This document shows positions 1 through 64,000 of a stretch of 64,000 nucleotides of DNA, piece after piece (position 1 is the stretch's first letter; each line of letters opens with the position of its first letter). Below the pieces are notes generated by a model. The model was not told where the DNA came from. It saw only the letters and a program-made list of their open reading frames with translations, and did not search any database. Source of the stretch: Bradyrhizobium diazoefficiens (lineage in GTDB: Bacteria; Pseudomonadota; Alphaproteobacteria; Rhizobiales; Xanthobacteraceae). Location: NCBI RefSeq assembly GCF_016616425.1, contig NZ_CP067101.1, positions 310,001-374,000 of the forward strand, in the 5' to 3' direction. A program made the position numbers and the translations under genes.

Positions 1-1700
1 GTCTCCAGGAAGTCGAAGTCGCAGCCGTCATTGGCCTGCTTGATGTGCTTGCTGAACATCCAGCCATAGCCGCGTTCGAAGCGGCGTTCGGGCTGTTGCC
101 AGGCGGCGCGGCGCTTGTCGAGCTCGGACTCGCTCACATCGAGATTGATGGTACGCGCGGCGACGTCGAGCGTGATGCGATCGCCGTTCTGCACTAATGC
201 CAGTGGACCGCCGACATAGGACTCGGGGGCGACGTGCAAAATGCAGGCGCCATAGCTGGTGCCGCTCATGCGCGCGTCCGAGATGCGCACCATGTCGCGC
301 ACCCCCTGCTTCACGAGCTTGGTCGGGATCGGCAACATGCCCCATTCCGGCATGCCCGGCCCGCCTTGCGGCCCGGCATTGCGCAAGATGAGAATGTGGT
401 CCTCAGTGACATCAAGGTTGGGATCGTCGACCGCCTTCTTCATCGACGGGTAGTCGTCGAACACCAGCGCCGGCCCGGTGTGCTTGAGGAAGCGCGGCGC
501 GCAGGCGCTCGGCTTGATGACGCAGCCGTCGGGCGCGAGATTGCCCCTGAGCACGGCGAGCGCGCCTTCCCTGTAGATGGGATTGTCGATGGAGCGGATC
601 ACATCGTCATTGTGCACTTCGGCGCCCTCGATGTTTTCACCCAGCGTCCTGCCGGTGACGGTGATGCAGTCGAGATGCAGATGCGGCTTGATCTGGCCCA
701 TCAGCGCCGGCAGGCCGCCGGCGTAGAAGAAATCCTCCATCAGATAGGCATCGCCGCTGGGACGGACGTTGGCGATCACGGGCACTTTGCGGCTCGCGAT
801 CTCGAAATCGTCGAGACCGATGTCCTGGCCGGCACGGCGGGCCTGCGCGATCAGATGGATGATCGCGTTGGTCGAGCAGCCCATCGCCATCGCAACCGCG
901 ATCGCGTTCTCAAAGGCTTTCCGGGTCTGGATCGTCCTCGGCGTCAGATCTTCCCACACCATCTCGACGATGCGCCGGCCGCATTCAGAGGCCATGCGGA
1001 TGTGGTTGGCGTCGGCCGCCGGAATCGAGGAAGCGCCGGGCAGCATCATGCCGATGGCCTCGGCAATCGCGGTCATGGTCGAGGCGGTGCCCATGGTCAT
1101 GCAGGTGCCGTAGCTGCGGGCGATGCCGGCTTCGATGTCGAGCCAGTCCTTGTCGGAGATCTTTCCGGCGCGGCGCTCGTCCCAGTACTTCCAACCGTCG
1201 GAGCCGGAGCCGAGCGTCTTGCCCTTCCAGTTGCCGCGCAGCATTGGGCCGGCCGGCAGGTAGATCGCCGGGATGTTCATCGAGGTCGCGCCCAAGAGCA
1301 GCGCGGGCGTGGTCTTGTCGCAACCGCCCATCAGCACGACGCCGTCGACGGGATGGCTGCGCAAGAGTTCCTCGGCGTCCATCGCCAACAGATTGCGATA
1401 GAGCATGGTGGTGGGCTTGAGCAGCGATTCCGACAGCGATAGCGCCGGCAGCTCCAGCGGCAGGCCGCCGGCCATCAGGATGCCGCGCTTGACGTCGTCG
1501 ACGCGCGACTTGAAGTGCATGTGGCAGGGCTGCGCGTCCGACCAGGTATTGAGGATCGCGACGATCGGCCGGTCCTTCCACTCCTCCGGCGCGTAGCCCA
1601 TCTGCATGGCGCGCGAGCGGTGGCCGAACGAGCGGAGGTCGTCGGGCGCGAACCAGCGCGCGCTGCGGAGCTGGTCGGGCCTGATTTTCTTCCTGGTCAT
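1..1700 (-). CDS. IlvD/Edd-family sugar-acid dehydratase (L-arabinonate dehydratase-like), C-terminus off window
   Basis: Fe-S dehydratase of the IlvD/Edd family, which removes water from aldonic acids or dihydroxy acids to give 2-keto-3-deoxy acids. Read from ATG 1700 the protein starts MTRKKIRPDQLRSARWF. The cysteines that bind the [2Fe-2S] cluster are visible as QPCHMHF (C59) and GGCDKTTPA (C127); these positions equal those I recall for Rhizobium L-arabinonate dehydratase, and the GNWKGK and SDGWKYWDERRAGKI stretches also look like that clade rather than biosynthetic IlvD. The stop lies beyond the left edge, so the end is not seen. ATG 1700 overlaps the permease stop by 4 bases (ATGA), so it is the last seen gene of the ABC transporter operon. 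The exact sugar acid is inferred, not shown. Confidence 0.85.
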   Translation of the reverse strand, partial: MTRKKIRPDQLRSARWFAPDDLRSFGHRSRAMQMGYAPEEWKDRPIVAILNTWSDAQPCHMHFKSRVDDVKRGILMAGGLPLELPALSLSESLLKPTTMLYRNLLAMDAEELLRSHPVDGVVLMGGCDKTTPALLLGATSMNIPAIYLPAGPMLRGNWKGKTLGSGSDGWKYWDERRAGKISDKDWLDIEAGIARSYGTCMTMGTASTMTAIAEAIGMMLPGASSIPAADANHIRMASECGRRIVEMVWEDLTPRTIQTRKAFENAIAVAMAMGCSTNAIIHLIAQARRAGQDIGLDDFEIASRKVPVIANVRPSGDAYLMEDFFYAGGLPALMGQIKPHLHLDCITVTGRTLGENIEGAEVHNDDVIRSIDNPIYREGALAVLRGNLAPDGCVIKPSACAPRFLKHTGPALVFDDYPSMKKAVDDPNLDVTEDHILILRNAGPQGGPGMPEWGMLPIPTKLVKQGVRDMVRISDARMSGTSYGACILHVAPESYVGGPLALVQNGDRITLDVAARTINLDVSESELDKRRAAWQQPERRFERGYGWMFSKHIKQANDGCDFDFLE

Positions 1701-2558
1701 GATTGGGTGCCCCATTTCTGGACGGTGTTCCGCTCGATGGCGCGGAAGATCAGGTTCTCGACAAAGAGCCCGATGATAATCACGGTCAAGAGGCCTGCGA
1801 ACACAGCGGGAATGTCGAGCAGGTTGCGGTTCTCGAAGATGAACCAGCCAAGGCCGCCCTGTCCCGAGGACACGCCGAACACCAGCTCGGCCGCGATCAG
1901 CGTGCGCCATGCGAAGGCCCAGCCGATCTTCAGACCGGTGAGGATCGAGCCGAAGGCGGCGGGGATCAGGATCTTCGCGACGTAGGGCAACCCGCGCAGG
2001 CCGTAATTGCGGCCGACCATGCGCAGCGTGTTGGACACGCTCTTGAAGCCGGAATGCGTGTTGAGCGCGACTGGCCACAGCACCGAATGGATCAGCACGA
2101 AGACGAGGCTGCCATTGCCGAGGCCGAACCAGATCAAGGCCAGCGGCAACAGCGCGATCGCCGGCAACGGGTTTGAACATCGCCGTCACGGTCTCGAGGA
2201 AATCCGTGCCGATCCGCGTCGAGATCGCGAGCACGGTAAATATCGCGGCAAGTGCGATGCCGGACGAATAGCCCATGAACAGCACTTTCAGCGAGGTCCA
2301 GGCACGCATCGGAATGGTGCCGTCCTTGACGCGCTCGAACAGCGTAAGCGCCGTATCGTGCAGCGTCGGGAACAACAGCGGATTGTCGAGAGTGAGGCCG
2401 TAAGCTTCCCAGATCGCCGCCAGGACCAGAATGATCGCCGACTTGCGGACGAAGCCGTCGTTCCACAACAGCTCGGCAACGCTCAACTTGCGCTCGACCT
2501 CGCCCGCGCCTGAGGCGGCGGCCGGTCCGGCCCGCAGCACTATCCTGGCTTCGCCCAT
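1697..2558 (-). pseudogene. ABC transporter permease (NitT/TauT type) with apparent one-base frameshift
   Basis: Inner-membrane permease of the SsuC/TauC/NrtB kind. The N-terminal part from ATG 2558 reads MGEARIVLRAGPAAASG and runs in one frame through predicted membrane helices (for example KSAIILVLAAIWEAYGL) to about base 2175. The rest (PAIALLPLALIWFGLGNG, then the EAA-type loop region AAELVFGVSSGQGGLGW) is in another frame. Reading one A fewer in the AAA at 2172-2174 (TTT on the + strand) restores the family sequence TAMFNPLPAIALLPL without other damage. It may be a sequencing error or a very recent mutation. It begins 10 bases after the ATPase gene and ends overlapping the dehydratase start. 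Confidence 0.75.
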
Positions 2559-2568
2559 CAGAGGCTCC

Positions 2569-3330
2569 TCAATGCGCGCTCGCGTCGTGCGCGAACAGGA
2601 GATCGTGGATCTCCTTCTCCAGCCGGCCGGCGCTACCATCGCCGCTGGAAACCTTGTCGACGTCGACCACTTCGGCCTTGACGCGACCGGGATGCGGCGA
2701 CAGCAGCAGGATGCGGTTGCCGATCCGGATCGCCTCGGCGATCGAATGCGTGACAAACAGCACGGTGAATCTGGTCTCGCTCCAGAGCTGAAGCAACTCG
2801 TCCTGGCAGGTTCTGCGCGTCAGCGCGTCCAGCGCCGCGAACGGCTCGTCCATCAGCAGGATGTCGGGCTCCATCGCCATGCCGCGCGCGATCGCGACAC
2901 GCTGCTTCATGCCGCCGGACAGCGTGTGCGGATAGGCATCGACGACGCGAGTGAGGCCGACCTTCTCGATATAGGCCCGCGCCCGCGCGTCGGCGTCCTT
3001 GCGCGACAGCTTTCGCGCGGTCAGCAGCGGAAACATCACATTGGCGAGCACGCTCTTCCAGGGCAGCAGCTGGTCGAACTCCTGGAAGATCATCATGCGA
3101 TCGGCGCCCGGACCGCGGATCTCGCGGTCGCCGATCGTCATCCGGCCTTCACTCGGGCTCATATAGCCGCCGACGGCCTTGAGCAGGGTCGACTTGCCGC
3201 AGCCGGACGGCCCGAGCAGCACGAAACGGTCGGACTTGTCGACCGCAAAACTCACCCTTTCGGTCGCGGTGACGACGGCGCTGGAGGTCTTGTAGCGCAG
3301 CGTCACCCCACTGACGTCGAGCAGCGCCAT
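2569..3330 (-). CDS. ABC transporter ATP-binding protein (NitT/TauT family)
   Basis: Cytoplasmic ATPase that powers the importer formed with the permease downstream and the binding protein upstream. The 253-residue protein has Walker A GPSGCGKST (40-48), the Q-loop around IFQEF (81-85), signature LSGG (137-140), Walker B LLMDEP (158-163) and the switch histidine in FVTHS (H195). Length and motifs are those of SsuB/TauB/NrtD-type ATPases. The start ATG 3330 shares one base with the stop of the binding-protein gene (TGATG), so translation is probably coupled. An open frame continues upstream but only overlaps the binding protein in another frame. The substrate cannot be told from the ATPase. 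Confidence 0.93.
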   Translation of the reverse strand: MALLDVSGVTLRYKTSSAVVTATERVSFAVDKSDRFVLLGPSGCGKSTLLKAVGGYMSPSEGRMTIGDREIRGPGADRMMIFQEFDQLLPWKSVLANVMFPLLTARKLSRKDADARARAYIEKVGLTRVVDAYPHTLSGGMKQRVAIARGMAMEPDILLMDEPFAALDALTRRTCQDELLQLWSETRFTVLFVTHSIAEAIRIGNRILLLSPHPGRVKAEVVDVDKVSSGDGSAGRLEKEIHDLLFAHDASAH

Positions 3331-4349
3331 CAGCTGCCCTTCAGGTCGTGAGCGACGGGCAGATAATAGTCGGTCCACGCCTTGGGCTGGCTCTTCAGCG
3401 TGCCGGTCTTGAACAGATGGGCGGCGAATTTCATGGTGCCCTGCGGCTCGAGATTCCACTCCATCATGCCGGGCTCCTTCAGCAGATTGAGCAGATCCTC
3501 GACCGAAGTCTTGTCGCCGGTGATCTCCTTGTAGATCTCGACCGCCTGCTTGGTGTCGCTGCGGATCAGGTCCTGCGCTTCCTTGGTCGCGTCGCGCACG
3601 GCCTGGATGATCTTTGGATTGGCGTCCGCAAACTTCGTGGTGGTGAAGAACTGGGCCTGGCTGAGCGGCCCGCCCATCACGTCCGGCGACGACAGCACGA
3701 TATGCGCGCCCGGCACGTTCTTCAGCTCCAGGAAGGTGAATGGCGGGATCGAGAAGTGGTTGTGCACCTCGTGCTTGGGATTGGACAGCGCCGCGTAGGC
3801 GTCGGGGTGGCCGAGCTGCACGGTGTTGGCGTCGAGCTTCGACCATTGGTCGGCACCGAAAGCCTCGCCGACCGCGATCTGAAGCACGATGGCCTGGGTC
3901 GAGACCTTGACGGTCGGCACCGCGATCTTGTCGCCGGGGCCGAAATCCTTGATCGATTTGATATTGGCGTCACGGCTGATCAGCGTCATCGGCTGCGCCG
4001 ATGTGGCGACGATACCTTTCACGCCGCCGCGGGTGCGATCCCACAGCAGCAGGAGATTGCCGGTGCCGGTGTTGAGGATGTCGACGCCGCCCGCGAGCAG
4101 CGCATCGGTCTGCGCGCCACCGCCGGAGAAGGTGACCCATTTGGTGGTGACACCTGATACGCCGAGAGAAGCCGCGTGCTTCTCGATCAGCTTCAGCTTC
4201 TCCATGATGTGGCTCGGCATGTAGAAGATGCCGGGCTGGCGCGACAGCGCGATCTCTGCCTTCTGCTGCGCACGCGCCGACGAAGCCGCCAGCACGATTG
4301 CGGTGATCAGGGCGATGGCGGCAACGCCACGCTGAAATTGCTGAATCAT
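3330..4349 (-). CDS. ABC transporter substrate-binding protein, NMT1/NrtA-SsuA type
   Basis: Periplasmic ligand-binding protein, 339 residues, first gene of the importer operon. The N-terminus is a clear Sec signal peptide (hydrophobic AAIALITAIVLAASSARA, cleavage probably after ARA-Q). The mature part begins AEIALSRQPGIFYMPSHI and contains SGGGAQTDALLAGGVDI and DKIAVPTVKVS, as in binding proteins for nitrate, taurine, aliphatic sulfonates and thiamine precursors. No family-specific ligand residue is recognisable to me. Because the operon also encodes a sugar-acid dehydratase, the ligand may be an organic or sugar acid, which is inference. Transcription would start near the palindrome at 4393-4416. 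Confidence 0.9.
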   Translation of the reverse strand: MIQQFQRGVAAIALITAIVLAASSARAQQKAEIALSRQPGIFYMPSHIMEKLKLIEKHAASLGVSGVTTKWVTFSGGGAQTDALLAGGVDILNTGTGNLLLLWDRTRGGVKGIVATSAQPMTLISRDANIKSIKDFGPGDKIAVPTVKVSTQAIVLQIAVGEAFGADQWSKLDANTVQLGHPDAYAALSNPKHEVHNHFSIPPFTFLELKNVPGAHIVLSSPDVMGGPLSQAQFFTTTKFADANPKIIQAVRDATKEAQDLIRSDTKQAVEIYKEITGDKTSVEDLLNLLKEPGMMEWNLEPQGTMKFAAHLFKTGTLKSQPKAWTDYYLPVAHDLKGS

Positions 4350-4392
4350 AATTGTTCGTTTCCTCCGGCCGCCATTGACGCGCGATCTTGCT

Positions 4393-4416
4393 GATGCACT
4401 AATGCATTAGTGCATC
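4393..4416. promoter_or_regulatory. Perfect 24-bp palindrome, probable GntR operator
   Basis: Half-site GATGCACTAATG is followed directly by its exact reverse complement. It sits between the divergent ABC operon (ATG 4349) and the gntR gene (ATG 4444), 43 and 27 bases from the two start codons. This is the expected place for an operator through which an FCD-type GntR regulator controls both itself and the transport operon. Confidence 0.75.
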
Positions 4417-4443
4417 AAAGGCAAGCCTGCCGGAGCTCTTCGC

Positions 4444-5160
4444 ATGGAAACCGTCCGTCCCGCGTCTCGCGCGACCGCCCGCCGAGGGCCGCGGCTGGAC
4501 CGGGCCCGGCAGGCTGCGCCACAGGTGTTCGAGCGGCTGCGCAACGCCATTCTCGCACTCGAGCTGCCCCCGGGCTCGCCGCTATCGCGCGCCGACCTCG
4601 CCGCGCAATTCGGCGTCAGCTCGACGCCGATCCGCGACGCCTTGATGCGGCTCGAAGAAGAAGGGCTGGTGGACGTGTTTCCGCAGCACGCGACCGTGGT
4701 CAGCCGGGTCGACGTCGGCCGCGCCGAGCAGGCCCATTTCCTGCGCCAGGCGCTCGAGCTCGAAATCGTCCGGCTGCTCGCGGAACGACGTGACCAGGCC
4801 CTGGTCCTCCGCCTGGACCACGCGATCGCGCTTCAGCAGCAGTTCGCCAAGGCCGGAGACTTCGAGAGCTTCATCGCCGCCGACAACGATTTTCACGCGC
4901 AGCTTTATGCCGCCGCCGGCAAGCAGGAACTTTGGACGCTGGTGCGCAGCCGCAGCGGACATATCGACCGGCTGCGCCGGCTGCACCTGCCCTCTCCCGG
5001 TAAGGCCCAGAACATCGTCCGCCACCACCGACTGATCACCCGCGCGATCGAGGCTGGCGATGCCGACGCCGCGCAACAGCATCTGCGCAAGCACCTGTCG
5101 GGCACGCTGAGCGAGCTCGACAAGATCCGGAGCCACTACCCCGAGTACCTGACGGATTAG
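4444..5160 (+). CDS. GntR-family transcriptional regulator, FCD (FadR) subfamily
   Basis: Cytoplasmic DNA-binding repressor or activator of 238 residues. The N-terminal winged helix is visible in VFERLRNAILALELPPGSPLS followed by LAAQFGVSSTPIRDALMRLEEEGLV. The C-terminal all-helical FCD domain has the metal or ligand-binding acidic and histidine residues in DNDFHAQL and HHRLITRAIEAGD. FCD proteins usually sense organic or sugar acids. It is divergent from the ABC transporter-dehydratase operon, so it most likely controls that operon in response to the acid or its breakdown product. ATG 4444 is taken because the first helix of the winged domain follows at the usual distance. Confidence 0.92.
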   Translation: METVRPASRATARRGPRLDRARQAAPQVFERLRNAILALELPPGSPLSRADLAAQFGVSSTPIRDALMRLEEEGLVDVFPQHATVVSRVDVGRAEQAHFLRQALELEIVRLLAERRDQALVLRLDHAIALQQQFAKAGDFESFIAADNDFHAQLYAAAGKQELWTLVRSRSGHIDRLRRLHLPSPGKAQNIVRHHRLITRAIEAGDADAAQQHLRKHLSGTLSELDKIRSHYPEYLTD

Positions 5161-5184
5161 GTGGGCCGACCGGTAATGACAACC

Positions 5185-5208
5185 CTTATGCATGCAATCG
5201 TGCATAAG
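5185..5208. promoter_or_regulatory. 24-bp interrupted palindrome downstream of gntR
   Basis: CTTATGCA and TGCATAAG form exact 8-base arms around an 8-base centre. It shares the ATGCA/TGCAT element with the palindrome at 4393-4416, though the spacing differs (8 against 12 bases). It lies just after the gntR stop and about 150 bases before the next receiver gene. It could be a second binding site or an unrelated dyad. Confidence 0.35.
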
Positions 5209-5357
5209 CATGGCCGCGGAGCCCGGCTTAGGCGAGCATTCACCGAACAGTCGCGAAGTGCTTGCAGGCTGGACTGAATCCGCGCAACAATTTCGTCCTC
5301 GATGGTTTGATTTGCGGCCGGTGGGAATGTCCAGTCGACCCCGGAGGATTTTCAGAC

Positions 5358-5777
5358 GTGGGCAACATCCTGATCGTGGATGACGACCCGGCCGTTCAAA
5401 TTACGATCCGGCTGCTCCTGGAGAGGGCCGGTCATCACGTCACCGTCGCCGGCGATGGCCGTAACGGACTTGCGCTGTTCGCGGCCGGCCGGTTTGACCT
5501 GCTGTTTCTCGACATCTTCATGCCCGGGATGGATGGGCTGGAGACGATGCGTCACATCCGGGCGCTGGCCCCGGCCATTCCGATCGTCGTCATCTCCGGC
5601 CGCTCGATCACGCCGGATGCCTATGCAGAGCCGGACTTCCTGAAGATGGCGACCAAGCTCGGCGCGGTGGCAAGCCTGCAAAAGCCATTGCGAGCCGGGG
5701 CACTGCTCGCCGCGGTCGATGGCTGCCTGAAGGCGGGCGAGCCGGAGGGGTCCGATGTCAGCTCCGGCCGCCGATAA
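5358..5777 (+). CDS. Single-domain response regulator (REC)
   Basis: Receiver-only protein of 139 residues, without output domain. The acidic pocket is VDDD (7-10), the phosphorylated aspartate is D52 in LFLDIFMPGMDG, and the conserved lysine follows in LQKPL. GTG 5358 is chosen because GGAGG at 5343-5347 lies 10 bases upstream; an upstream ATG at 5262 would add 32 residues that do not look like a receiver. The 3' end overlaps the start of the hybrid kinase by 23 bases, so the two are translated together and probably work in one pathway. It resembles the receiver at 16892-17374, sharing the PDFL.MA..LGA block before the lysine. Confidence 0.88.
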   Translation: MGNILIVDDDPAVQITIRLLLERAGHHVTVAGDGRNGLALFAAGRFDLLFLDIFMPGMDGLETMRHIRALAPAIPIVVISGRSITPDAYAEPDFLKMATKLGAVASLQKPLRAGALLAAVDGCLKAGEPEGSDVSSGRR

Positions 5778-8700
5778 CGAGGGCGCCTCTGCTTCGGCCC
5801 AGATCGGCCGCGATCCTCCCGGAAGTCCTGCGAGCATCCCGATGACGCTCGCCACGCGGCTGGCTATCGCAATGATCCTGCTGGTGGCGGTCACCGTGGC
5901 CGCAGTCGGTTGGCTGGGCTATAGCAACACGACGCAAGCAGTCATTCCGCGCGTCCTGGAGCGGGTCGAGGCCCAGTCACGCCTGCTCGCGGCCAATCTG
6001 GAATCCTATGTTGCCGGAGCTCGCGGCGATTTGGTCGGCTATCGCTCCGCCGCAGCCATCAACGGCCTGATCCGCGCTCACGTCAGCGGAGGAATTGACC
6101 CTTCAGACGGCGTCTCGGAGCAAACCTGGCGCGAGCGTATCGCCACGCGGCTCGCGGCCGAGATCGAGGCCAAGCCGATCTACGGGCAGTTTCGAATCAT
6201 CGGCCTCGACGACGACCAGCGCGAACTGGTCCGCGTCGACCGTTCTGGCCCCAATGGAGCGGTACGCATCGTCCCCAGCGGCGAACTGGAGCGCAAGGGC
6301 GAACGAAGCTACTTTCAGGACACGATACGTCTGGCGCCGGGCGAGATTTACGTTTCGCCCATCGATCTCGCGACGCGCCAGGGGGACACCACGGCCCCGC
6401 ACGTTCCGACGCTGCGGGTCGCAACGCCGCTGTTCACGGCGGACGGCAAGCCATTCGGTATCATCATCGCCAATATCGACATGCGTCCGGCTCTCGACCA
6501 CGTCCGCGCGACGGCGAATTCGGGTGGAGAAATTTACGTCGTGAATTCGCGCGGCGACTATCTCGTCCATCCCGATCGCGCACGCGAATTCGGCTCGCTG
6601 CGGGGCCGCCCCACCGACTGGCGCGATGATTTTCCATTCTTCTCGGCCTTGGCTGGCACGTCGGAGGCATCCACGCGGCTCATGACCGACGGGTCGGGCC
6701 GGCCGAGCGGCGCGGCGCTCGCGCCGGCGCTGCTGGCGGGCAAGGAATGGGTCGCAATCATCGCGACCATTCCCCCGTCCGTCTTCGACCGCGTGCCGGC
6801 CGCCATCAAAAAGACGTCCCTGCTGGTCGGCGTACTTGCCGTCCTTGCCGCGGCTTCACTCGCGGTGCTGCTGGCGCGCTCACTGACCCGCCCGATCGCC
6901 CGTTTGACCCGGGCCGTGGAGGCGATCAGCCGCGGGCAGCCGGCGGACATTCCCGTCGATGCCAGCGGCGAGACCGGCGTGCTGGCGCGGGCCTTCGCCC
7001 AGATGGTGGAAGAGACCCGGGCGAAAACAGCCGCTCTGGAGCGCGAGGTCCGCGAGCATCGCCGCACTGAGGCCGCGCGAAGCCATCATGCGGCGCGCGA
7101 GCATTTGTTCAGCGCCGCCGTCGAATCATCCGACGACGCGATCGTGATGCAATCGCTCGATGCCATCATCACAGGCTGGAATCCGGCCGCCGAGCGTCTT
7201 TATGGCTATTCGGCGGATGAGGCTATCGGCAAGTCGACCTCGATCATCGTGCCGCCCGACCGCCGCGAGCATGGCAAGGACTATTTGGCGCGGATCGCGC
7301 GAGGCGAGCCGATTGAACGTTTCGAAACGGTGCGCCTGCGCAAGGACGGCACGCCGGTCGAAATCTCCCTCAGCCTGTCGCCGATCAGGGGACCATCGGG
7401 CGAGATCATCGGCGCCTCCGGGACCGCGCACAGCCTCACCGAGGCGCGGCGGGCCGAGCGGCAGCTGCAGCAGCAGCTCGAAGAGCGCCGGCGGATCTTC
7501 GACACCTCGCAAGACCTGATCATGATCATGGACTCGCGAGGCCATATCGCGCAGATCAGCCCGAGCAGCGAGACCATTCTCGGCTACCGGCCGGACGAGA
7601 TGATCGGCCGCAGCGGCGCCGATTTCATTCATCCCGACCATCTTGCGCAATCGCGCGAAGGCATGCGCGCGATGCGGCGCGGCGAGCGCCGCAAGCTCGA
7701 CGATACCCGCTGCCTCCACAAGAGCGGACACGAGGTCTGGCTCTCCTGGCTCGGCAGCTGGTCCGAGCAGGCGCAGCGCTTCTTCTTCGTCGGACGCGAC
7801 ATGACGGAAGCGCGGCTCGCGCAAGAATCCTTGCAGGAGAGCGAGCGGCTCGCCCGCAACATCGTCGAGACCTCGCTCGACGCCTTCATCCAGACCGACG
7901 AGACCGGCAGCATCCTGGACTGGAACTCGCAGGCCGAGCAGCTCTTCGGCTGGCGCCGCGACGAGGTGCTCGGCAAGAGCACGATCGACCTCATCGTCGC
8001 CGGGAGCGAACGCGCGAGAGTCAGGGCGGGTCTGAAGCAATTCCTGAAGAGCGAGGATGGCAGGACGCTGAACCGCCGCCGCGAGCTCATGTGCCGCCGC
8101 CGCGATGGCAAGGAGTTCAAGGCCGAGCTGAGCGTCACCGCGTTGAAGCGCCGCGGAGGCCTGCTGTTCAACATCTTCTACCGCGACCTCACCGACAAGA
8201 TCGCCGCCGAGGAGCGCATCCGCCATGCCGAAAAGATGGAGGCGGTCGGCCAGCTCACCGGCGGCGTGGCGCACGATTTCAACAACATTCTCACCGTCAT
8301 CACCGGGACGATCGAGATTCTCGCGGAAGCCGTCGAGAAGGATCCGCAGCTTGCAGCCATCACGAAGATGATCGACGAGGCCGCCGCGCGCGGCGCCGAT
8401 CTGACGCAGCACCTGCTCGCTTTCGCGCGCAAGCAGCCGCTTCAGCCGCGCGAAATCGACATCAACTCGCTGGTCGTCGACACCGCGAAACTGTTGCGAC
8501 CGACGCTGGGCGAGCAGATCCAGGTCGAATCGGTGTTCGAGGACGAGAATTGCGTCGCGATCGTCGATCCCAACCAACTCACCACCGCGATCCTCAACCT
8601 CGCATTCAACGCCCGCGACGCCATGCCCGGTGGCGGCAAGCTGATCGTGGAGACCGGCGCCGCCTATCTCGACGAGGTCTATGCCAGCGTCAACGACGTT

Positions 8701-9348
8701 CGCCCCGGCCACTACGTGCTGATCGCCGTGAGCGATACCGGCACCGGAATCCCCGCGAACATGCTGACCAGGGTGTTCGACCCCTTTTTCACCTCGAAGG
8801 GACCGGGCAAGGGCACCGGACTCGGACTTTCGATGGTCTACGGCTTCATCAAGCAGTCCGCGGGCCACATCAAGATCTACAGCGAGGAAGGCCACGGCAC
8901 CACGATCAAGATGTACCTGCCGCCCGGCAAGACGCCGGCGGCAGTCGGCGAAGGCGTGACGCCGGCGACGATCGAGGGCGGACACGAGACGATCCTGGTG
9001 GTCGAGGACGACAGGCTGGTGCGCGACTACGTGCTGGCGCAGCTGCATTCGCTGGGTTACGTCACCTTGCAGGCCGCGAACGCCACGGAGGCGCTCGCGA
9101 TCGTCGCCGCCGGACTGCCATTCGACCTTCTGTTCACCGACGTCATCATGCCCGGCAAGATGAACGGACGGCAACTCGCCGACGAGCTGGCAAGGACGCG
9201 CCCCGATCTCAGGGTGGTCTACACCTCCGGCTATACCGAGAATGCGATCATCCATCACGGCCGGCTGGATTCCGGCGTTCTGCTGCTGGCGAAGCCCTAT
9301 CGCAAATCGGATCTCGCGCGGATCATCCGAAAGGCGCTGCAAGCGTAA
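5755..9348 (+). CDS. Hybrid sensor histidine kinase (dCache-HAMP-PAS-PAS-PAS-HisKA-HATPase-REC)
   Basis: Membrane-bound hybrid kinase, 1197 residues. A first membrane helix at about 33-55 (AIAMILLVAVTVAAVGWL) and a second at about 353-373 (LLVGVLAVLAAASLAVLLA) enclose a periplasmic sensor of some 300 residues that looks like a dCache domain. HAMP follows (to about 425), then three PAS domains (about 452-560, 575-690, 700-815). The phospho-accepting histidine is H840 in GGVAHDFNNIL; the ATPase boxes include NARDAMPGGG and FFTSKGPGKGTGLGLS. The C-terminal receiver has D1129 in LLFTDVIMP. A C-terminal receiver usually passes phosphate to an HPt protein, and an orphan HPt is encoded at 19308. The signal is unknown. 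Confidence 0.93.
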   Translation: MSAPAADNEGASASAQIGRDPPGSPASIPMTLATRLAIAMILLVAVTVAAVGWLGYSNTTQAVIPRVLERVEAQSRLLAANLESYVAGARGDLVGYRSAAAINGLIRAHVSGGIDPSDGVSEQTWRERIATRLAAEIEAKPIYGQFRIIGLDDDQRELVRVDRSGPNGAVRIVPSGELERKGERSYFQDTIRLAPGEIYVSPIDLATRQGDTTAPHVPTLRVATPLFTADGKPFGIIIANIDMRPALDHVRATANSGGEIYVVNSRGDYLVHPDRAREFGSLRGRPTDWRDDFPFFSALAGTSEASTRLMTDGSGRPSGAALAPALLAGKEWVAIIATIPPSVFDRVPAAIKKTSLLVGVLAVLAAASLAVLLARSLTRPIARLTRAVEAISRGQPADIPVDASGETGVLARAFAQMVEETRAKTAALEREVREHRRTEAARSHHAAREHLFSAAVESSDDAIVMQSLDAIITGWNPAAERLYGYSADEAIGKSTSIIVPPDRREHGKDYLARIARGEPIERFETVRLRKDGTPVEISLSLSPIRGPSGEIIGASGTAHSLTEARRAERQLQQQLEERRRIFDTSQDLIMIMDSRGHIAQISPSSETILGYRPDEMIGRSGADFIHPDHLAQSREGMRAMRRGERRKLDDTRCLHKSGHEVWLSWLGSWSEQAQRFFFVGRDMTEARLAQESLQESERLARNIVETSLDAFIQTDETGSILDWNSQAEQLFGWRRDEVLGKSTIDLIVAGSERARVRAGLKQFLKSEDGRTLNRRRELMCRRRDGKEFKAELSVTALKRRGGLLFNIFYRDLTDKIAAEERIRHAEKMEAVGQLTGGVAHDFNNILTVITGTIEILAEAVEKDPQLAAITKMIDEAAARGADLTQHLLAFARKQPLQPREIDINSLVVDTAKLLRPTLGEQIQVESVFEDENCVAIVDPNQLTTAILNLAFNARDAMPGGGKLIVETGAAYLDEVYASVNDVRPGHYVLIAVSDTGTGIPANMLTRVFDPFFTSKGPGKGTGLGLSMVYGFIKQSAGHIKIYSEEGHGTTIKMYLPPGKTPAAVGEGVTPATIEGGHETILVVEDDRLVRDYVLAQLHSLGYVTLQAANATEALAIVAAGLPFDLLFTDVIMPGKMNGRQLADELARTRPDLRVVYTSGYTENAIIHHGRLDSGVLLLAKPYRKSDLARIIRKALQA

Positions 9349-9360
9349 GGCGCGACCTCA

Positions 9361-9522
9361 TGTCCCGGACAGTGCGCAACGTGCCATGAGCGCGTTCACG
9401 CGCATCTTCGACGCGCTATGGCTGCGTCGCAGAGCCGGGACCTGAACTGCCGGCAGTGGAACTTGAGAGATGGGCCCCGGCTCAGCAGCGCATCATTGCA
9501 TGATGCACTGCGTCCGGGACAC
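9361..9522. repeat. Palindromic intergenic repeat, family A copy 1
   Basis: Begins TGTCCCGGAC and ends with its reverse complement GTCCGGGACA. Inside are GCAGAGCCGGGACC and ATGGGCCCCGGCTC, which recur in the copy at 58060-58194. This is a GC-rich imperfect stem of about 160 bases between the hybrid kinase and the convergent FixJ-like gene. I recognise it as a type of intergenic repeat common in Bradyrhizobium. Confidence 0.7.
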
Positions 9523-9531
9523 CAGACCGTT

Positions 9532-10167
9532 TTACGACGCGCGCTGGACCGCGGTCATCACGATGCGGATCAGATCGGCGGCATTGCGCGCGCCGAGCTT
9601 CTTCATGATGTTGGCGCGGTGATCCTCGATGGTGCGCGGGCTGATGCCGAGCGTGCGGCCGGCTTCCTTGTTGGACGCACCGGAGGCGAACTGCTCGAGC
9701 ACCTCGCGCTCCCTGCGTGTCAGCGGCTCGCGTCCGGGGAAATGCAGCGAGCCGAATTTCGGCGAGGCGTTCTCCGCCTGCCTGCGCGCATAGGCGCCGA
9801 TCGCCTCGTCGAGCCGGCCAACGATCTCGCTGCCGCGGAACGGCTTCTCGATGAAGTCGAGCGCGCCGCTCTTGATCGCGCCCACCGCCATCGCAATGTC
9901 GCCCTGCCCGGAGATCATGAAGATCGGCGCCGGATAGTCCTCGCCGTGCAGCTCGTTCAGAATGTCGAGACCCGACTTTCCGGGAATGTGCACGTCGAGC
10001 AGGATCGCAGCCGGTGTGCGGTTTCGCGCGACCGAGAGCAGCGCTGCGCCGTCCGCAAAACAGATCACCTCATAACCCGCCGCCTTCAACACCATCGACA
10101 GAGTGTCGCGAACGGCAGGGTCGTCGTCGACCACGAAGATTTCACCGCGAGAGCTTTGTTCGGCCAT
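9532..10167 (-). CDS. FixJ-family response regulator (REC-LuxR HTH)
   Basis: Two-component transcription factor of 211 residues. The receiver (about 8-125) has DDD at 14-16, phosphorylated D58 in ILLDVHIPGKSG and the lysine in IEKPF. The C-terminal LuxR/FixJ helix-turn-helix is LTRREREVLEQFASGASNKE followed by LGISPRTIEDHR. ATG 10167 (MAEQSSRGE) is chosen; an in-frame TTG 42 bases further upstream is a weaker start. It is separated from the hybrid kinase only by a repeat and is convergent with it, so it is a candidate output of that kinase, but cognate pairing is inference. Confidence 0.9.
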   Translation of the reverse strand: MAEQSSRGEIFVVDDDPAVRDTLSMVLKAAGYEVICFADGAALLSVARNRTPAAILLDVHIPGKSGLDILNELHGEDYPAPIFMISGQGDIAMAVGAIKSGALDFIEKPFRGSEIVGRLDEAIGAYARRQAENASPKFGSLHFPGREPLTRREREVLEQFASGASNKEAGRTLGISPRTIEDHRANIMKKLGARNAADLIRIVMTAVQRAS

Positions 10168-10316
10168 GTGCCACGTCCGGTTGGCGTGAAGGACTCGCGT
10201 CCGCGCCAACCGTTATGGCGTTCGGCGCGGATTCGGCCCACCCGTATTTGTACGGGACATGAACTTAACGCACAAGTAGCGGCGAGGTGCCTAATTGCGG
10301 GATACGGAGAATATCC

Positions 10317-10628
10317 ATGCTAAATTTCGCCGGCACACCCGTGCTTGTCACGACGCCTGAAACTGACAGCCGTCAGTTGATCGCCGCCGATCTTCGCTCG
10401 CTGATCGCACGGATCGAGAGCAGCATGCGCCTGATCGATGCCGCCATGATGGAAGCAGGCAAGTTGGAAACGGGCCTGGCACACGGCGATCCGCCCGGTT
10501 CCGCCGACATTTTCGTGCTCGACGATGTCACGCCCCGCTATGCGGCGGCGAGCGCCACCCTCAACGCCTGTCGGGCGGGCCTTGGCCACGCCCTGCAATG
10601 TCTGTCGGAATCCGGCGGCCCGGCATAG
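10317..10628 (+). CDS. Small uncharacterised protein
   Basis: 103 residues beginning MLNFAGTPVLVTTPETDSRQ. I do not recognise a family. The protein is soluble with no signal peptide, mostly helical (LIAADLRSLIARIESSMRLIDAAMMEAGK), and has a central VLDDVTPRYAAA. ATG 10317 is preceded by GGAGA at 10306-10310. A GTG at 10287 in the same frame would add ten residues. It is divergent from the FixJ-like gene at 10167, with about 150 bases between them, so the two may share a control region. Confidence 0.65.
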   Translation: MLNFAGTPVLVTTPETDSRQLIAADLRSLIARIESSMRLIDAAMMEAGKLETGLAHGDPPGSADIFVLDDVTPRYAAASATLNACRAGLGHALQCLSESGGPA

Positions 10629-10681
10629 GTCGCGATCAGCGCGGCTGAGCGGCCGCATCCCGTCGCATGGCGGTTCCGCAG

Positions 10682-10808
10682 CCTAAAGCGCGATGAGATT
10701 GCAATGAATCGTCATCGCGCTTTAGGTTGTTGTTGTTTGAGCATGATCTTTTCGGAAAACCGCCTCGCACTTTTCGCTAACGCGGCCCTTCGGGTCCGGA
10801 TCATGCTC
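10682..10808. repeat. Double-stem intergenic repeat, family D
   Basis: Two adjacent inverted repeats: exact 15-base arms CCTAAAGCGCGATGA (10682-10696) and its complement (10712-10726), then GAGCATGATC (10739-10748) paired with GATCATGCTC (10799-10808). The wording GAGCATGATCTTTTCGGAAA is typical of a repeat scattered through Bradyrhizobium and Rhodopseudomonas genomes. The right arm reaches the TAG stop of the next gene. Confidence 0.75.
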
Positions 10809-11311
10809 TAGGCGCGGTGCCGTTCCACGATCGCGTCGGTGGCGACACCGCCCCAGGTATGGATCGCCGGAAGGCCCATCGCGGTCTTGCCGAGATTGGC
10901 GAGGCTGATGCGCAGGGCCGCGAGGTCGAGCGGCTTCGGCAGGCTCTGGAGCTCGATCCCGACGGACCGGGCGAAGCTGCGGGCACCGCTGCGGCGCCTG
11001 CCGTCCATGCCGCTGATGACGATCACCGCACCGCCGAACTTCGCTGCCGCCATCTCGCGCAACACGTCGATGCCGTCGCCATCCTCCAGCACGAGATCGA
11101 GCGTCACGCAATCGAAGCGCGCGGCGCGGAGCTTCTCGATCGCATCCGCCACGGACGGCGCCACGGTGACTTCGTGGCCGGCCTGCTTGGCGGCGACCGT
11201 GATCAGGCTCCGCTGCGTGGCGTCGTCATCGACCACCAGAAGCTGAAGCGCACGCCGTTCGGCGCCATCGGGCAGGTTCGACGGGATCGGGGAAAGAGAA
11301 CTTCTGGGCAT
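10808..11311 (-). CDS. Response regulator (REC) with short C-terminal extension
   Basis: 167 residues. The receiver (about 22-140) has VVDDD, the phosphorylation aspartate in CVTLDLVLEDGDG and the lysine in SLPKPL. After the receiver come about 25 residues (GKTAMGLPAIHTWGGVATDAIVERHRA) of no known domain. There is no HTH, so it is a single-domain regulator acting by protein contact. The stop codon lies at the end of the repeat at 10682-10808, so repeat insertion may have set the present C-terminus. It lies downstream of the chemotaxis operon on the same strand, after 141 bases. Confidence 0.82.
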   Translation of the reverse strand: MPRSSLSPIPSNLPDGAERRALQLLVVDDDATQRSLITVAAKQAGHEVTVAPSVADAIEKLRAARFDCVTLDLVLEDGDGIDVLREMAAAKFGGAVIVISGMDGRRRSGARSFARSVGIELQSLPKPLDLAALRISLANLGKTAMGLPAIHTWGGVATDAIVERHRA

Positions 11312-11452
11312 TGCCGTATCCTGAGATTGAGACTGTCAATGGATACACGGTTCGCGCTTAGGCCACGTAAAGCTGCTGTCGCGAATTCGTTCGGATGTTT
11401 TCAGAGAATGTGAAGCAAGGGCTCGGAAAGAACGGCGACAAACGCAGGCGGA

Positions 11453-11770
11453 TCACGCCGCGGCGTCATGGCCGTCGGCCGCACCACGCTTCTTCCTGTT
11501 CTTGCCGCGCAGGAACTGGATGTCCATTTCGGCGCCGTTGACGCGGACCAGCTCGCAGCGGCGGTAGGCGAGGCCCGTGGACGACAACAGCAGGAAGAAT
11601 TCTTTCAGGTTCAAGCCCTGGATCGAGCCCTCCACCGTGAGGACGGCGTCGGTATCGGAGATCGCGTTGAGCTTGCAGTCGCGACGCCAGGTGCCATCGA
11701 TGGCCATGATGCAGACATCATAGCCACGACTGAAAGTCACGCGTTCGGTACCCTTGCCATCCTCGGCCAT
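11453..11770 (-). CDS. PilZ-like domain protein
   Basis: 105 residues, start ATG 11770 two bases after the cheR stop, so it is the distal gene of the chemotaxis operon. ERVTFSRGYDVCI near the N-terminus recalls the arginine motif of PilZ c-di-GMP receptors, and NAISDTDAVL stands where (D/N)xSxxG is expected. The second motif is incomplete, with D instead of the last glycine, so c-di-GMP binding is uncertain. The C-terminus is basic (RGKNRKKRG). PilZ proteins next to che genes usually adjust motility or surface behaviour. Confidence 0.7.
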   Translation of the reverse strand: MAEDGKGTERVTFSRGYDVCIMAIDGTWRRDCKLNAISDTDAVLTVEGSIQGLNLKEFFLLLSSTGLAYRRCELVRVNGAEMDIQFLRGKNRKKRGAADGHDAAA

Positions 11771-11772
11771 GT

Positions 11773-12651
11773 CTATCGTCCTGCTACCACCGCCAGGCGC
11801 GGCGCCGCGCCGGCGAGAACCGGCTTGGCGGCCGCGGCCCGTGGATCATTCGGCTTGTAGAGGCCGCGCCGCTCCGGAATCGGGCGGAACGTATCGGTCA
11901 GACCGACCACGGTTTCGGCCGCGCCCAGCACCAGGAAGCCGTCGGGCTCGATCTGGCGCGCCAACCGGTTGAAGATGTTGATCTTGGTGTCCTGGTCGAA
12001 ATAGATCAGCACGTTGCGGCAGAAGATGACGTCGAAGGTGCCGAGCTGGGAAAAATCGTGCAGCAGGTTGAGCTGGCGATGCTGGATCATCGCCCGTAGT
12101 TCGGGATTGACCTGCCAGGTCTCGCCGGTCTGCTTGAAATATTTGACCAGCATCTGGATCGGCAGGCCGCGCTGTACCTCGAACTGGCTGTAGACGCCGG
12201 CCTTGGCCTTCTCCAGCACCTCTTGCGACAGATCGGTCGCGATGATCTCGACGCGCCAGCCGGTGAGGGCCGCGCCCATCTCCTTCAAGCACATCGCCAG
12301 CGAATAAGGCTCCTGCCCGGTCGATCCGGCGGCGCACCAGATGCGCACGCTGCGGCGGCCGGCGCGCGCCTTGACGATCTCCGGCATGATGGTGTCGCGG
12401 AAATGATCGAACGGGACCTTGTCGCGGAAGAAGAAGGTCTCGTTGGTGGTCATCGCTTCGACCACGTCGGTGATCAAGGCGCGCGAGCCACCTTGCAGCT
12501 TCTGCACGAGCTCGCCGATGCCGGAGAGCCCGGCCTTGCGGGCCAGCGGCAGCAAGCGGCTTTCGATCAGATATTGCTTGTCTGCGGACAGATCGAGACC
12601 GGAATTGTCCTTCAGGAATTTGCGCAGATACTCATACTCGGTCGAAGTCAC
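11773..12651 (-). CDS. cheR: Chemotaxis protein methyltransferase CheR
   Basis: Methylates glutamates of chemoreceptors using S-adenosylmethionine. The 292-residue protein has the N-terminal helical CheR domain, the conserved AMTTNETFFFRD segment, the SAM-binding WCAAGSTGQEPYSLAM and the FCRNVLIYFD motif. The start is taken as GTG 12651 (VTSTEYEYLRKFL) because GAGAGG lies just upstream; the ATG at 12711 would add 20 residues of no family likeness. No cheB methylesterase or receptor gene lies in the cluster, so its substrates must be encoded elsewhere. It sits between cheY and the PilZ gene. Confidence 0.93.
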   Translation of the reverse strand: MTSTEYEYLRKFLKDNSGLDLSADKQYLIESRLLPLARKAGLSGIGELVQKLQGGSRALITDVVEAMTTNETFFFRDKVPFDHFRDTIMPEIVKARAGRRSVRIWCAAGSTGQEPYSLAMCLKEMGAALTGWRVEIIATDLSQEVLEKAKAGVYSQFEVQRGLPIQMLVKYFKQTGETWQVNPELRAMIQHRQLNLLHDFSQLGTFDVIFCRNVLIYFDQDTKINIFNRLARQIEPDGFLVLGAAETVVGLTDTFRPIPERRGLYKPNDPRAAAAKPVLAGAAPRLAVVAGR

Positions 12652-12711
12652 GATGGCCTCTCGGAAAGCTGTACTGGAACACTCTGGCAGCAACATGCGG
12701 GCCAGACACAC

Positions 12712-13098
12712 TCAGACCATGGCTTGTCCGACCGGCAGCAAGCCGACTTCAGCGAATTTGTCGGCGATGATGTCTTTGTCGAAGGGCTTCATGATGTACT
12801 CATTGGCGCCGCCGCTGAGCGCCTGGGCGATATGAGCCACATTGTTCTCGGTGGTGCAGAACACCACCTTGGGCTGGTCGCCGCCGGGCAGGCGGCGCAT
12901 GTGGCCCATGAATTCGAAGCCGTCCATCACGGGCATGTTCCAGTCGAGCAGCACCGCATCGGGCAGCTGCCGCTGGCAGATCTCGAGCGCCTTGGAGCCG
13001 TCCTCGGCCTCGGTCACTTCGAATTCCAGGCCCTCCAGGATCCGGCGCGCGATCTTGCGCACCACGCTGGAATCATCGACCACCAAGCAGGTTTTCAT
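12712..13098 (-). CDS. cheY: CheY-type response regulator
   Basis: Single receiver domain of 128 residues, start ATG 13098. VVDDS (6-10) gives the acidic pocket, D52 in AVLLDWNMPVMDG is the phosphorylated residue, and K in YIMKPFDKD completes the site. It lies between cheW and cheR, so it is the diffusible output of the CheA complex. Whether it acts on the flagellar switch or on another machine is not visible. The frame stays open upstream of ATG 13098, but that part runs antisense-like over the cheW region and was left out. Confidence 0.92.
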   Translation of the reverse strand: MKTCLVVDDSSVVRKIARRILEGLEFEVTEAEDGSKALEICQRQLPDAVLLDWNMPVMDGFEFMGHMRRLPGGDQPKVVFCTTENNVAHIAQALSGGANEYIMKPFDKDIIADKFAEVGLLPVGQAMV

Positions 13099-13129
13099 TT
13101 TGGTTCTCCGACTCCGATGTTTCGTTGGT

Positions 13130-13603
13130 TCACGCAGCCATTTGCACTTTGGTTTCGAGTTCGAGGACGCTATCGACGTCGAGGACGACCATGAGCTGAC
13201 GGTCGAGGCGGTGGACGCCGCCGGCGAGCTTGGCCATGCGGGGGTCGAGGTTGACGGGGTTCTCTTCCATGCCGGCCTCGGGCAGGCGCAGCACCTCGCC
13301 GATCTGGTCGATGAGCAGGCCATAGGATTCGCCGCGCAGGTCGACGCCGACCGCCATCGGCACCTTGCCGTCCTCGGCCCTGGGCAGGCCGAGACGGGCG
13401 CGCATGTCGAGCACGGTGACGATGCGGCCGCGCAGATTGAGCACGCCGGCGATCTCGTGCGAGGACAGCGGCACGCGGGTGACGCGCTCGGGCATGAACA
13501 CGTCCTGGACGCGGGAGATCGGCAAGCCGAACAGCTGGCCGCCGATCATCGCGGTGACGTATTCGACCATGGCGCCTTCGCCGGACTGGGTCTTCTTGAT
13601 CAT
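13130..13603 (-). CDS. cheW: Chemotaxis coupling protein CheW
   Basis: 157-residue scaffold that links chemoreceptors to CheA. The family pattern is visible: VTAMIGGQLFGLPISRVQDVF at the start, GVLNLRGRIVTVLDMRARLGL in the middle and GLLIDQIGEVLRL towards the end. The N-terminal MIKKTQSGEGA is a short extension. It follows cheA by about 25 bases and precedes cheY by about 30, with all genes on one strand, so this is one operon. Confidence 0.93.
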   Translation of the reverse strand: MIKKTQSGEGAMVEYVTAMIGGQLFGLPISRVQDVFMPERVTRVPLSSHEIAGVLNLRGRIVTVLDMRARLGLPRAEDGKVPMAVGVDLRGESYGLLIDQIGEVLRLPEAGMEENPVNLDPRMAKLAGGVHRLDRQLMVVLDVDSVLELETKVQMAA

Positions 13604-13627
13604 AAGCGTGTCTCCTGATCCCGCGGG

Positions 13628-16465
13628 TTACGCCGCGGCCCGGCTCAGCTCGGAGGCGCCGGCGGCGCCCGCGGTCTGCTCCTTCAGCGCCGCGATCAGG
13701 CCGGGACGGTCGAACTTGGCGACATAGTCGTGGAAGCCGGCCTGGCGGCCGCGCTCGATCGCCGCCGGCGACACCAGCGCGGACAGACCGATGATCGGCA
13801 TCGCGCCGAGATTGTTGTCCGAGCGGATGACTTCGGCGAACTCGAACCCGTTCATGTCGGGCATCTCGATGTCGGTCAGCACCACGTCGAAGCTCTGGGC
13901 GCGCAATGCGGCGAGGCCCTCCTGCGCGCCTCCCGCGGTGCGGACGCGGTAGCCGGCCGCTTTCAGCACCGGGGCCAGCATATTGCGGAAGAACGCGGAG
14001 TCGTCGACCAGCAGCACCGACTGCGCGTGCATCGACGGCTTCATCTCCTTGCGGGTGAACCAGTCGGCGAACGCCATCGGCAAGAAGTGGCCGACGTCGA
14101 TCACCTCGGTGGCCTGGCCCTTGATCACGGCCGAGCCCAGAATGCCGGAGGCGGAGCCGCCGACCTCGATGTTGAGCCGTTCCTCGACGATGTCGATGAT
14201 CTCGTCGACGACGAGGCCCATGGAGCGGCCGTCGTCGGCGAACACCAGGATCGGCTGGGCGCCCTGGGTCGCGATGGCGACGCCGTCCATGGCGACCAGC
14301 GGCATCAGCTGCTCGCGGTACTGCACCATGTAGCGGCCGTTGGAGAACTCGATCTTGTCGGCCGGCAGCTCTTCCAGGCGGGTGACGAGCCCGAGCGGGA
14401 CCGCCTTGGGCTGCGACGAGCCGGCGCGGAACACCAGCAGCGAGGTGGTCTGCTCGCCGCTTCCGATGTGATGGGCCCCGGTCTCGTCGCCCATGTCATG
14501 GGCCGAGGAGCCGGCGGCGCCGAGCGCCTTGGCAATGCCGTTGGGATCGATGATCATGATCACCGCGCCATCGCCCAGAATGGTGTTGCCGGAGAACATG
14601 TCGATGTGACGCAGCTTGGTCGACATCGGCTTGACCACGATTTCTTCGGTGTGGAACACGCCGTCGACCACGATGCCGAAGGTCTGGCTGCCGACTTGCG
14701 TGACCACGATGAAGCCGTTCTCGGGATCGGATGCGGCGCCGTCATCGATCTTCAGCAGCTTCTTCAGATGGATCAGCGGCAACAGCTTGTTGCGCAGGCG
14801 CAGCACCGCGGTGTCCTTGATGCGCTCGATGCGGTGCTCGGAGTTGGCGCGGGCCCGCACCAGCTCGACCACCGAGAGCTGCGGGATCGCAAAGCGGTCG
14901 CCGGCGGCCTCCACGATCAGGGCGGAGACGATCGCCAGCGTCAGCGGGATCTTGATGGTGACCGAAGATCCCTCGCCGGCCACGCTCTTGATGTCGATGG
15001 TGCCGCCGATCTGGTCGATATTGGTGCGCACCACGTCCATGCCGACGCCGCGGCCGGAGACCGAGGTGATGGCGGCCGCGGTGGAGAAGCCCGGCGCGAA
15101 GATGAACTTGTGGATCTGCGCTTCGCTCATCTTCTCCAGCTCGGCCTCGGTGACGAGGCCGCTCGAGATCGCCTTGGCCTTGATCTTCTCGGTGTTGAGG
15201 CCTCTGCCGTTGTCGGCGATGCAGATGATGATGTGGCCGCCCTCGTGATAGGCGGACAGGCGAATGGTGCCCTGCTCGCCCTTGCCGGCCGCGAGGCGCT
15301 CGGCCGGGGTCTCCAGGCCATGATCGGCCGAGTTGCGCACCATGTGGGTGAGCGGGTCCTTGATCAGGTCGAGCACCTGGCGGTCGAGCTCGGTGTCGGC
15401 GCCGTGCATCTCCAGCTCGATCTGCTTGCCGAGCTCGCTCGACAGGTCGCGGACGATGCGGGGCAGCTTCTGCCAGGCATTGCCGATCGGCTGCATGCGC
15501 GTCTTCATGACGCCCTCCTGCAGCTCGGCGGTGACGTTGGACAGCCGCTGCAGCGGCACCTTGAACTCGCTGTCCTCGTTGCGGCGGGAGATCTCCAGAA
15601 GCTGGTTGCGGGTCAAGACCAGCTCGGAGACCATGGTCATCAAATGCTCCAGCGTATCCACGTTGACGCGGATCGACTGGTTGGCGATGCGGTCGCCCTC
15701 AGAGGCCCCCTCGTCGGCCATCGACTTCTTCGGCGCGGCCTTCTCCTTGGGTGCCTTTGCAGCTTCCCTGGCCACAGGCGCCGGCGCTTCGGCAGCGGGC
15801 TCGGCCTTGGCCAGCGGCGCGGGCGCTTCGATCGCGGTCTCGCGGAAGGCGCGCTCGAGCTCGTCGAGCGAGACTTCGCCCGGACGCAACGGGCGCTCCA
15901 GGGTCTGCTCGATCAGCGAGCCCGCGGTCATCGCTGTGGCCGGTGTGGCAACTGGTGCTTCCGGCACCAGCGGCGGTGCGTCGGCAACAGGAGCTGCACC
16001 GGAGGTCGGCATCGGCTCCGCCGAGCCTGACGCGATCGGCAAAGCCGAGCCTGACGCGATCGGCAAAGCCGACACTGACATGGCCGCCATGCCCTGCTCG
16101 ACCATCGCTTCCAGCTTGTCGATGAGATCGCGGTCGTTGCCCTCCGGCTCGGCTTCGGTCGCCTCCAGCCCGGCGAGGATCTCCTTGATGCGGTCGATCG
16201 AGGACAGGATCACCGTCACCGCCTGCCCCGTCACCGGCATGCCGTCACGGAACTTGCCCATCAACGTCTCGCCGGCATGCGCCAGCGCTTCCAGACGCGG
16301 CAGGCCGAGGAAGCCGCAGGTGCCCTTGATGGTGTGGACCAGGCGGAAGATGTTATCCAGGATCTTGGCGTTGTTCGGCTCCTGCTCGAACTTCACCAAT
16401 TGATTGTCCACCGTGTCCAGGCTCTCACTGGTCTCCGTCAAAAACTCCCGCAACAGATCATCCAT
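13628..16465 (-). CDS. cheA: Chemotaxis histidine kinase CheA with two CheW-like domains and a C-terminal receiver
   Basis: Large hybrid CheA, 945 residues. Order: HPt with H44 in FRLVHTIKGTCGFLG; an Ala/Pro-rich linker (about 140-250) where the P2 domain would be, including a tandem repeat; dimerisation segment (QSIRVNVDTLEHLMTMVSEL); ATPase domain with N-box DPLTHMVRNSADHG and GRGVGMDVV; a CheW-like domain (SSVTIKIPLTLAIVSALIV onwards); a second CheW-like domain (LLVFRAGSSQPKAVPLGL); and a receiver with VDDS and LTDIEMPDMNG. A fused receiver and two CheW units are unlike plain flagellar CheA and more like CheA of type-IV-pilus or alternative-function systems. It heads the operon cheA-cheW-cheY-cheR-PilZ. 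Confidence 0.93.
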   Translation of the reverse strand: MDDLLREFLTETSESLDTVDNQLVKFEQEPNNAKILDNIFRLVHTIKGTCGFLGLPRLEALAHAGETLMGKFRDGMPVTGQAVTVILSSIDRIKEILAGLEATEAEPEGNDRDLIDKLEAMVEQGMAAMSVSALPIASGSALPIASGSAEPMPTSGAAPVADAPPLVPEAPVATPATAMTAGSLIEQTLERPLRPGEVSLDELERAFRETAIEAPAPLAKAEPAAEAPAPVAREAAKAPKEKAAPKKSMADEGASEGDRIANQSIRVNVDTLEHLMTMVSELVLTRNQLLEISRRNEDSEFKVPLQRLSNVTAELQEGVMKTRMQPIGNAWQKLPRIVRDLSSELGKQIELEMHGADTELDRQVLDLIKDPLTHMVRNSADHGLETPAERLAAGKGEQGTIRLSAYHEGGHIIICIADNGRGLNTEKIKAKAISSGLVTEAELEKMSEAQIHKFIFAPGFSTAAAITSVSGRGVGMDVVRTNIDQIGGTIDIKSVAGEGSSVTIKIPLTLAIVSALIVEAAGDRFAIPQLSVVELVRARANSEHRIERIKDTAVLRLRNKLLPLIHLKKLLKIDDGAASDPENGFIVVTQVGSQTFGIVVDGVFHTEEIVVKPMSTKLRHIDMFSGNTILGDGAVIMIIDPNGIAKALGAAGSSAHDMGDETGAHHIGSGEQTTSLLVFRAGSSQPKAVPLGLVTRLEELPADKIEFSNGRYMVQYREQLMPLVAMDGVAIATQGAQPILVFADDGRSMGLVVDEIIDIVEERLNIEVGGSASGILGSAVIKGQATEVIDVGHFLPMAFADWFTRKEMKPSMHAQSVLLVDDSAFFRNMLAPVLKAAGYRVRTAGGAQEGLAALRAQSFDVVLTDIEMPDMNGFEFAEVIRSDNNLGAMPIIGLSALVSPAAIERGRQAGFHDYVAKFDRPGLIAALKEQTAGAAGASELSRAAA
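16020..16067. repeat. Two 24-bp direct repeats inside cheA
   Basis: The 24-base unit starting GCCGAGCCTGACGCGATCGG occurs twice head to tail, then begins a third time and diverges. In the protein this gives a repeated octad around SALPIASG in the linker after the HPt domain. The length keeps the frame. Confidence 0.8.
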
Positions 16466-16891
16466 GAGCTACGCCTTACTGACCTGAACCCGGACTCCGG
16501 CGCCTGAGCCACCCTTGGCATGGACGGAATCCTTCCTCTGGATCGTTAGACAACCCCTTTCACAGTCCCGTTAATTTCATCCTCCGTGCTAATACGGATA
16601 TTGAAGAGAAGTGTGCAGTCTGGCGGCATGCGGCGGCGCTTTTCGGCAAAGCCGGCTCAGCGCCGCAGCGGCGACGAGGCATGAGGTGAACGAGCCGATA
16701 GCAGCGGGCCGGGCGCGCGGGAAAATCCTGCTCGTGAAGGACGATAGGCGCGGCCTGCGAGACGTTGAGCCGAGGCGTCCGCAACCGGGAGCGCACTCGC
16801 GGCCCTCGTTTCGCGTTGTCGCCGCGATCTGCAGGGTCCGCACATACGGTAAACGAATGGTTACCCCGTTCGCATAGCGGCTCGTGCCGCG
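16466..16891. other. Intergenic region with possible receiver-domain remnant
   Basis: Gap between cheA and the next receiver gene. From GTG 16686 to 16877 on the + strand a short frame reads KILLVKDDRRGLRDV, like the first strand and helix of a receiver, then loses all likeness. There is no ribosome site of note. The rest holds nothing I can name. The cheA promoter must lie here. Confidence 0.3.
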
Positions 16892-17374
16892 CTAACCCAA
16901 CCGCGCGGCCGAGGTCATGTCGCCGTCGGGACGATGCTCAGCCAAACAATCGTTGACGGCGGCGAGCAGCGCATGCGGCGTAAACGGCTTGCGCAGACAG
17001 CGTGCGGCACCGAGCTCCAGCGCCATCCGGAGGAAATCGGGTGCCGGCGAATTCAGATTTGCAAAAGCGTAGCCGGACATCGCGATCAACGGAATCACAG
17101 GCGCCAGCTCGTGGAAGATCCGGATCGATTCGAATCCGCGCATGTGCGGCATGAAGATGTCGATGATCATCAAGTCGAACTGTTCGTGTTCGAGGGCGCG
17201 CAGCCCGGCTTCACCGCCCTCGGCGATCGTCACCCGAAAATTGTTGCGCTGGAGATAGACCTCGATGGCCATGCAGACCATCGGATCGTCGTCGACCACA
17301 AGAATATGGCGTCGACTTTCGGTCCCCGTACGAGCTTCCCGCTTTGGCGATTCAATAGTTGAATCGTGGGGCAC
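16892..17374 (-). CDS. Single-domain response regulator (REC)
   Basis: 160 residues. An N-terminal polar stretch of about 20 residues is followed by a receiver with VVDDDP, the phosphorylation aspartate in LMIIDIFMPHMRG and K in CLRKPF. GTG 17374 is chosen because AAGGAGAAA sits about 7 bases upstream; the frame also contains a TTG at 17395 that would lie before this site. It shares the PDFL.MA.ELGA block with the receiver at 5358-5777, so the two are probably paralogues. No output domain. It sits alone between the che operon and the Crp/Fnr pair. Confidence 0.85.
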   Translation of the reverse strand: MPHDSTIESPKREARTGTESRRHILVVDDDPMVCMAIEVYLQRNNFRVTIAEGGEAGLRALEHEQFDLMIIDIFMPHMRGFESIRIFHELAPVIPLIAMSGYAFANLNSPAPDFLRMALELGAARCLRKPFTPHALLAAVNDCLAEHRPDGDMTSAARLG

Positions 17375-17702
17375 GCCTTTCTCCTTTGCTTTCAATCAAG
17401 AGAGGGATGGTCGCAAACGGCGCGGATCGACCGGCGTCCGATGGCAGCACGGATGCAATGCTTCCGGCTCATGAAGTCCCCCTTGCCGCAATGTTCTGCA
17501 TGCGCTTGCAGGACACACGCTCCAACAATGAGCGAATCAGCGCGCCGCTCTTATTTCCGACGCAAATGAGACAAGCTGTCTGCCCTCTAACGGGTATATG
17601 GACGACACCACAACCTTTATAATAGAATTTGTTCGCCGTGCAACTGAACGACAAACGGGGCGCCACGCCGGTCGTCCCATCGAACCCGCCGGATGGACCT
17701 GG
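17375..17702. other. Divergent control region between receiver gene and Crp/Fnr gene
   Basis: 328 bases separate the two divergent starts. A frame from ATG 17598 is open into the Crp/Fnr gene but its first 35 residues have no family likeness. Beyond two start regions I see no named site. Confidence 0.35.
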
Positions 17703-18371
17703 ATGACCGCGAACGGCTATCCGCCCAATCGACTCCTGCAATTGCTCGGCGCGGCGGATTTCGATCTGCTGCGTCCGCATCTCGCGACAGTCGAAATGGT
17801 CAGGAAGTCTGTCTTGGGCGAGGCGGGCGCCGCGCCGAGATACGTCTATTTCCCACACGGCGGATCGCTTTCGATCACGGTGGGCCTGTCCGAAGGCCAG
17901 ATGATCGAGGTTGCGCTGCTGGGACGCGACAGTGTCGTGGGCGGCGGCGCGGCGCTTGCCGACGGCAGCGCGCCGGCGGACGCGGTCGTGCTGTTCCCCG
18001 GCACTGCTTCCGTGCTTGAAATCGCGGCTTTCCGTGCCGTCGCTGCCGCAAGCGCGCCGTTTCGCAAGCTGGTGGCTCGCCATGAGCAGGCCTTGCTCGC
18101 GGATGCGCAGCAATCGTTGCTCTGCAATACACTGCACCCGGTCGAGGCGCGGCTCGCGCGCTGGCTCCTGCGTGCCCGCGACCTGTCCGACAGTGAAATC
18201 CTGCCGCTAACCCAGGAGGCGCTGGCGCAAATGATCGGCATGCGGCGCAATGCCGTTTCGCTGGCCGCGCATGCGCTGCAGCGCAGTCAACCATGTGTCG
18301 GCGTGCGTGCAGCGTCGCAGGACCGATTGCGCGGTCGGACTTGTCCCAATTGCCAATATGTCTCGTTGTGA
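17703..18371 (+). CDS. Crp/Fnr-family regulator with atypical C-terminus
   Basis: 222 residues from ATG 17703 (MTANGYPPNRLLQLL), matching the start of its tandem neighbour. The cNMP-binding-like domain contains YVYFPHGGSLSITVGL and EVALLGRDSVVGGG. The helix-turn-helix is recognisable in LTQEALAQMIGMRRNAVSLAAHALQ, but the sequence after ALQ (RSQPCVGVRAASQDR) does not match the wing and tail seen in the neighbour (YSRGHIQIVNLDGL). No other frame restores it, so the 3' end looks replaced or deleted. DNA binding may be impaired. No Fnr cysteine cluster and no haem ligand pattern is obvious. Confidence 0.75.
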   Translation: MTANGYPPNRLLQLLGAADFDLLRPHLATVEMVRKSVLGEAGAAPRYVYFPHGGSLSITVGLSEGQMIEVALLGRDSVVGGGAALADGSAPADAVVLFPGTASVLEIAAFRAVAAASAPFRKLVARHEQALLADAQQSLLCNTLHPVEARLARWLLRARDLSDSEILPLTQEALAQMIGMRRNAVSLAAHALQRSQPCVGVRAASQDRLRGRTCPNCQYVSL

Positions 18372-18454
18372 AGATGATGGAATCTATCCGCGCAGGACGT
18401 GATTTCGCGTATGGCGATACGATCATGCGGGAACGGGAGGCAACTTTGGAAACA

Positions 18455-19153
18455 ATGGTGCGCTCACCCAACGGTTTCCTGTCCGCACTGCCGGCAGACG
18501 ATTATGAATTGATCCGCCCGCACCTGCGAACAGTCGATCTGCCCCATGAGGCGGTGCTGGTCGAGACCGGCGAGACGCTGAAGCGCGCCTATTTTCCCCA
18601 CCGCGGCGTCATCTCGCTGGTGGTGGAACTCGCCAAGGGCGAGCATGTGCAAGTTGCCATGATCGGCCGGGACAGCCTGCTCGGGGCGCATTCGACCATG
18701 GGCGATGCATGCGCGTTGAACACCGCTACCGTGCTGGTTCCAGGCCTTGCGTCGGTGATGGATCTGGACCGGCTGCGGATCGCCGCCGATCAGAGCAGCG
18801 CTCTGCGCGCGTTGCTGACGCGCCACGGGCTGGCAGTCTACGCCCAGGTCCAGCAGACCGCGGGCTGCAACGTCGCCCATCCGGTCGAGTCACGGCTGTC
18901 GCGCTGCCTGTTGCAAACTCATGACCTGTCGGGCGACTACCAGCTGCTGCTGACCCAGGAGGCCATGGCACAGATGATCGGGGCGCGGCGCAACAGCGTG
19001 TCGCTGGTCGCCAATACCTTGCAACAGGCCAATTTCATCCATTACAGCCGCGGACACATCCAGATCGTCAACCTGGACGGCCTGCGCCAGACGGCGTGCG
19101 AATGCTACGCCACCGTGAAGGCCCAGTACGACCGGCTGCTCGGCCCGCGCTGA
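18455..19153 (+). CDS. Crp/Fnr-family transcriptional regulator
   Basis: Complete member, 232 residues from ATG 18455 (MVRSPNGFLSALPADD). Motifs: FPHRGVISLVVELAKGEHVQVAMIGRDSLLG in the sensor domain, QEAMAQMIGARRNSVSLVANTLQ for the HTH and YSRGHIQIVNLDGLRQTACECY for wing and tail. GGGAGG at 18435-18440 is 14 bases before ATG 18455 and 5 before a TTG at 18446; ATG 18425 is also possible. Alignment with the upstream paralogue favours 18455. The genes are 80 bases apart on the same strand, so they arose by tandem duplication. The ligand is unknown. Confidence 0.87.
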   Translation: MVRSPNGFLSALPADDYELIRPHLRTVDLPHEAVLVETGETLKRAYFPHRGVISLVVELAKGEHVQVAMIGRDSLLGAHSTMGDACALNTATVLVPGLASVMDLDRLRIAADQSSALRALLTRHGLAVYAQVQQTAGCNVAHPVESRLSRCLLQTHDLSGDYQLLLTQEAMAQMIGARRNSVSLVANTLQQANFIHYSRGHIQIVNLDGLRQTACECYATVKAQYDRLLGPR

Positions 19154-19307
19154 CCGCGGCGCGCATGGTAAACCGCCGGCTAAGGCCGGCCTGCAAACAC
19201 CTGATGTCCTGCTACCGGAACTGAAATCCGAATCCCGTAGACACGGGTCGTGCCCTCGCGCCGCGACTTGGCGCGCGACAAACGACCGTGATCAAGGCAG
19301 CAAAGCC

Positions 19308-19685
19308 ATGTTTGAAGCCACCGTCGCGCCCGCGCGGAAGGCGCTCGATGCCGAACCTGCGCGCGAGCCGCGCGCATACGAAGCGCTGGTGCGCGAGATC
19401 GGCGAGGACAGCGCCTGTGAAGTACGCGACGTGTTCTGGAGCGAGACCTGCGCGCGTCTGCAGCTGTTCCGCACGCTCTCGCTGGCGCAGCACCACGCCA
19501 GGATCGCGCGCGAAGCGCATTCGCTGAAGAGCGCGGCCGGGACGTTCGGCTATGTCAGGCTCGCGGCGCTGGCGCTCGCGCTGGAGAAGACCGCGGAGAC
19601 GCTCGGCGATGTTGAATTCCGCGGTCTCCTGGACCTGATGGACACCGCTTTTGCTGCTGCGCGCGCGCAGGAGCCGCCGCGCTAA
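19308..19685 (+). CDS. Histidine phosphotransfer (HPt) protein
   Basis: Free-standing HPt domain of 125 residues that would carry phosphate between a hybrid kinase and a response regulator. The signature is AREAHSLKSAAGTFGYVRL, whose histidine is the phosphorylation site, followed by a helix ALALALEKTAETLG as in the four-helix bundle. The start ATG 19308 gives about 30 extra N-terminal residues. It is the only stand-alone HPt in the window and the hybrid kinase at 5755-9348 ends in a receiver, so the two are candidate partners. It is not in an operon with a kinase. Confidence 0.85.
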   Translation: MFEATVAPARKALDAEPAREPRAYEALVREIGEDSACEVRDVFWSETCARLQLFRTLSLAQHHARIAREAHSLKSAAGTFGYVRLAALALALEKTAETLGDVEFRGLLDLMDTAFAAARAQEPPR

Positions 19686-19784
19686 CCATTGGCGCGTGCA
19701 TTCCCGCCGTACTTCTACGGCTCGGGATTTTTAGAGACGGCTAATCATAGGTGGCGATAGTCGCGGAAAACCAGGAGGGTTTCC

Positions 19785-20033
19785 ATGTTCACCTACGAGA
19801 CCGCGGACCTGAAGGAGGTTCGCCGCTTCCGCATCGCACAGTTCAATGGCCGGATGGCGACGGTGAAGGCCGGCGACTCGACGGTGACCGGCTTCGTGCG
19901 TTCGGTGCTGGAGCAGGAATCGAGCATGCCTCCCCGCTGGACCATCACCATCATCCCGAACGGGCCGAAAGAAGAGATCAAGCCGCTGCGCCCGGCGTCG
20001 CGCGCGCGTCCCTTCGCCGAAGACTATTTCTGA
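19785..20033 (+). CDS. Small conserved-looking hypothetical protein
   Basis: 82 residues beginning MFTYETADLKEVRRFRIAQF. A good ribosome site (GGAGGG) lies about 6 bases before ATG 19785. The protein alternates short strands (GRMATVKAGDSTVTGFVRSVLEQ, RWTITIIPNG), so a small beta-rich fold is likely. No signal peptide, cysteines or known domain. It stands between the HPt gene and the convergent LuxR gene. Function unknown. Confidence 0.72.
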   Translation: MFTYETADLKEVRRFRIAQFNGRMATVKAGDSTVTGFVRSVLEQESSMPPRWTITIIPNGPKEEIKPLRPASRARPFAEDYF

Positions 20034-20112
20034 GCGCGATCGGGTGTCCCGAGTTCCGAGAGATATCTCTGGCCTTGTCCGCACCGCCTGCCGGCGATGC
20101 GACACGCCAGCC

Positions 20113-20742
20113 TCAGTCGATTGAATGCAGCAGCGCCGCACGGACGAGGTCCGCGGTGTTGCGCGCTCCGAGCTTGCGCATCGCCTCGGCACGATGGCTC
20201 TCGAACGTGCGCGGACTTATCTGCATCCGAAGCGCGCCCTGCTTGTTCGAATAACCTTCGCTGATGAGCCTCAGCACCTCGCGCTCGCGCTTGGTCAGCC
20301 GCTTCCGGCCCGACAAAGCGAGGAGTTCGACGCTGGGCACGCGCTGAGCTTGCTCCGCGCAGGCGGCTTTCGATTCTGTGGTCTTGGCGCTGGGCGGGAT
20401 CGACAAGCCGGCCTGAGCGCCCCCAAGCTGCTTGACCAGGCCGCAAACGCGCTCGGTTTGTGCCAGCGCGTTCTCTACCACCCGCTGCAAATAGGCACGA
20501 TCGCCGGTAACGGGCGCGAGTTGATCGCTGTGATGCTTGATCTCGCCCATATAGAGCAGCAGCGCAGTCAGGGGGCCGTTGAGCTCGCGGGCGATGGCAG
20601 CGGCCATTTCGTCGGCCGCCTTGGCCCGGGTGGCGCTCAGGCGGACGAAATCGAGCTCTTCCCTCGGAGCGGCGCTGTTCTCGTACCATTCCGACGGCCG
20701 CGAATCGGTGGCCGTATCATTCTGTGACCCCATGTCACTCAT
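20113..20742 (-). CDS. LuxR-family regulator with N-terminal histidine-less HisKA-like domain
   Basis: 209 residues. The N-terminal half (about 40-105) reads like the dimerisation helices of a FixL/DctB-type kinase: AAIARELNGPLTALLLYM aligns with the usual AHE(L/I)NQPLTA H-box, but the phospho-accepting histidine is Arg52. A second helix YLQRVVENALAQTERVCGLV follows. No ATPase domain is present. The C-terminus (about 149-208) is a LuxR/FixJ helix-turn-helix, LTKREREVLRLISEGYSNK and ISPRTFESHRAEAMRKLG. It may dimerise with, or sense, a true kinase and act directly on DNA. Start ATG 20742; ATG 20733 is an alternative. The gene is convergent with the preceding small protein. Confidence 0.8.
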   Translation of the reverse strand: MSDMGSQNDTATDSRPSEWYENSAAPREELDFVRLSATRAKAADEMAAAIARELNGPLTALLLYMGEIKHHSDQLAPVTGDRAYLQRVVENALAQTERVCGLVKQLGGAQAGLSIPPSAKTTESKAACAEQAQRVPSVELLALSGRKRLTKREREVLRLISEGYSNKQGALRMQISPRTFESHRAEAMRKLGARNTADLVRAALLHSID

Positions 20743-21065
20743 TTAGCGGAACCGGAGGCGATCTGTGGTTAACTTTTTACTCCGTAAGACTACGGTCATT
20801 TTGACGGTTTTGCGCTAAAACGGCGACGCCGGCACAATTTGTGCTTGCGTCGAGCGGCGGCCGACCACGCAATGGTTGAGTTTCCCGCCGAAATCCCAGG
20901 CGGACAGGCGAAAGGCTCCTAGCGCCGCCTTGCCCGACGTCGCCCCCCGTTTTTTACGGAATAATTAACGGCGACTTGCTTCTCTTAGGGAGGTTGAGAG
21001 CGCGCAAATGCCTCCACGCATTGGGCCCGCACGCCCGCGGGAAACGCTGCGAAAGATTGCGTGCC
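20743..21065. other. Intergenic region between divergent luxR-like and hypothetical genes
   Basis: 323 bases, locally AT-rich near both ends (TTAACTTTTTACTCC, GGAATAATTAACGG), so promoters for both divergent genes are likely here. A short dyad CCGTA-agac-TACGG lies near 20785. I see no gene. Confidence 0.4.
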
Positions 21066-22232
21066 ATGATGAATGAGATCAATCGGCTGTCGGAATTCCT
21101 GCAGAGGCTGACGCCGCTGTCGCGCAGCTGTCTGCTCAGCGAACTCGAGCGGCTCGAGCTGTGCGGCATCGACATGCCAGGTTCGGCCGAGATCCAATCC
21201 CGCTTGCGCGCCGAGTTTCGCAAGGACGGATCGACCCAGGCGCGCGCCACCAGCCCTTCGCGCTATTTCTTCGCGCCGCTCGAACTGCTCCTGATCGACG
21301 GCGCGCCCGAGCACGCCAATATGGGGCGGATCTCGCGCAACACCCTCACTCCGATCTGGGAGTGGATCTGCCGCGACCTGCTGCCGACCATGGCACGCGA
21401 CTACATCAAGGCGATCAACGACCAGGTCGCCGCCAACAACTCGAAGGAAATCCTGAAGATCGCGTCGACCTTCCAGACCAAGGTCGGCAAGGTCCTCGAG
21501 AGCACCTTCGCTTCGGCGGAGAGCACCGAATTCGCGCGCGGCAAGCTCGCGCAATACACGGCGTCACGCAGCGCCTTCGACGACGTCAGGAAGATGCAGC
21601 ATGTGCTGCGCGCAGGCGATGCGCTGCCGAAATTCAACGGAAAACTGCCCGAGAAGATCGCGAAGCTCGACGACAGCCGGGTTGTTCAGATCACCGCGCA
21701 ACTCGACGCCTTCAAGAAGGCTCATCCCGAGGCACTCCCTTTCGCGCTGACGCTGGTGGCGAGGCGCCTGACGACGCCCTGGCAATTGGCGCGTCTGGCC
21801 ACCAAGGCCGCCGCGAGCAAGAGCGCCGCCGACGTCGCCGCCACGCCCTATGCCTGCGTCGTTCACATGGTCCTCGACCGGCTCGACGACAAGCGCCTCG
21901 CGCTTCGGATCGCGCTCCGGCACAATCGGGTGCTGGTCGCCCGCGACCTGCTCGCCGAGATCTACGACACCGAATATGCGATCAAGGTGCGCATCGACGG
22001 AATTGAACATTGCGAGTGGGGCGTCCGCCTTCAGCAATTGATGGATGCGATCGCGGCGCTGGTGTCCGCCGAGGTGAGCCGCTTCCCCGATAAGGTCGGC
22101 CACATTCTCGGATCGCGCCGGCTGCGCAGCCACGACACGCTCGGCGGCAAGCTGACTTATCTGGCCTGGAAGGGACGCGACGCGATGCAGGACGGCGCGG
22201 CGGCGCTTCGCAAATTGATCGGGCAGAGCTGA
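21066..22232 (+). CDS. Uncharacterised protein, about 388 residues
   Basis: Predicted soluble protein beginning MMNEINRLSEFLQRLTPLSR. No signal peptide or membrane helix. Central parts are strongly helical (ARDYIKAINDQVAANNSKEI, ESTEFARGKLAQYTASRSAF), and LPFALTLVARRLTTPWQLARL with VVHMVLDRLDDKRLALRIAL follow. I recognise no catalytic motif or named domain. ATG 21066 is chosen as the first of two ATGs beside the start of coherent sequence; an earlier ATG at 20976 would add 30 basic residues. It lies within the signalling region, which is the only hint of a role. Confidence 0.75.
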   Translation: MMNEINRLSEFLQRLTPLSRSCLLSELERLELCGIDMPGSAEIQSRLRAEFRKDGSTQARATSPSRYFFAPLELLLIDGAPEHANMGRISRNTLTPIWEWICRDLLPTMARDYIKAINDQVAANNSKEILKIASTFQTKVGKVLESTFASAESTEFARGKLAQYTASRSAFDDVRKMQHVLRAGDALPKFNGKLPEKIAKLDDSRVVQITAQLDAFKKAHPEALPFALTLVARRLTTPWQLARLATKAAASKSAADVAATPYACVVHMVLDRLDDKRLALRIALRHNRVLVARDLLAEIYDTEYAIKVRIDGIEHCEWGVRLQQLMDAIAALVSAEVSRFPDKVGHILGSRRLRSHDTLGGKLTYLAWKGRDAMQDGAAALRKLIGQS

Positions 22233-22914
22233 TATCGCCTCGCGCCTAGTGCGCACGAGGCAGGCACAGGAAGCGATCGAGAAATCGCCCCGACATCACC
22301 ACTCTGAACCACCAATACATCAACCGCCGCGTCGTCATTGTCGTAATCCTCGACAGCCCACCACCGGCTGTGCGGAGCAATAGCGCAGTTGCAGCAATGC
22401 GCGTGTGATGCGTTTCACATTCGCGGACGCCGGCCCGGCCGCGTTGTCGCAGAACCGCGGCGAGCGAAGGCGGAACTTGCGCGCATCGCGCGAACACCGA
22501 AAACTCCAGCCCGGCAGTCGCTGAAGCGCATCGGAAAAACGCGCCGGGCGCCGACGACGCGGTCCTGTTCACCGTCTTCGTCGAGCACGACCGCGCACCT
22601 CGAAAAAGCCACCGCAATTAATCCGCCGGCGGTCTCGTCGTTGCTTCGAAAGGGCACGCGATCGCATTGCTCGCCTCCATTGGCCGGCGAGCGGGACGCA
22701 CTTGCTTCGCGCGAGAGACATTTCGCATGTGCTGGCAGTCGTTGGGCGCGCGGTGCTCGGGTATGCAAATTCTTTTCGAAGAGTCTGTCGAAGATTTAGC
22801 TCGAATTGCAGGGTTTAACGTTACTCAAATAATTCAACAACGAAAGTGAAGCTCTCCTTATTTGAACCCACGCTCGCCGTTTAAAAAACCGTCACGGAAC
22901 GGGAGTGGTAGACG
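22233..22914. other. Long intergenic region without a convincing gene
   Basis: 682 bases. The longest open frames on both strands are arginine- and serine-rich with no family likeness. A 30-codon frame on the minus strand (22246-22338, MTTRRLMYWWFRVVMSG) has GAGG about 8 bases before ATG, so a tiny protein is possible. The right end (about 22790-22890) is AT-rich and probably carries the promoter of the EAL gene. Confidence 0.4.
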
Positions 22915-24129
22915 ATGAACGATGGGATGGTTGAACTCGTCGGACGAAGGCCTGTGACCTTCGGACGGCGAAAGGTGACGCCGCGCGCTTGCGTGGCGGA
23001 CAGCAAGCGCCACTTGCGCGCCTTTCTCAGCGAGGTACTGGAGGATCTCGGCTTCGTCACCAGCGAATGCGCCAGTGCAGACGAGCTGGAGGCTGTGCTC
23101 GCCGCCGATCTGCCGGACCTGATCCTGCTCGGCGTCGCCGCCGATGGCATCGAGCCGGGAAGATTCCTCGAAATATTGGTGCGCGAGGCGTTTGCCGGCA
23201 AGGTTCTCGCCGTCGGCGCCCGCGAGTCGATCATCGTCAAAGCCGTGCGGCAGGTCGGCGAGGAATATGGCCTTGCCATGCTGCCGCCGCTCACCACGCC
23301 CTTTGCCGCGGAAACGCTGCGCGACCGCGTCGCGATGCTGCTGCCGGAGGAGCCGGCGCCGAGTCCGGCCGTCCATGTCGGCGAAGCCCTGCATGCCGGC
23401 TGGCTCGAGCTCTGGTATCAGTCCAAGATCGACGCACGCACCCTGGTCCGCAGCGGCGCCGAGGCGCTGGTGCGGATGCGGCATCCGACTTGGGGCGTGG
23501 TGCCGCCGGCCTATTTCATTCCCGAAGAGCACGATCCGCATCTGCGCGAACTCTCCGAATTCGTGATCGAGCGCGCCATGCAGGACTGGCACTATCTGCT
23601 GGAGCGGCAGAGCCCGGTCGATCTCTCGATCAACCTGCCGGCGTCCTATCTGAAGGAGCCGCAGGCGGTGCGCGATCTCTGCCGCCGCGTGCCGACGCAT
23701 CCGGCCTTCGGCGGCCTGACGATCGAGATCGACGGCGAAGAGGCGATCCGCGATCTCGATCAGCTCGCCGAGGTCGCGCGCGAGGTCGGCCTGCACAATA
23801 TCGGCCTGTCGATCGATAATCTCGGCGCCAACTGGCCGGCGCTGATGGACCTGGACAAGATTCCGTTCGTCAGCCTGAAGGCCGACCGGCAGTTCGTCAG
23901 CGGCAGCGGCAACGACCGGCTCAAGCGCACGGTGTGCCGTCACATCGTCGAGCTCGCGCAGGGTTATGGCGCGCGCAGCGTGGCCGAGGGGGTCGAGAGC
24001 CGCTCCGACCTCGTCGCGGCCAACGAGCTCGGCTTCGACCTCGTGCAGGGCTTCCTGTTCGGCAAGCCGATGCCGCTGAAGAAGTTTGCAAAGAGCGCGC
24101 TGACCCGGACGGTGATGGGGCAGGCGTGA
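22915..24129 (+). CDS. Degenerate receiver-EAL domain protein
   Basis: 404 residues. The N-terminal part (about 24-145) is receiver-like (CVADSKRHLRAFLSEVLEDLG) but the aspartate is replaced by glycine in DLILLGVAADG and the lysine is missing (LPPLTTPF). The C-terminal part is an EAL domain: GAEALVRMRHP, SINLPASYL, TIEIDGEE, LKADRQFV, AEGVES and QGFLFGKP. The DDFG metal motif is IDNLGANW, so one aspartate is Asn. It therefore probably binds rather than hydrolyses c-di-GMP, or acts by protein contact. GGGAG about 15 bases upstream supports ATG 22915, with ATG 22927 as an alternative. It stands alone. Confidence 0.85.
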   Translation: MNDGMVELVGRRPVTFGRRKVTPRACVADSKRHLRAFLSEVLEDLGFVTSECASADELEAVLAADLPDLILLGVAADGIEPGRFLEILVREAFAGKVLAVGARESIIVKAVRQVGEEYGLAMLPPLTTPFAAETLRDRVAMLLPEEPAPSPAVHVGEALHAGWLELWYQSKIDARTLVRSGAEALVRMRHPTWGVVPPAYFIPEEHDPHLRELSEFVIERAMQDWHYLLERQSPVDLSINLPASYLKEPQAVRDLCRRVPTHPAFGGLTIEIDGEEAIRDLDQLAEVAREVGLHNIGLSIDNLGANWPALMDLDKIPFVSLKADRQFVSGSGNDRLKRTVCRHIVELAQGYGARSVAEGVESRSDLVAANELGFDLVQGFLFGKPMPLKKFAKSALTRTVMGQA

Positions 24130-24321
24130 GGCAGAGGCCTCACGCAAACCGCCGCGCGAAGAAAACGCAGGCAACCACGAGGGCAACGTGTTCAGCGTGT
24201 CGCAGACGGCGTCGCATTTCATGCGCTTCAACGTGGCGCAGATGCATGATCCATGGATGTGGGACGTGCTGCGGCGGGCATTGAAGGCCGGTTGCAAGGC
24301 ATGACTCGCGGCAAACCAGCC

Positions 24322-24714
24322 TCAGTTCGAATCAAGTTCGCCCGTCCAACGGTCCCTGCCTTTCCAATATGGACAGTGCGGGCAGGACTCTCCCGTTGGA
24401 TAATCAATGCCTTCTTCGTGCGGACATCCGATAATCCCGTCGACCATGGCTATCGAGTGCACCGAATGCTGCTTTAGAGAAGCGGCAATTTCCGCAAGCG
24501 TCGTCTGATTTGACCTCACATCTTCCGATGCCGAGAGCCAGCGGCGCACTTCCGGCTCGGCTCCTTCGGCCTGGATGCAGGAGACGGCGACCTTGGACGC
24601 GAACAGATTGTCAGGACCGTAGAAGGCGATCGTCCCGACGGGGTAGCCGCGCATGCCCTGCTTCGCCTTTTTTCGCAGCCATTTCTCAGGTTGCGGCCCG
24701 ATCTTCATCGCCAT
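24322..24714 (-). CDS. Conserved-looking hypothetical protein with Cys/His cluster
   Basis: 130 residues beginning MAMKIGPQPEKWLRKKAKQG. The C-terminus has a compact possible metal site, CPHEEGIDYPTGESCPHC, with three cysteines and two histidines. The middle part (YPVGTIAFYGPDNLFASKVAV and VRRWLSASEDVRSNQTTLAEI) suggests a small alpha/beta fold. I do not recognise a family. ATG 24714 is chosen over a TTG six bases earlier and an ATG six bases later. It ends shortly after the EAL gene and its start faces the tRNA gene. Confidence 0.75.
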   Translation of the reverse strand: MAMKIGPQPEKWLRKKAKQGMRGYPVGTIAFYGPDNLFASKVAVSCIQAEGAEPEVRRWLSASEDVRSNQTTLAEIAASLKQHSVHSIAMVDGIIGCPHEEGIDYPTGESCPHCPYWKGRDRWTGELDSN

Positions 24715-24791
24715 GGCCAAATCCGTTCATAGGATTTTTTCGAACTGGTAGGGCATCCAAGCGGGCGGCGCCGGCCGGACATTTGACGATA

Positions 24792-24881
24792 TGGCGGAGA
24801 GGGAGGGATTCGAACCCCCGATAGGCTTGCACCTATGCCGCATTTCGAGTGCGGTGCATTCAACCACTCTGCCACCTCTCC
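24792..24881 (-). tRNA. tRNA-Ser (anticodon CGA)
   Basis: The minus strand begins GGAGAGGTGGCAGAGTGG and ends CTCTCC-G-CCA, giving a 7-bp acceptor stem with an encoded CCA. The anticodon arm CCGCA-CTCGAAA-TGCGG has CGA at loop positions 3-5. The D-loop contains TGGTTGAAT, the T-arm GGTTCGAATCC, and between them is a long variable arm (ATAGGTGCAAGCCTAT), typical of serine tRNAs. Total length 90 with CCA. Confidence 0.95.
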
Positions 24882-25294
24882 TGAAGGCGCCAAGGTAGGA
24901 GCAGAGCCCCTGTGGTTGGGGGCGTTAATAGGCGAGGATGGCGGGTCAGACAAGGCTGCGAGGGCGAAAATCAGGCCGGTTTTCCGCACCGACCCCACGA
25001 TGTCGCGGTGGCGGTGGGTCGACTTGCGGATTTCGGCGGCAGTTTGAGCGAATTCGGCCCCAAGCATTCGCTCATCGAGCGGCGCGAGGGCTGAGGCTGC
25101 GCATGCGTTCCCGAATCACTGGTCAAGAACGGGGTGGGACCGCCAGACGCGGTAAACACTGGCGGTCCCGGTGCCGCTCATTGAAATACTGACCGTGAAG
25201 GGCGGCTTCGCCGGCCAGGCGAGGCGACGATTCGACCCTAGCGTGCGGCAGGCAGGCCGCAACGCAATCCGGCCCTTAACCTAACCGGTCAAGG
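24882..25294. other. Intergenic region with an 11-bp perfect hairpin
   Basis: 413 bases between the tRNA and the ROK gene stop. Arms GGGACCGCCAG (25136-25146) and CTGGCGGTCCC (25159-25169) form a strong stem with a 12-base loop and no T-run on either side. No gene is supported; open frames here run across the tRNA. Confidence 0.5.
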
Positions 25295-26419
25295 TTACTC
25301 CTTGTCCGACTTGCTCTTTTTCTTGCCGTTCTCCGTGGAATCACGGTCCTTGCCGTTGTCCTTGCGACGGTTGGTGAAGCGCGCATTGCCGAGCCCGGTG
25401 CCGATGGTGAGCACGCCCCAGCGCTCGAAATCCTGCATGAACGGCACTTCCGAGAGGCCCTGCACCACGCCATCATTGTGCATCAGGATCGCGGTGTCGT
25501 GCTCGCCTATGACAGGGATGGCTTGGACGAGGCTCGCCGGCAGGTTGAACTTGCTGCTCTCCCAATTGCCGGGGAGATTCTGCGCGCCCTTCTCGATGGA
25601 CCCGTCGGCGCTGATCACGCCGGGACAGGCGATGCCGATGAACGGCGCGAGCTTGAAGCCCTCGGCCTCGGCGTCCTCGACGAGGCCTTGAAGCATCTTG
25701 ACCAGCCGCTTGACCGCGGCCTCGCGGCTCGGCTCGTCATCGGCGTGGCGCCACAAATCGGATTTGAAGACGAGCGCCTTGGACAGATCGGGCGCCTTCT
25801 TCCAGCGTGTCTCGACGATCCCGCAGCGGATGTTGGTTCCGCCGATATCGACCGCGAGGATGCTGTCATAGGCCTCGAAAATCCAGGACGGCGCGAGATG
25901 CAGCGCGCCGATCAGCCCGGCGTCGTCAGGATCGGAGCGGATTGGCACCAGATCGACCTTGAAGCCTTCCGATTTCAGGATGATCTCGGCCCGGGCAATG
26001 GCAATTTCGCCCAGCCGGCTGGCACGAAAGCCGCCGCCGACCACGATGCACTCGGTCCTGGCCCAAGCCTTGGTCTTGAGAAACCGCCGGGTGACATAAG
26101 CCAGCTCCTGCGCAAACTCCTCGATCGCGCTGTGCACGACGGCGGTGGCCTCGGTATCGTCGCCGACCAGAACGGCATCGAGGACCTTCTTGCTGATCTT
26201 GCCGGATGGCTCGTCGCCAAAGGGATCCTCGCCGCTCTTGCGCAGCGGCTTGCGCCATTCCTCGAGGATGTCGCGAAACGCCCCCTTGCTGGCGCGATCG
26301 CCGAGAAAGCCCTCGTCGTCCTTGATCTCGATGTTGAAGCTGTCGACATCGACCGACGGCAGGCGGCCCGCCCCGTGCTGGGCGATGCCTGTCGTCTTGA
26401 CCAGTTCGTCTGTTGCCAT
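25295..26419 (-). CDS. ROK-family protein (sugar kinase-like) with circularly permuted motif order
   Basis: 374 residues from ATG 26419 (MATDELVKTTG). All landmarks of an ATP-dependent ROK/glucokinase fold are present but in rotated order. The usual C-terminal adenosine region comes first: VLVGDDTEATAVV (84-95) and CIVVGGGFRASRLGE (124-138), then DPDDAGLIGALHL. The usual N-terminal phosphate motif DIGGTN follows at 191-196, then ACPG (264-267), NLPGNWESSKFNL, HND (314-316) and GTGLG (340-344) close to the C-terminus. The zinc motif CxCGxxGC is absent. The tail is lysine-rich (GKKKSKSDKE). Substrate unknown; a glucose-type sugar is a guess. It stands alone. Confidence 0.85.
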   Translation of the reverse strand: MATDELVKTTGIAQHGAGRLPSVDVDSFNIEIKDDEGFLGDRASKGAFRDILEEWRKPLRKSGEDPFGDEPSGKISKKVLDAVLVGDDTEATAVVHSAIEEFAQELAYVTRRFLKTKAWARTECIVVGGGFRASRLGEIAIARAEIILKSEGFKVDLVPIRSDPDDAGLIGALHLAPSWIFEAYDSILAVDIGGTNIRCGIVETRWKKAPDLSKALVFKSDLWRHADDEPSREAAVKRLVKMLQGLVEDAEAEGFKLAPFIGIACPGVISADGSIEKGAQNLPGNWESSKFNLPASLVQAIPVIGEHDTAILMHNDGVVQGLSEVPFMQDFERWGVLTIGTGLGNARFTNRRKDNGKDRDSTENGKKKSKSDKE

Positions 26420-26558
26420 GAGAGCCCTTGCCCGCTTACGTGTTGCGGCCGGGACAACGGCGCGGGAACCGGTTTGTTGCAAGGCCGATCGAGATTCCGC
26501 CGAAGGCCGGACGCACGGCCAAATCCTTCAATTCCGGGCGCTTTTCGCCCGCTTTTCC

Positions 26559-26586
26559 TTGACTCTTCGCGCGTGGCGGCTATAAG
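26559..26586 (+). promoter_or_regulatory. Sigma-70 promoter of rplU-rpmA
   Basis: TTGACT (26559-26564), 16-base spacer, TATAAG (26581-26586). It points at rplU and would give a 5' leader of about 155 bases. Agreement with the vegetative consensus is good. Confidence 0.7.
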
Positions 26587-26750
26587 TCCCGCAACCGGCG
26601 CGGGGCGTTTCTCGCGCCGCTTGTTTTTGCGTGGGTTTTCAAAGGGATAACTCCCGCCCGCACAAGACTCGCATGAACCCCTAGCGACTGACAAAAAGCC
26701 GGCCCCGACAATCCGTCGCGAGGCCGGGATTGAACACGGAGAAAAAAACG

Positions 26751-27137
26751 ATGTTCGCAGTCATCAAAACCGGCGGCAAGCAATACCGCGTCGAGCCGGA
26801 TGATGTTCTCGAAGTAGGCAAGATCGAAGGCGAAGTCGGCACGATCCTGCAGCTGAATGAAGTTCTGGTGGTCGGCGGCGACACGCCGGTGCTGGGCGTT
26901 CCCACGGTCGCAGGTGCGTCCGTTGCGGTCGAGGTGCTCGACCACAAGCGCGGCCCCAAGGTCATCGCGTTCAAGAAGCGCCGCCGCAAGAACTCGCGCC
27001 GCAAGCGCGGTTACCGCGACGAGATCACGGTGCTTCGCATCAGCGAGATCCTGACGGACGGCGCCAAGCCCACCAAGGGCCCGCGTCCGAAGCGGGAGAA
27101 GGTGGCCAGGGAGCCGGCACAGGAAGCCGCCGAATAG
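26751..27137 (+). CDS. rplU: 50S ribosomal protein L21
   Basis: Large-subunit protein that binds 23S rRNA near L20. 128 residues, MFAVIKTGGKQYRVEPDD at the N-terminus being diagnostic, then GAKxxGPK-like DHKRGPKVIAFKKRRRKNSRRKRGY. The C-terminus has an alphaproteobacterial extension (GAKPTKGPRPKREK). ATG 26751 is preceded by GGAGAAAAAAA; an in-frame ATG at 26730 lies before this site and is not used. It is cotranscribed with rpmA and followed after some distance by obgE, the common L21-L27-Obg order with genes inserted. Confidence 0.97.
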   Translation: MFAVIKTGGKQYRVEPDDVLEVGKIEGEVGTILQLNEVLVVGGDTPVLGVPTVAGASVAVEVLDHKRGPKVIAFKKRRRKNSRRKRGYRDEITVLRISEILTDGAKPTKGPRPKREKVAREPAQEAAE

Positions 27138-27240
27138 CCAAGGATTGATCACGCCAGTTCACGAATTGATGCGTGAGAAATTTTGAAATGATTCCGTCAA
27201 GGAATTGATCTAGACATACGCAGGATTTCGGAGACGAGCC

Positions 27241-27510
27241 ATGGCTCACAAAAAAGCAGGCGGTTCATCGCGTAACGGACGCGATTCCAAGGGCAAGCGC
27301 CTCGGTATCAAGGCGTTCGGCGGCGAGCTTGTCACTCCCGGCAACATCATTGCGCGTCAGCGCGGCACCACCTGGCACCCCGGCCTTAATGTCGGCATGG
27401 GCACGGACCACACTTTGTTCGCCAAGGTCGAAGGTCGTGTTGCGTTCCAGGCTAAAGCCAACGGCCGCACCTTCGTATCGGTACTCCCGATCGCAGAGGC
27501 TGCGGAATAG
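27241..27510 (+). CDS. rpmA: 50S ribosomal protein L27
   Basis: 89 residues, [22 protein letters not shown] at the N-terminus, which reaches into the peptidyl-transferase centre. The rest ([21 protein letters not shown]) matches the family throughout. There is no Firmicutes-type cleaved leader. It lies 103 bases after rplU under the same promoter and is followed by a strong terminator at 27588. Confidence 0.98.
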
Positions 27511-27587
27511 ACGGTGGATCAAATTGGAATCCGCCGGGTCCTACCAAACCGGCGGAGTCCTTGAGATCGCAGAGATCGAAGGCTCCA

Positions 27588-27620
27588 GGGGAGGCGGGAA
27601 ACCGGCCTCCCCTTTTCTTT
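27588..27620 (+). terminator. Rho-independent terminator after rpmA
   Basis: GGGGAGGC (27588-27595) pairs with GCCTCCCC (27605-27612), followed by TTTTCTTTT. A weaker dyad, CCGCCGG (27531-27537) with CCGGCGG (27549-27555), precedes it. Confidence 0.9.
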
Positions 27621-27662
27621 TGACTTGCTCACTTTGACTTAGTGACTTTCACGGAGCCGGAC

Positions 27663-28256
27663 ATGTTGCAGGATTTCTCGAGCGTGACCTTGGCTGAGGC
27701 GAGACCAAGCGTCGTCGCCACCGAACGGCTGACCTTGCGGCGACCAACCCTCGCCGATGTCAGGACCATCGCCCGGCTCGCCAACGACCGCCGCGTGGCC
27801 GAAAACACCCGCCGCCTGCCGCATCCCTATTCGCAGGACGACGCCGTTGAGTTCGTCCGCGCCACCGCCGCGCTCGGCAGCGAGACCGTGTTCCTGATCG
27901 AGCACGACACCACGCCGGTCGGCATGGTCGGCATCGACTGCTCGACGCCCGACAATGCCGAGCTCGGCTACTGGCTCGGCGTCGAGCATTGGGGCCGGGG
28001 CTTTGCCACCGAGGCCGCGCGCGGCGCGATCGACTTCTTCTTCGAGGAGTTCGAGGACGAGCATCTCCATGCCGGGGCGCGCGTCACCAACCCCGCTTCG
28101 CGCAAGGTGCTGGAGAAGTGCGGCTTCCAGTGGAGCGGCGTGCAGCTGCATCGCTTCCTCGCGCTGGGCTCTTCGACGCCGGTCGACTGCTTCCGCCTCT
28201 CGCGCGGGGTATGGTCGTCGCTGAAGAGCTGGAGCAGTGCAAGAAGGGTGAGATAG
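27663..28256 (+). CDS. GNAT-family N-acetyltransferase (RimJ/RimL type)
   Basis: 197 residues. The RimJ/RimL-like pattern is seen in RLTLRRPTLADVRTIARLAND, GMVGIDCSTPDNAELGYWLGVEHWGRGFATEAARGAIDF and GARVTNPASRKVLEKCGFQ; the GRGFATEA part is the acetyl-CoA-binding loop. ATG 27663 is chosen because GGAG lies 7 bases upstream; a GTG at 27642 is also in frame. The target amine (protein N-terminus, antibiotic or small molecule) cannot be told. It follows the L27 terminator, so it has its own promoter. Confidence 0.88.
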   Translation: MLQDFSSVTLAEARPSVVATERLTLRRPTLADVRTIARLANDRRVAENTRRLPHPYSQDDAVEFVRATAALGSETVFLIEHDTTPVGMVGIDCSTPDNAELGYWLGVEHWGRGFATEAARGAIDFFFEEFEDEHLHAGARVTNPASRKVLEKCGFQWSGVQLHRFLALGSSTPVDCFRLSRGVWSSLKSWSSARRVR

Positions 28257-28292
28257 GGCGCGAGGCTGCTTACCCTCGCTGGAGGGTAGGCA

Positions 28293-29207
28293 TCAGGCCG
28301 GAGGATTCACTTCGGCACTCTCCCGCCCCAGATCGCGCTCCCGCAAGTAGATATAGAACCCGGCGCCGATGATGATGGCGGCGCCGATGATGGTGGCAAG
28401 CGACGGCACGTCGCCGAACACGACGAAGCCGAAGATCACGGCCCAGACGATCATGGAATATTGGTAGGGCACCACGACGCTGGCCGGCGCCAGCTTGAGC
28501 GAACGGTTGACGCAGAACAGCGCCGTTACCGAGACGCATCCCGCCAGCGCGAAGATCACGAGACTGCCCGATGTCGGCGGCACCCAGTGGAAAGCCGACA
28601 GCACCGCGCCCAGCGAGAACGTGCCGATGAATTGCGAGGAGGCCATCACGATATCGGGCGTCTTGCGCAGGCTGCGCGTGATCAGCATCAATGTTGCGAA
28701 CGAGAGGCTGCCGCCAAGCGCGATCAGCGCCGGCAGGCTCACGGTCTGCGCCGACGGCCGTAGCGCGATCAGGACGCCGCAGAAGCCGATCAGGATCGCG
28801 GTCCAGCGCCGCCAGCCGACCTTCTCCCCCAAGACGATTGCCGACATCGCGGTGACGAAGATGGGCCCGGCGAGATAATAGGTGATGACGTCGGCGAGCG
28901 GCAGATAGACCGTGGCGAGGAAGAAGGCGGCAACTTCCAGCGTCGACAGCACGACGCGGACGAGCTGCAGGCGCGGCCGCTCCAGCTGCAGGAACTGGTG
29001 ACGCTGCTTCCAGATCAGCGGCGACAGCAGGAGCAGCGCCGCGCAGGCGCGCAGGAACAGCAGCTGTCCCACCGAGTAGGTCCCGACCAGGAACTTGCCC
29101 ATGGCATCGCCGAACGAGAACATGAAGATCGACAGCACCATGAGTCCGATGCCGGCCAGCCGCGCCGATCGGTCGTCATAGGCGGAGAGAGACTTGAACA
29201 GGGGCAT
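28293..29207 (-). CDS. DMT-superfamily transporter (EamA domains)
   Basis: Inner-membrane carrier of 304 residues with about ten predicted helices in two EamA repeats, e.g. LAGIGLMVLSIFMFSFGDAMGKFL at the start, VITYYLAGPIFVTAMSAIVLGEKVGWRRW ending repeat one and YQYSMIVWAVIFGFVVFGDVPS with IIGAAIIIGAGFYIYLRERD ending repeat two. Such proteins export or import metabolites; the substrate is unknown. ATG 29207 is used; ATG 29228 is a possible alternative. It is divergent from the MaoC-like gene. Confidence 0.88.
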   Translation of the reverse strand: MPLFKSLSAYDDRSARLAGIGLMVLSIFMFSFGDAMGKFLVGTYSVGQLLFLRACAALLLLSPLIWKQRHQFLQLERPRLQLVRVVLSTLEVAAFFLATVYLPLADVITYYLAGPIFVTAMSAIVLGEKVGWRRWTAILIGFCGVLIALRPSAQTVSLPALIALGGSLSFATLMLITRSLRKTPDIVMASSQFIGTFSLGAVLSAFHWVPPTSGSLVIFALAGCVSVTALFCVNRSLKLAPASVVVPYQYSMIVWAVIFGFVVFGDVPSLATIIGAAIIIGAGFYIYLRERDLGRESAEVNPPA

Positions 29208-29326
29208 CGAGCGCCGTTGTAATGGCATGGGCCACAGGGACAAGCCCGCCACGCTGAATTGAACGGATTGTCGCACTCTTCGCGGCGCGCTAGCGATGGG
29301 CGGCACATCACGAAAAGAGCCTCGAC

Positions 29327-30935
<1,609 letters not shown>

Positions 30936-30946
30936 ACACTCTCGAC

Positions 30947-31073
30947 GTCGTCCCCGCGAACGCGGGGACCCATACCGCGTGATGTCTCGATTGCGGATGG
31001 TTGCAGTACCGAACAACAAGTCTTCGCCAAACCAGTCCCTGTGGTTATGGGTCCCTGCTTTCGCAGGGACGAC
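30947..31073. repeat. Palindromic intergenic repeat, family B
   Basis: GTCGTCCCCGCGAACGCGGG at the left is mirrored at the right end by the reverse complement of GTCGTCCCTGCGAAAGCAGG; arms are about 27 bases with a few mismatches and each arm holds a small hairpin of its own. The element fills the gap between obgE and the sulfatase gene. Confidence 0.75.
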
Positions 31074-31169
31074 AGCCGCGTGTATGGCAGCGGGCGCGCG
31101 CATCACTGGCTTGTCTTCGCCGCCGCGATAGCGCAGCATCGAACGATCAAGAAAATGCAGGGGCGAGGC

Positions 31170-32804
31170 ATGGCGCGCGCGAAGAACGTTCTCTGGATCA
31201 TGTGCGACCAGCTTCGCTATGATTATCTCGGCTGCACCGGCCATCCCAGCCTGAAGACACCGAACATCGACGCCATGGCCGAGCGTGGCGTGCTCTTCAG
31301 CAAGGCCTATGTGCAGTCGCCGATCTGCGGCCCGTCGCGGATGTCGTTCTACACCGGCCGCTACATGCGCTCGCACGGCTCGCACTGGAACGGCTGGCCG
31401 CTGCGCGTCGGCGAGCCCACGCTCGGCGATCACCTGAAGAAGCTCGGCGTGCGCAACGTGCTGGTCGGCAAGACCCACATGGCGCCCGATCTCGAAGGCA
31501 TGAAGGCGCTCGGCATCCCGCCGGAATCGATCATCGGCGTGCATGTCGCCGAATGCGGCTTCGAGCCGTATGAGCGCGACGACGGCTTGCACCCGACCGG
31601 CCGGCCGCGGCCGAGATACGACGAGTATCTGCGCCGGCAGGGTTTCGAAGCCACCAACCCCTGGGAGCATTGGGCGAATTCCGGCGCGGCAGAAGACGGT
31701 TCGTTGCAGAACGGCTGGCTCTTGGTGCATGCCGATAAGGCCGCGCGCGTCCCGGACGAGCATTCCGAGACGCCCTACATGACGCGCCGGGCAATGGACT
31801 TCATCGGCGAAGCCGAGACCGACGGCCGGCCATGGTGCCTGCATCTGTCCTACATCAAGCCGCACTGGCCCTACATCGCGCCAGAACCCTATGCGAGCAT
31901 GTATTCGACCGATGACATGATCCCGGCGATCCGCTCCGAGCGTGAGCGGCAAAATCCGCATCCGGTGTTCGGCGCCTATATGGACATGCGCTACTCCCGC
32001 AACATGGCGCGCGACGATGCCCGCGAGAAAGTGATCCCGACCTATATGGGCCTGATCACCCAGATCGACGACCAGATGGGCGTGCTGATGAAGTTCTTGG
32101 GTGAACGCGGCCTGCTGGACACGACCATGATCGTGTTCACCTCCGATCACGGCGATTATCTCGGCGATCACTGGATGGGCGAGAAGGACCTGTTCCACGA
32201 GCAATCGGCGAAGATTCCGCTGATCGTGATCGACCCGTCGCAAGAGGCCGACGCCACGCGCGGCACACGCAGCGACGCGCTGGTCGAGGCGATCGACCTC
32301 GCCCCCACCTTCGTCGATTATTTCGGCGGCAAGGTGCCGGGCCATATCCTCGAAGGACGCTCGCTGCTGCCGCTGCTGCGTGGCGAGAGGCCGTCCGACT
32401 GGCGTAAGGTTGCCTTCTCCGAATACGATTACGCCATGCAGGACGTCAGGCTGAAGCTGAACCAGCCGATCGAGCGCTGCCGCCTGTTCATGGTGTTCGA
32501 CGGCCGCTGGAAATACATCCACGCCTCCGGCTTCCGCCCGATGCTGTACGATCTCGAAACCGATCCGGAAGAATATCTGGATCGCGGCGACGATCCCGAA
32601 TGTGCCGGCATCATCGCGCGATTGCAGGCAGAGCTGTTCGACTGGGCGCTGCATCCGAACGGCCACATCACCACGCCGCGCGAGAAGATCGCGGCCTATG
32701 CCGACAACCAGCTCCAGGTGAAGAACGGCGTCTTGATCGGCATCTGGGATGAAGCCGAGCTCGCGGCGATCAAGGACGGCATCGCCCAGCGCGCGAAGAT
32801 GTGA
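31170..32804 (+). CDS. Sulfatase-superfamily hydrolase (phosphonate monoesterase/arylsulfatase type)
   Basis: 544 residues. N-terminal metal site NVLWIMCDQLRYDYLGC; the catalytic cysteine that becomes formylglycine lies in CGPSRMSFYTGR, the C-x-P-x-R sulfatase signature. HTPNI-type KTPNIDAMAERGVLF and FTSDHGDYLGDHWMGEKDLFHE supply further metal ligands. Overall layout resembles the rhizobial phosphonate monoester hydrolases more than secreted sulfatases; no signal peptide, so cytoplasmic. ATG 31170 (MARAKNVLW) is used; ATG 31155 is an alternative. A modifying enzyme is not encoded nearby. Natural substrate unknown. Confidence 0.88.
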   Translation: MARAKNVLWIMCDQLRYDYLGCTGHPSLKTPNIDAMAERGVLFSKAYVQSPICGPSRMSFYTGRYMRSHGSHWNGWPLRVGEPTLGDHLKKLGVRNVLVGKTHMAPDLEGMKALGIPPESIIGVHVAECGFEPYERDDGLHPTGRPRPRYDEYLRRQGFEATNPWEHWANSGAAEDGSLQNGWLLVHADKAARVPDEHSETPYMTRRAMDFIGEAETDGRPWCLHLSYIKPHWPYIAPEPYASMYSTDDMIPAIRSERERQNPHPVFGAYMDMRYSRNMARDDAREKVIPTYMGLITQIDDQMGVLMKFLGERGLLDTTMIVFTSDHGDYLGDHWMGEKDLFHEQSAKIPLIVIDPSQEADATRGTRSDALVEAIDLAPTFVDYFGGKVPGHILEGRSLLPLLRGERPSDWRKVAFSEYDYAMQDVRLKLNQPIERCRLFMVFDGRWKYIHASGFRPMLYDLETDPEEYLDRGDDPECAGIIARLQAELFDWALHPNGHITTPREKIAAYADNQLQVKNGVLIGIWDEAELAAIKDGIAQRAKM

Positions 32805-32824
32805 GCGTAGCGCAACTCTCTCCG

Positions 32825-32913
32825 CGTCGTGCCTGGGCTTGACCCGGGCATCCACGTCTCACCTCAATTGCTGAAGCACGTGGATGGCCGGGTCAAGCCC
32901 GGCCATGACGACG
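32825..32913. repeat. Palindromic intergenic repeat, family C copy 1
   Basis: CTGGGCTTGACCCGGGCATC near the left end is mirrored by GGATGGCCGGGTCAAGCCCG near the right end, forming one long imperfect stem. Related copies lie at 52047-52131 and 54567-54682, and a shorter relative at 62216-62278. Confidence 0.75.
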
Positions 32914-32935
32914 GAGTGTGGAATGCGGGCGGAGA

Positions 32936-33901
32936 TCAATTCTCGATCTTGTACCCCGTCGCCTTCACGATCGGCTGCCAGAGCGCGGTGTTCGCGGCCA
33001 GCTCCTTGGTGAGGCCCTCAGGGGTGCTGCCGACCGGGATCAGCCCGATCGCGGTGAGCTTCTGCTTCACCTCGGGCTTGGCAAGCGCGGCGCTTGCGGC
33101 CGCGCCGAGCTTGCTGGCGAAGTCCGGCGGGCTGCCGGCGGGAAGCCACATGCCGTACCAGGCGTCCGCGACGAGATCGATTCCGCTTTCCTTCAGTGTC
33201 GGGACCTCGGGTGCGAACGGCGAACGTTCTGCACTGCTGACCGCGACGATCTTCACGCCCTTGGCGCGATGCTGCGGCAGCGCATCCGCCAATGTCACGA
33301 TGCCGAACGAGACATGGCCGCCGATGATGTCGTTGAGGATCGGCGCGCTGCCGCGATAGGGCACGCGGGTCAGGGCAATGCCGAGGTCCTTCTCGAGCTT
33401 GGAGCCCATGAAATGCGGAATGGTGCCGTTGCTCGGCACCCCGAACGAGGCCTTGTCCGGATGAGCCTTCAGCCAGGCGACAAACCCCTTGAAATCCGCG
33501 GCATCGATCCCCGGGCCGATCACGACAGCGAATTCGAACCGCGCCAGCAGCGACACCGGCATGAAGTCCTTGGCAGTGTCGAAGCTCGGCGTCGTCTCCA
33601 CCATCGGCAGCAGGTACATGGTCGGGCCCGTGGTCACCAGCACCATGCTGCCATCGGGGCTTGCGCCCTTCACCGCCTTGATGCCGATCAGGCCGTCGCC
33701 GCCGGTGCGGTTCTCGACCACGATGGTCCGTTGCAACGACGGCGCCATCTCCTGCGCAATCAGCCGACACAGCGTGTCGCCGCCCGCGCCGGCCGCAAAC
33801 GGGAAGATCATTTTGCTCAGTCCCGCCTGCGCTTGCGCCGCACCCGTTTGCGCCAGCAGCGGCAGACCCAGACATCCGGTCATGAATTTGCGGCGATCCA
33901 T
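32936..33901 (-). CDS. Tripartite tricarboxylate-type (Bug/TctC) periplasmic binding protein
   Basis: 321 residues. A Tat/Sec-like leader MDRRKFMTGCLGLPLLAQTGAAQA is followed by the Bug pattern FPFAAGAGGDTLCRLIAQEM, VVENRTGGDGLIGIKAVKGASPDG and PDKASFGVPSNGTIPHFMG. Bug proteins bind carboxylates or other small acids. No TctA/TctB membrane genes are near, so it is an orphan binding protein, as is common in this order. It is convergent with the sulfatase gene and divergent from proB. Ligand unknown. Confidence 0.88.
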   Translation of the reverse strand: MDRRKFMTGCLGLPLLAQTGAAQAQAGLSKMIFPFAAGAGGDTLCRLIAQEMAPSLQRTIVVENRTGGDGLIGIKAVKGASPDGSMVLVTTGPTMYLLPMVETTPSFDTAKDFMPVSLLARFEFAVVIGPGIDAADFKGFVAWLKAHPDKASFGVPSNGTIPHFMGSKLEKDLGIALTRVPYRGSAPILNDIIGGHVSFGIVTLADALPQHRAKGVKIVAVSSAERSPFAPEVPTLKESGIDLVADAWYGMWLPAGSPPDFASKLGAAASAALAKPEVKQKLTAIGLIPVGSTPEGLTKELAANTALWQPIVKATGYKIEN

Positions 33902-34130
33902 TCGTTTCCTCTTTTGGCCTATTTTTGGTTACCGGCATTAGAACCGGACTGGCGCCTAAAACAAGAGCTGAAGGCGAGGCTGAAGACAAGCCGACCTTGG
34001 CCGTTTGCCACGTCGCCCGCCTTGCGCCGGCCATCGTCCTGCTGCAAAAGCAGGCCTCACCGGCGCCGCTGTCCGCTCCGCCGCTTCCGATGCGCAGCAA
34101 TCCGACCGACGCGCCAACGCACATATACAC

Positions 34131-35252
34131 ATGGCCAGCCCCGAACTCAGTCAATTCCGCCGTATCGTCGTCAAGGTCGGCTCCGCGCTGCTGGTCGATT
34201 CCGACAGGGGCGAGGTGCGGGCGTCCTGGCTCGCTGCCCTCGCCGACGACATGGCCAAGCTGCACAAGGAAGGGCGCGACCTCCTCGTCGTCTCCTCCGG
34301 CTCGATCGCGCTTGGCCGCAGCCGCCTCAAGCTGCCGCGCGGACCGCTGAAGCTCGAAGAGAGCCAGGCCGCCGCCGCCGTCGGCCAGATCGCGCTGGCG
34401 CGGATCTGGTCGGAGGTGTTAGGGGCGCACGGCATCGGCGCCGGCCAGATCCTGGTGACGCTCCAGGACACCGAGGAGCGGCGCCGCTATCTCAACGCCC
34501 GCTCCACCATCGGCAAGCTGCTGGAATGGCGCGCCATCCCCGTGATCAACGAGAACGACACGGTGGCGACCAACGAGATCCGCTACGGCGACAACGACCG
34601 CCTCGCCGCGCGCGTCGCCACCATGGCGAGCGCCGACCTCCTGGTGCTGCTGTCGGACATCGACGGCCTCTACGATGCCCCGCCGAAGAACAACCCGAAC
34701 GCCAAGCTCATTCCGGTGGTCGAGAGCATCTCCTCGGAGATCGAGGCTGTGGCGGGCGACGCCGAGTCCGAACTGTCGCGCGGCGGCATGCGCACCAAGG
34801 TCGAGGCGGCCAAGATCGCCACCACTGGCGGCACGCACATGCTGATCGCCTCCGGCAAGATCGAGCATCCCCTGCAGGCGATCGCCGCTGGCGGCCGCTG
34901 CACCTGGTTCCTGACGCCCGCCAACCCCATCACCTCGCGAAAACGCTGGATCGCCGGGACGCTTGAGCCGAAGGGCACGCTGACGATCGACGCCGGCGCA
35001 GTCACGGCGCTGCGCGCCGGAGCAAGCCTGCTGCCGGCCGGCGTGATCAAGGTCGAGGGCCAGTTCGCCCGCGGCGATGCCGTGATCGTGCGCGGCCCCG
35101 ACACCAGCGAGATCGGTCGCGGCCTGATCGCCTATGACGCCGAGGTCGCCGAGCGGATCAAGGGCCGCTCCTCGCCGGACGTGATGGCCATCCTCGGCAT
35201 CAGCGGACGCGCGGAGATGATCCATCGCGACGATCTGGTGGTGGGCGGGTAG
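34131..35252 (+). CDS. proB: Glutamate 5-kinase
   Basis: First step of proline synthesis, ATP-dependent phosphorylation of glutamate. 373 residues: amino-acid-kinase domain with [51 protein letters not shown] and [15 protein letters not shown]; then a C-terminal PUA domain ([20 protein letters not shown]). ATG 34131 ([11 protein letters not shown]) starts the family sequence; the open frame before it is not protein-like. A parDE pair separates it from proA. Confidence 0.96.
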
Positions 35253-35270
35253 TCGCGAGCCGACCCTCGG

Positions 35271-35564
35271 CTATTGCATGTCCTCGGCGTTGATATCCTG
35301 ACGACCGTGCATGACCTGGATCACCTCAATGCCATCGTGTAACGGGATATAGAAAATCACATAATTGCCGACCGGGAAGCTGCGAAGGTCCGCGCGCAAT
35401 TCCCGCCGCTCGCGCCCGGCCGGATTCTCCACGAGCATCTCGAGAATATCGCCGATACGCTCGATCTGCTTCTCGGCGGCCCGAATGCTGTCCGAAGCGA
35501 TGAACTCCCAGATCGAATCGAGATCGAGATCTGCTTGCGGAGCCTTGCGAAATCTATTCGCCAC
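35271..35564 (-). CDS. parE: ParE/RelE-family toxin
   Basis: 97 residues, GTG start at 35564, overlapping the antitoxin gene by 11 bases. The ParE/RelE fold is indicated by FRKAPQADLDLDSIWEFI at the start, RIGDILEMLVENPAGRERREL in the middle and SFPVGNYVIFYIPLHDGIEVIQVMHGRQD at the end. ParE toxins act on DNA gyrase, RelE-like ones on mRNA; the length and the PVGNYVIFY segment favour the ParE group. It is cotranscribed behind the antitoxin, the usual order. Confidence 0.88.
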   Translation of the reverse strand: MANRFRKAPQADLDLDSIWEFIASDSIRAAEKQIERIGDILEMLVENPAGRERRELRADLRSFPVGNYVIFYIPLHDGIEVIQVMHGRQDINAEDMQ

Positions 35565-35832
35565 GTTTGCGCGCGGCCAAACGTTGCCGTCCCCGCGTCT
35601 TGACGTCGTTTATCCACTCCTGGACGTCGACCTCTTCCATCGGCCCGCTGTCAAAGCCTTTCTGGATTTCCGCCCGGAGCGCTTCCAGCTTGACCTTGCG
35701 GCGCTCCTCGCGCTCCTCGACCAGGCGCAGCCCTTCCCGCATCACCTCGCTCGCGGTGGCATAGCGCCCGCTCTCGACCAGAGTGTCGATCAGGTCCTCG
35801 AAATGCTTACCAATGCTGTAGCTACTCGCCAT
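35554..35832 (-). CDS. parD: ParD-like antitoxin (type II)
   Basis: 92 residues. The N-terminal ribbon-helix-helix-like part reads YSIGKHFEDLIDTLVESGRYATASEVMREGLRLVEEREER, typical of ParD/CopG antitoxins, and the C-terminal part (KKGFDSGPMEEVDVQEWIND-like) would wrap the toxin. ATG 35832. It overlaps parE by 11 bases. An AT-rich imperfect dyad just upstream is a likely autoregulatory operator. The pair is inserted, on the opposite strand, between proB and proA. Confidence 0.87.
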   Translation of the reverse strand: MASSYSIGKHFEDLIDTLVESGRYATASEVMREGLRLVEEREERRKVKLEALRAEIQKGFDSGPMEEVDVQEWINDVKTRGRQRLAARKRGE

Positions 35833-35845
35833 GGGACGGCCCCGT

Positions 35846-35870
35846 TATCAAATAATGATACTTATTGATA
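35846..35870. promoter_or_regulatory. AT-rich imperfect palindrome, candidate ParD operator/promoter
   Basis: TATCAA and TTGATA are exact 6-base arms at the ends of a 25-base AT-rich block, in an otherwise GC-rich region, 14 bases before the parD ATG on the minus strand. Confidence 0.5.
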
Positions 35871-35997
35871 GTTTGGCGCCACGCAACCAATGGCCGACCT
35901 GCTGCGGGTGCTGGGAGACCTGCCATACCCTGTCCGCTCTTCGCAAAAGCGGGATTTCCGTGCTAGGACATCGCCTTAGCAGAAGGTTGAAACTCCA

Positions 35998-37293
35998 ATG
36001 GCCGCCCCCCTCAAAGCCGTCGACGGCAATGCCGATCTTCAGGCCCTGATGACCGATCTCGGTACCCGTGCCCGCGCTGCCGCGCGCGTGCTGGCGCTGG
36101 CGCCGCCGGAGCAGAAGAACCGGGCGCTGGAAGCCATGGAGCGGGCAATCCTCAGCAATGCGGCGGCGATCCTCGCCGCCAATGCCGAGGACGTTGCGGA
36201 AGCCCGCGCGTCCGGCAATGCCACCTCCTCCTTCATCGACCGCCTGACGCTGACGCCGGCGCGCGTCGAGTCGATGGCCGAGGGCATCGGCATCGTGCGC
36301 GGCATCGCCGATCCGATCGGGGTCGTCACCGAGAGCTGGCAGCGGCCGAACGGCATGACGATCGAGCGCGTGCGCGTGCCGCTCGGCGTCGTCGGCGTGA
36401 TCTTCGAGAGCCGGCCGAACGTTGCGGCCGATGCCGGCGTGCTGTGCCTGAAGTCGGGCAATGCGGTGATCCTGCGCGGCGGCTCCGACAGTTTTCGGTC
36501 CTGCCGTGCGATCCATGAATGTCTGGTTCAGGGCCTGCGTGAAGCCGGGCTGCCCGAAGCTGCGATCACGCTGGTGCCGACGCGCGACCGCGCCGCGGTC
36601 GGCATGATGCTGTCGGGATTGAACGGCGCCGTCGACGTGATCGTGCCCCGCGGGGGAAAAAGCCTCGTTGCGCGCGTCGAGCAGGAGGCGCGCGTGCCGG
36701 TATTCGCGCATCTCGAAGGCGTCAATCACGTCTATGTGGACGCTAGCGCCGACCTCGCGATGGCAAAGTCGATCGTGCTCAACGCGAAAATGCGCCGCAC
36801 CGGCGTCTGCGGTGCGGCCGAGACGCTGCTGGTCGATCGCGCGGCTGCCGGGAAAAATCTGAAGCCGCTGGTCGAGATGCTGATCGAAGCCGGCTGCGAA
36901 GTGCGCGGCGACGCCGCCGTGCAGAAGACCGACGCGCGCGTAAAGCCCGCCAGCGAAGACGATTGGGACACCGAATATCTCGACGCGATCATCGCAGCGA
37001 AAGTCGTGGACGGCGTCGACGGCGCGATCGCGCACATCCAGAACCACGGCTCGCACCACACCGATGCGATCGTGAGCGCGGATGAGGCTGCCGCCAGGAA
37101 ATTCCTCAGCGAAGTCGATTCCGCGATCGTGCTGCACAACGCCTCGACGCAGTTCGCCGACGGCGGCGAGTTCGGCTTCGGCGCCGAGATCGGCATTGCC
37201 ACGGGCCGTTTCCACGCCCGCGGCCCTGTCGGCGCCGAGCAGTTGACGAGCTTCAAATATCGCGTCCACGGCACCGGTCAGACCCGGCCGTAA
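35998..37293 (+). CDS. proA: Gamma-glutamyl phosphate reductase
   Basis: Second step of proline synthesis, NADPH-dependent reduction of glutamyl-5-phosphate. 431 residues of the aldehyde-dehydrogenase superfamily: [52 protein letters not shown], and the catalytic cysteine in [17 protein letters not shown]-terminal [29 protein letters not shown] 35998 starts [10 protein letters not shown]. It forms a unit with proB upstream, interrupted by parDE, and nadD follows after 19 bases. Confidence 0.96.
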
Positions 37294-37312
37294 ACGTCGC
37301 GAGGCGCGGGCA

Positions 37313-37957
37313 TTGAGCAACAATTTCGTCGTGCCGCGTTTCCCGGCGCAAGCGGTCCCGCCCTACACGGAGGGCATGCGCATCGGCCTGCTCGGCGGCT
37401 CGTTCAATCCGCCGCATCAGGCCCATCGTGCCATCAGCCAGTTCGCGCTCAAGCGATTGCAACTCGATCGCATCTGGTGGCTGGTGACCCCCGGTAATCC
37501 GCTGAAGGAGAACGGCTCCCTGCATGAGCTCGGCGAGCGCATGCAGGCGGCGCGCGAGGTCGCGGACGATCCGCGCATCGAGGTCAGCTGTCTCGAATCC
37601 GTCATCCGTACGCGCTACACTATCGACACGATCAACACCTTGCGCCGCCGCTTCAGCGGCTTGCGCTTTGTCTGGATCATGGGCGCCGACAATCTCGCTC
37701 AATTCCATAGGTGGCAGGACTGGCGGCGCATCGCCGCCCAGGTTCCGATCGCGGTCATCGATCGCCCGCCGCAGAGTTTTCGCGCCCTCGCCTCCCCCGC
37801 AGCCCGGGCGTTATCGCGCTACCGCCTGCCCGAGAACAAGGCAGCACTGCTTGTGGATCGGCCGGCGCCGGCCTGGGTGTTTCTGACCGGATTGAAGCTG
37901 AATCTGTCCTCCACAGGCTTACGGAACCCGGACGGGAGCTGGAAAGGTACGACGTGA
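37313..37957 (+). CDS. nadD: Nicotinate-nucleotide adenylyltransferase
   Basis: Makes deamido-NAD from nicotinate mononucleotide and ATP. 214 residues with the nucleotidyltransferase motif [51 protein letters not shown] and the C-terminal [13 protein letters not shown] (ISSTxLR motif). TTG 37313 is taken because rhizobial homologues carry a similar N-terminal extension before [11 protein letters not shown] 37376 is the alternative. Placed between proA and rsfS as in other alphaproteobacteria. Confidence 0.94.
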
Positions 37958-38098
37958 GGCGGAGTGTGCGGACGTGGTGGGGACTTCGGCTCTCTGGCAT
38001 ATTGAAACCCTTAACCCCACATGATGTAGTGTAACCGGTGAACGCCGGATTCGGTGTTCGCGATACAGTGAAAGGAATGGTCCCTGACCGCATCTGTA

Positions 38099-38530
38099 TT
38101 GTCCAAGTCAGCTTCGTCTGTTTTACCCAAGGTTGCCAAGCCGGCGCGTAAAACATCGGCCAAAGCTGCGGTCTTGGAGGCGCAACCCGACGCCGACAAG
38201 ACGCTGAGCCTGATCCTCTCCCGCCTCGAGGACATGAAGGCGGAAGAGACGGTCACCATCGACCTTCGCGGCAAATCGGCGTACTCCGACTACATGATCA
38301 TCACCACCGGCCGGGTTAACCGGCACGTTGGCGCGATCGCGGAAAACGTCGCCAAGGGCCTCAAGGAAAACGGCATCAAGAACATCCATGTCGAGGGCTT
38401 GCCCAATTGCGACTGGGTGCTGATCGATTCCGGCGACGTGATCGTGCACGTGTTCCGACCCGAGGTCCGCGAGTTCTACAATCTCGAGCGATTGTACACC
38501 CAGGGGCCAGGGGCGGCGAAGGCGATCTAG
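38099..38530 (+). CDS. rsfS: Ribosomal silencing factor RsfS
   Basis: Binds L14 and blocks subunit joining in starvation. 143 residues; the RsfS core is LRGKSAYSDYMIITTGRVNRHVGAIAENV and EGLPNCDWVLIDSGDVIVHVFRPEVREFYNLERLY. The start is uncertain: TTG 38099 is used; a CTG at 38084 preceded by AAAGGA is possible; the ATG at 38076 is in another frame. The first 30 residues are Lys/Ala-rich. It lies between nadD and rlmH, the conserved order. Confidence 0.92.
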   Translation: MSKSASSVLPKVAKPARKTSAKAAVLEAQPDADKTLSLILSRLEDMKAEETVTIDLRGKSAYSDYMIITTGRVNRHVGAIAENVAKGLKENGIKNIHVEGLPNCDWVLIDSGDVIVHVFRPEVREFYNLERLYTQGPGAAKAI

Positions 38531-38625
38531 GCTCATCGAGCCGATTTCGAATCGGCTGACGCGCATGCTAGCGTCGTGCGCGCGCTCATTGCGCGCTGTC
38601 TTGAAAACGCGACCCTGTAGATATC

Positions 38626-39108
38626 ATGCGTATTGCCGTCATAGCGGTGGGCCGGCTGAAGCAGGGCCCCGAACGGGAGCTTGCCGACCGCTATTTCGAG
38701 CGGTTCGACGAGGCCGGCCGCAAGCTCGGATTCCGCGCGCTCTCGATCCACGAAATCCCCGAAAGCCGGGCACGGGACACCGCGACGCGGATGACCGAGG
38801 AGGCCGCGGCGATCTCCGCGCAAATTCCGGAAAGATCGATCCTGGTGGCGCTGGACGAGCACGGCCAGAATCTCGATTCCACCGTATTCGCACGGCATCT
38901 GGCGCGCTGGCGGGACGAAGGCACCGGACATACTATCTTCATGATCGGAGGGGCGGACGGACTTTCGCCCGAATTGCGCCGTAAGGCCAAGCTTGCGATC
39001 GCGTTCGGCTCTGCGACCTGGCCGCACCAAATGGTCCGCGTCATGCTTCTGGAACAGCTTTACCGGGCCGCCACCATTCTGGCCGGCCACCCCTATCACC
39101 GCGCGTGA
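38626..39108 (+). CDS. rlmH: 23S rRNA pseudouridine-1915 N3-methyltransferase RlmH
   Basis: SPOUT-class methyltransferase acting on 70S ribosomes. 160 residues, beginning MRIAVIAVGRLKQGPERELAD, with LDEHGQNLDSTVFARHL, TIFMIGGADGLSPELRRKA and the C-terminal knot WPHQMVRVMLLEQLYRAATILAGHPYHRA, all diagnostic. It follows rsfS by 95 bases and precedes the EnvC-like gene by 21. Confidence 0.97.
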   Translation: MRIAVIAVGRLKQGPERELADRYFERFDEAGRKLGFRALSIHEIPESRARDTATRMTEEAAAISAQIPERSILVALDEHGQNLDSTVFARHLARWRDEGTGHTIFMIGGADGLSPELRRKAKLAIAFGSATWPHQMVRVMLLEQLYRAATILAGHPYHRA

Positions 39109-39129
39109 TGCGCGCCACAACGAGCACCC

Positions 39130-40467
39130 TTGCCTGAAGCGATGCGCGCGCCGATTCTCAACCTGCTGCTGATCGCCAATGTCGCCGGCGCAAGCCTCGC
39201 GCAAGCCCAGACGGCAGTGCCGACGCCGCAGACCGCAGCCGTTTCGCCCGATGCCATCAAGCAGCGCGAGCAGGAGCTGGAAGCCGCGCGCGCCAGGCAG
39301 AAGAGCGCAGAAGAAGCGCAGGCCAAGCTCAAGGCCGAGATCGCCTCGCTCGGCCAGGATCGCACTCAGCTCAATCAGCAACTGATCGACACCGCCGCCA
39401 ATGTTCGCGCTGTGGAGACCAAGATCGACGACACCGAAGCGCGGCTGCGAAACCTGAACGGCCGCGAGCAGGAGATGCGCACTTCGCTGGATTCGCGCCG
39501 CGCCGACATCGTCGAGGTGCTGGCGGCGCTGCAGCGGGCCGGGCGGCGCACGCCGCCCGCGCTGCTGGTACGGCCTGAAGATGCGCTGCAATCGCTGCGC
39601 ACGGCGATGCTGCTCGGCGCCGTGGTGCCGGAGTTGCGCAGCCGCGCCGAAAGGATCGCGGGCGAGCTCGGCGACCTCGTGGCCTTGCGCAAGGCCATCG
39701 CCACCGAGCGCGACCAGCTCGCCTCCGACCGCGACAGGGTCCGCAGCGACCAGACCCGGCTCGCGGCCCTCGTCGACGAGCGGCAGCGCCAGCAGGCCGC
39801 GCGTGAAAAGGACCTCGATGCCGAGAACTCGCGCGCCATCATGCTCTCAAAGCAGGTCGGCGATCTCCAGGGGCTGATCACCAAGATGGAGCAGGACCTG
39901 CAAAGCGCCGCCAGGGCAGCCGAGAAGGCTGCCGAGGCCGCAAGGCAGGCCGAAGCGAAGGCGGCTGCCAGCCTTAAGTCCGGCCCGGGCGCATTCAAGG
40001 ACCGGTCCCGGACCGCCCCCGCGATTGCCTTCGCCTCGGCCAAGGGCCTCCTGCCGCTTCCGGTTAACGGTAACAAGATCAGGGATTTCGGCGGCTCCGA
40101 CGGCGTCGGCGGGGTCCAGAAGGGCATTTCCCTGGCCACCAAGCCCGGCTCCCAGGTCACGACGCCGTGTGATGGCTGGGTGGTCTATTCCGGCCCGTTC
40201 CGCAGCTATGGACAACTCTTGATCCTCAATGCCGGGGGCGGGTATCATGTCCTGATCGCCGGGATGGAGCGCATTTCGGTCAACATCGGACAGTTTGTGC
40301 TCACGGGGGAGCCAGTCGCGACCATGGGGTCGACTTCTCAAGTCGCTTCCATTCTCGCGACGAACGCGAGTCAACCTGTGCTGTATGTCGAGTTCCGTAA
40401 GGACGGCACTCCAATCGATCCAGGCCCATGGTGGGCCGCAAATGAAGGCGAGAAGGTTCGCGGATGA
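39130..40467 (+). CDS. EnvC-like murein hydrolase activator with degenerate LytM (M23) domain
   Basis: 445 residues, exported (leader LLLIANVAGASLAQAQT). A long coiled coil (about 40-290, KQREQELEAARARQKSAEEA) is followed by an M23-like domain. The zinc motif HxxxD is QKGIS (in GVQKGISLATKPGSQV) and the HxH is lost (LYVEFRKDG), so it should be inactive and act by switching on amidases at the septum. Start TTG 39130 or ATG 39142. The stop overlaps the ctpA start by 4 bases (ATGA), so the two are translationally coupled. Confidence 0.88.
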   Translation: MPEAMRAPILNLLLIANVAGASLAQAQTAVPTPQTAAVSPDAIKQREQELEAARARQKSAEEAQAKLKAEIASLGQDRTQLNQQLIDTAANVRAVETKIDDTEARLRNLNGREQEMRTSLDSRRADIVEVLAALQRAGRRTPPALLVRPEDALQSLRTAMLLGAVVPELRSRAERIAGELGDLVALRKAIATERDQLASDRDRVRSDQTRLAALVDERQRQQAAREKDLDAENSRAIMLSKQVGDLQGLITKMEQDLQSAARAAEKAAEAARQAEAKAAASLKSGPGAFKDRSRTAPAIAFASAKGLLPLPVNGNKIRDFGGSDGVGGVQKGISLATKPGSQVTTPCDGWVVYSGPFRSYGQLLILNAGGGYHVLIAGMERISVNIGQFVLTGEPVATMGSTSQVASILATNASQPVLYVEFRKDGTPIDPGPWWAANEGEKVRG

Positions 40468-41822
40468 TGCGCAAGACTTCAGTAATCCTCCTCAGCGCGG
40501 CCACCGGTGCGGCGCTGACGCTGTTCGTGACCCAGCCGCGCGCGGTGTTCATGGGCTCGAGCGCGCGAGCTGCCACCGCGGACACCTATCGCCAGCTCAA
40601 TCTGTTCGGCGACGTCTTCGAGCGCGTGCGCTCCGACTATGTCGAAAAGCCCGACGACACCAAGCTGATCGAATCCGCCATCAGCGGCATGCTCACCGGT
40701 CTCGATCCGCATTCGAGCTACATGGACGCCAAGAGCTTCCGCGACATGCAGGTTCAGACGCGTGGTGAGTTCGGCGGTCTCGGCATCGAGGTCACGATGG
40801 AAGACGGCCTCATCAAGGTGGTATCGCCGATCGACGACACACCGGCTTCGCGTGCCGGTGTCATGGCCAACGACATCATCACCAGTCTCGACGACGAGGC
40901 GGTGCAGGGGCTGACCCTGAACCAGGCGGTCGAGAAGATGCGGGGCCCGGTCAACACCAAGATCAAGCTCAAGATCATCCGCAAGGGCCAGGACAATCCG
41001 ATCGACGTCACCCTGGTGCGCGACAACATCCGTGTCCGCTCGGTGCGCGCCCGCGTCGAGGCCGACGACATCGCCTATATCCGCATCACCACCTTCAACG
41101 AGCAGACCACCGAAGGCCTGAAGCGCGAGGTCGGCAATCTCTCGAATCAGATCGGCGACAAGCTCAAGGGCTACATCATCGACCTCCGCAACAACCCCGG
41201 CGGCCTGCTCGAGGAAGCGGTCACCGTCTCCGACTCCTTCCTGGAGAAGGGCGAGATCGTGTCGACCCGCGGCCGCAATGCCGAGGAGACCCAGCGCCGC
41301 ACCGCGCATGCGGGCGACCTGACCAAGGGCAAGCCGGTCATCGTGCTTATCAATGGCGGCTCGGCCTCGGCGTCGGAAATCGTCGCCGGCGCGCTGCAGG
41401 ACCATAAGCGCGCAACCATCGTCGGCACGCGCTCGTTCGGCAAGGGCTCGGTGCAGACCATCATTCCGCTCGGAAGCGGCAACGGCGCATTGCGGCTGAC
41501 CACGGCGCGCTACTACACACCGTCGGGCAAGTCGATCCAGGCCAAGGGCATCGTTCCCGACATCGAAGTGCTTCAGGACGTGCCGGACGAGCTGAAGGCG
41601 CGCACCGACACCAAGGGCGAAGCTTCGCTGCGCGGCCATCTCAAGAACGACGGCGACGAGAAGACCGGCTCGCAGTCCTACGTCCCGCCGGACGCCAAGG
41701 ACGACAAGGCGCTCAAGCTCGCCGACGACCTGCTCCACGGCATCAAGAACAGCGCCTCCGCCGCGCCTGCGTCCGGCGGCGACAACAAGACCACGACCGA
41801 CAAGCCCAAAGCGGCGAACTAA
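40464..41822 (+). CDS. ctpA: C-terminal processing peptidase (S41), CtpA
   Basis: Periplasmic serine protease of 452 residues. An N-terminal signal or anchor (TSVILLSAATGAALTLFV) is followed by ALITGLDPHSSYMD-like region, a PDZ domain (GEFGGLGIEVTMEDGLIKVVSPIDDTPASRAG), and the catalytic core with Ser in NGGSASASEIVAGALQD and Lys in TRSFGKGSVQT. The tail is Lys/Asp-rich. It is coupled to the EnvC-like gene upstream and closed by the terminator at 41847. Such pairs act in cell-wall turnover and division. Confidence 0.95.
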   Translation: MMRKTSVILLSAATGAALTLFVTQPRAVFMGSSARAATADTYRQLNLFGDVFERVRSDYVEKPDDTKLIESAISGMLTGLDPHSSYMDAKSFRDMQVQTRGEFGGLGIEVTMEDGLIKVVSPIDDTPASRAGVMANDIITSLDDEAVQGLTLNQAVEKMRGPVNTKIKLKIIRKGQDNPIDVTLVRDNIRVRSVRARVEADDIAYIRITTFNEQTTEGLKREVGNLSNQIGDKLKGYIIDLRNNPGGLLEEAVTVSDSFLEKGEIVSTRGRNAEETQRRTAHAGDLTKGKPVIVLINGGSASASEIVAGALQDHKRATIVGTRSFGKGSVQTIIPLGSGNGALRLTTARYYTPSGKSIQAKGIVPDIEVLQDVPDELKARTDTKGEASLRGHLKNDGDEKTGSQSYVPPDAKDDKALKLADDLLHGIKNSASAAPASGGDNKTTTDKPKAAN

Positions 41823-41846
41823 GTCGGCGCCTCACCGCGATCCCAC

Positions 41847-41879
41847 AAAGGGCGGCTCCTGGAGCCGCCCTTTTCGTTT
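41847..41879 (+). terminator. Rho-independent terminator after ctpA
   Basis: AAGGGCGGCTCC pairs with GGAGCCGCCCTT, followed by TTTCGTTT. It ends the rsfS-rlmH-envC-ctpA run. Confidence 0.88.
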
Positions 41880-41966
41880 GGAGATCCCGGCATCCCCGGC
41901 CTATCCCGGCCTGCCGCCGCTTGACCCCGCCGTGGTATCGTCATTGGCAGTGATTCGGGATCGCGC

Positions 41967-43199
41967 ATGACTGAAACGGCCGATGATCTGAGCGCCCCGC
42001 TCGGACAGGACAAGCCGCGCCGGAAACGCCGGCTGCGGCTGCCGTTCACGGCCATGCAGGCTCTCGCCGGCCTGCTCGGCCTGTTCCTCGTCACCTTTGC
42101 CGGCTTTGCCATCTTCAACAAGGATCCGCTCGGCGGCGAGCCGATGACGCGGATCGCCATCCGCGAGAAGGGCGCTGGAAAGGCGACCGACGAGAAGCCG
42201 GCCGCCGGCCACGGCCAGGACGGCAAAAAGGACAACAAGCACGACAGCCAGGAAGCGCCGAAGCAGGCCGCTTCCGGCGAGCAGAAGACCGTCACCATGA
42301 TCGACGGCTCCACCGGTGCGCGCCACGACGTGGTGATCGGCGCCGGCGAGGATGCGGGCGACAAGGCTGGGGCGGCGTCAGCCCCGCCGCCCGTCATGGC
42401 CGGGATCAATCCGAAACTGCTGGAGAAGTCACGCTACGGCATGATCCCGGTGGTCGCCGACGGGCTGAAGCCGTTCAACGTCTATGCGGCGGACTCCGAC
42501 CGCGCCAAGGCTGCCAAGATGCCGGTGGTTGCCATCGTGATCGGCGGGCTCGGCGTCGGCGCCGCCAAGACCACGGACGCCATCATGAAGCTGCCGCCGG
42601 CGGTCACGCTGGCCTTCACGCCCTACGGCGCCGATCCCGGCAAGCTCGCCGAACGGGCGCGCGCGCAGCGCCACGAGATCTTCCTCCAGATCCCGATGGA
42701 GCCCTACGACTTCCCGGACAACGACCCGGGACCGCAGACGCTGCTGACCTCGCTCAGCACCGACCAGAACATGGACCGCCTGTACTGGCACCTCAGCCGG
42801 ATGCAGGGCTATGCCGGCATCACCAATTTCATGGGCGCCCGCTTCATCGCAACGGAGCCGGCGGTGCAGCCGATCATCCGCGAGGCGGCCAAGCGCGGCC
42901 TCGGCTTCTTCGACGACGGCTCCTCGCCCCGCAGTATCGCGCCGCAGGCTGCGGCGAGCGAGGCCATGCCTTTCGGCAAGGGCGACATTGCGATCGACGT
43001 GGTGCCGACCCCGACCGAGATCGACCGCGCGCTGAACAAGCTCGAAGCGGCGGCGCGCGAGCGCGGCGTGGCCGTCGGCACCGCCTCCGCGCTTCCCGTT
43101 TCGATCGAGCGCATCAATGCCTGGACCAAGACATTGGGCGACCGGGGTATCCTTTTGGTGCCATTGACAACCGCGATGCTGAAATCAAAATCCAGCTAA
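41967..43199 (+). CDS. Divergent polysaccharide deacetylase family protein (YibQ/DUF610)
   Basis: 410 residues. A cytoplasmic tail, then one membrane anchor ([18 protein letters not shown]), an Ala/Lys-rich linker (about 70-150) and a periplasmic domain: [56 protein letters not shown] and [15 protein letters not shown] match the divergent NodB-like family that is usually found near envC and ctpA. The catalytic role is unproven in the family. It starts 144 bases after ctpA and past its terminator. Confidence 0.87.
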
Positions 43200-43275
43200 A
43201 TCAACGGATTGGTACGGCAAGGGTCCTCGCGGGGCCTCTTCGCGCCCTACCGACAGCATGCGAGGGCCTGGCGGA

Positions 43276-43782
43276 ATGGCGCGTTACGAGGATCTGCCCT
43301 ACCGGACCTGCGTCGGAGTGATGCTGATTAACACGAAGGGCCTGGTGTTCATCGGCCGCCGCGCAGGCGGCATCGAACATGTCGATGACACCCATGTCTG
43401 GCAGATGCCGCAAGGCGGCGTCGATCCCGGCGAAGACACCTGGGAGGCCGCCAAGCGTGAACTCTATGAGGAGACCAGCGTGCGCTCGGTCGAGCGGCTC
43501 GGCGAGGTCCCGGACTGGCTCACTTACGACATTCCGCGCACGGTCGCCGGGCGCGCCTGGAAGGGCCGCTACCGCGGCCAGCGCCAGAAATGGTACGCGG
43601 TGCGCTTCACCGGCAAGGATAGCGAGATCAACGTCGAACAGCCCGGCGGCGGCGGCCACAAGGCCGAATTCGTGAGCTGGCGCTGGGAGCCGATGCAAAA
43701 TCTGACCGGGCTGATCATTCCCTTCAAGCGCCCGGTCTATGAGCGCGTGGTGAAGGAATTTTCCGCGCTGGCCGACCAATAA
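43276..43782 (+). CDS. rppH: RNA pyrophosphohydrolase RppH (Nudix), copy 1
   Basis: 168 residues. Removes pyrophosphate from 5' triphosphate RNA ends or hydrolyses dinucleoside polyphosphates. The start [19 protein letters not shown] and the Nudix box [20 protein letters not shown] with following TSV are typical of RppH, as are WLTYDIP and [15 protein letters not shown] 43276 is used; ATG 43258 would add six residues. The next gene is a paralogue in tandem. Confidence 0.92.
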
Positions 43783-43847
43783 TTGAAGTCGTCATCCGGT
43801 CTGCGATGCTAATGCGTCGCTTGGACCAGACGACGAAAGCTGCGCGC

Positions 43848-44396
43848 ATGACCGATCAAAAGCCGTATCGCCCCAACGTGGGGATTGCCCTGTTCAATGC
43901 CGACGGCCGCGTGCTGATCGGCCACCGTTTCAAGGGCGACGGGCCCGAGATCATCCTGCCGGGACTCGACTGGCAGATGCCGCAAGGCGGCGTCGACGAG
44001 GGCGAGAACCTGCTCGATGCCGCGATGCGCGAGCTCTGGGAGGAGACCAGTGTCGTTAGCGCGGACTATCTCGGCGAGACCGACTGGCTCAGCTATGAAT
44101 TCCCGCCCTTTGATGGCCCGCAGACGCACCGGCTGGCGAAGTTTCGCGGGCAGCGGCAAAAATGGTTCGCGCTGCGCTTCACCGGCAAGGATGACGAGAT
44201 CGACCCGCTGACGCCGCGCAACGACCAGCCCGCGGAGTTCGACGCCTGGCGCTGGGAGCGCCTCGACCGCGTCGCCGACCTCGTGGTGCCATTCCGCCGC
44301 GACGTCTACCGCGCGGTGGCCGGGCAGTTTGCGCCGTTCGGAACCCAAAACTGCGAAAACAACCCCATGCACAGTAGAACGGGGTTGAAATCATGA
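43848..44396 (+). CDS. RppH-like Nudix hydrolase, copy 2
   Basis: 182 residues from ATG 43848 (MTDQKPYRPNVGIALFN). Nudix box GGVDEGENLLDAAMRELWEE plus TSV; downstream WLSYEFPP and FRGQRQKWFALRF mirror copy 1, and the spacing between motifs is nearly the same. Differences are a longer C-terminal tail (QNCENNPMHSRTGLKS) and less conserved N-terminus. It is 65 bases after copy 1 on the same strand, so it arose by tandem duplication. One copy is probably the mRNA decapping enzyme, the other may have another substrate. Confidence 0.88.
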   Translation: MTDQKPYRPNVGIALFNADGRVLIGHRFKGDGPEIILPGLDWQMPQGGVDEGENLLDAAMRELWEETSVVSADYLGETDWLSYEFPPFDGPQTHRLAKFRGQRQKWFALRFTGKDDEIDPLTPRNDQPAEFDAWRWERLDRVADLVVPFRRDVYRAVAGQFAPFGTQNCENNPMHSRTGLKS

Positions 44397-44640
44397 GAGA
44401 ATTTTCATCGGGAATTTGCGTGGCGCACGCCCCTCTCATTCCCTCCCCTCGTGCGGCACTCGCCGAGGTGTCGTCGAGGGTTCTCGGCGGGGCCGAAGGC
44501 GAGAACGAGGCTCGGGTCTCGCAGGCGGAGTTTCAGGCCGCTGCAGCCGGTCATAATAGCAACGAGGCTGCAAGCAATCCGCGGCCGCGGAATTCACCGA
44601 CGCCGGGGATATTCGGGTTCAAGAGCCGAGCGGCGGCGCC
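44397..44640. other. Intergenic region without supported gene
   Basis: A frame from ATG 44393 overlaps the stop of the second Nudix gene and stays open for 118 codons, but its composition is low in hydrophobic core residues, has no ribosome site and no family likeness. I see nothing else here. Confidence 0.4.
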
Positions 44641-44763
44641 TCATCCTCCTATCGTTCGAAAAAGACTGACCCAGGCGATCGTGGCGCAGCTGGTGGTGAA
44701 CATCAGCCAGTGCACGGCCGCCGCTCCGTTTCTACGCAGCCTTTGCTGACGATCTCTGCTCAT
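44641..44763 (-). CDS. Possible 40-residue small membrane protein downstream of groEL
   Basis: ATG 44763 to TGA 44641 on the same strand as groEL, starting about 65 bases after its stop. AGGAG lies 8 bases before the ATG. The peptide starts MSRDRQQRLRRNGAAAVH, a basic head, and continues with a hydrophobic stretch WLMFTTSCATIAWVSLF, so a single-pass membrane protein is likely. I know no family. It could be a heat-induced appendix of the groESL operon; evidence is the ribosome site, position and composition only. Confidence 0.4.
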   Translation of the reverse strand: MSRDRQQRLRRNGAAAVHWLMFTTSCATIAWVSLFRTIGG

Positions 44764-44829
44764 CTGACAGCTCCTGTAGGGTCGATATGTCCTTTCCTGG
44801 TTCGGGGCGTGGGTCCGTTACTTGCTAAG

Positions 44830-46479
<1,650 letters not shown>

Positions 46480-46487
46480 TCAGCGCT

Positions 46488-46802
46488 TCACGCGGCCTTC
46501 TTCGTCGCGGCGGTCTTCTCGACCACGCCCAGCAGATCGCTCTCCTTCATGATGAGAAGTTCTTTGCCGTCGATCTTCACCTCCGTGCCGGACCATTTGC
46601 CGAACAGCACCCGGTCGCCGACCTTGACGTCGAGCGGCACCAACTGGCCCTGTTCGTTGCGGCCACCCGGCCCGGCGGCGATCACCTCGCCCTCCTGCGG
46701 CTTTTCCTTCGCGCTATCCGGAATGATGATGCCGCCGGCAGTCCTCTCCTCGGCATCGAGGCGCCGCACCAGCACACGATCATGCGATGGACGGAAATGC
46801 AT
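46488..46802 (-). CDS. groES: Co-chaperonin GroES (10 kDa)
   Basis: 104 residues: [36 protein letters not shown], the mobile loop, and [35 protein letters not shown] short C-terminal extension (KTAATKKAA) exceeds the usual length. ATG 46802 is chosen since GGGGAGG lies six bases upstream; ATG 46808 would touch the ribosome site. First gene of groES-groEL. Confidence 0.96.
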
Positions 46803-46870
46803 GCACATCCTCCCCTACAACTCAGCGATGTCAAAAAAACCGGGGCCGCAATCGGCCGTCCGGCAAAATC

Positions 46871-46899
46871 GAGCTAGGCGTGGCAAAGATGAGGTCAAG
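46871..46899 (-). promoter_or_regulatory. Candidate heat-shock promoter of groESL
   Basis: On the minus strand CTTGAC (46899-46894), 17-base spacer, TAGCTC (46876-46871), about 70 bases before the groES start. The CTTG -35 fits alphaproteobacterial RpoH promoters; the -10 is weak. No CIRCE inverted repeat (TTAGCACTC and its mirror) is seen in the region. Confidence 0.45.
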
Positions 46900-47028
46900 A
46901 GGGGCTACGAAAATTTTTCGATACTGCCGGCAGAAACTTCCGCGGCGGCTTGTCGTGACACTGCGGGACGGAGCGGCGGCCCTTGCCGGCTTTCGGCAGT
47001 GCCGCAGTCCGTCCCTTCCATGATCCTT

Positions 47029-48144
47029 TTACGCGGCCGTGGGCGATGCTTCCGGAGCGGTATCCATGGAGGGCGGCCGAACGCGGAGCGATTGCCGATA
47101 GCCGGAGCTGACCGTAACGCTGCGAAGCATCCTCTGGTAGATCCGGCTATACTCCGTCGCCATGCGAGCGGATGAGAAACGTTCCTCGAACCGGGCGCGG
47201 ACGGCTTTGCGGTCGAGCGCCAGCAATCCGGGAATGGCCCGCACCGCCTCATCGAGGTCGGACACGATACGGCCGGTCAGTCCGTCGTCGACGATTTCCG
47301 GGACCGATCCGCAACGGAAGGCGAGCACCGGCGTCGCGCAGGCCATGGCTTCGATCACGACCAGGCCGAAAGGCTCCGGCCAGTCGATCGGAAAGAGCAG
47401 TGCTGCCGCTTGGCCGAGAAATTCGCTTTTGGCGCTCTCGTTGATCTCACCGATGAACTCGATTCCCGGCTCGTTCAGCATCGGCGCGATGACATCGCGA
47501 AAATAGGCTTGGTCGGCCTTGTCGACCTTGGCAGCTATCTTGAGCGGAAGCCCGGCCGCCCGCGCAATTGCAATCGCGCGGTCGGGACGCTTCTCCGGTG
47601 AGATGCGGCCGAGAAACGCCAGATAACCGCCTTTCGGGCTGAAGCTTGGGGTGTGCAGATCGAGCGGAAGGCCGTGGTAGACCGTCGCCACGAAGTTCGC
47701 CCCTGACAGCGGCGCCCGTTGCGCGTTCGAAATCGAAACCAGCGGCATGTCTGAAAACCGGCGGTAGAACGGCATGTGGTCCGGCAAATCCTGCCGGCCG
47801 TGCAATGTGGTCAGCATGCGGCCGCGCTGGGACCGGAACAGCGGAAAATGCAGATAGTCGGTGTGGAAGTGCAGGATGTCGAACTCATCGGCGCGCTCGC
47901 GCACCTTGTCGAGCATGACCATCTGATGGGGAATAGCATCCCGGACATCGGGATCGAGGCGCAGGGCGCGATTGGTGCAGGCAACGAGCTCGGCCGAGGT
48001 GATGGAGTCCTGGCTCGCGAACAGCGTCACCTGGTGACCCTGTCGCACCAGCTCCTCGGTCAGCCACGAAACCACCCGCTCCGTTCCTCCATAAAGCCGG
48101 GGCGGGACGCTCTCGAACAGCGGAGCAATCTGCGCAATCCTCAT
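47029..48144 (-). CDS. Family-4 glycosyltransferase (GT-B)
   Basis: 371 residues, cytoplasmic or membrane-associated. N-terminal MRIAQIAPLFESVPPRLYGGTERVVSWLTEELV, middle FVATVYHGLPLDLHTPSF and YLAFLGRISPEKRPDRAIAIA, and the nucleotide-sugar motif PEPFGLVVIEAMACATPVLAF with the E-x7-E spacing. Donor and acceptor unknown. ATG 48144 is preceded by GGGAGGAAGG. It starts 17 bases after the rpoH stop on the same strand, so it is almost certainly cotranscribed with the heat-shock sigma factor. Confidence 0.9.
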   Translation of the reverse strand: MRIAQIAPLFESVPPRLYGGTERVVSWLTEELVRQGHQVTLFASQDSITSAELVACTNRALRLDPDVRDAIPHQMVMLDKVRERADEFDILHFHTDYLHFPLFRSQRGRMLTTLHGRQDLPDHMPFYRRFSDMPLVSISNAQRAPLSGANFVATVYHGLPLDLHTPSFSPKGGYLAFLGRISPEKRPDRAIAIARAAGLPLKIAAKVDKADQAYFRDVIAPMLNEPGIEFIGEINESAKSEFLGQAAALLFPIDWPEPFGLVVIEAMACATPVLAFRCGSVPEIVDDGLTGRIVSDLDEAVRAIPGLLALDRKAVRARFEERFSSARMATEYSRIYQRMLRSVTVSSGYRQSLRVRPPSMDTAPEASPTAA

Positions 48145-48161
48145 CGTCCTTCCTCCCGCGA

Positions 48162-49076
48162 TTAACCGCTGCGCCAGCCAGCATCGGCAAGGCGCGGAGA
48201 TCCATGCAAACGGGAGCACAGGGCGCTCCGGATCTTTTGTAGTGCGCGAACCTCGATCTGGCGGACCCGCTCGCGCGACACGCCGAAAAAGCCGGCAAGC
48301 TCCTCCAGGGTCTTCGGCTGTTCGGCCAAAAATCGCGCTCCGACGATATGGCGCTCGCGCGGGTTAAGGAGAGCGAGCGCGTCTTCCAGCGCGCTTCTTA
48401 CCCGGTCGCGATCCTCCGCTTCCGACAGCAGCGTTTCCGGGTCGGGCGCAGGATCGATCAGCCAGTCCTGGAGCTCCTCGGCCCCGTTCTCCCGCGTCAT
48501 GGGCACGTTGAGCGAAGTATCACCCCGTATCCTCCCGTTCATCTCGACGACCACACGCGGGGCTACTTTCAGTTCACCGGCGATGTATTCGGCCTGCTCC
48601 GGCGACAGGTCGACGTCCTCGCTCGCAGAAATTCGGCTCTTTAGCCTTCGCAAGTTGAAGAACAGCTTTTTCTGGGCGGCAGTCGTGCCCATTTTCACCA
48701 ACGACCAAGATCTCAGAATGTATTCGTGGATCGTCGCCTTGATCCACCACATCGCATAGGTCGCAAGTCGAACGCCTTTGTCGGGTTGGAAACGTTTCAC
48801 CGCCAGCATCAAACCGACATTCGCCTCCGAGATCAGGTCCGCGACGGGAAGACCATAGCCGCGATATCGCAGCGCCAGCTTGGCGGCCAGTCGAAGGTGA
48901 CTTGTGACCAGGCGATAGGCCGCATCGCGATCGCCATGCTCACGCCAGCGCCGCGCGTACATTGCTTCCTCGGCGGCATCCAACAGCGGAAACTTGCGAA
49001 TGGTGGTCAGGTAACGGCTGAGCCCGCTTTCCGATTGGATCGCGGGCAGATTCGATAGGACGGACAGGGTGCTCAT
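48162..49076 (-). CDS. rpoH: Heat-shock sigma factor RpoH (sigma-32)
   Basis: 304 residues. Region 2 shows LVTSHLRLAAKLALRYRGYGLPVADLISEANVGLM and VRLATYAMWWIKATIHEYI; the RpoH box is QKKLFFNLRRLKSRI; region 4.2 is GVSRERVRQIEVRALQKIRSAL. ATG 49076 follows GAGGAGGAATTGG. Bradyrhizobium has several rpoH genes; position next to hsp20 and the thermometer-like leader suggest the ROSE-controlled one (rpoH1 type). It is divergent from hsp20 and followed by a glycosyltransferase gene. Confidence 0.95.
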   Translation of the reverse strand: MSTLSVLSNLPAIQSESGLSRYLTTIRKFPLLDAAEEAMYARRWREHGDRDAAYRLVTSHLRLAAKLALRYRGYGLPVADLISEANVGLMLAVKRFQPDKGVRLATYAMWWIKATIHEYILRSWSLVKMGTTAAQKKLFFNLRRLKSRISASEDVDLSPEQAEYIAGELKVAPRVVVEMNGRIRGDTSLNVPMTRENGAEELQDWLIDPAPDPETLLSEAEDRDRVRSALEDALALLNPRERHIVGARFLAEQPKTLEELAGFFGVSRERVRQIEVRALQKIRSALCSRLHGSPRLADAGWRSG

Positions 49077-49156
49077 TTCCAATTCCTCCTCAGAGCAAAG
49101 TGGGGTGAGCTAACCGAACATGCGCCTGGGCCCAGAAGCGGCGCCCAGGCGCGTCG
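49077..49156 (-). promoter_or_regulatory. ROSE-like RNA thermometer in rpoH leader
   Basis: In the minus-strand leader, TTTGCTCTGAGGAGGAA (49099-49083) can fold so that UUGCUC pairs with GAGGAA across a UGAG loop, leaving the single G-G mismatch that marks ROSE elements and burying the ribosome site. Upstream a 10-bp stem GCGCCTGGGC/GCCCAGGCGC (49152-49122) is the expected second hairpin. Confidence 0.6.
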
Positions 49157-49419
49157 TGCCGGCGGCGCTCACAAAATGTCGCATCTTCCAAATTGTTCCT
49201 TCGAGAAATGAGAAGCTGCGCCGGGCCCGTGTGAGCAGCGACGTGCAGACGGCGGTCGATTTAGGGAGCTCCCGTGCCGCCTCAAAAGGTGTGGGCCGGC
49301 GCAGCATGGGGTGGTTGCGCAGCGCGAAGGCGGCCGTGCGCAGTGGCGCTCATTCGAAGCGCACAATCTGCCGAAGCCGGGACGGGACGACAAAATGCAA
49401 TTTGAGCGCGCACGGCGCT

Positions 49420-49448
49420 CTTGAAAACAACCCGCACCGTTCTAATTC
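49420..49448 (+). promoter_or_regulatory. RpoH-type promoter of hsp20 operon
   Basis: CTTGAA (49420-49425), 17-base spacer, TAATTC (49443-49448). Transcription from here would start close to the first hairpin of the thermometer at 49456. Confidence 0.65.
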
Positions 49449-49455
49449 TTTTGGT

Positions 49456-49551
49456 GCCACATGCGTGGCGCCGGACGCCGTCAGGGTCCGGCCGAGGTCG
49501 CCGGAAACCCGGCGTTGCTCCTATCCATGTTGCTCCAAGGAGGATGTGGTT
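49456..49551 (+). promoter_or_regulatory. ROSE RNA thermometer of hsp20
   Basis: Four hairpins in series before the hsp20 ATG: GCCAC-atgc-GTGGC, CCGGAC with GTCCGG, CGCCGG with CCGGCG, and a last one in which TTGCTCC pairs with the ribosome site GGAGGAT over an AA loop, with the G-G and U-U mismatches typical of ROSE. Melting of the last hairpin on heating would free the ribosome site. Confidence 0.82.
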
Positions 49552-50004
49552 ATGAGAACTTACGAAATGCCCCCGTTCTGGCGCTCGAGCGTCGGCTTCG
49601 ACCGCCTGTTCGACCTCGTCAACGACGCGGCGAAGGTGGGCGACGATTATCCGCCGTACGACATCGCGCGTACTGGTGAGAACCAGTACCAGATCACGCT
49701 GGCGCTGGCGGGCTTCAGCCCGGAAGAGATCACCATCACCGCCGAGCAATCGACGCTTACGGTTGAGGGGCGCGAGCCCAGCAAAGGTGATCAAGACTAC
49801 CTGTACCAGGGTATTTCCCTGCGGCCGTTCCGCCGCTTTTTCAACCTGGCGGACTACGTCCAGGTCAAGGATGCGACGCTCGAAGGCGGCATGCTGAAGA
49901 TTGCTCTGGTTCGGGAAGTCCCGGAGACGATGAAGCCGCGTCGTATCGCGATCGAAACCGCCGGTAACGATAACCAGCAAATCGAAGGGAAGCAGACCGC
50001 CTGA
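49552..50004 (+). CDS. Small heat-shock protein Hsp20 (class A-like)
   Basis: 150-residue holdase chaperone. N-terminus MRTYEMPPFWRSSVGFDRLFDLVNDAAK resembles IbpA-like class A proteins of Bradyrhizobium; the alpha-crystallin domain is YDIARTGENQYQITLALAGFSPEEITITAEQSTLTVEG with the later GISLRPFRRFFNLADYVQV. ATG 49552 is preceded by AAGGAGG inside the thermometer. A second Hsp20 of another class follows after about 100 bases, probably in the same operon. Confidence 0.94.
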   Translation: MRTYEMPPFWRSSVGFDRLFDLVNDAAKVGDDYPPYDIARTGENQYQITLALAGFSPEEITITAEQSTLTVEGREPSKGDQDYLYQGISLRPFRRFFNLADYVQVKDATLEGGMLKIALVREVPETMKPRRIAIETAGNDNQQIEGKQTA

Positions 50005-50101
50005 CGGAGTTCCGTTCGGGCTGTCGAACCGCCTGCGCGGCGTGGCTGCGCGCGGCTGAACTTTGCCAAGTAAGTATGGAAAAACAGAAAGGAGGAAGGC
50101 T

Positions 50102-50587
50102 ATGCCACTACGCGATCTCATTCCCCGGAACGACGGCTCTCGCGATGTGAGCCCGCACCGCAGTGAAGCCAATCCGTTCCTCGCGCTTCATCGCGAGATG
50201 AATCGGCTGTTCGATGATGCGTTCCGCACGTTCGACGTCACTCCGTTTGGCTCCCAGGCCATCGGATGGCCGAACATCGAAGTCAAGGAGACCGAGAAGG
50301 AAGTCAACGTCGTCGCCGAACTCCCCGGTATCGAGGAGAAGGACGTCAACATCGAACTGAGGGACGGCCTGTTGACCATCAGCGGCGAAAAACGGACCGA
50401 GACCGATGACAAGGAGCGCCGCTTCAGCGAACGCTACTACGGGCGCTTCGAGCGCTCCGTCCCGGTCGACGATGTCGATCAGGAGAAGGTCGAGGCGTCG
50501 TTCAAGAACGGCTTGCTCACGGTGACGCTGCCGAAGTTACCGACCGCGCAGCACAAGGTGAAACGGATCGCCATCAACGGAAAGTAA
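50102..50587 (+). CDS. Small heat-shock protein Hsp20 (class C-like)
   Basis: 161 residues. MPLRDLIPRNDGSRDV and NPFLALHREMNRLFDDAF precede the alpha-crystallin domain: PNIEVKETEKEVNVVAELPGIEEKDVNIELRDGLLTISGEKR, then FERSVPVDDVDQEKVEASFKNGLLTVTLPK. The tail HKVKRIAIN includes the I-x-I motif. ATG 50102 follows AAAGGAGGAAGG. It differs from the first Hsp20 in its longer N-terminus, so it belongs to another class and may form separate oligomers. Confidence 0.94.
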   Translation: MPLRDLIPRNDGSRDVSPHRSEANPFLALHREMNRLFDDAFRTFDVTPFGSQAIGWPNIEVKETEKEVNVVAELPGIEEKDVNIELRDGLLTISGEKRTETDDKERRFSERYYGRFERSVPVDDVDQEKVEASFKNGLLTVTLPKLPTAQHKVKRIAINGK

Positions 50588-50811
50588 CCGCCGGATGGGG
50601 CGGGACTTGCTTTCGCGCCGTCGCCGACTGGCCTGTACAGAGAGAGTGAGGAAAGGTCCCAGCGGCTCTGCGGGTCTGGCAACTGCATCAGAGCCATCCA
50701 CGCGTGACGGCGTGAATGCTCGGCGCGGGGAGGCTGCGGCCAGCCTCCATTCGCAACTGACCTGCGCGAGTGCGTCATTGCTGGCCAGGCTTGTTGCCCG
50801 CGAGATGAACG

Positions 50812-51105
50812 ATGAAGGGTGCTGCCGTGAAAGGGAACACGCCAATAGGTTCTCGGTCCGCCGTTGCGCCAAGCGAAGAGATCGTGCTGACGTCGCGCTT
50901 GTACACGCTTGATAAGAAGCGTCGACGGGTCCTTGCTGGCCTCACCCCTGAGGAGACGACTGAATTCGAACTGTTGGATGCTCAGCTTCCGCTGGATGAC
51001 AAGCCGGCTTGGCGACATTCCGAGCGACCGCTCTCTCCGAAAGAGCAGCGGTGGCTGGAGCTCTTCCGAAGAATGGAGGCTGCCCGGAAGCAGACCGCTG
51101 CGTGA
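50812..51105 (+). CDS. Small uncharacterised charged protein
   Basis: 97 residues. After a short polar start the sequence is strongly charged and helical: RLYTLDKKRRRVLAGLTPEETTEFELLDAQL and LSPKEQRWLELFRRMEAARKQ. No known domain. The start is taken at ATG 50812, with GTG 50827 possible; no clear ribosome site for either. It is 224 bases after hsp20, same strand, so possibly part of the heat-shock unit. Function unknown. Confidence 0.6.
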   Translation: MKGAAVKGNTPIGSRSAVAPSEEIVLTSRLYTLDKKRRRVLAGLTPEETTEFELLDAQLPLDDKPAWRHSERPLSPKEQRWLELFRRMEAARKQTAA

Positions 51106-51585
51106 AGACGATTGCGTGTGGGGTGATCATGGAGGGTTGGCCCAAATACGCGTCCTTCGCAGGAATGCACTCTTGGGCAAGGAGTCTGTTCGCCGGCTTG
51201 CGCGAGAAAAACCGCTCACCGAGCACAGCGAGCGACAATGCGCTACGGCAAGCATGTCCGCCGATCGTCGCGCAAACGACGCCGCCCGCGGCCTCGGGAC
51301 AGGAGGCCCCCGAGGACAATTATTCTCTTCCAGAAGGATTGAGAAGGCCGCGCAAAGGACCGCTCAATAAGCATACCGGCCGCAGGCCCGATTTGCGGAT
51401 CTGAACTTCGTGGTTGAATGCCCCCTCGTGCTTGCCGATTTCGCCATCACCGATGCCTTGCACCGCTGCCTTGCAGCGCGTGTTGAAGGCCACCGGCTCC
51501 GGCTCTTGGTGGCCAATTGAAACGCTGAGAAGTTTCAGCGCCCGCCACGTTCGTGACGAGCGCTGAACCCATTCAGGAATCTTAG
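51106..51585. other. Intergenic region without supported gene
   Basis: About 480 bases between the charged small protein and the atpC terminator. Short frames are present (one from ATG 51129, about 90 codons) but lack ribosome sites and family likeness. Confidence 0.4.
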
Positions 51586-51615
51586 GCTTAAAGCCCCGGA
51601 GCGATGCCCCGGGGC

Positions 51616-51617
<2 letters not shown>
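51586..51617 (-). terminator. Terminator after atpC
   Basis: AAGCCCCGG (51591-51599) pairs with CCGGGGCTT (51609-51617). On the minus strand the stem ends in CTTT. It begins within the atpC stop codon and closes the ATP synthase operon. Confidence 0.7.
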
Positions 51618-52026
<409 letters not shown>

Positions 52027-52046
52027 CTATCCGTTGTTTTCCGGTT

Positions 52047-52131
52047 GTCACCCGCGGGCCTGACCCGCGGGTCCATCCATCAAGAAGAGGCTGTTTCTGA
52101 TGGATCGCGGGGTCAAGCCCGGCGATGACGA
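52047..52131. repeat. Palindromic intergenic repeat, family C copy 2, between atpD and atpC
   Basis: GTCACCCGCGGGCCTGACCC at the left is mirrored at the right by GGGGTCAAGCCCGGCGATGA; the middle GGTCCATC/GATGGATC also pairs. Same family as 32825-32913. Confidence 0.72.
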
Positions 52132-52139
52132 GCGAAAGA

Positions 52140-54510
<2,371 letters not shown>

Positions 54511-54566
54511 TCTTCGTTCACCCCGGCGGTTCGGCCCTTACGGCCAAGCCACTAGCCTATCCCACT

Positions 54567-54682
54567 CGTCATGCCCGGGCTCGTCCCGGGCATCCACGTC
54601 TTCGTCAGCCACGCGGTAAGGCGTGGATGGCCGAGACTTCAGATGCGAAGACGCGCTTCGCGCTTTAGCCCGGCCCTGACGG
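54567..54682. repeat. Palindromic intergenic repeat, family C copy 3, between atpA and atpG
   Basis: CGTCATGCCCGGGCTCGTCC at the left with GGGCATCCACGTC / GGCGTGGATGGCC pairing inside; the right end (TTAGCCCGGCCCTGACGG) completes the stem. It reaches to within a few bases of the atpA stop. Confidence 0.7.
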
Positions 54683-54687
54683 CCTTC

Positions 54688-56777
<2,090 letters not shown>

Positions 56778-57441
56778 AGACGCGCTCTTTTTGCTGTCAA
56801 ACTCGCAAGGGAAAAACCGTCGCCACGAAGCGGCGCCTAGCGATCCAAGCCCTTGGAATTCAAGCGGGACTTCGATTTTCGACCAGCACGGGAGGTGCCG
56901 GGCTCGTTAAAATCGCGGCTTTGCTAACATAGCAGGCGCGCAGGTGCAACATGACGCCAAATTAAAGGCACGAAGTTCTGTCGCCAGCTCGTCGCATGCG
57001 GCGATCGCCACCAGAGCAAGGACTGGATCAAGGGCTTGGCGGAAGACCGCCGCGTCACGGAATTGTCGCAGACCTCGGCGCGACCTTCGCGCGCTTGGTT
57101 CCTGCCCTCAGCGCATAGCGGCCATGAACACGGATCGCTGAAGCGTGATTCCGGCGCCGTCAGCTCCACTCGCCGAATACTTACCCAATCCTAAATGCTG
57201 GAAGCGATAACTTCAATTTACAGTATTTGTAAGTAATGACTGCGTTAATAGATCGTTAAAGCTGAAGGTTACGGGGCATCGGATGAATATCTGGTGCCGG
57301 TCACAAGATATTTCATGACGACATAGAACGGATTTACTGCCCAATTCACGCCTCATTAGGAATCGAAACGCCAACCCGCTCACAAACTGATGGGGGCTCC
57401 ACTAGCCACATATGTGGCAATACTAGCTTAGGGACCACTAA
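56778..57441. other. Long intergenic region between atpH and rlpA
   Basis: 664 bases between the divergent starts. The part from about 57180 to 57290 is unusually AT-rich for this genome and probably carries the rlpA promoter; the atpH promoter should be near 56800-56950. Short frames have no family likeness and I see no gene. Confidence 0.45.
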
Positions 57442-57948
57442 ATGCTGTCTTTGAAGACGCTGGGCACTGTGACCCGGCCGCGCACAGCGATCGCTTTCGT
57501 TGCCGCAACTCTGCTCATCGGTGGAACTGCCACCGAAGCTTCCGCCAAATCCCGGCATCACCGGCATTATCATCACCACCACCGTCACCATGCTCAGGCC
57601 GATACCAACGCGACCTCCGCTTGGCGCAACGCCAATGCCTCGATGACGCCATCGTCGGGCACCGGCCGCAGCTTCTCCGGCATGGCCTCCTATTATGGCA
57701 ACGAGTCCGGCAGCCGCACGGCCTCGGGCCAGCGCTTCAACCAGCACGCCATGACCGCAGCGCACCGTTCGCTGCCGTTCGGCACCAAGCTGCGCGTCAC
57801 CCACGGTGGCCAGAGCGTCATCGTCACCATCAATGACCGCGGTCCGTTCGTTCGCGGCCGCGTCCTCGACCTCTCCACGGGCGCTGCCCGCGCGATCGGC
57901 CTCACCGGCGCCGGCGTCGGCCGCGTCACTGCGGAAGTCGTCTCCTAA
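57442..57948 (+). CDS. rlpA: RlpA-like double-psi beta-barrel lipoprotein/transglycosylase family protein
   Basis: 168 residues. Signal peptide IAFVAATLLIGGTATEASA, then a histidine-rich run (about 38-52, RHHRHYHHHHRHHAQ), then the RlpA barrel: FSGMASYYGNESGSRTASGQRFNQHAMTAAHRSLPFGTKLRVTH, VIVTINDRGPFVRGRVLDLS and AARAIGLTGAGVGRVTAEVV. The catalytic aspartate of RlpA lies in NDRGPF. No lipobox cysteine and no SPOR domain, so a soluble periplasmic form. The histidine run may bind metal. Terminator follows. Confidence 0.9.
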   Translation: MLSLKTLGTVTRPRTAIAFVAATLLIGGTATEASAKSRHHRHYHHHHRHHAQADTNATSAWRNANASMTPSSGTGRSFSGMASYYGNESGSRTASGQRFNQHAMTAAHRSLPFGTKLRVTHGGQSVIVTINDRGPFVRGRVLDLSTGAARAIGLTGAGVGRVTAEVVS

Positions 57949-58005
57949 GGCGCGCGACGCGCCATCACGCGCGCAGTTTTCATCGGTTTGATGCGTGCGT
58001 GAAAC

Positions 58006-58042
58006 AAGCCCGCGGTCTTGGGGGACCGCGGGCTTTTTATTT
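58006..58042 (+). terminator. Strong rho-independent terminator after rlpA
   Basis: AAGCCCGCGGTC (58006-58017) pairs with GACCGCGGGCTT (58024-58035), followed by TTTATTT. Confidence 0.93.
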
Positions 58043-58059
58043 GGCTGTCATTGGCGCTC

Positions 58060-58194
58060 GTGTCCCGGACAAGCTGCAACGCCGCTTGGCGTTGCGGCGC
58101 AGAGCCGGGACCCAGGCGCCGCGAGCTCCTCTGCGACATGGGCCCCGGCTCTGCAGCGCATCGCCGAAGAAGCGTTGCGCTGCGTCCGGGGCAC
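58060..58194. repeat. Palindromic intergenic repeat, family A copy 2
   Basis: TGTCCCGGAC on the left, GTCCGGGGCA on the right, with GCAGAGCCGGGACC and ATGGGCCCCGGCTC inside as in the copy at 9361-9522. It fills the gap between the rlpA terminator and the end of priA. Confidence 0.72.
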
Positions 58195-58211
58195 GAGAGG
58201 AGAGAGTGGCC

Positions 58212-60422
58212 TTACAAAAAGCTCTGCGGATCGACGTCAACTTCGAGCTTCTGATTGCCTGTCGGCTTCGGGCAGACCGCTAGCCAGTTGCGCAAATAGT
58301 CCGACAGATCGAAACCGCGGGCCGATTTAACCAGGATGCGGAAGCGGTAGCGGCCCTTGATCACGGCGAGCGGCGCTTCCGCCGGCCCGAGCACCGCGAC
58401 GCGCTCGTCACGCGGCGCGAGCGCGACGAGGCGGCGGCCAAGTCCTTCGGCGCTTGGCCGGTCGCCCGCGGAGATGATCAGGCTGGCGAGCCGGCCGAAC
58501 GGCGGATAGAGCGTCTTCTCGCGCAGATCGATCTCGCTATCGTAAAAGGCCTCGCGGTCGCAGGCGATCAGCGCCTTCATCACGGGATGATCGGGCTGGT
58601 GGGTCTGCAAGTACCCGACGCCGCGACCCTGCTCGCGCCCGGCGCGGCCGATTACCTGGTTGAGCAATTGCCAGGTGCGTTCCGCCGCGCGCGGATCGCC
58701 GTTGCTGAGGCCGAGATCCGCATCGACCACGCCGACGAGATTGAGCCGCGGGAAATTGTGGCCCTTGGCGACGAGCTGCGTGCCGATGATGATATCGACG
58801 CGACCCTCCGCGATCTCGGCAAGCTCGCTACGCATCGTCTCGATCGAAGTGATGAGATCGCTCGACAGCACCATGGTGCGGGCTTGCGGAAACAGCGCGG
58901 CGGCCTCCTCCTGCAAGCGCTCGACGCCGGGCCCGACCGCAACCAGCGATTCCTCGGCCGAACAGTTCAGACAGAGATGCGGACGCGGCATCGAGAAGCC
59001 GCAATGATGACAGACCAGGCGCTGGCGGAAGCGGTGATCGACCAGCCAGGCATCGCAGATGGTGCAGGCGAAGCGATGGCCGCAAGCACGGCACAGCGTC
59101 AGCGGTGCATAGCCGCGGCGATTGAGGAACAGCAGCGCCTGCCCGCGCCGCTCGATCGCGGTTCTGATCTCACCGGCAAGCCGCGGCGAGATGAAGCGGC
59201 CGCGCGCGGGCGGTTCGCGGCGCATGTCGATGGCCTCGATATGCGGCATGTGCTGGCCGCCGAAGCGCGAGGGCAGCGCGATGCGCTGATAGCGGTTCTT
59301 GCGCGCGTTGACCTCGGACTCCACCGAGGGCGTCGCAGAGGCCAGCACCACCGGGATCTTTGCGATATGCGCGCGCACCACCGCCATGTCGCGGGCGTGA
59401 TAGTGCACGCCCTCGTCCTGCTTGTAGGCCTGGTCGTGCTCTTCATCGACGACGATGAGGCCGAGATTGGCATAAGGCAGAAACAGTGCCGAGCGCGCGC
59501 CGACCACGACCGGCGCGGTGCCTGCGGAGATCGCGGCCCAGTTGCGGGCGCGGATGCGCGGCGTGAGCTCGGAATGCCATTCGATCGGCCGTACGCCAAA
59601 GCGCTGCGCGAAACGGTCGAGGAACTGGCCGGTGAGCGCGATCTCCGGCATCAGGATCAGCGATTGCTTGCCGCGGCGGATGGCTCCCGCGACCGCCTCG
59701 AAATAGACCTCGGTCTTGCCCGAGCCAGTGACGCCGTCGAGCAGTGCGACGTGGAACGTTCCGTTGGCGGCGAGCGCGCGCATCGTGTCGACCGCGGCGC
59801 GCTGCAGCGGCGTAAAATCCGGCCGGCCGAAATCCGGATCGGGCGCGGGCGGCGGCGGAGGCGGCGGCATCGGCTCGACCGTGAGTGTGCCTTCGTCGAC
59901 GAGGCCGTCGATCACGCCGGCCGAGACGCCAGCTTCCCTGGCCGCTTCGGACTTACCGTGCAGCAGCCGGTCCGACAACGCCTCGATCACGCGCTGGCGT
60001 GCCGGCGTCAGCCGCCGCGGCGGATCGCCGACCAGGCGCACGCCGGGGCGCACCCGCTCGGGGCCGAGATTCTCGCCCATCCGCAGGCACATGCGCAGCA
60101 CCATGCCGCGCGGGCTCAGCGTGTAATTGGCAACCCAATCGACCACGGACCGCAGTTCGGGCTTGAGCGGCGCGATATCGAGCTTCTCGCTAACCTCCTT
60201 GAGACGGTTGTGCAGGCGCGGATCGGGATTGGCGTTTTCGCCCCAGACCACGGCGAGCACCTCGCGCGGCCCGAGCGGCACACCAACGAGATCGCCCGCC
60301 TTCAGCTCCATCCCCCGCGGCACCTTATAGGAATAGGTCTGGTCGAGCGCGACCGGCACCAGCACGTCGACCATGCCGGTCGTGTTGGTGGGGGCGGTCG
60401 TACTACGCGGCGTGTGATCCAT
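58212..60422 (-). CDS. priA: Primosomal protein N' (replication restart helicase)
   Basis: 736-residue superfamily-2 helicase. N-terminal 3'BD (VDVLVPVALDQTYSYKVPRGMELKAGDLVGVPLG), Walker A LLDGVTGSGKTEVYFEA, DEEH box IVVDEEHDQAYKQDEG, a zinc-binding insert with cysteines in CRACGHRFACTICDAWLV and CHHCGFSMPRPHLCLNC, and RVDIIIGTQLVAKGHNFP. It loads the replisome at stalled forks. ATG 60422. It is divergent from xerC with 111 bases between. Confidence 0.97.
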   Translation of the reverse strand: MDHTPRSTTAPTNTTGMVDVLVPVALDQTYSYKVPRGMELKAGDLVGVPLGPREVLAVVWGENANPDPRLHNRLKEVSEKLDIAPLKPELRSVVDWVANYTLSPRGMVLRMCLRMGENLGPERVRPGVRLVGDPPRRLTPARQRVIEALSDRLLHGKSEAAREAGVSAGVIDGLVDEGTLTVEPMPPPPPPPAPDPDFGRPDFTPLQRAAVDTMRALAANGTFHVALLDGVTGSGKTEVYFEAVAGAIRRGKQSLILMPEIALTGQFLDRFAQRFGVRPIEWHSELTPRIRARNWAAISAGTAPVVVGARSALFLPYANLGLIVVDEEHDQAYKQDEGVHYHARDMAVVRAHIAKIPVVLASATPSVESEVNARKNRYQRIALPSRFGGQHMPHIEAIDMRREPPARGRFISPRLAGEIRTAIERRGQALLFLNRRGYAPLTLCRACGHRFACTICDAWLVDHRFRQRLVCHHCGFSMPRPHLCLNCSAEESLVAVGPGVERLQEEAAALFPQARTMVLSSDLITSIETMRSELAEIAEGRVDIIIGTQLVAKGHNFPRLNLVGVVDADLGLSNGDPRAAERTWQLLNQVIGRAGREQGRGVGYLQTHQPDHPVMKALIACDREAFYDSEIDLREKTLYPPFGRLASLIISAGDRPSAEGLGRRLVALAPRDERVAVLGPAEAPLAVIKGRYRFRILVKSARGFDLSDYLRNWLAVCPKPTGNQKLEVDVDPQSFL

Positions 60423-60533
60423 GAACGGAGAATCGGAACCTGGGGCTTCAAGGCTAGCGCTCTGGGGCGGCCTTAGCGAACGATAAACGAGTGTGATGCG
60501 ATATACTGTAGGGAATCACCACGTCCAGAGCGC

Positions 60534-61499
60534 ATGAGCAAAGCGGCCGCCCCACCCACCGAGCTCGCCAGCGCCGATCCCTCGATCGCGCAGGAGATGA
60601 CGCGCTGGCTGTCGCATCTCGGCGCCGAGCGGCGGCTGTCGCCGAAGACGCTGGAGGCCTATGGCCGCGACTTAAGGCAGTGCCTGGATTTCCTCTGTGC
60701 CCACTGGGGCGAGCGCGTCACGCTCAAGCGCTTCGCTGCGCTGGAAGCGACTGACGTCCGCGCCTTCATGGCGATGCGCCGCGCCGATGATATTGCCGGC
60801 CGCTCGCTGATGCGCGCGCTCGCGGGCCTGCGCTCGTTCGGCCGCTTCCTCGAGCGCGAGGGCAAGGGCAAGGTCGGCGCGCTCTCCGCGATCCGCGCGC
60901 CGAAAGTCGCAAAAAGCCTGCCGAAGCCGTTGCCGATGGCGTCGGCCAAGCGCCTTGCGGATGCCGACGAGCGCGCCGGCGAGGAACGCGAGACCTGGAT
61001 CCTGGCGCGCGACGCTGCCGTGATGGCGCTGCTGTACGGATCCGGCCTGCGCATCTCCGAAGCGCTCGGTCTGAAGCGCCGGGAGGTGCCGCGGCCCGGC
61101 GAAGGCGACGTGCTCATCGTGACAGGCAAAGGCAACAAGACGCGCATGGTGCCGGTGCTGCAGAACGTGCTGGAGCTGGTGCAGGAATATGTTTCGATGT
61201 GCCCGTATCCGCTGCCGGCGGAAGGCCCGATCTTCGTCGGCGCGCGCGGCGGCCCTTTGAGCCCGCGCATCATCCAGCTCGCGATGGAGCGGCTGCGCGG
61301 TGCGCTCGGGCTACCCGACAGCGCGACGCCGCATGCGCTCCGTCACTCCTTCGCCACGCATCTGCTGTCGCGCGGCGGCGACTTGCGTGCCATCCAGGAA
61401 TTGCTCGGCCATTCCTCGCTCTCGACCACGCAGGTCTACACCGGCATCGACTCCGAGCGCCTGCTCGAAGTCTACGCGAGTGCGCATCCGCGGCGGTGA
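60534..61499 (+). CDS. xerC: Tyrosine recombinase XerC
   Basis: 321-residue site-specific recombinase that resolves chromosome dimers at dif. N-terminal SAM-like domain (MTRWLSHLGAERRLSPKTLEAYGRDLRQCLDFL). Catalytic residues: Arg in YGSGLRISEAL, Lys in VTGKGNKTRMVPV, His-Arg in HALRHSFATHLLSRGGDLRAI, His in LLGHSSLSTTQVYT and Tyr in TQVYTGID. ATG 60534. The phrase LSTTQVYT and the end ASAHPRR fit XerC better than XerD. It is divergent from priA. Confidence 0.95.
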   Translation: MSKAAAPPTELASADPSIAQEMTRWLSHLGAERRLSPKTLEAYGRDLRQCLDFLCAHWGERVTLKRFAALEATDVRAFMAMRRADDIAGRSLMRALAGLRSFGRFLEREGKGKVGALSAIRAPKVAKSLPKPLPMASAKRLADADERAGEERETWILARDAAVMALLYGSGLRISEALGLKRREVPRPGEGDVLIVTGKGNKTRMVPVLQNVLELVQEYVSMCPYPLPAEGPIFVGARGGPLSPRIIQLAMERLRGALGLPDSATPHALRHSFATHLLSRGGDLRAIQELLGHSSLSTTQVYTGIDSERLLEVYASAHPRR

Positions 61500-61589
61500 A
61501 TCCTGACATGAAGCTGTCATCCCGCGCGTGCCACTTGCGTCGCGTCTGCGGTTCGGTCAATCGTTGCGGAACCGAGGCAGGAGGAACTC

Positions 61590-62177
61590 ATGAGCGCACA
61601 TGAAAGCATGGAGCATGCCGAGCACGTCGAACACGCGTCCGGCTCGAACAAGAAGATCGCGCTCCTGATCGCCGTGCTGGCGCTGTTCCTGGCGATCTCG
61701 GAGACGCTCGGCAAGGGCGCCCAGACCGAATCGATCAGCAAGAATGTCCAGGCCGCCAATCTCTGGGCATTCTTCCAGGCCAAGAGCATCCGTCGCACCC
61801 TGGTGCTGACCGCAGCCGAGCAGGGCAAGCTCACGCTGGGATCTGCGACCGACGACACCAAGGCGGCGGTGCAGAAGCAGATCGACGACTGGACGAAGAC
61901 TGCGCAGCGCTACCGCTCCGAGCCCGAGACCGGCGAGGGCACCGAGCAGCTCGCAGAGAGGGCCAAGCACGCCGAGCACGACCGCGACGAGGCAACCGCG
62001 AAATACCATCACTTCGAGCTGGCGTCGGCGGCGTTCCAGATCGGCATCGTGCTGGCCTCAGCCACCATCATCACCGGCATGTTCGCGCTGGCCTATATCA
62101 GCGGCGTGCTGACGCTCGCCGGTCTCTTGATGACCGCGCTCGGCCTGTGGTGGCCGCATCTGCTGCATTTGCATTGA
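61590..62177 (+). CDS. DUF4337 membrane protein
   Basis: 195 residues. After a His/Glu-rich head (SAHESMEHAEHVEHASG) comes KIALLIAVLALFLAISETLGKGAQTESISKNVQAANLWAFFQAKSIRR, the start of DUF4337. Two further helices near the C-terminus (FQIGIVLASATIITGMFALAYISGVLTLAGLLMTALGL). Function unknown. AGGAGG lies about 9 bases before ATG 61590. It follows xerC by 90 bases. Confidence 0.88.
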   Translation: MSAHESMEHAEHVEHASGSNKKIALLIAVLALFLAISETLGKGAQTESISKNVQAANLWAFFQAKSIRRTLVLTAAEQGKLTLGSATDDTKAAVQKQIDDWTKTAQRYRSEPETGEGTEQLAERAKHAEHDRDEATAKYHHFELASAAFQIGIVLASATIITGMFALAYISGVLTLAGLLMTALGLWWPHLLHLH

Positions 62178-62215
62178 GGGCGCGCTGCTACGCTCGCTTG
62201 AAGCTAAGCAGACAG

Positions 62216-62278
62216 TGTCATGCTCCGGCTTGCCGTCTTCGCTGAAGCTTCGCCGGCCGAGAAGCCGGGCGATGACAG
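62216..62278. repeat. Short palindromic repeat related to family C
   Basis: TGTCATGCTCCGGCTT on the left mirrors AAGCCGGGCGATGACA on the right with two or three mismatches; the centre is GCTTCGCCGG-rich. Located between two convergent genes. Confidence 0.55.
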
Positions 62279-62314
62279 TGAATGTGTGGCGAGCAGCGAA
62301 TATGCAGCAGGCAG

Positions 62315-62845
62315 CTACCGCGCTTCGTGCACGCTCTTGCGGAAACGCTGGATCAGGCGGAGCGTGCGGGAGGACCAGCCCTCGCCGTTGCCGGCGATCA
62401 GCTCGCGGATGCGCCGCTTGACGGGGTCGACGAGCAGGTGCGCTTTGGCGCGCAACCTCAAGACGAACTCATAGAGCCGCTCGAACCAGTGCATCTCCAA
62501 AAGCTTGTCGCGCGTGACATCGAAGACGAAGGCGGTGACGCCGACGCCGAGCATTTTTGCGAACAGGATCGTGAAGACCGCGCTGGTCCAATATTCATGC
62601 GTGAGCAGCCACAGGCCGACCAGCTTGAGCGGAAACAGCGGGATGATGGGGACCGCGAACACGATCAGGGTCATCGCCGGCGACAGCGCGTCGACGCGTT
62701 CCGCCAGCCATGACTTGAACCGCGCGAGCGGGATCAATGCAACCACTCGCGCAACGATCGGCTCGAGATGGTCCCACAGCCAAGCCTCGACCAAAAAGAC
62801 GATCGCAAGCAGGACCCAGACCGGTTGCAGAAGACGGCGCAGCAT
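62315..62845 (-). CDS. Predicted membrane protein
   Basis: 176 residues from ATG 62845 (MLRRLLQPVWVLLAIVFLVEAWLWDHLEPI). Three or so membrane helices: VWVLLAIVFLVEAWLW, MTLIVFAVPIIPLFPLKLVGLWLL and SAVFTILFAKMLGVGVTAFVF. The C-terminus is basic and cytoplasmic (RLRAKAHLLVDPVKRRIREL). I recognise no named family. It starts 34 bases after lpdA ends on the same strand, so may be cotranscribed. Upstream in-frame ATGs overlap lpdA and were not used. Confidence 0.82.
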   Translation of the reverse strand: MLRRLLQPVWVLLAIVFLVEAWLWDHLEPIVARVVALIPLARFKSWLAERVDALSPAMTLIVFAVPIIPLFPLKLVGLWLLTHEYWTSAVFTILFAKMLGVGVTAFVFDVTRDKLLEMHWFERLYEFVLRLRAKAHLLVDPVKRRIRELIAGNGEGWSSRTLRLIQRFRKSVHEAR

Positions 62846-62879
62846 GTGTTTCCCGCCCGATTCGGTGCTGGGCGCGTAG

Positions 62880-64000
62880 CTACATATGGATGGCCCGCTT
62901 GCCGACTGCAAGCGCGGCTTCCTTGACGGCTTCCGAGCGGGTCGGATGGGCGTGGCAGGTGCGCGCGAGATCTTCCGCACTGCCGCCGAACTCCATGAGA
63001 ACGCATGCTTCATGGATCATTTCGCCGGCTTCGCGGCCGATAATGTGCACGCCGAGCACGCGATCGGTCTTCGCATCTGCGAGAATCTTCACGAAGCCAT
63101 CAGTCGTTTGGTTGACCTTGGAGCGACCGTTGGCGGTAAAGGGAAACTTCCCGACGGTATAGGCGACGCCTGCCTGCTTCAATTCCTCCTCCGTCTTGCC
63201 GACGGAGGACACTTCCGGCGTGGTATACACGACGCCCGGGATGACATCATAGTTCACGTGGCCGGCCTGCCCGGCGATGATCTCGGCGACCGCAACGCCT
63301 TCATCCTCGGCCTTGTGCGCAAGCATCGGGCCGGCGACGACGTCGCCGATGGCGTAGACGCCCTTCAGGCTGGTGGCGAAATGCGGGTCGATCTGCACGC
63401 GGCCGCGATTGTCGAGCGCGACGCCCGCTTCCTTGAGGCCGAGCCCATCGGTGTAGGGCACGCGGCCGATGCAGACGAGAACGACGTCGGCCTCGATCGT
63501 CTCGGCGGCACCGCCGGCAGCGGGTTCGATTTTCGCCAACAATGCCTTGCTGTTCGCTTCGACGCCGGTGACCTTCGAGCCCAGCTTGAAGGCAAAGCCC
63601 TGCTTTTCAAGGATGCGCTGGAATTGCTTGGCGATCTCGCCGTCCATGCCGGGCAGGATGCGGTCGAGGAATTCGACCACCATGACTTCGGACCCGAGCC
63701 TGCGCCACACCGAGCCAAGCTCAAGACCGATCACGCCGGCGCCGATGACCAGCAACCTGCCGGGCACCTTGTCCAGCGACAGCGCGCCGGTCGAGGAGAC
63801 GATGCGCTTCTCGTCGATCTCGATGCCCTTGAGACGCGCGATGTCCGAGCCGGTGGCGATGACGATGTTCTTGGTCTCGACCACCTGGGACTTGCCGTCG
63901 GCGGAGGCCTCGAGCTTGCCGGTGCCGAGGATCCTGCCGGTGCCCTTGAGCACGTCGACCTTGTTCTTCTTCATCAGGAACTCGACGCCCTTGACGTTGC
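62880..64000 (-). CDS. lpdA: Dihydrolipoyl dehydrogenase (E3), N-terminus off window
   Basis: Reoxidises dihydrolipoamide in 2-oxo acid dehydrogenase complexes. The seen part starts inside the FAD domain ([21 protein letters not shown]) and includes [23 protein letters not shown], the NAD site [38 protein letters not shown]-binding [26 protein letters not shown] and the C-terminal active-site [14 protein letters not shown]. The redox CxxxxC lies beyond the right edge. The gene may belong to sucAB-lpdA, which cannot be checked here. Confidence 0.96.

Follow-up and report, generated by a model that had tools for sequence, protein, structure and literature searches.

A predicted circularly permuted ROK-like kinase of Bradyrhizobium diazoefficiens and its possible link to trehalose metabolism

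The computational results presented here show that the stretch of Bradyrhizobium diazoefficiens DNA analysed (64,000 nucleotides; the window) encodes a ROK protein whose chain now starts just past the GTGLG (phosphate 2) strand; a linker of about ten residues connects the former chain ends. Proteins permuted in this way are widespread, lie on one side of a branch in a phylogenetic tree, and have retained both the ATP loops and the catalytic Asp. We consider it probable (about 0.7) that the protein is a circularly permuted sugar kinase of the ROK type, with the usual fold and a substrate in glucose/trehalose metabolism, glucokinase being the likeliest activity.

The interval 25295–26419 contains one open reading frame, which runs on the minus strand, not named in the initial annotation, from an ATG at 26419 to a stop codon ending at 25295 and encodes 374 aa (Table 1). 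The host genome is a single contig of 7.14 Mb, and the named close protein matches, among those listed, are from Bradyrhizobium. The initial annotation described a rotated ROK kinase with a GD motif, VVGGG and DDAGLIGA at residues 85–172 and DIGGTN, ACPG, HND and GTGLG at 191–344. Every motif was found where claimed: VGDD at residue 85, VVGGG at 126, DDAGLIGA at 165, DIGGTN at 191, ACPG at 264, HND at 314 and GTGLG at 340. The zinc motif is absent, as also claimed, because the only cysteines of the protein are 124, 199 and 265. Most of the C-terminal tail, residues 353–374, has no equivalent among the distant relatives in alignment A1, which comprises 11 of 13 matches (L009, which stops within the match, and the partial L015 are omitted). 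A tRNA-Ser (CGA) gene lies at 24792–24881 on the minus strand, some 400 bp away from where the kinase gene ends.

Table 1. Coordinates of the permuted ROK-like gene and its parts within the window.
Feature	Position	Strand	Basis
Circularly permuted ROK-like kinase, whole gene, 374 aa	25295..26419	-	ORF and translation; Pfam PF00480 above cut-off; 51-member family profile
Residues 12-175, canonical C-terminal part (post-GTGLG segment, then second lobe), here first	25895..26386	-	Rotated profile alignment; model superposition
His15 (50/51), near canonical ExGH sugar motif position; exact register uncertain	26375..26377	-	51-sequence alignment
Gly40 (51/51)-Asp41 (50/51), near site of canonical zinc loop	26297..26302	-	Rotated profile alignment; 51-sequence alignment
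VGDD, residues 85-88 (GD motif)	26156..26167	-	Motif search
VVGGG, residues 126-130; G128-G130 invariant (51/51)	26030..26044	-	Motif search and 51-sequence alignment
DDAGLIGA, residues 165-172; D165 and G171 invariant (51/51); usually near ROK C-terminal end	25904..25927	-	Motif search and alignment
Linker, residues 176-185, former C-terminus to former N-terminus	25865..25894	-	Position between the two matched halves
Residues 186-352, canonical N-terminal lobe, here second	25364..25864	-	
DIGGTN, residues 191-196; D191, G193, G194 and N196 invariant (51/51)	25832..25849	-	Motif search and alignment
HND, residues 314-316, invariant (51/51)	25472..25480	-	Profile alignment and 51-sequence alignment
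GTGLG, residues 340-344; G340, T341, G342 and G344 invariant (51/51)	25388..25402	-	Motif search and alignment
Lys-rich tail, residues 353-374, low model confidence	25298..25363	-	pLDDT < 50 for 354-374

The rotated order is seen in profile comparison. Pfam ROK (PF00480) matches the window protein with 30.3 bits (gathering cut-off 22.9), the best stretch aligning residues 188–357 with profile positions 2–148 of 294. Sub-threshold NCBIfam NanK models pair the front half of the protein with their own ends, one of them aligning residues 87–176 with positions 206–286 at a score far under its cut-off. A family profile built from 51 full-length relatives was compared with 29 canonical kinases and a polyphosphate-glucokinase-like (PPGK-like) set, all in the usual order. 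As written, it gave two separate half matches to the combined ROK profile (E 5.6e-13 and 2e-6); rotated at residue 180, it gave one alignment of 290 columns spanning canonical positions 1–295 (E 2.6e-18). Against the canonical profile alone, rotation turned half matches of 1.7e-6 and 9.9e-5 into one of 6e-10, and against the PPGK-like profile alone it brought no gain because the C-terminal part of that profile is unmatched. Column-shuffled and reversed controls reached E 0.3 and 0.23 against the combined profile, and E 0.027 or worse in all comparisons; the rotated match to ROK is not due to chance. A scan of cut points at every 20 residues peaked at 180, and a control profile in the usual order scored best without rotation. 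Taken one at a time in tandem form, 48 of the 51 relatives gained in score, and at least 200 of the 240 profile positions were covered in 44/51 members in tandem versus 0/51 as written.

Residues ~12–84, absent from the initial annotation, align with the canonical stretch that follows the GTGLG strand and precedes the GD helix, and thus the whole ROK length is accounted for. This alignment rules out residues 1–84 as an extra fused domain. The relatives, named as a check in the initial annotation, tell the same story of order: by a looser GGG pattern, the permuted order is kept in 119/119 homologues (from the best 120 of 8000 scored candidates, the window protein aside) and in 115 of the 120 listed in a second search, the other five lacking that pattern, and no relative in the usual order was found among those checked. 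By a strict pattern for the DDAGLIGA region, the counts are 112/119 and just 58/120. The permuted order occurs in none of 120 PPGK-like or 29 canonical control proteins. Full-length relatives align in one piece at identities down to 48%.

Structure prediction is in accord with the profiles. In a model of residues 1–183, residues 40–162 superpose on the second lobes of ROK kinases (e.g., 3vgk 130–297) and of other actin-fold kinases with modest Z-scores, which upholds the earlier proposal that the N-terminal half packs as the second lobe. Structure-aligned identity to 2yhy is 24% over one lobe. With the whole model, Foldseek returned partial matches only (TM about 0.2–0.33), the highest-ranked of which include exopolyphosphatases, hexokinases and MreB; such matches would fit a permutant, and are not proof of one. 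A sequence search found no close solved relative; in the PDB, the family profile matched best to GNE kinase (E 0.0022), over one part. Together, the profile comparison, the predicted structure and the relatives support a rotation of two complete halves joined by a short linker, as first proposed.

The putative catalytic residues are retained. Invariant in all 51 aligned sequences are D191, G193, G194, N196, R198, C265-P266-G267, N281, W286, H314-N315-D316, Q320, G340-T341-G342, G344, N345 and G128-G130. We take DIGGTN (191–196) to be the PHOSPHATE 1 loop, GTGLG (340–344) the PHOSPHATE 2 loop, VVGGG (126–130) the ADENOSINE-type motif and, by alignment, Asp316 of HND the catalytic Asp. The zinc motif CxCGxxGC, present in many ROK members although not all, occurs in 0/240 permuted proteins, 24/29 canonical kinases and 0/120 PPGK-like proteins; the 240 are the 120 listed in the first search (the best 120 of 8000, including the window protein) and the 120 in the second. 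The ExGH sugar-binding motif occurs in 1/240, 28/29 and 1/120, respectively. Loss of the zinc motif is ruled out as a mark of permutation, given that none of the 120 usual-order PPGK-like proteins has one. Since both motifs are also mostly missing in PPGK-like proteins, their losses need not stem from permutation, and from sequence they would agree with a relationship to the PPGK-like branch, to which the N-lobe profile also comes closest. The conserved H15 (50/51), G40 (51/51) and D41 (50/51) are candidate residues of a remodelled sugar site.

The family was found in 12/289 genomes of Alphaproteobacteria, in 33/249 genomes of the host's order (including two truncated copies, G512 and G515) and in 28/398 genomes of the phylum, of which six matches are weak and confined to profile positions 161–341, as a canonical ROK would give. 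Among the named carriers are plasmids of Rhizobium and Sinorhizobium, including pSymB of S. meliloti 1021, and Gammaproteobacteria such as Pseudoxanthomonas, Luteimonas and Lysobacter. The permuted family looks common, given that the search threshold was passed by all 8000 candidates scored; the best 120 of these are listed, and the rest may include proteins in the usual order. No phage match was found. In the N-lobe tree (15/29 canonical, 15/60 PPGK-like and 31/51 permuted rows), a branch with SH-aLRT 100 separates the 31 permuted rows from the rest. The permuted stem is 3.6 changes per column, and that of the canonical set is also long at 3.5. The tree is consistent with one old origin of the permuted family. 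A ROK gene was probably duplicated, the copies fused and the outer halves then lost, as in the general model for circular permutation.

Several copies merit separate mention. Second copies in two genomes of the genus (L149, L151) and a copy on Bradyrhizobium plasmid p195_2 (L167) are ~80% identical to the window copy, the last of these lying among genes for Hsp20, ferritin-like and PRC-barrel proteins. Two loci are truncated remnants, one of the C-terminal part (L158) and one of the N-terminal part that still lies beside OtsB (L159). A record titled "Frankia sp. RB7" contains a copy that is 83% identical; such a gene is unexpected in Frankia, and a labelling error or contamination with Bradyrhizobium may explain the record.

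Some gene neighbourhoods suggest a link to trehalose metabolism. Within the host's own family, 12/16 contexts are near a block of rplU, rpmA, an acetyltransferase and obg (read by eye), directly or 2.5–4.4 kb off; the others are the second copies L149 and L151, the plasmid copy L167, and L185. Synteny with the rplU block says little on function. At L155, L164 and L183, genes for a TREH_N/GH15 hydrolase, OtsA, PfkB, OtsB and the permuted protein stand in a row on one strand. OtsB is next door on the opposite strand at L153, L162 and L180 and at the Rhizobium-type loci L165 and L187, and 3.6 kb away at L077. The Hyphomicrobium-like cluster at L155 (8980–16007) contains, besides GH15, OtsA, PfkB, OtsB and the permuted ROK, a PPGK-like ROK gene in canonical order, the only one among these three loci; the named match of its protein is Hyphomicrobium. 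At L153 (3747–5984), OtsA is 745 aa long with Glyco_transf_20 from residue 265, and its N-terminal extension of ~260 residues has no Pfam match at E 0.001 and an apparent membrane segment at its start, as judged by eye.

Co-occurrence points the same way. OtsB is encoded in 31/33 carrier genomes of the order sample (one each) versus 97/216 non-carriers (p 2.5e-8), and in 12/12 carriers of the class sample versus 57/277 non-carriers (p 1.6e-8), both values ignoring kinship and genome size. The border of the OtsB match is less than 1 kb from that of the permuted gene in seven carriers (176–721 bp; families f160, f178 and f182), versus 0.025 expected by chance. The two carriers without OtsB, G373 and G385, also lack OtsA. 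In both, a gene for an HAD phosphatase of the Hydrolase_3/S6PP type lies directly downstream on the same strand, with gaps of about 35 and 20 bp; such genes were seen at L157 (10454–11170) and L184 (10319–11038), in genomes without OtsA and OtsB. Genes neighbouring 37 loci were called by a GC-position heuristic. This set omits L149–L152, L161, L167, eight named Nitrobacteraceae loci and the truncated L158 and L159, and retains L185, labelled as the same family as the host. Of its 147 neighbours, 143 were scanned (omitted were one past a locus end, two of L183 and one of L219). The top families were Hydrolase_3 with eight and Trehalose_PPase with six, the latter an undercount because the OtsB genes of L153 and L162 were missed in the scan. 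Neither a Trehalose_PPase nor an HAD neighbour was found in 27/37 loci.

The protein would adopt the usual two-lobed actin-like kinase fold and bind Mg-ATP between its lobes. Because the catalytic residues are conserved, we infer that it phosphorylates a hydroxyl group of a sugar and that Asp316 is the putative base. More weakly, neighbourhood and co-occurrence suggest a substrate in glucose/trehalose metabolism. The likeliest activity would be that of a glucokinase, which would turn glucose, such as that supplied by the TREH_N/GH15 hydrolase next door, back into the glucose 6-phosphate that OtsA uses.

Other origins of the reversed order, and a role other than catalysis, fit the evidence less well. 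An assembly or annotation artefact is ruled out, since the same order is seen in single-contig genomes, on plasmids and in many species. The protein could be a chimera in which lobes of two different ROK subfamilies were joined in reverse order, without rotation of a single gene: its N-lobe is nearest the PPGK-like profile (E 2.9e-15), whereas its C-terminal part matches the canonical ROK profile (E 1.7e-6) but fails to match the PPGK-like one (E 0.23). The ranking of profile matches is weak at such depth, however, and the rotated profile aligns continuously across the canonical ROK segment from GTGLG to GD, which makes a chimera improbable. Still less credible is a sensor of sugar or ATP with no catalytic activity, which would control trehalose or carbon metabolism in the manner of a ROK repressor lacking its DNA-binding domain. 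ROK regulators are common, the host's only other ROK match at E 0.001 resembles an HTH-ROK regulator (the HTH judged by eye), and Pfam assigned the gene to the ROK family only; an inactive protein is nonetheless at odds with the invariance of Asp316, both phosphate loops and the GGG motif in 51/51 sequences.

A kinase for a sugar other than glucose is a possible, if doubtful, alternative. Such an enzyme would be the partner of an HAD-type sugar-phosphate phosphatase, mostly OtsB and otherwise another HAD enzyme, and the two together would determine how much of one phosphorylated sugar is present, possibly that of trehalose or another glucoside. HAD-type phosphatases do top the neighbour list, the carriers without OtsA and OtsB have a Hydrolase_3 gene downstream, the ExGH motif is lost, and at L184 the permuted gene follows genes resembling a sugar ABC importer. 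The best NCBIfam match of the window protein is BglK, by name a disaccharide kinase, which is matched by 9/11 members; yet BglK (NF042998) scores 25.7 bits against a cut-off of 550, and PPGK (NF045942) is matched by more members (10/11). A trehalose kinase beside OtsB would moreover create a futile cycle unless regulated. In the host, which has a distinct PF02685 glucokinase and two OtsA genes at other sites, a second glucokinase would be redundant. The permuted kinase may therefore act on a different substrate, or form a kinase/phosphatase pair with OtsB or an HAD enzyme. A more specific version, that the kinase acts on a new substrate of trehalose metabolism (trehalose, another disaccharide or a non-glucose sugar), forms a dedicated kinase/phosphatase switch with OtsB or with an HAD phosphatase in its stead, and owes its new specificity to chain ends moved into the sugar-site hairpin, seems unlikely.

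If confirmed, the permuted family would serve as a natural experiment on the tolerance of an actin-like kinase to displaced chain ends. The link to OtsB would make an unassigned kinase a testable part of rhizobial trehalose metabolism. Trehalose matters for stress survival in rhizobia. Databases name the permuted proteins "ROK family protein" or "glucokinase", and thousands of entries with these names are probably members of the permuted family (the best 120 of 8000 are listed). No mention of a permuted ROK was found in the open-licence full-text literature. The sole joint match for "circularly permuted" and "ROK family" concerns, in the available part of its text, an unrelated ATP-grasp protein (PMC7701253), and "permut" is absent from the main text of a 2025 review of glucose kinases (PMC12696579). 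In a further paper, the ROK mentions found refer to a regulator on pSymA (PMC6200981), and "ROK family" occurs four times in a study of Rhizobium etli proteomes (PMC9611204). A 2005 kinase classification states, in its main text, that members of a fold group may be related by circular permutation; that text names no ROK example, the term "ROK" being absent (PMC1079889).

The permuted family shares with the ROK family at large (PF00480, including NanK/GNE ManNAc kinase, ROK glucokinases and BglK) both lobes, the ATP loops, the catalytic Asp, the CPG and NL..W motifs and the predicted actin-like fold, and differs in its reversed lobe order, the lack of a zinc motif and an ExGH motif in 1/240. 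ROK transcriptional regulators of the NagC/Mlc type carry an N-terminal HTH and have the usual order. They share the actin-like ROK core, with Mlc and Lmo0178 structures among the matches, whereas the permuted protein has no Pfam HTH and keeps the catalytic Asp. PPGK-like ROK proteins (NF045942; 1woq) provide the nearest N-lobe of the profiles tried (E 2.9e-15) and likewise lack the zinc motif (0/120) and nearly always ExGH (1/120). Unlike the permuted family, they have the usual order (0/120 permuted) and are mostly 240–300 aa long, and the window protein reaches 25.7 bits with the polyphosphate glucokinase model NF045942 versus a curated cut-off of 250.
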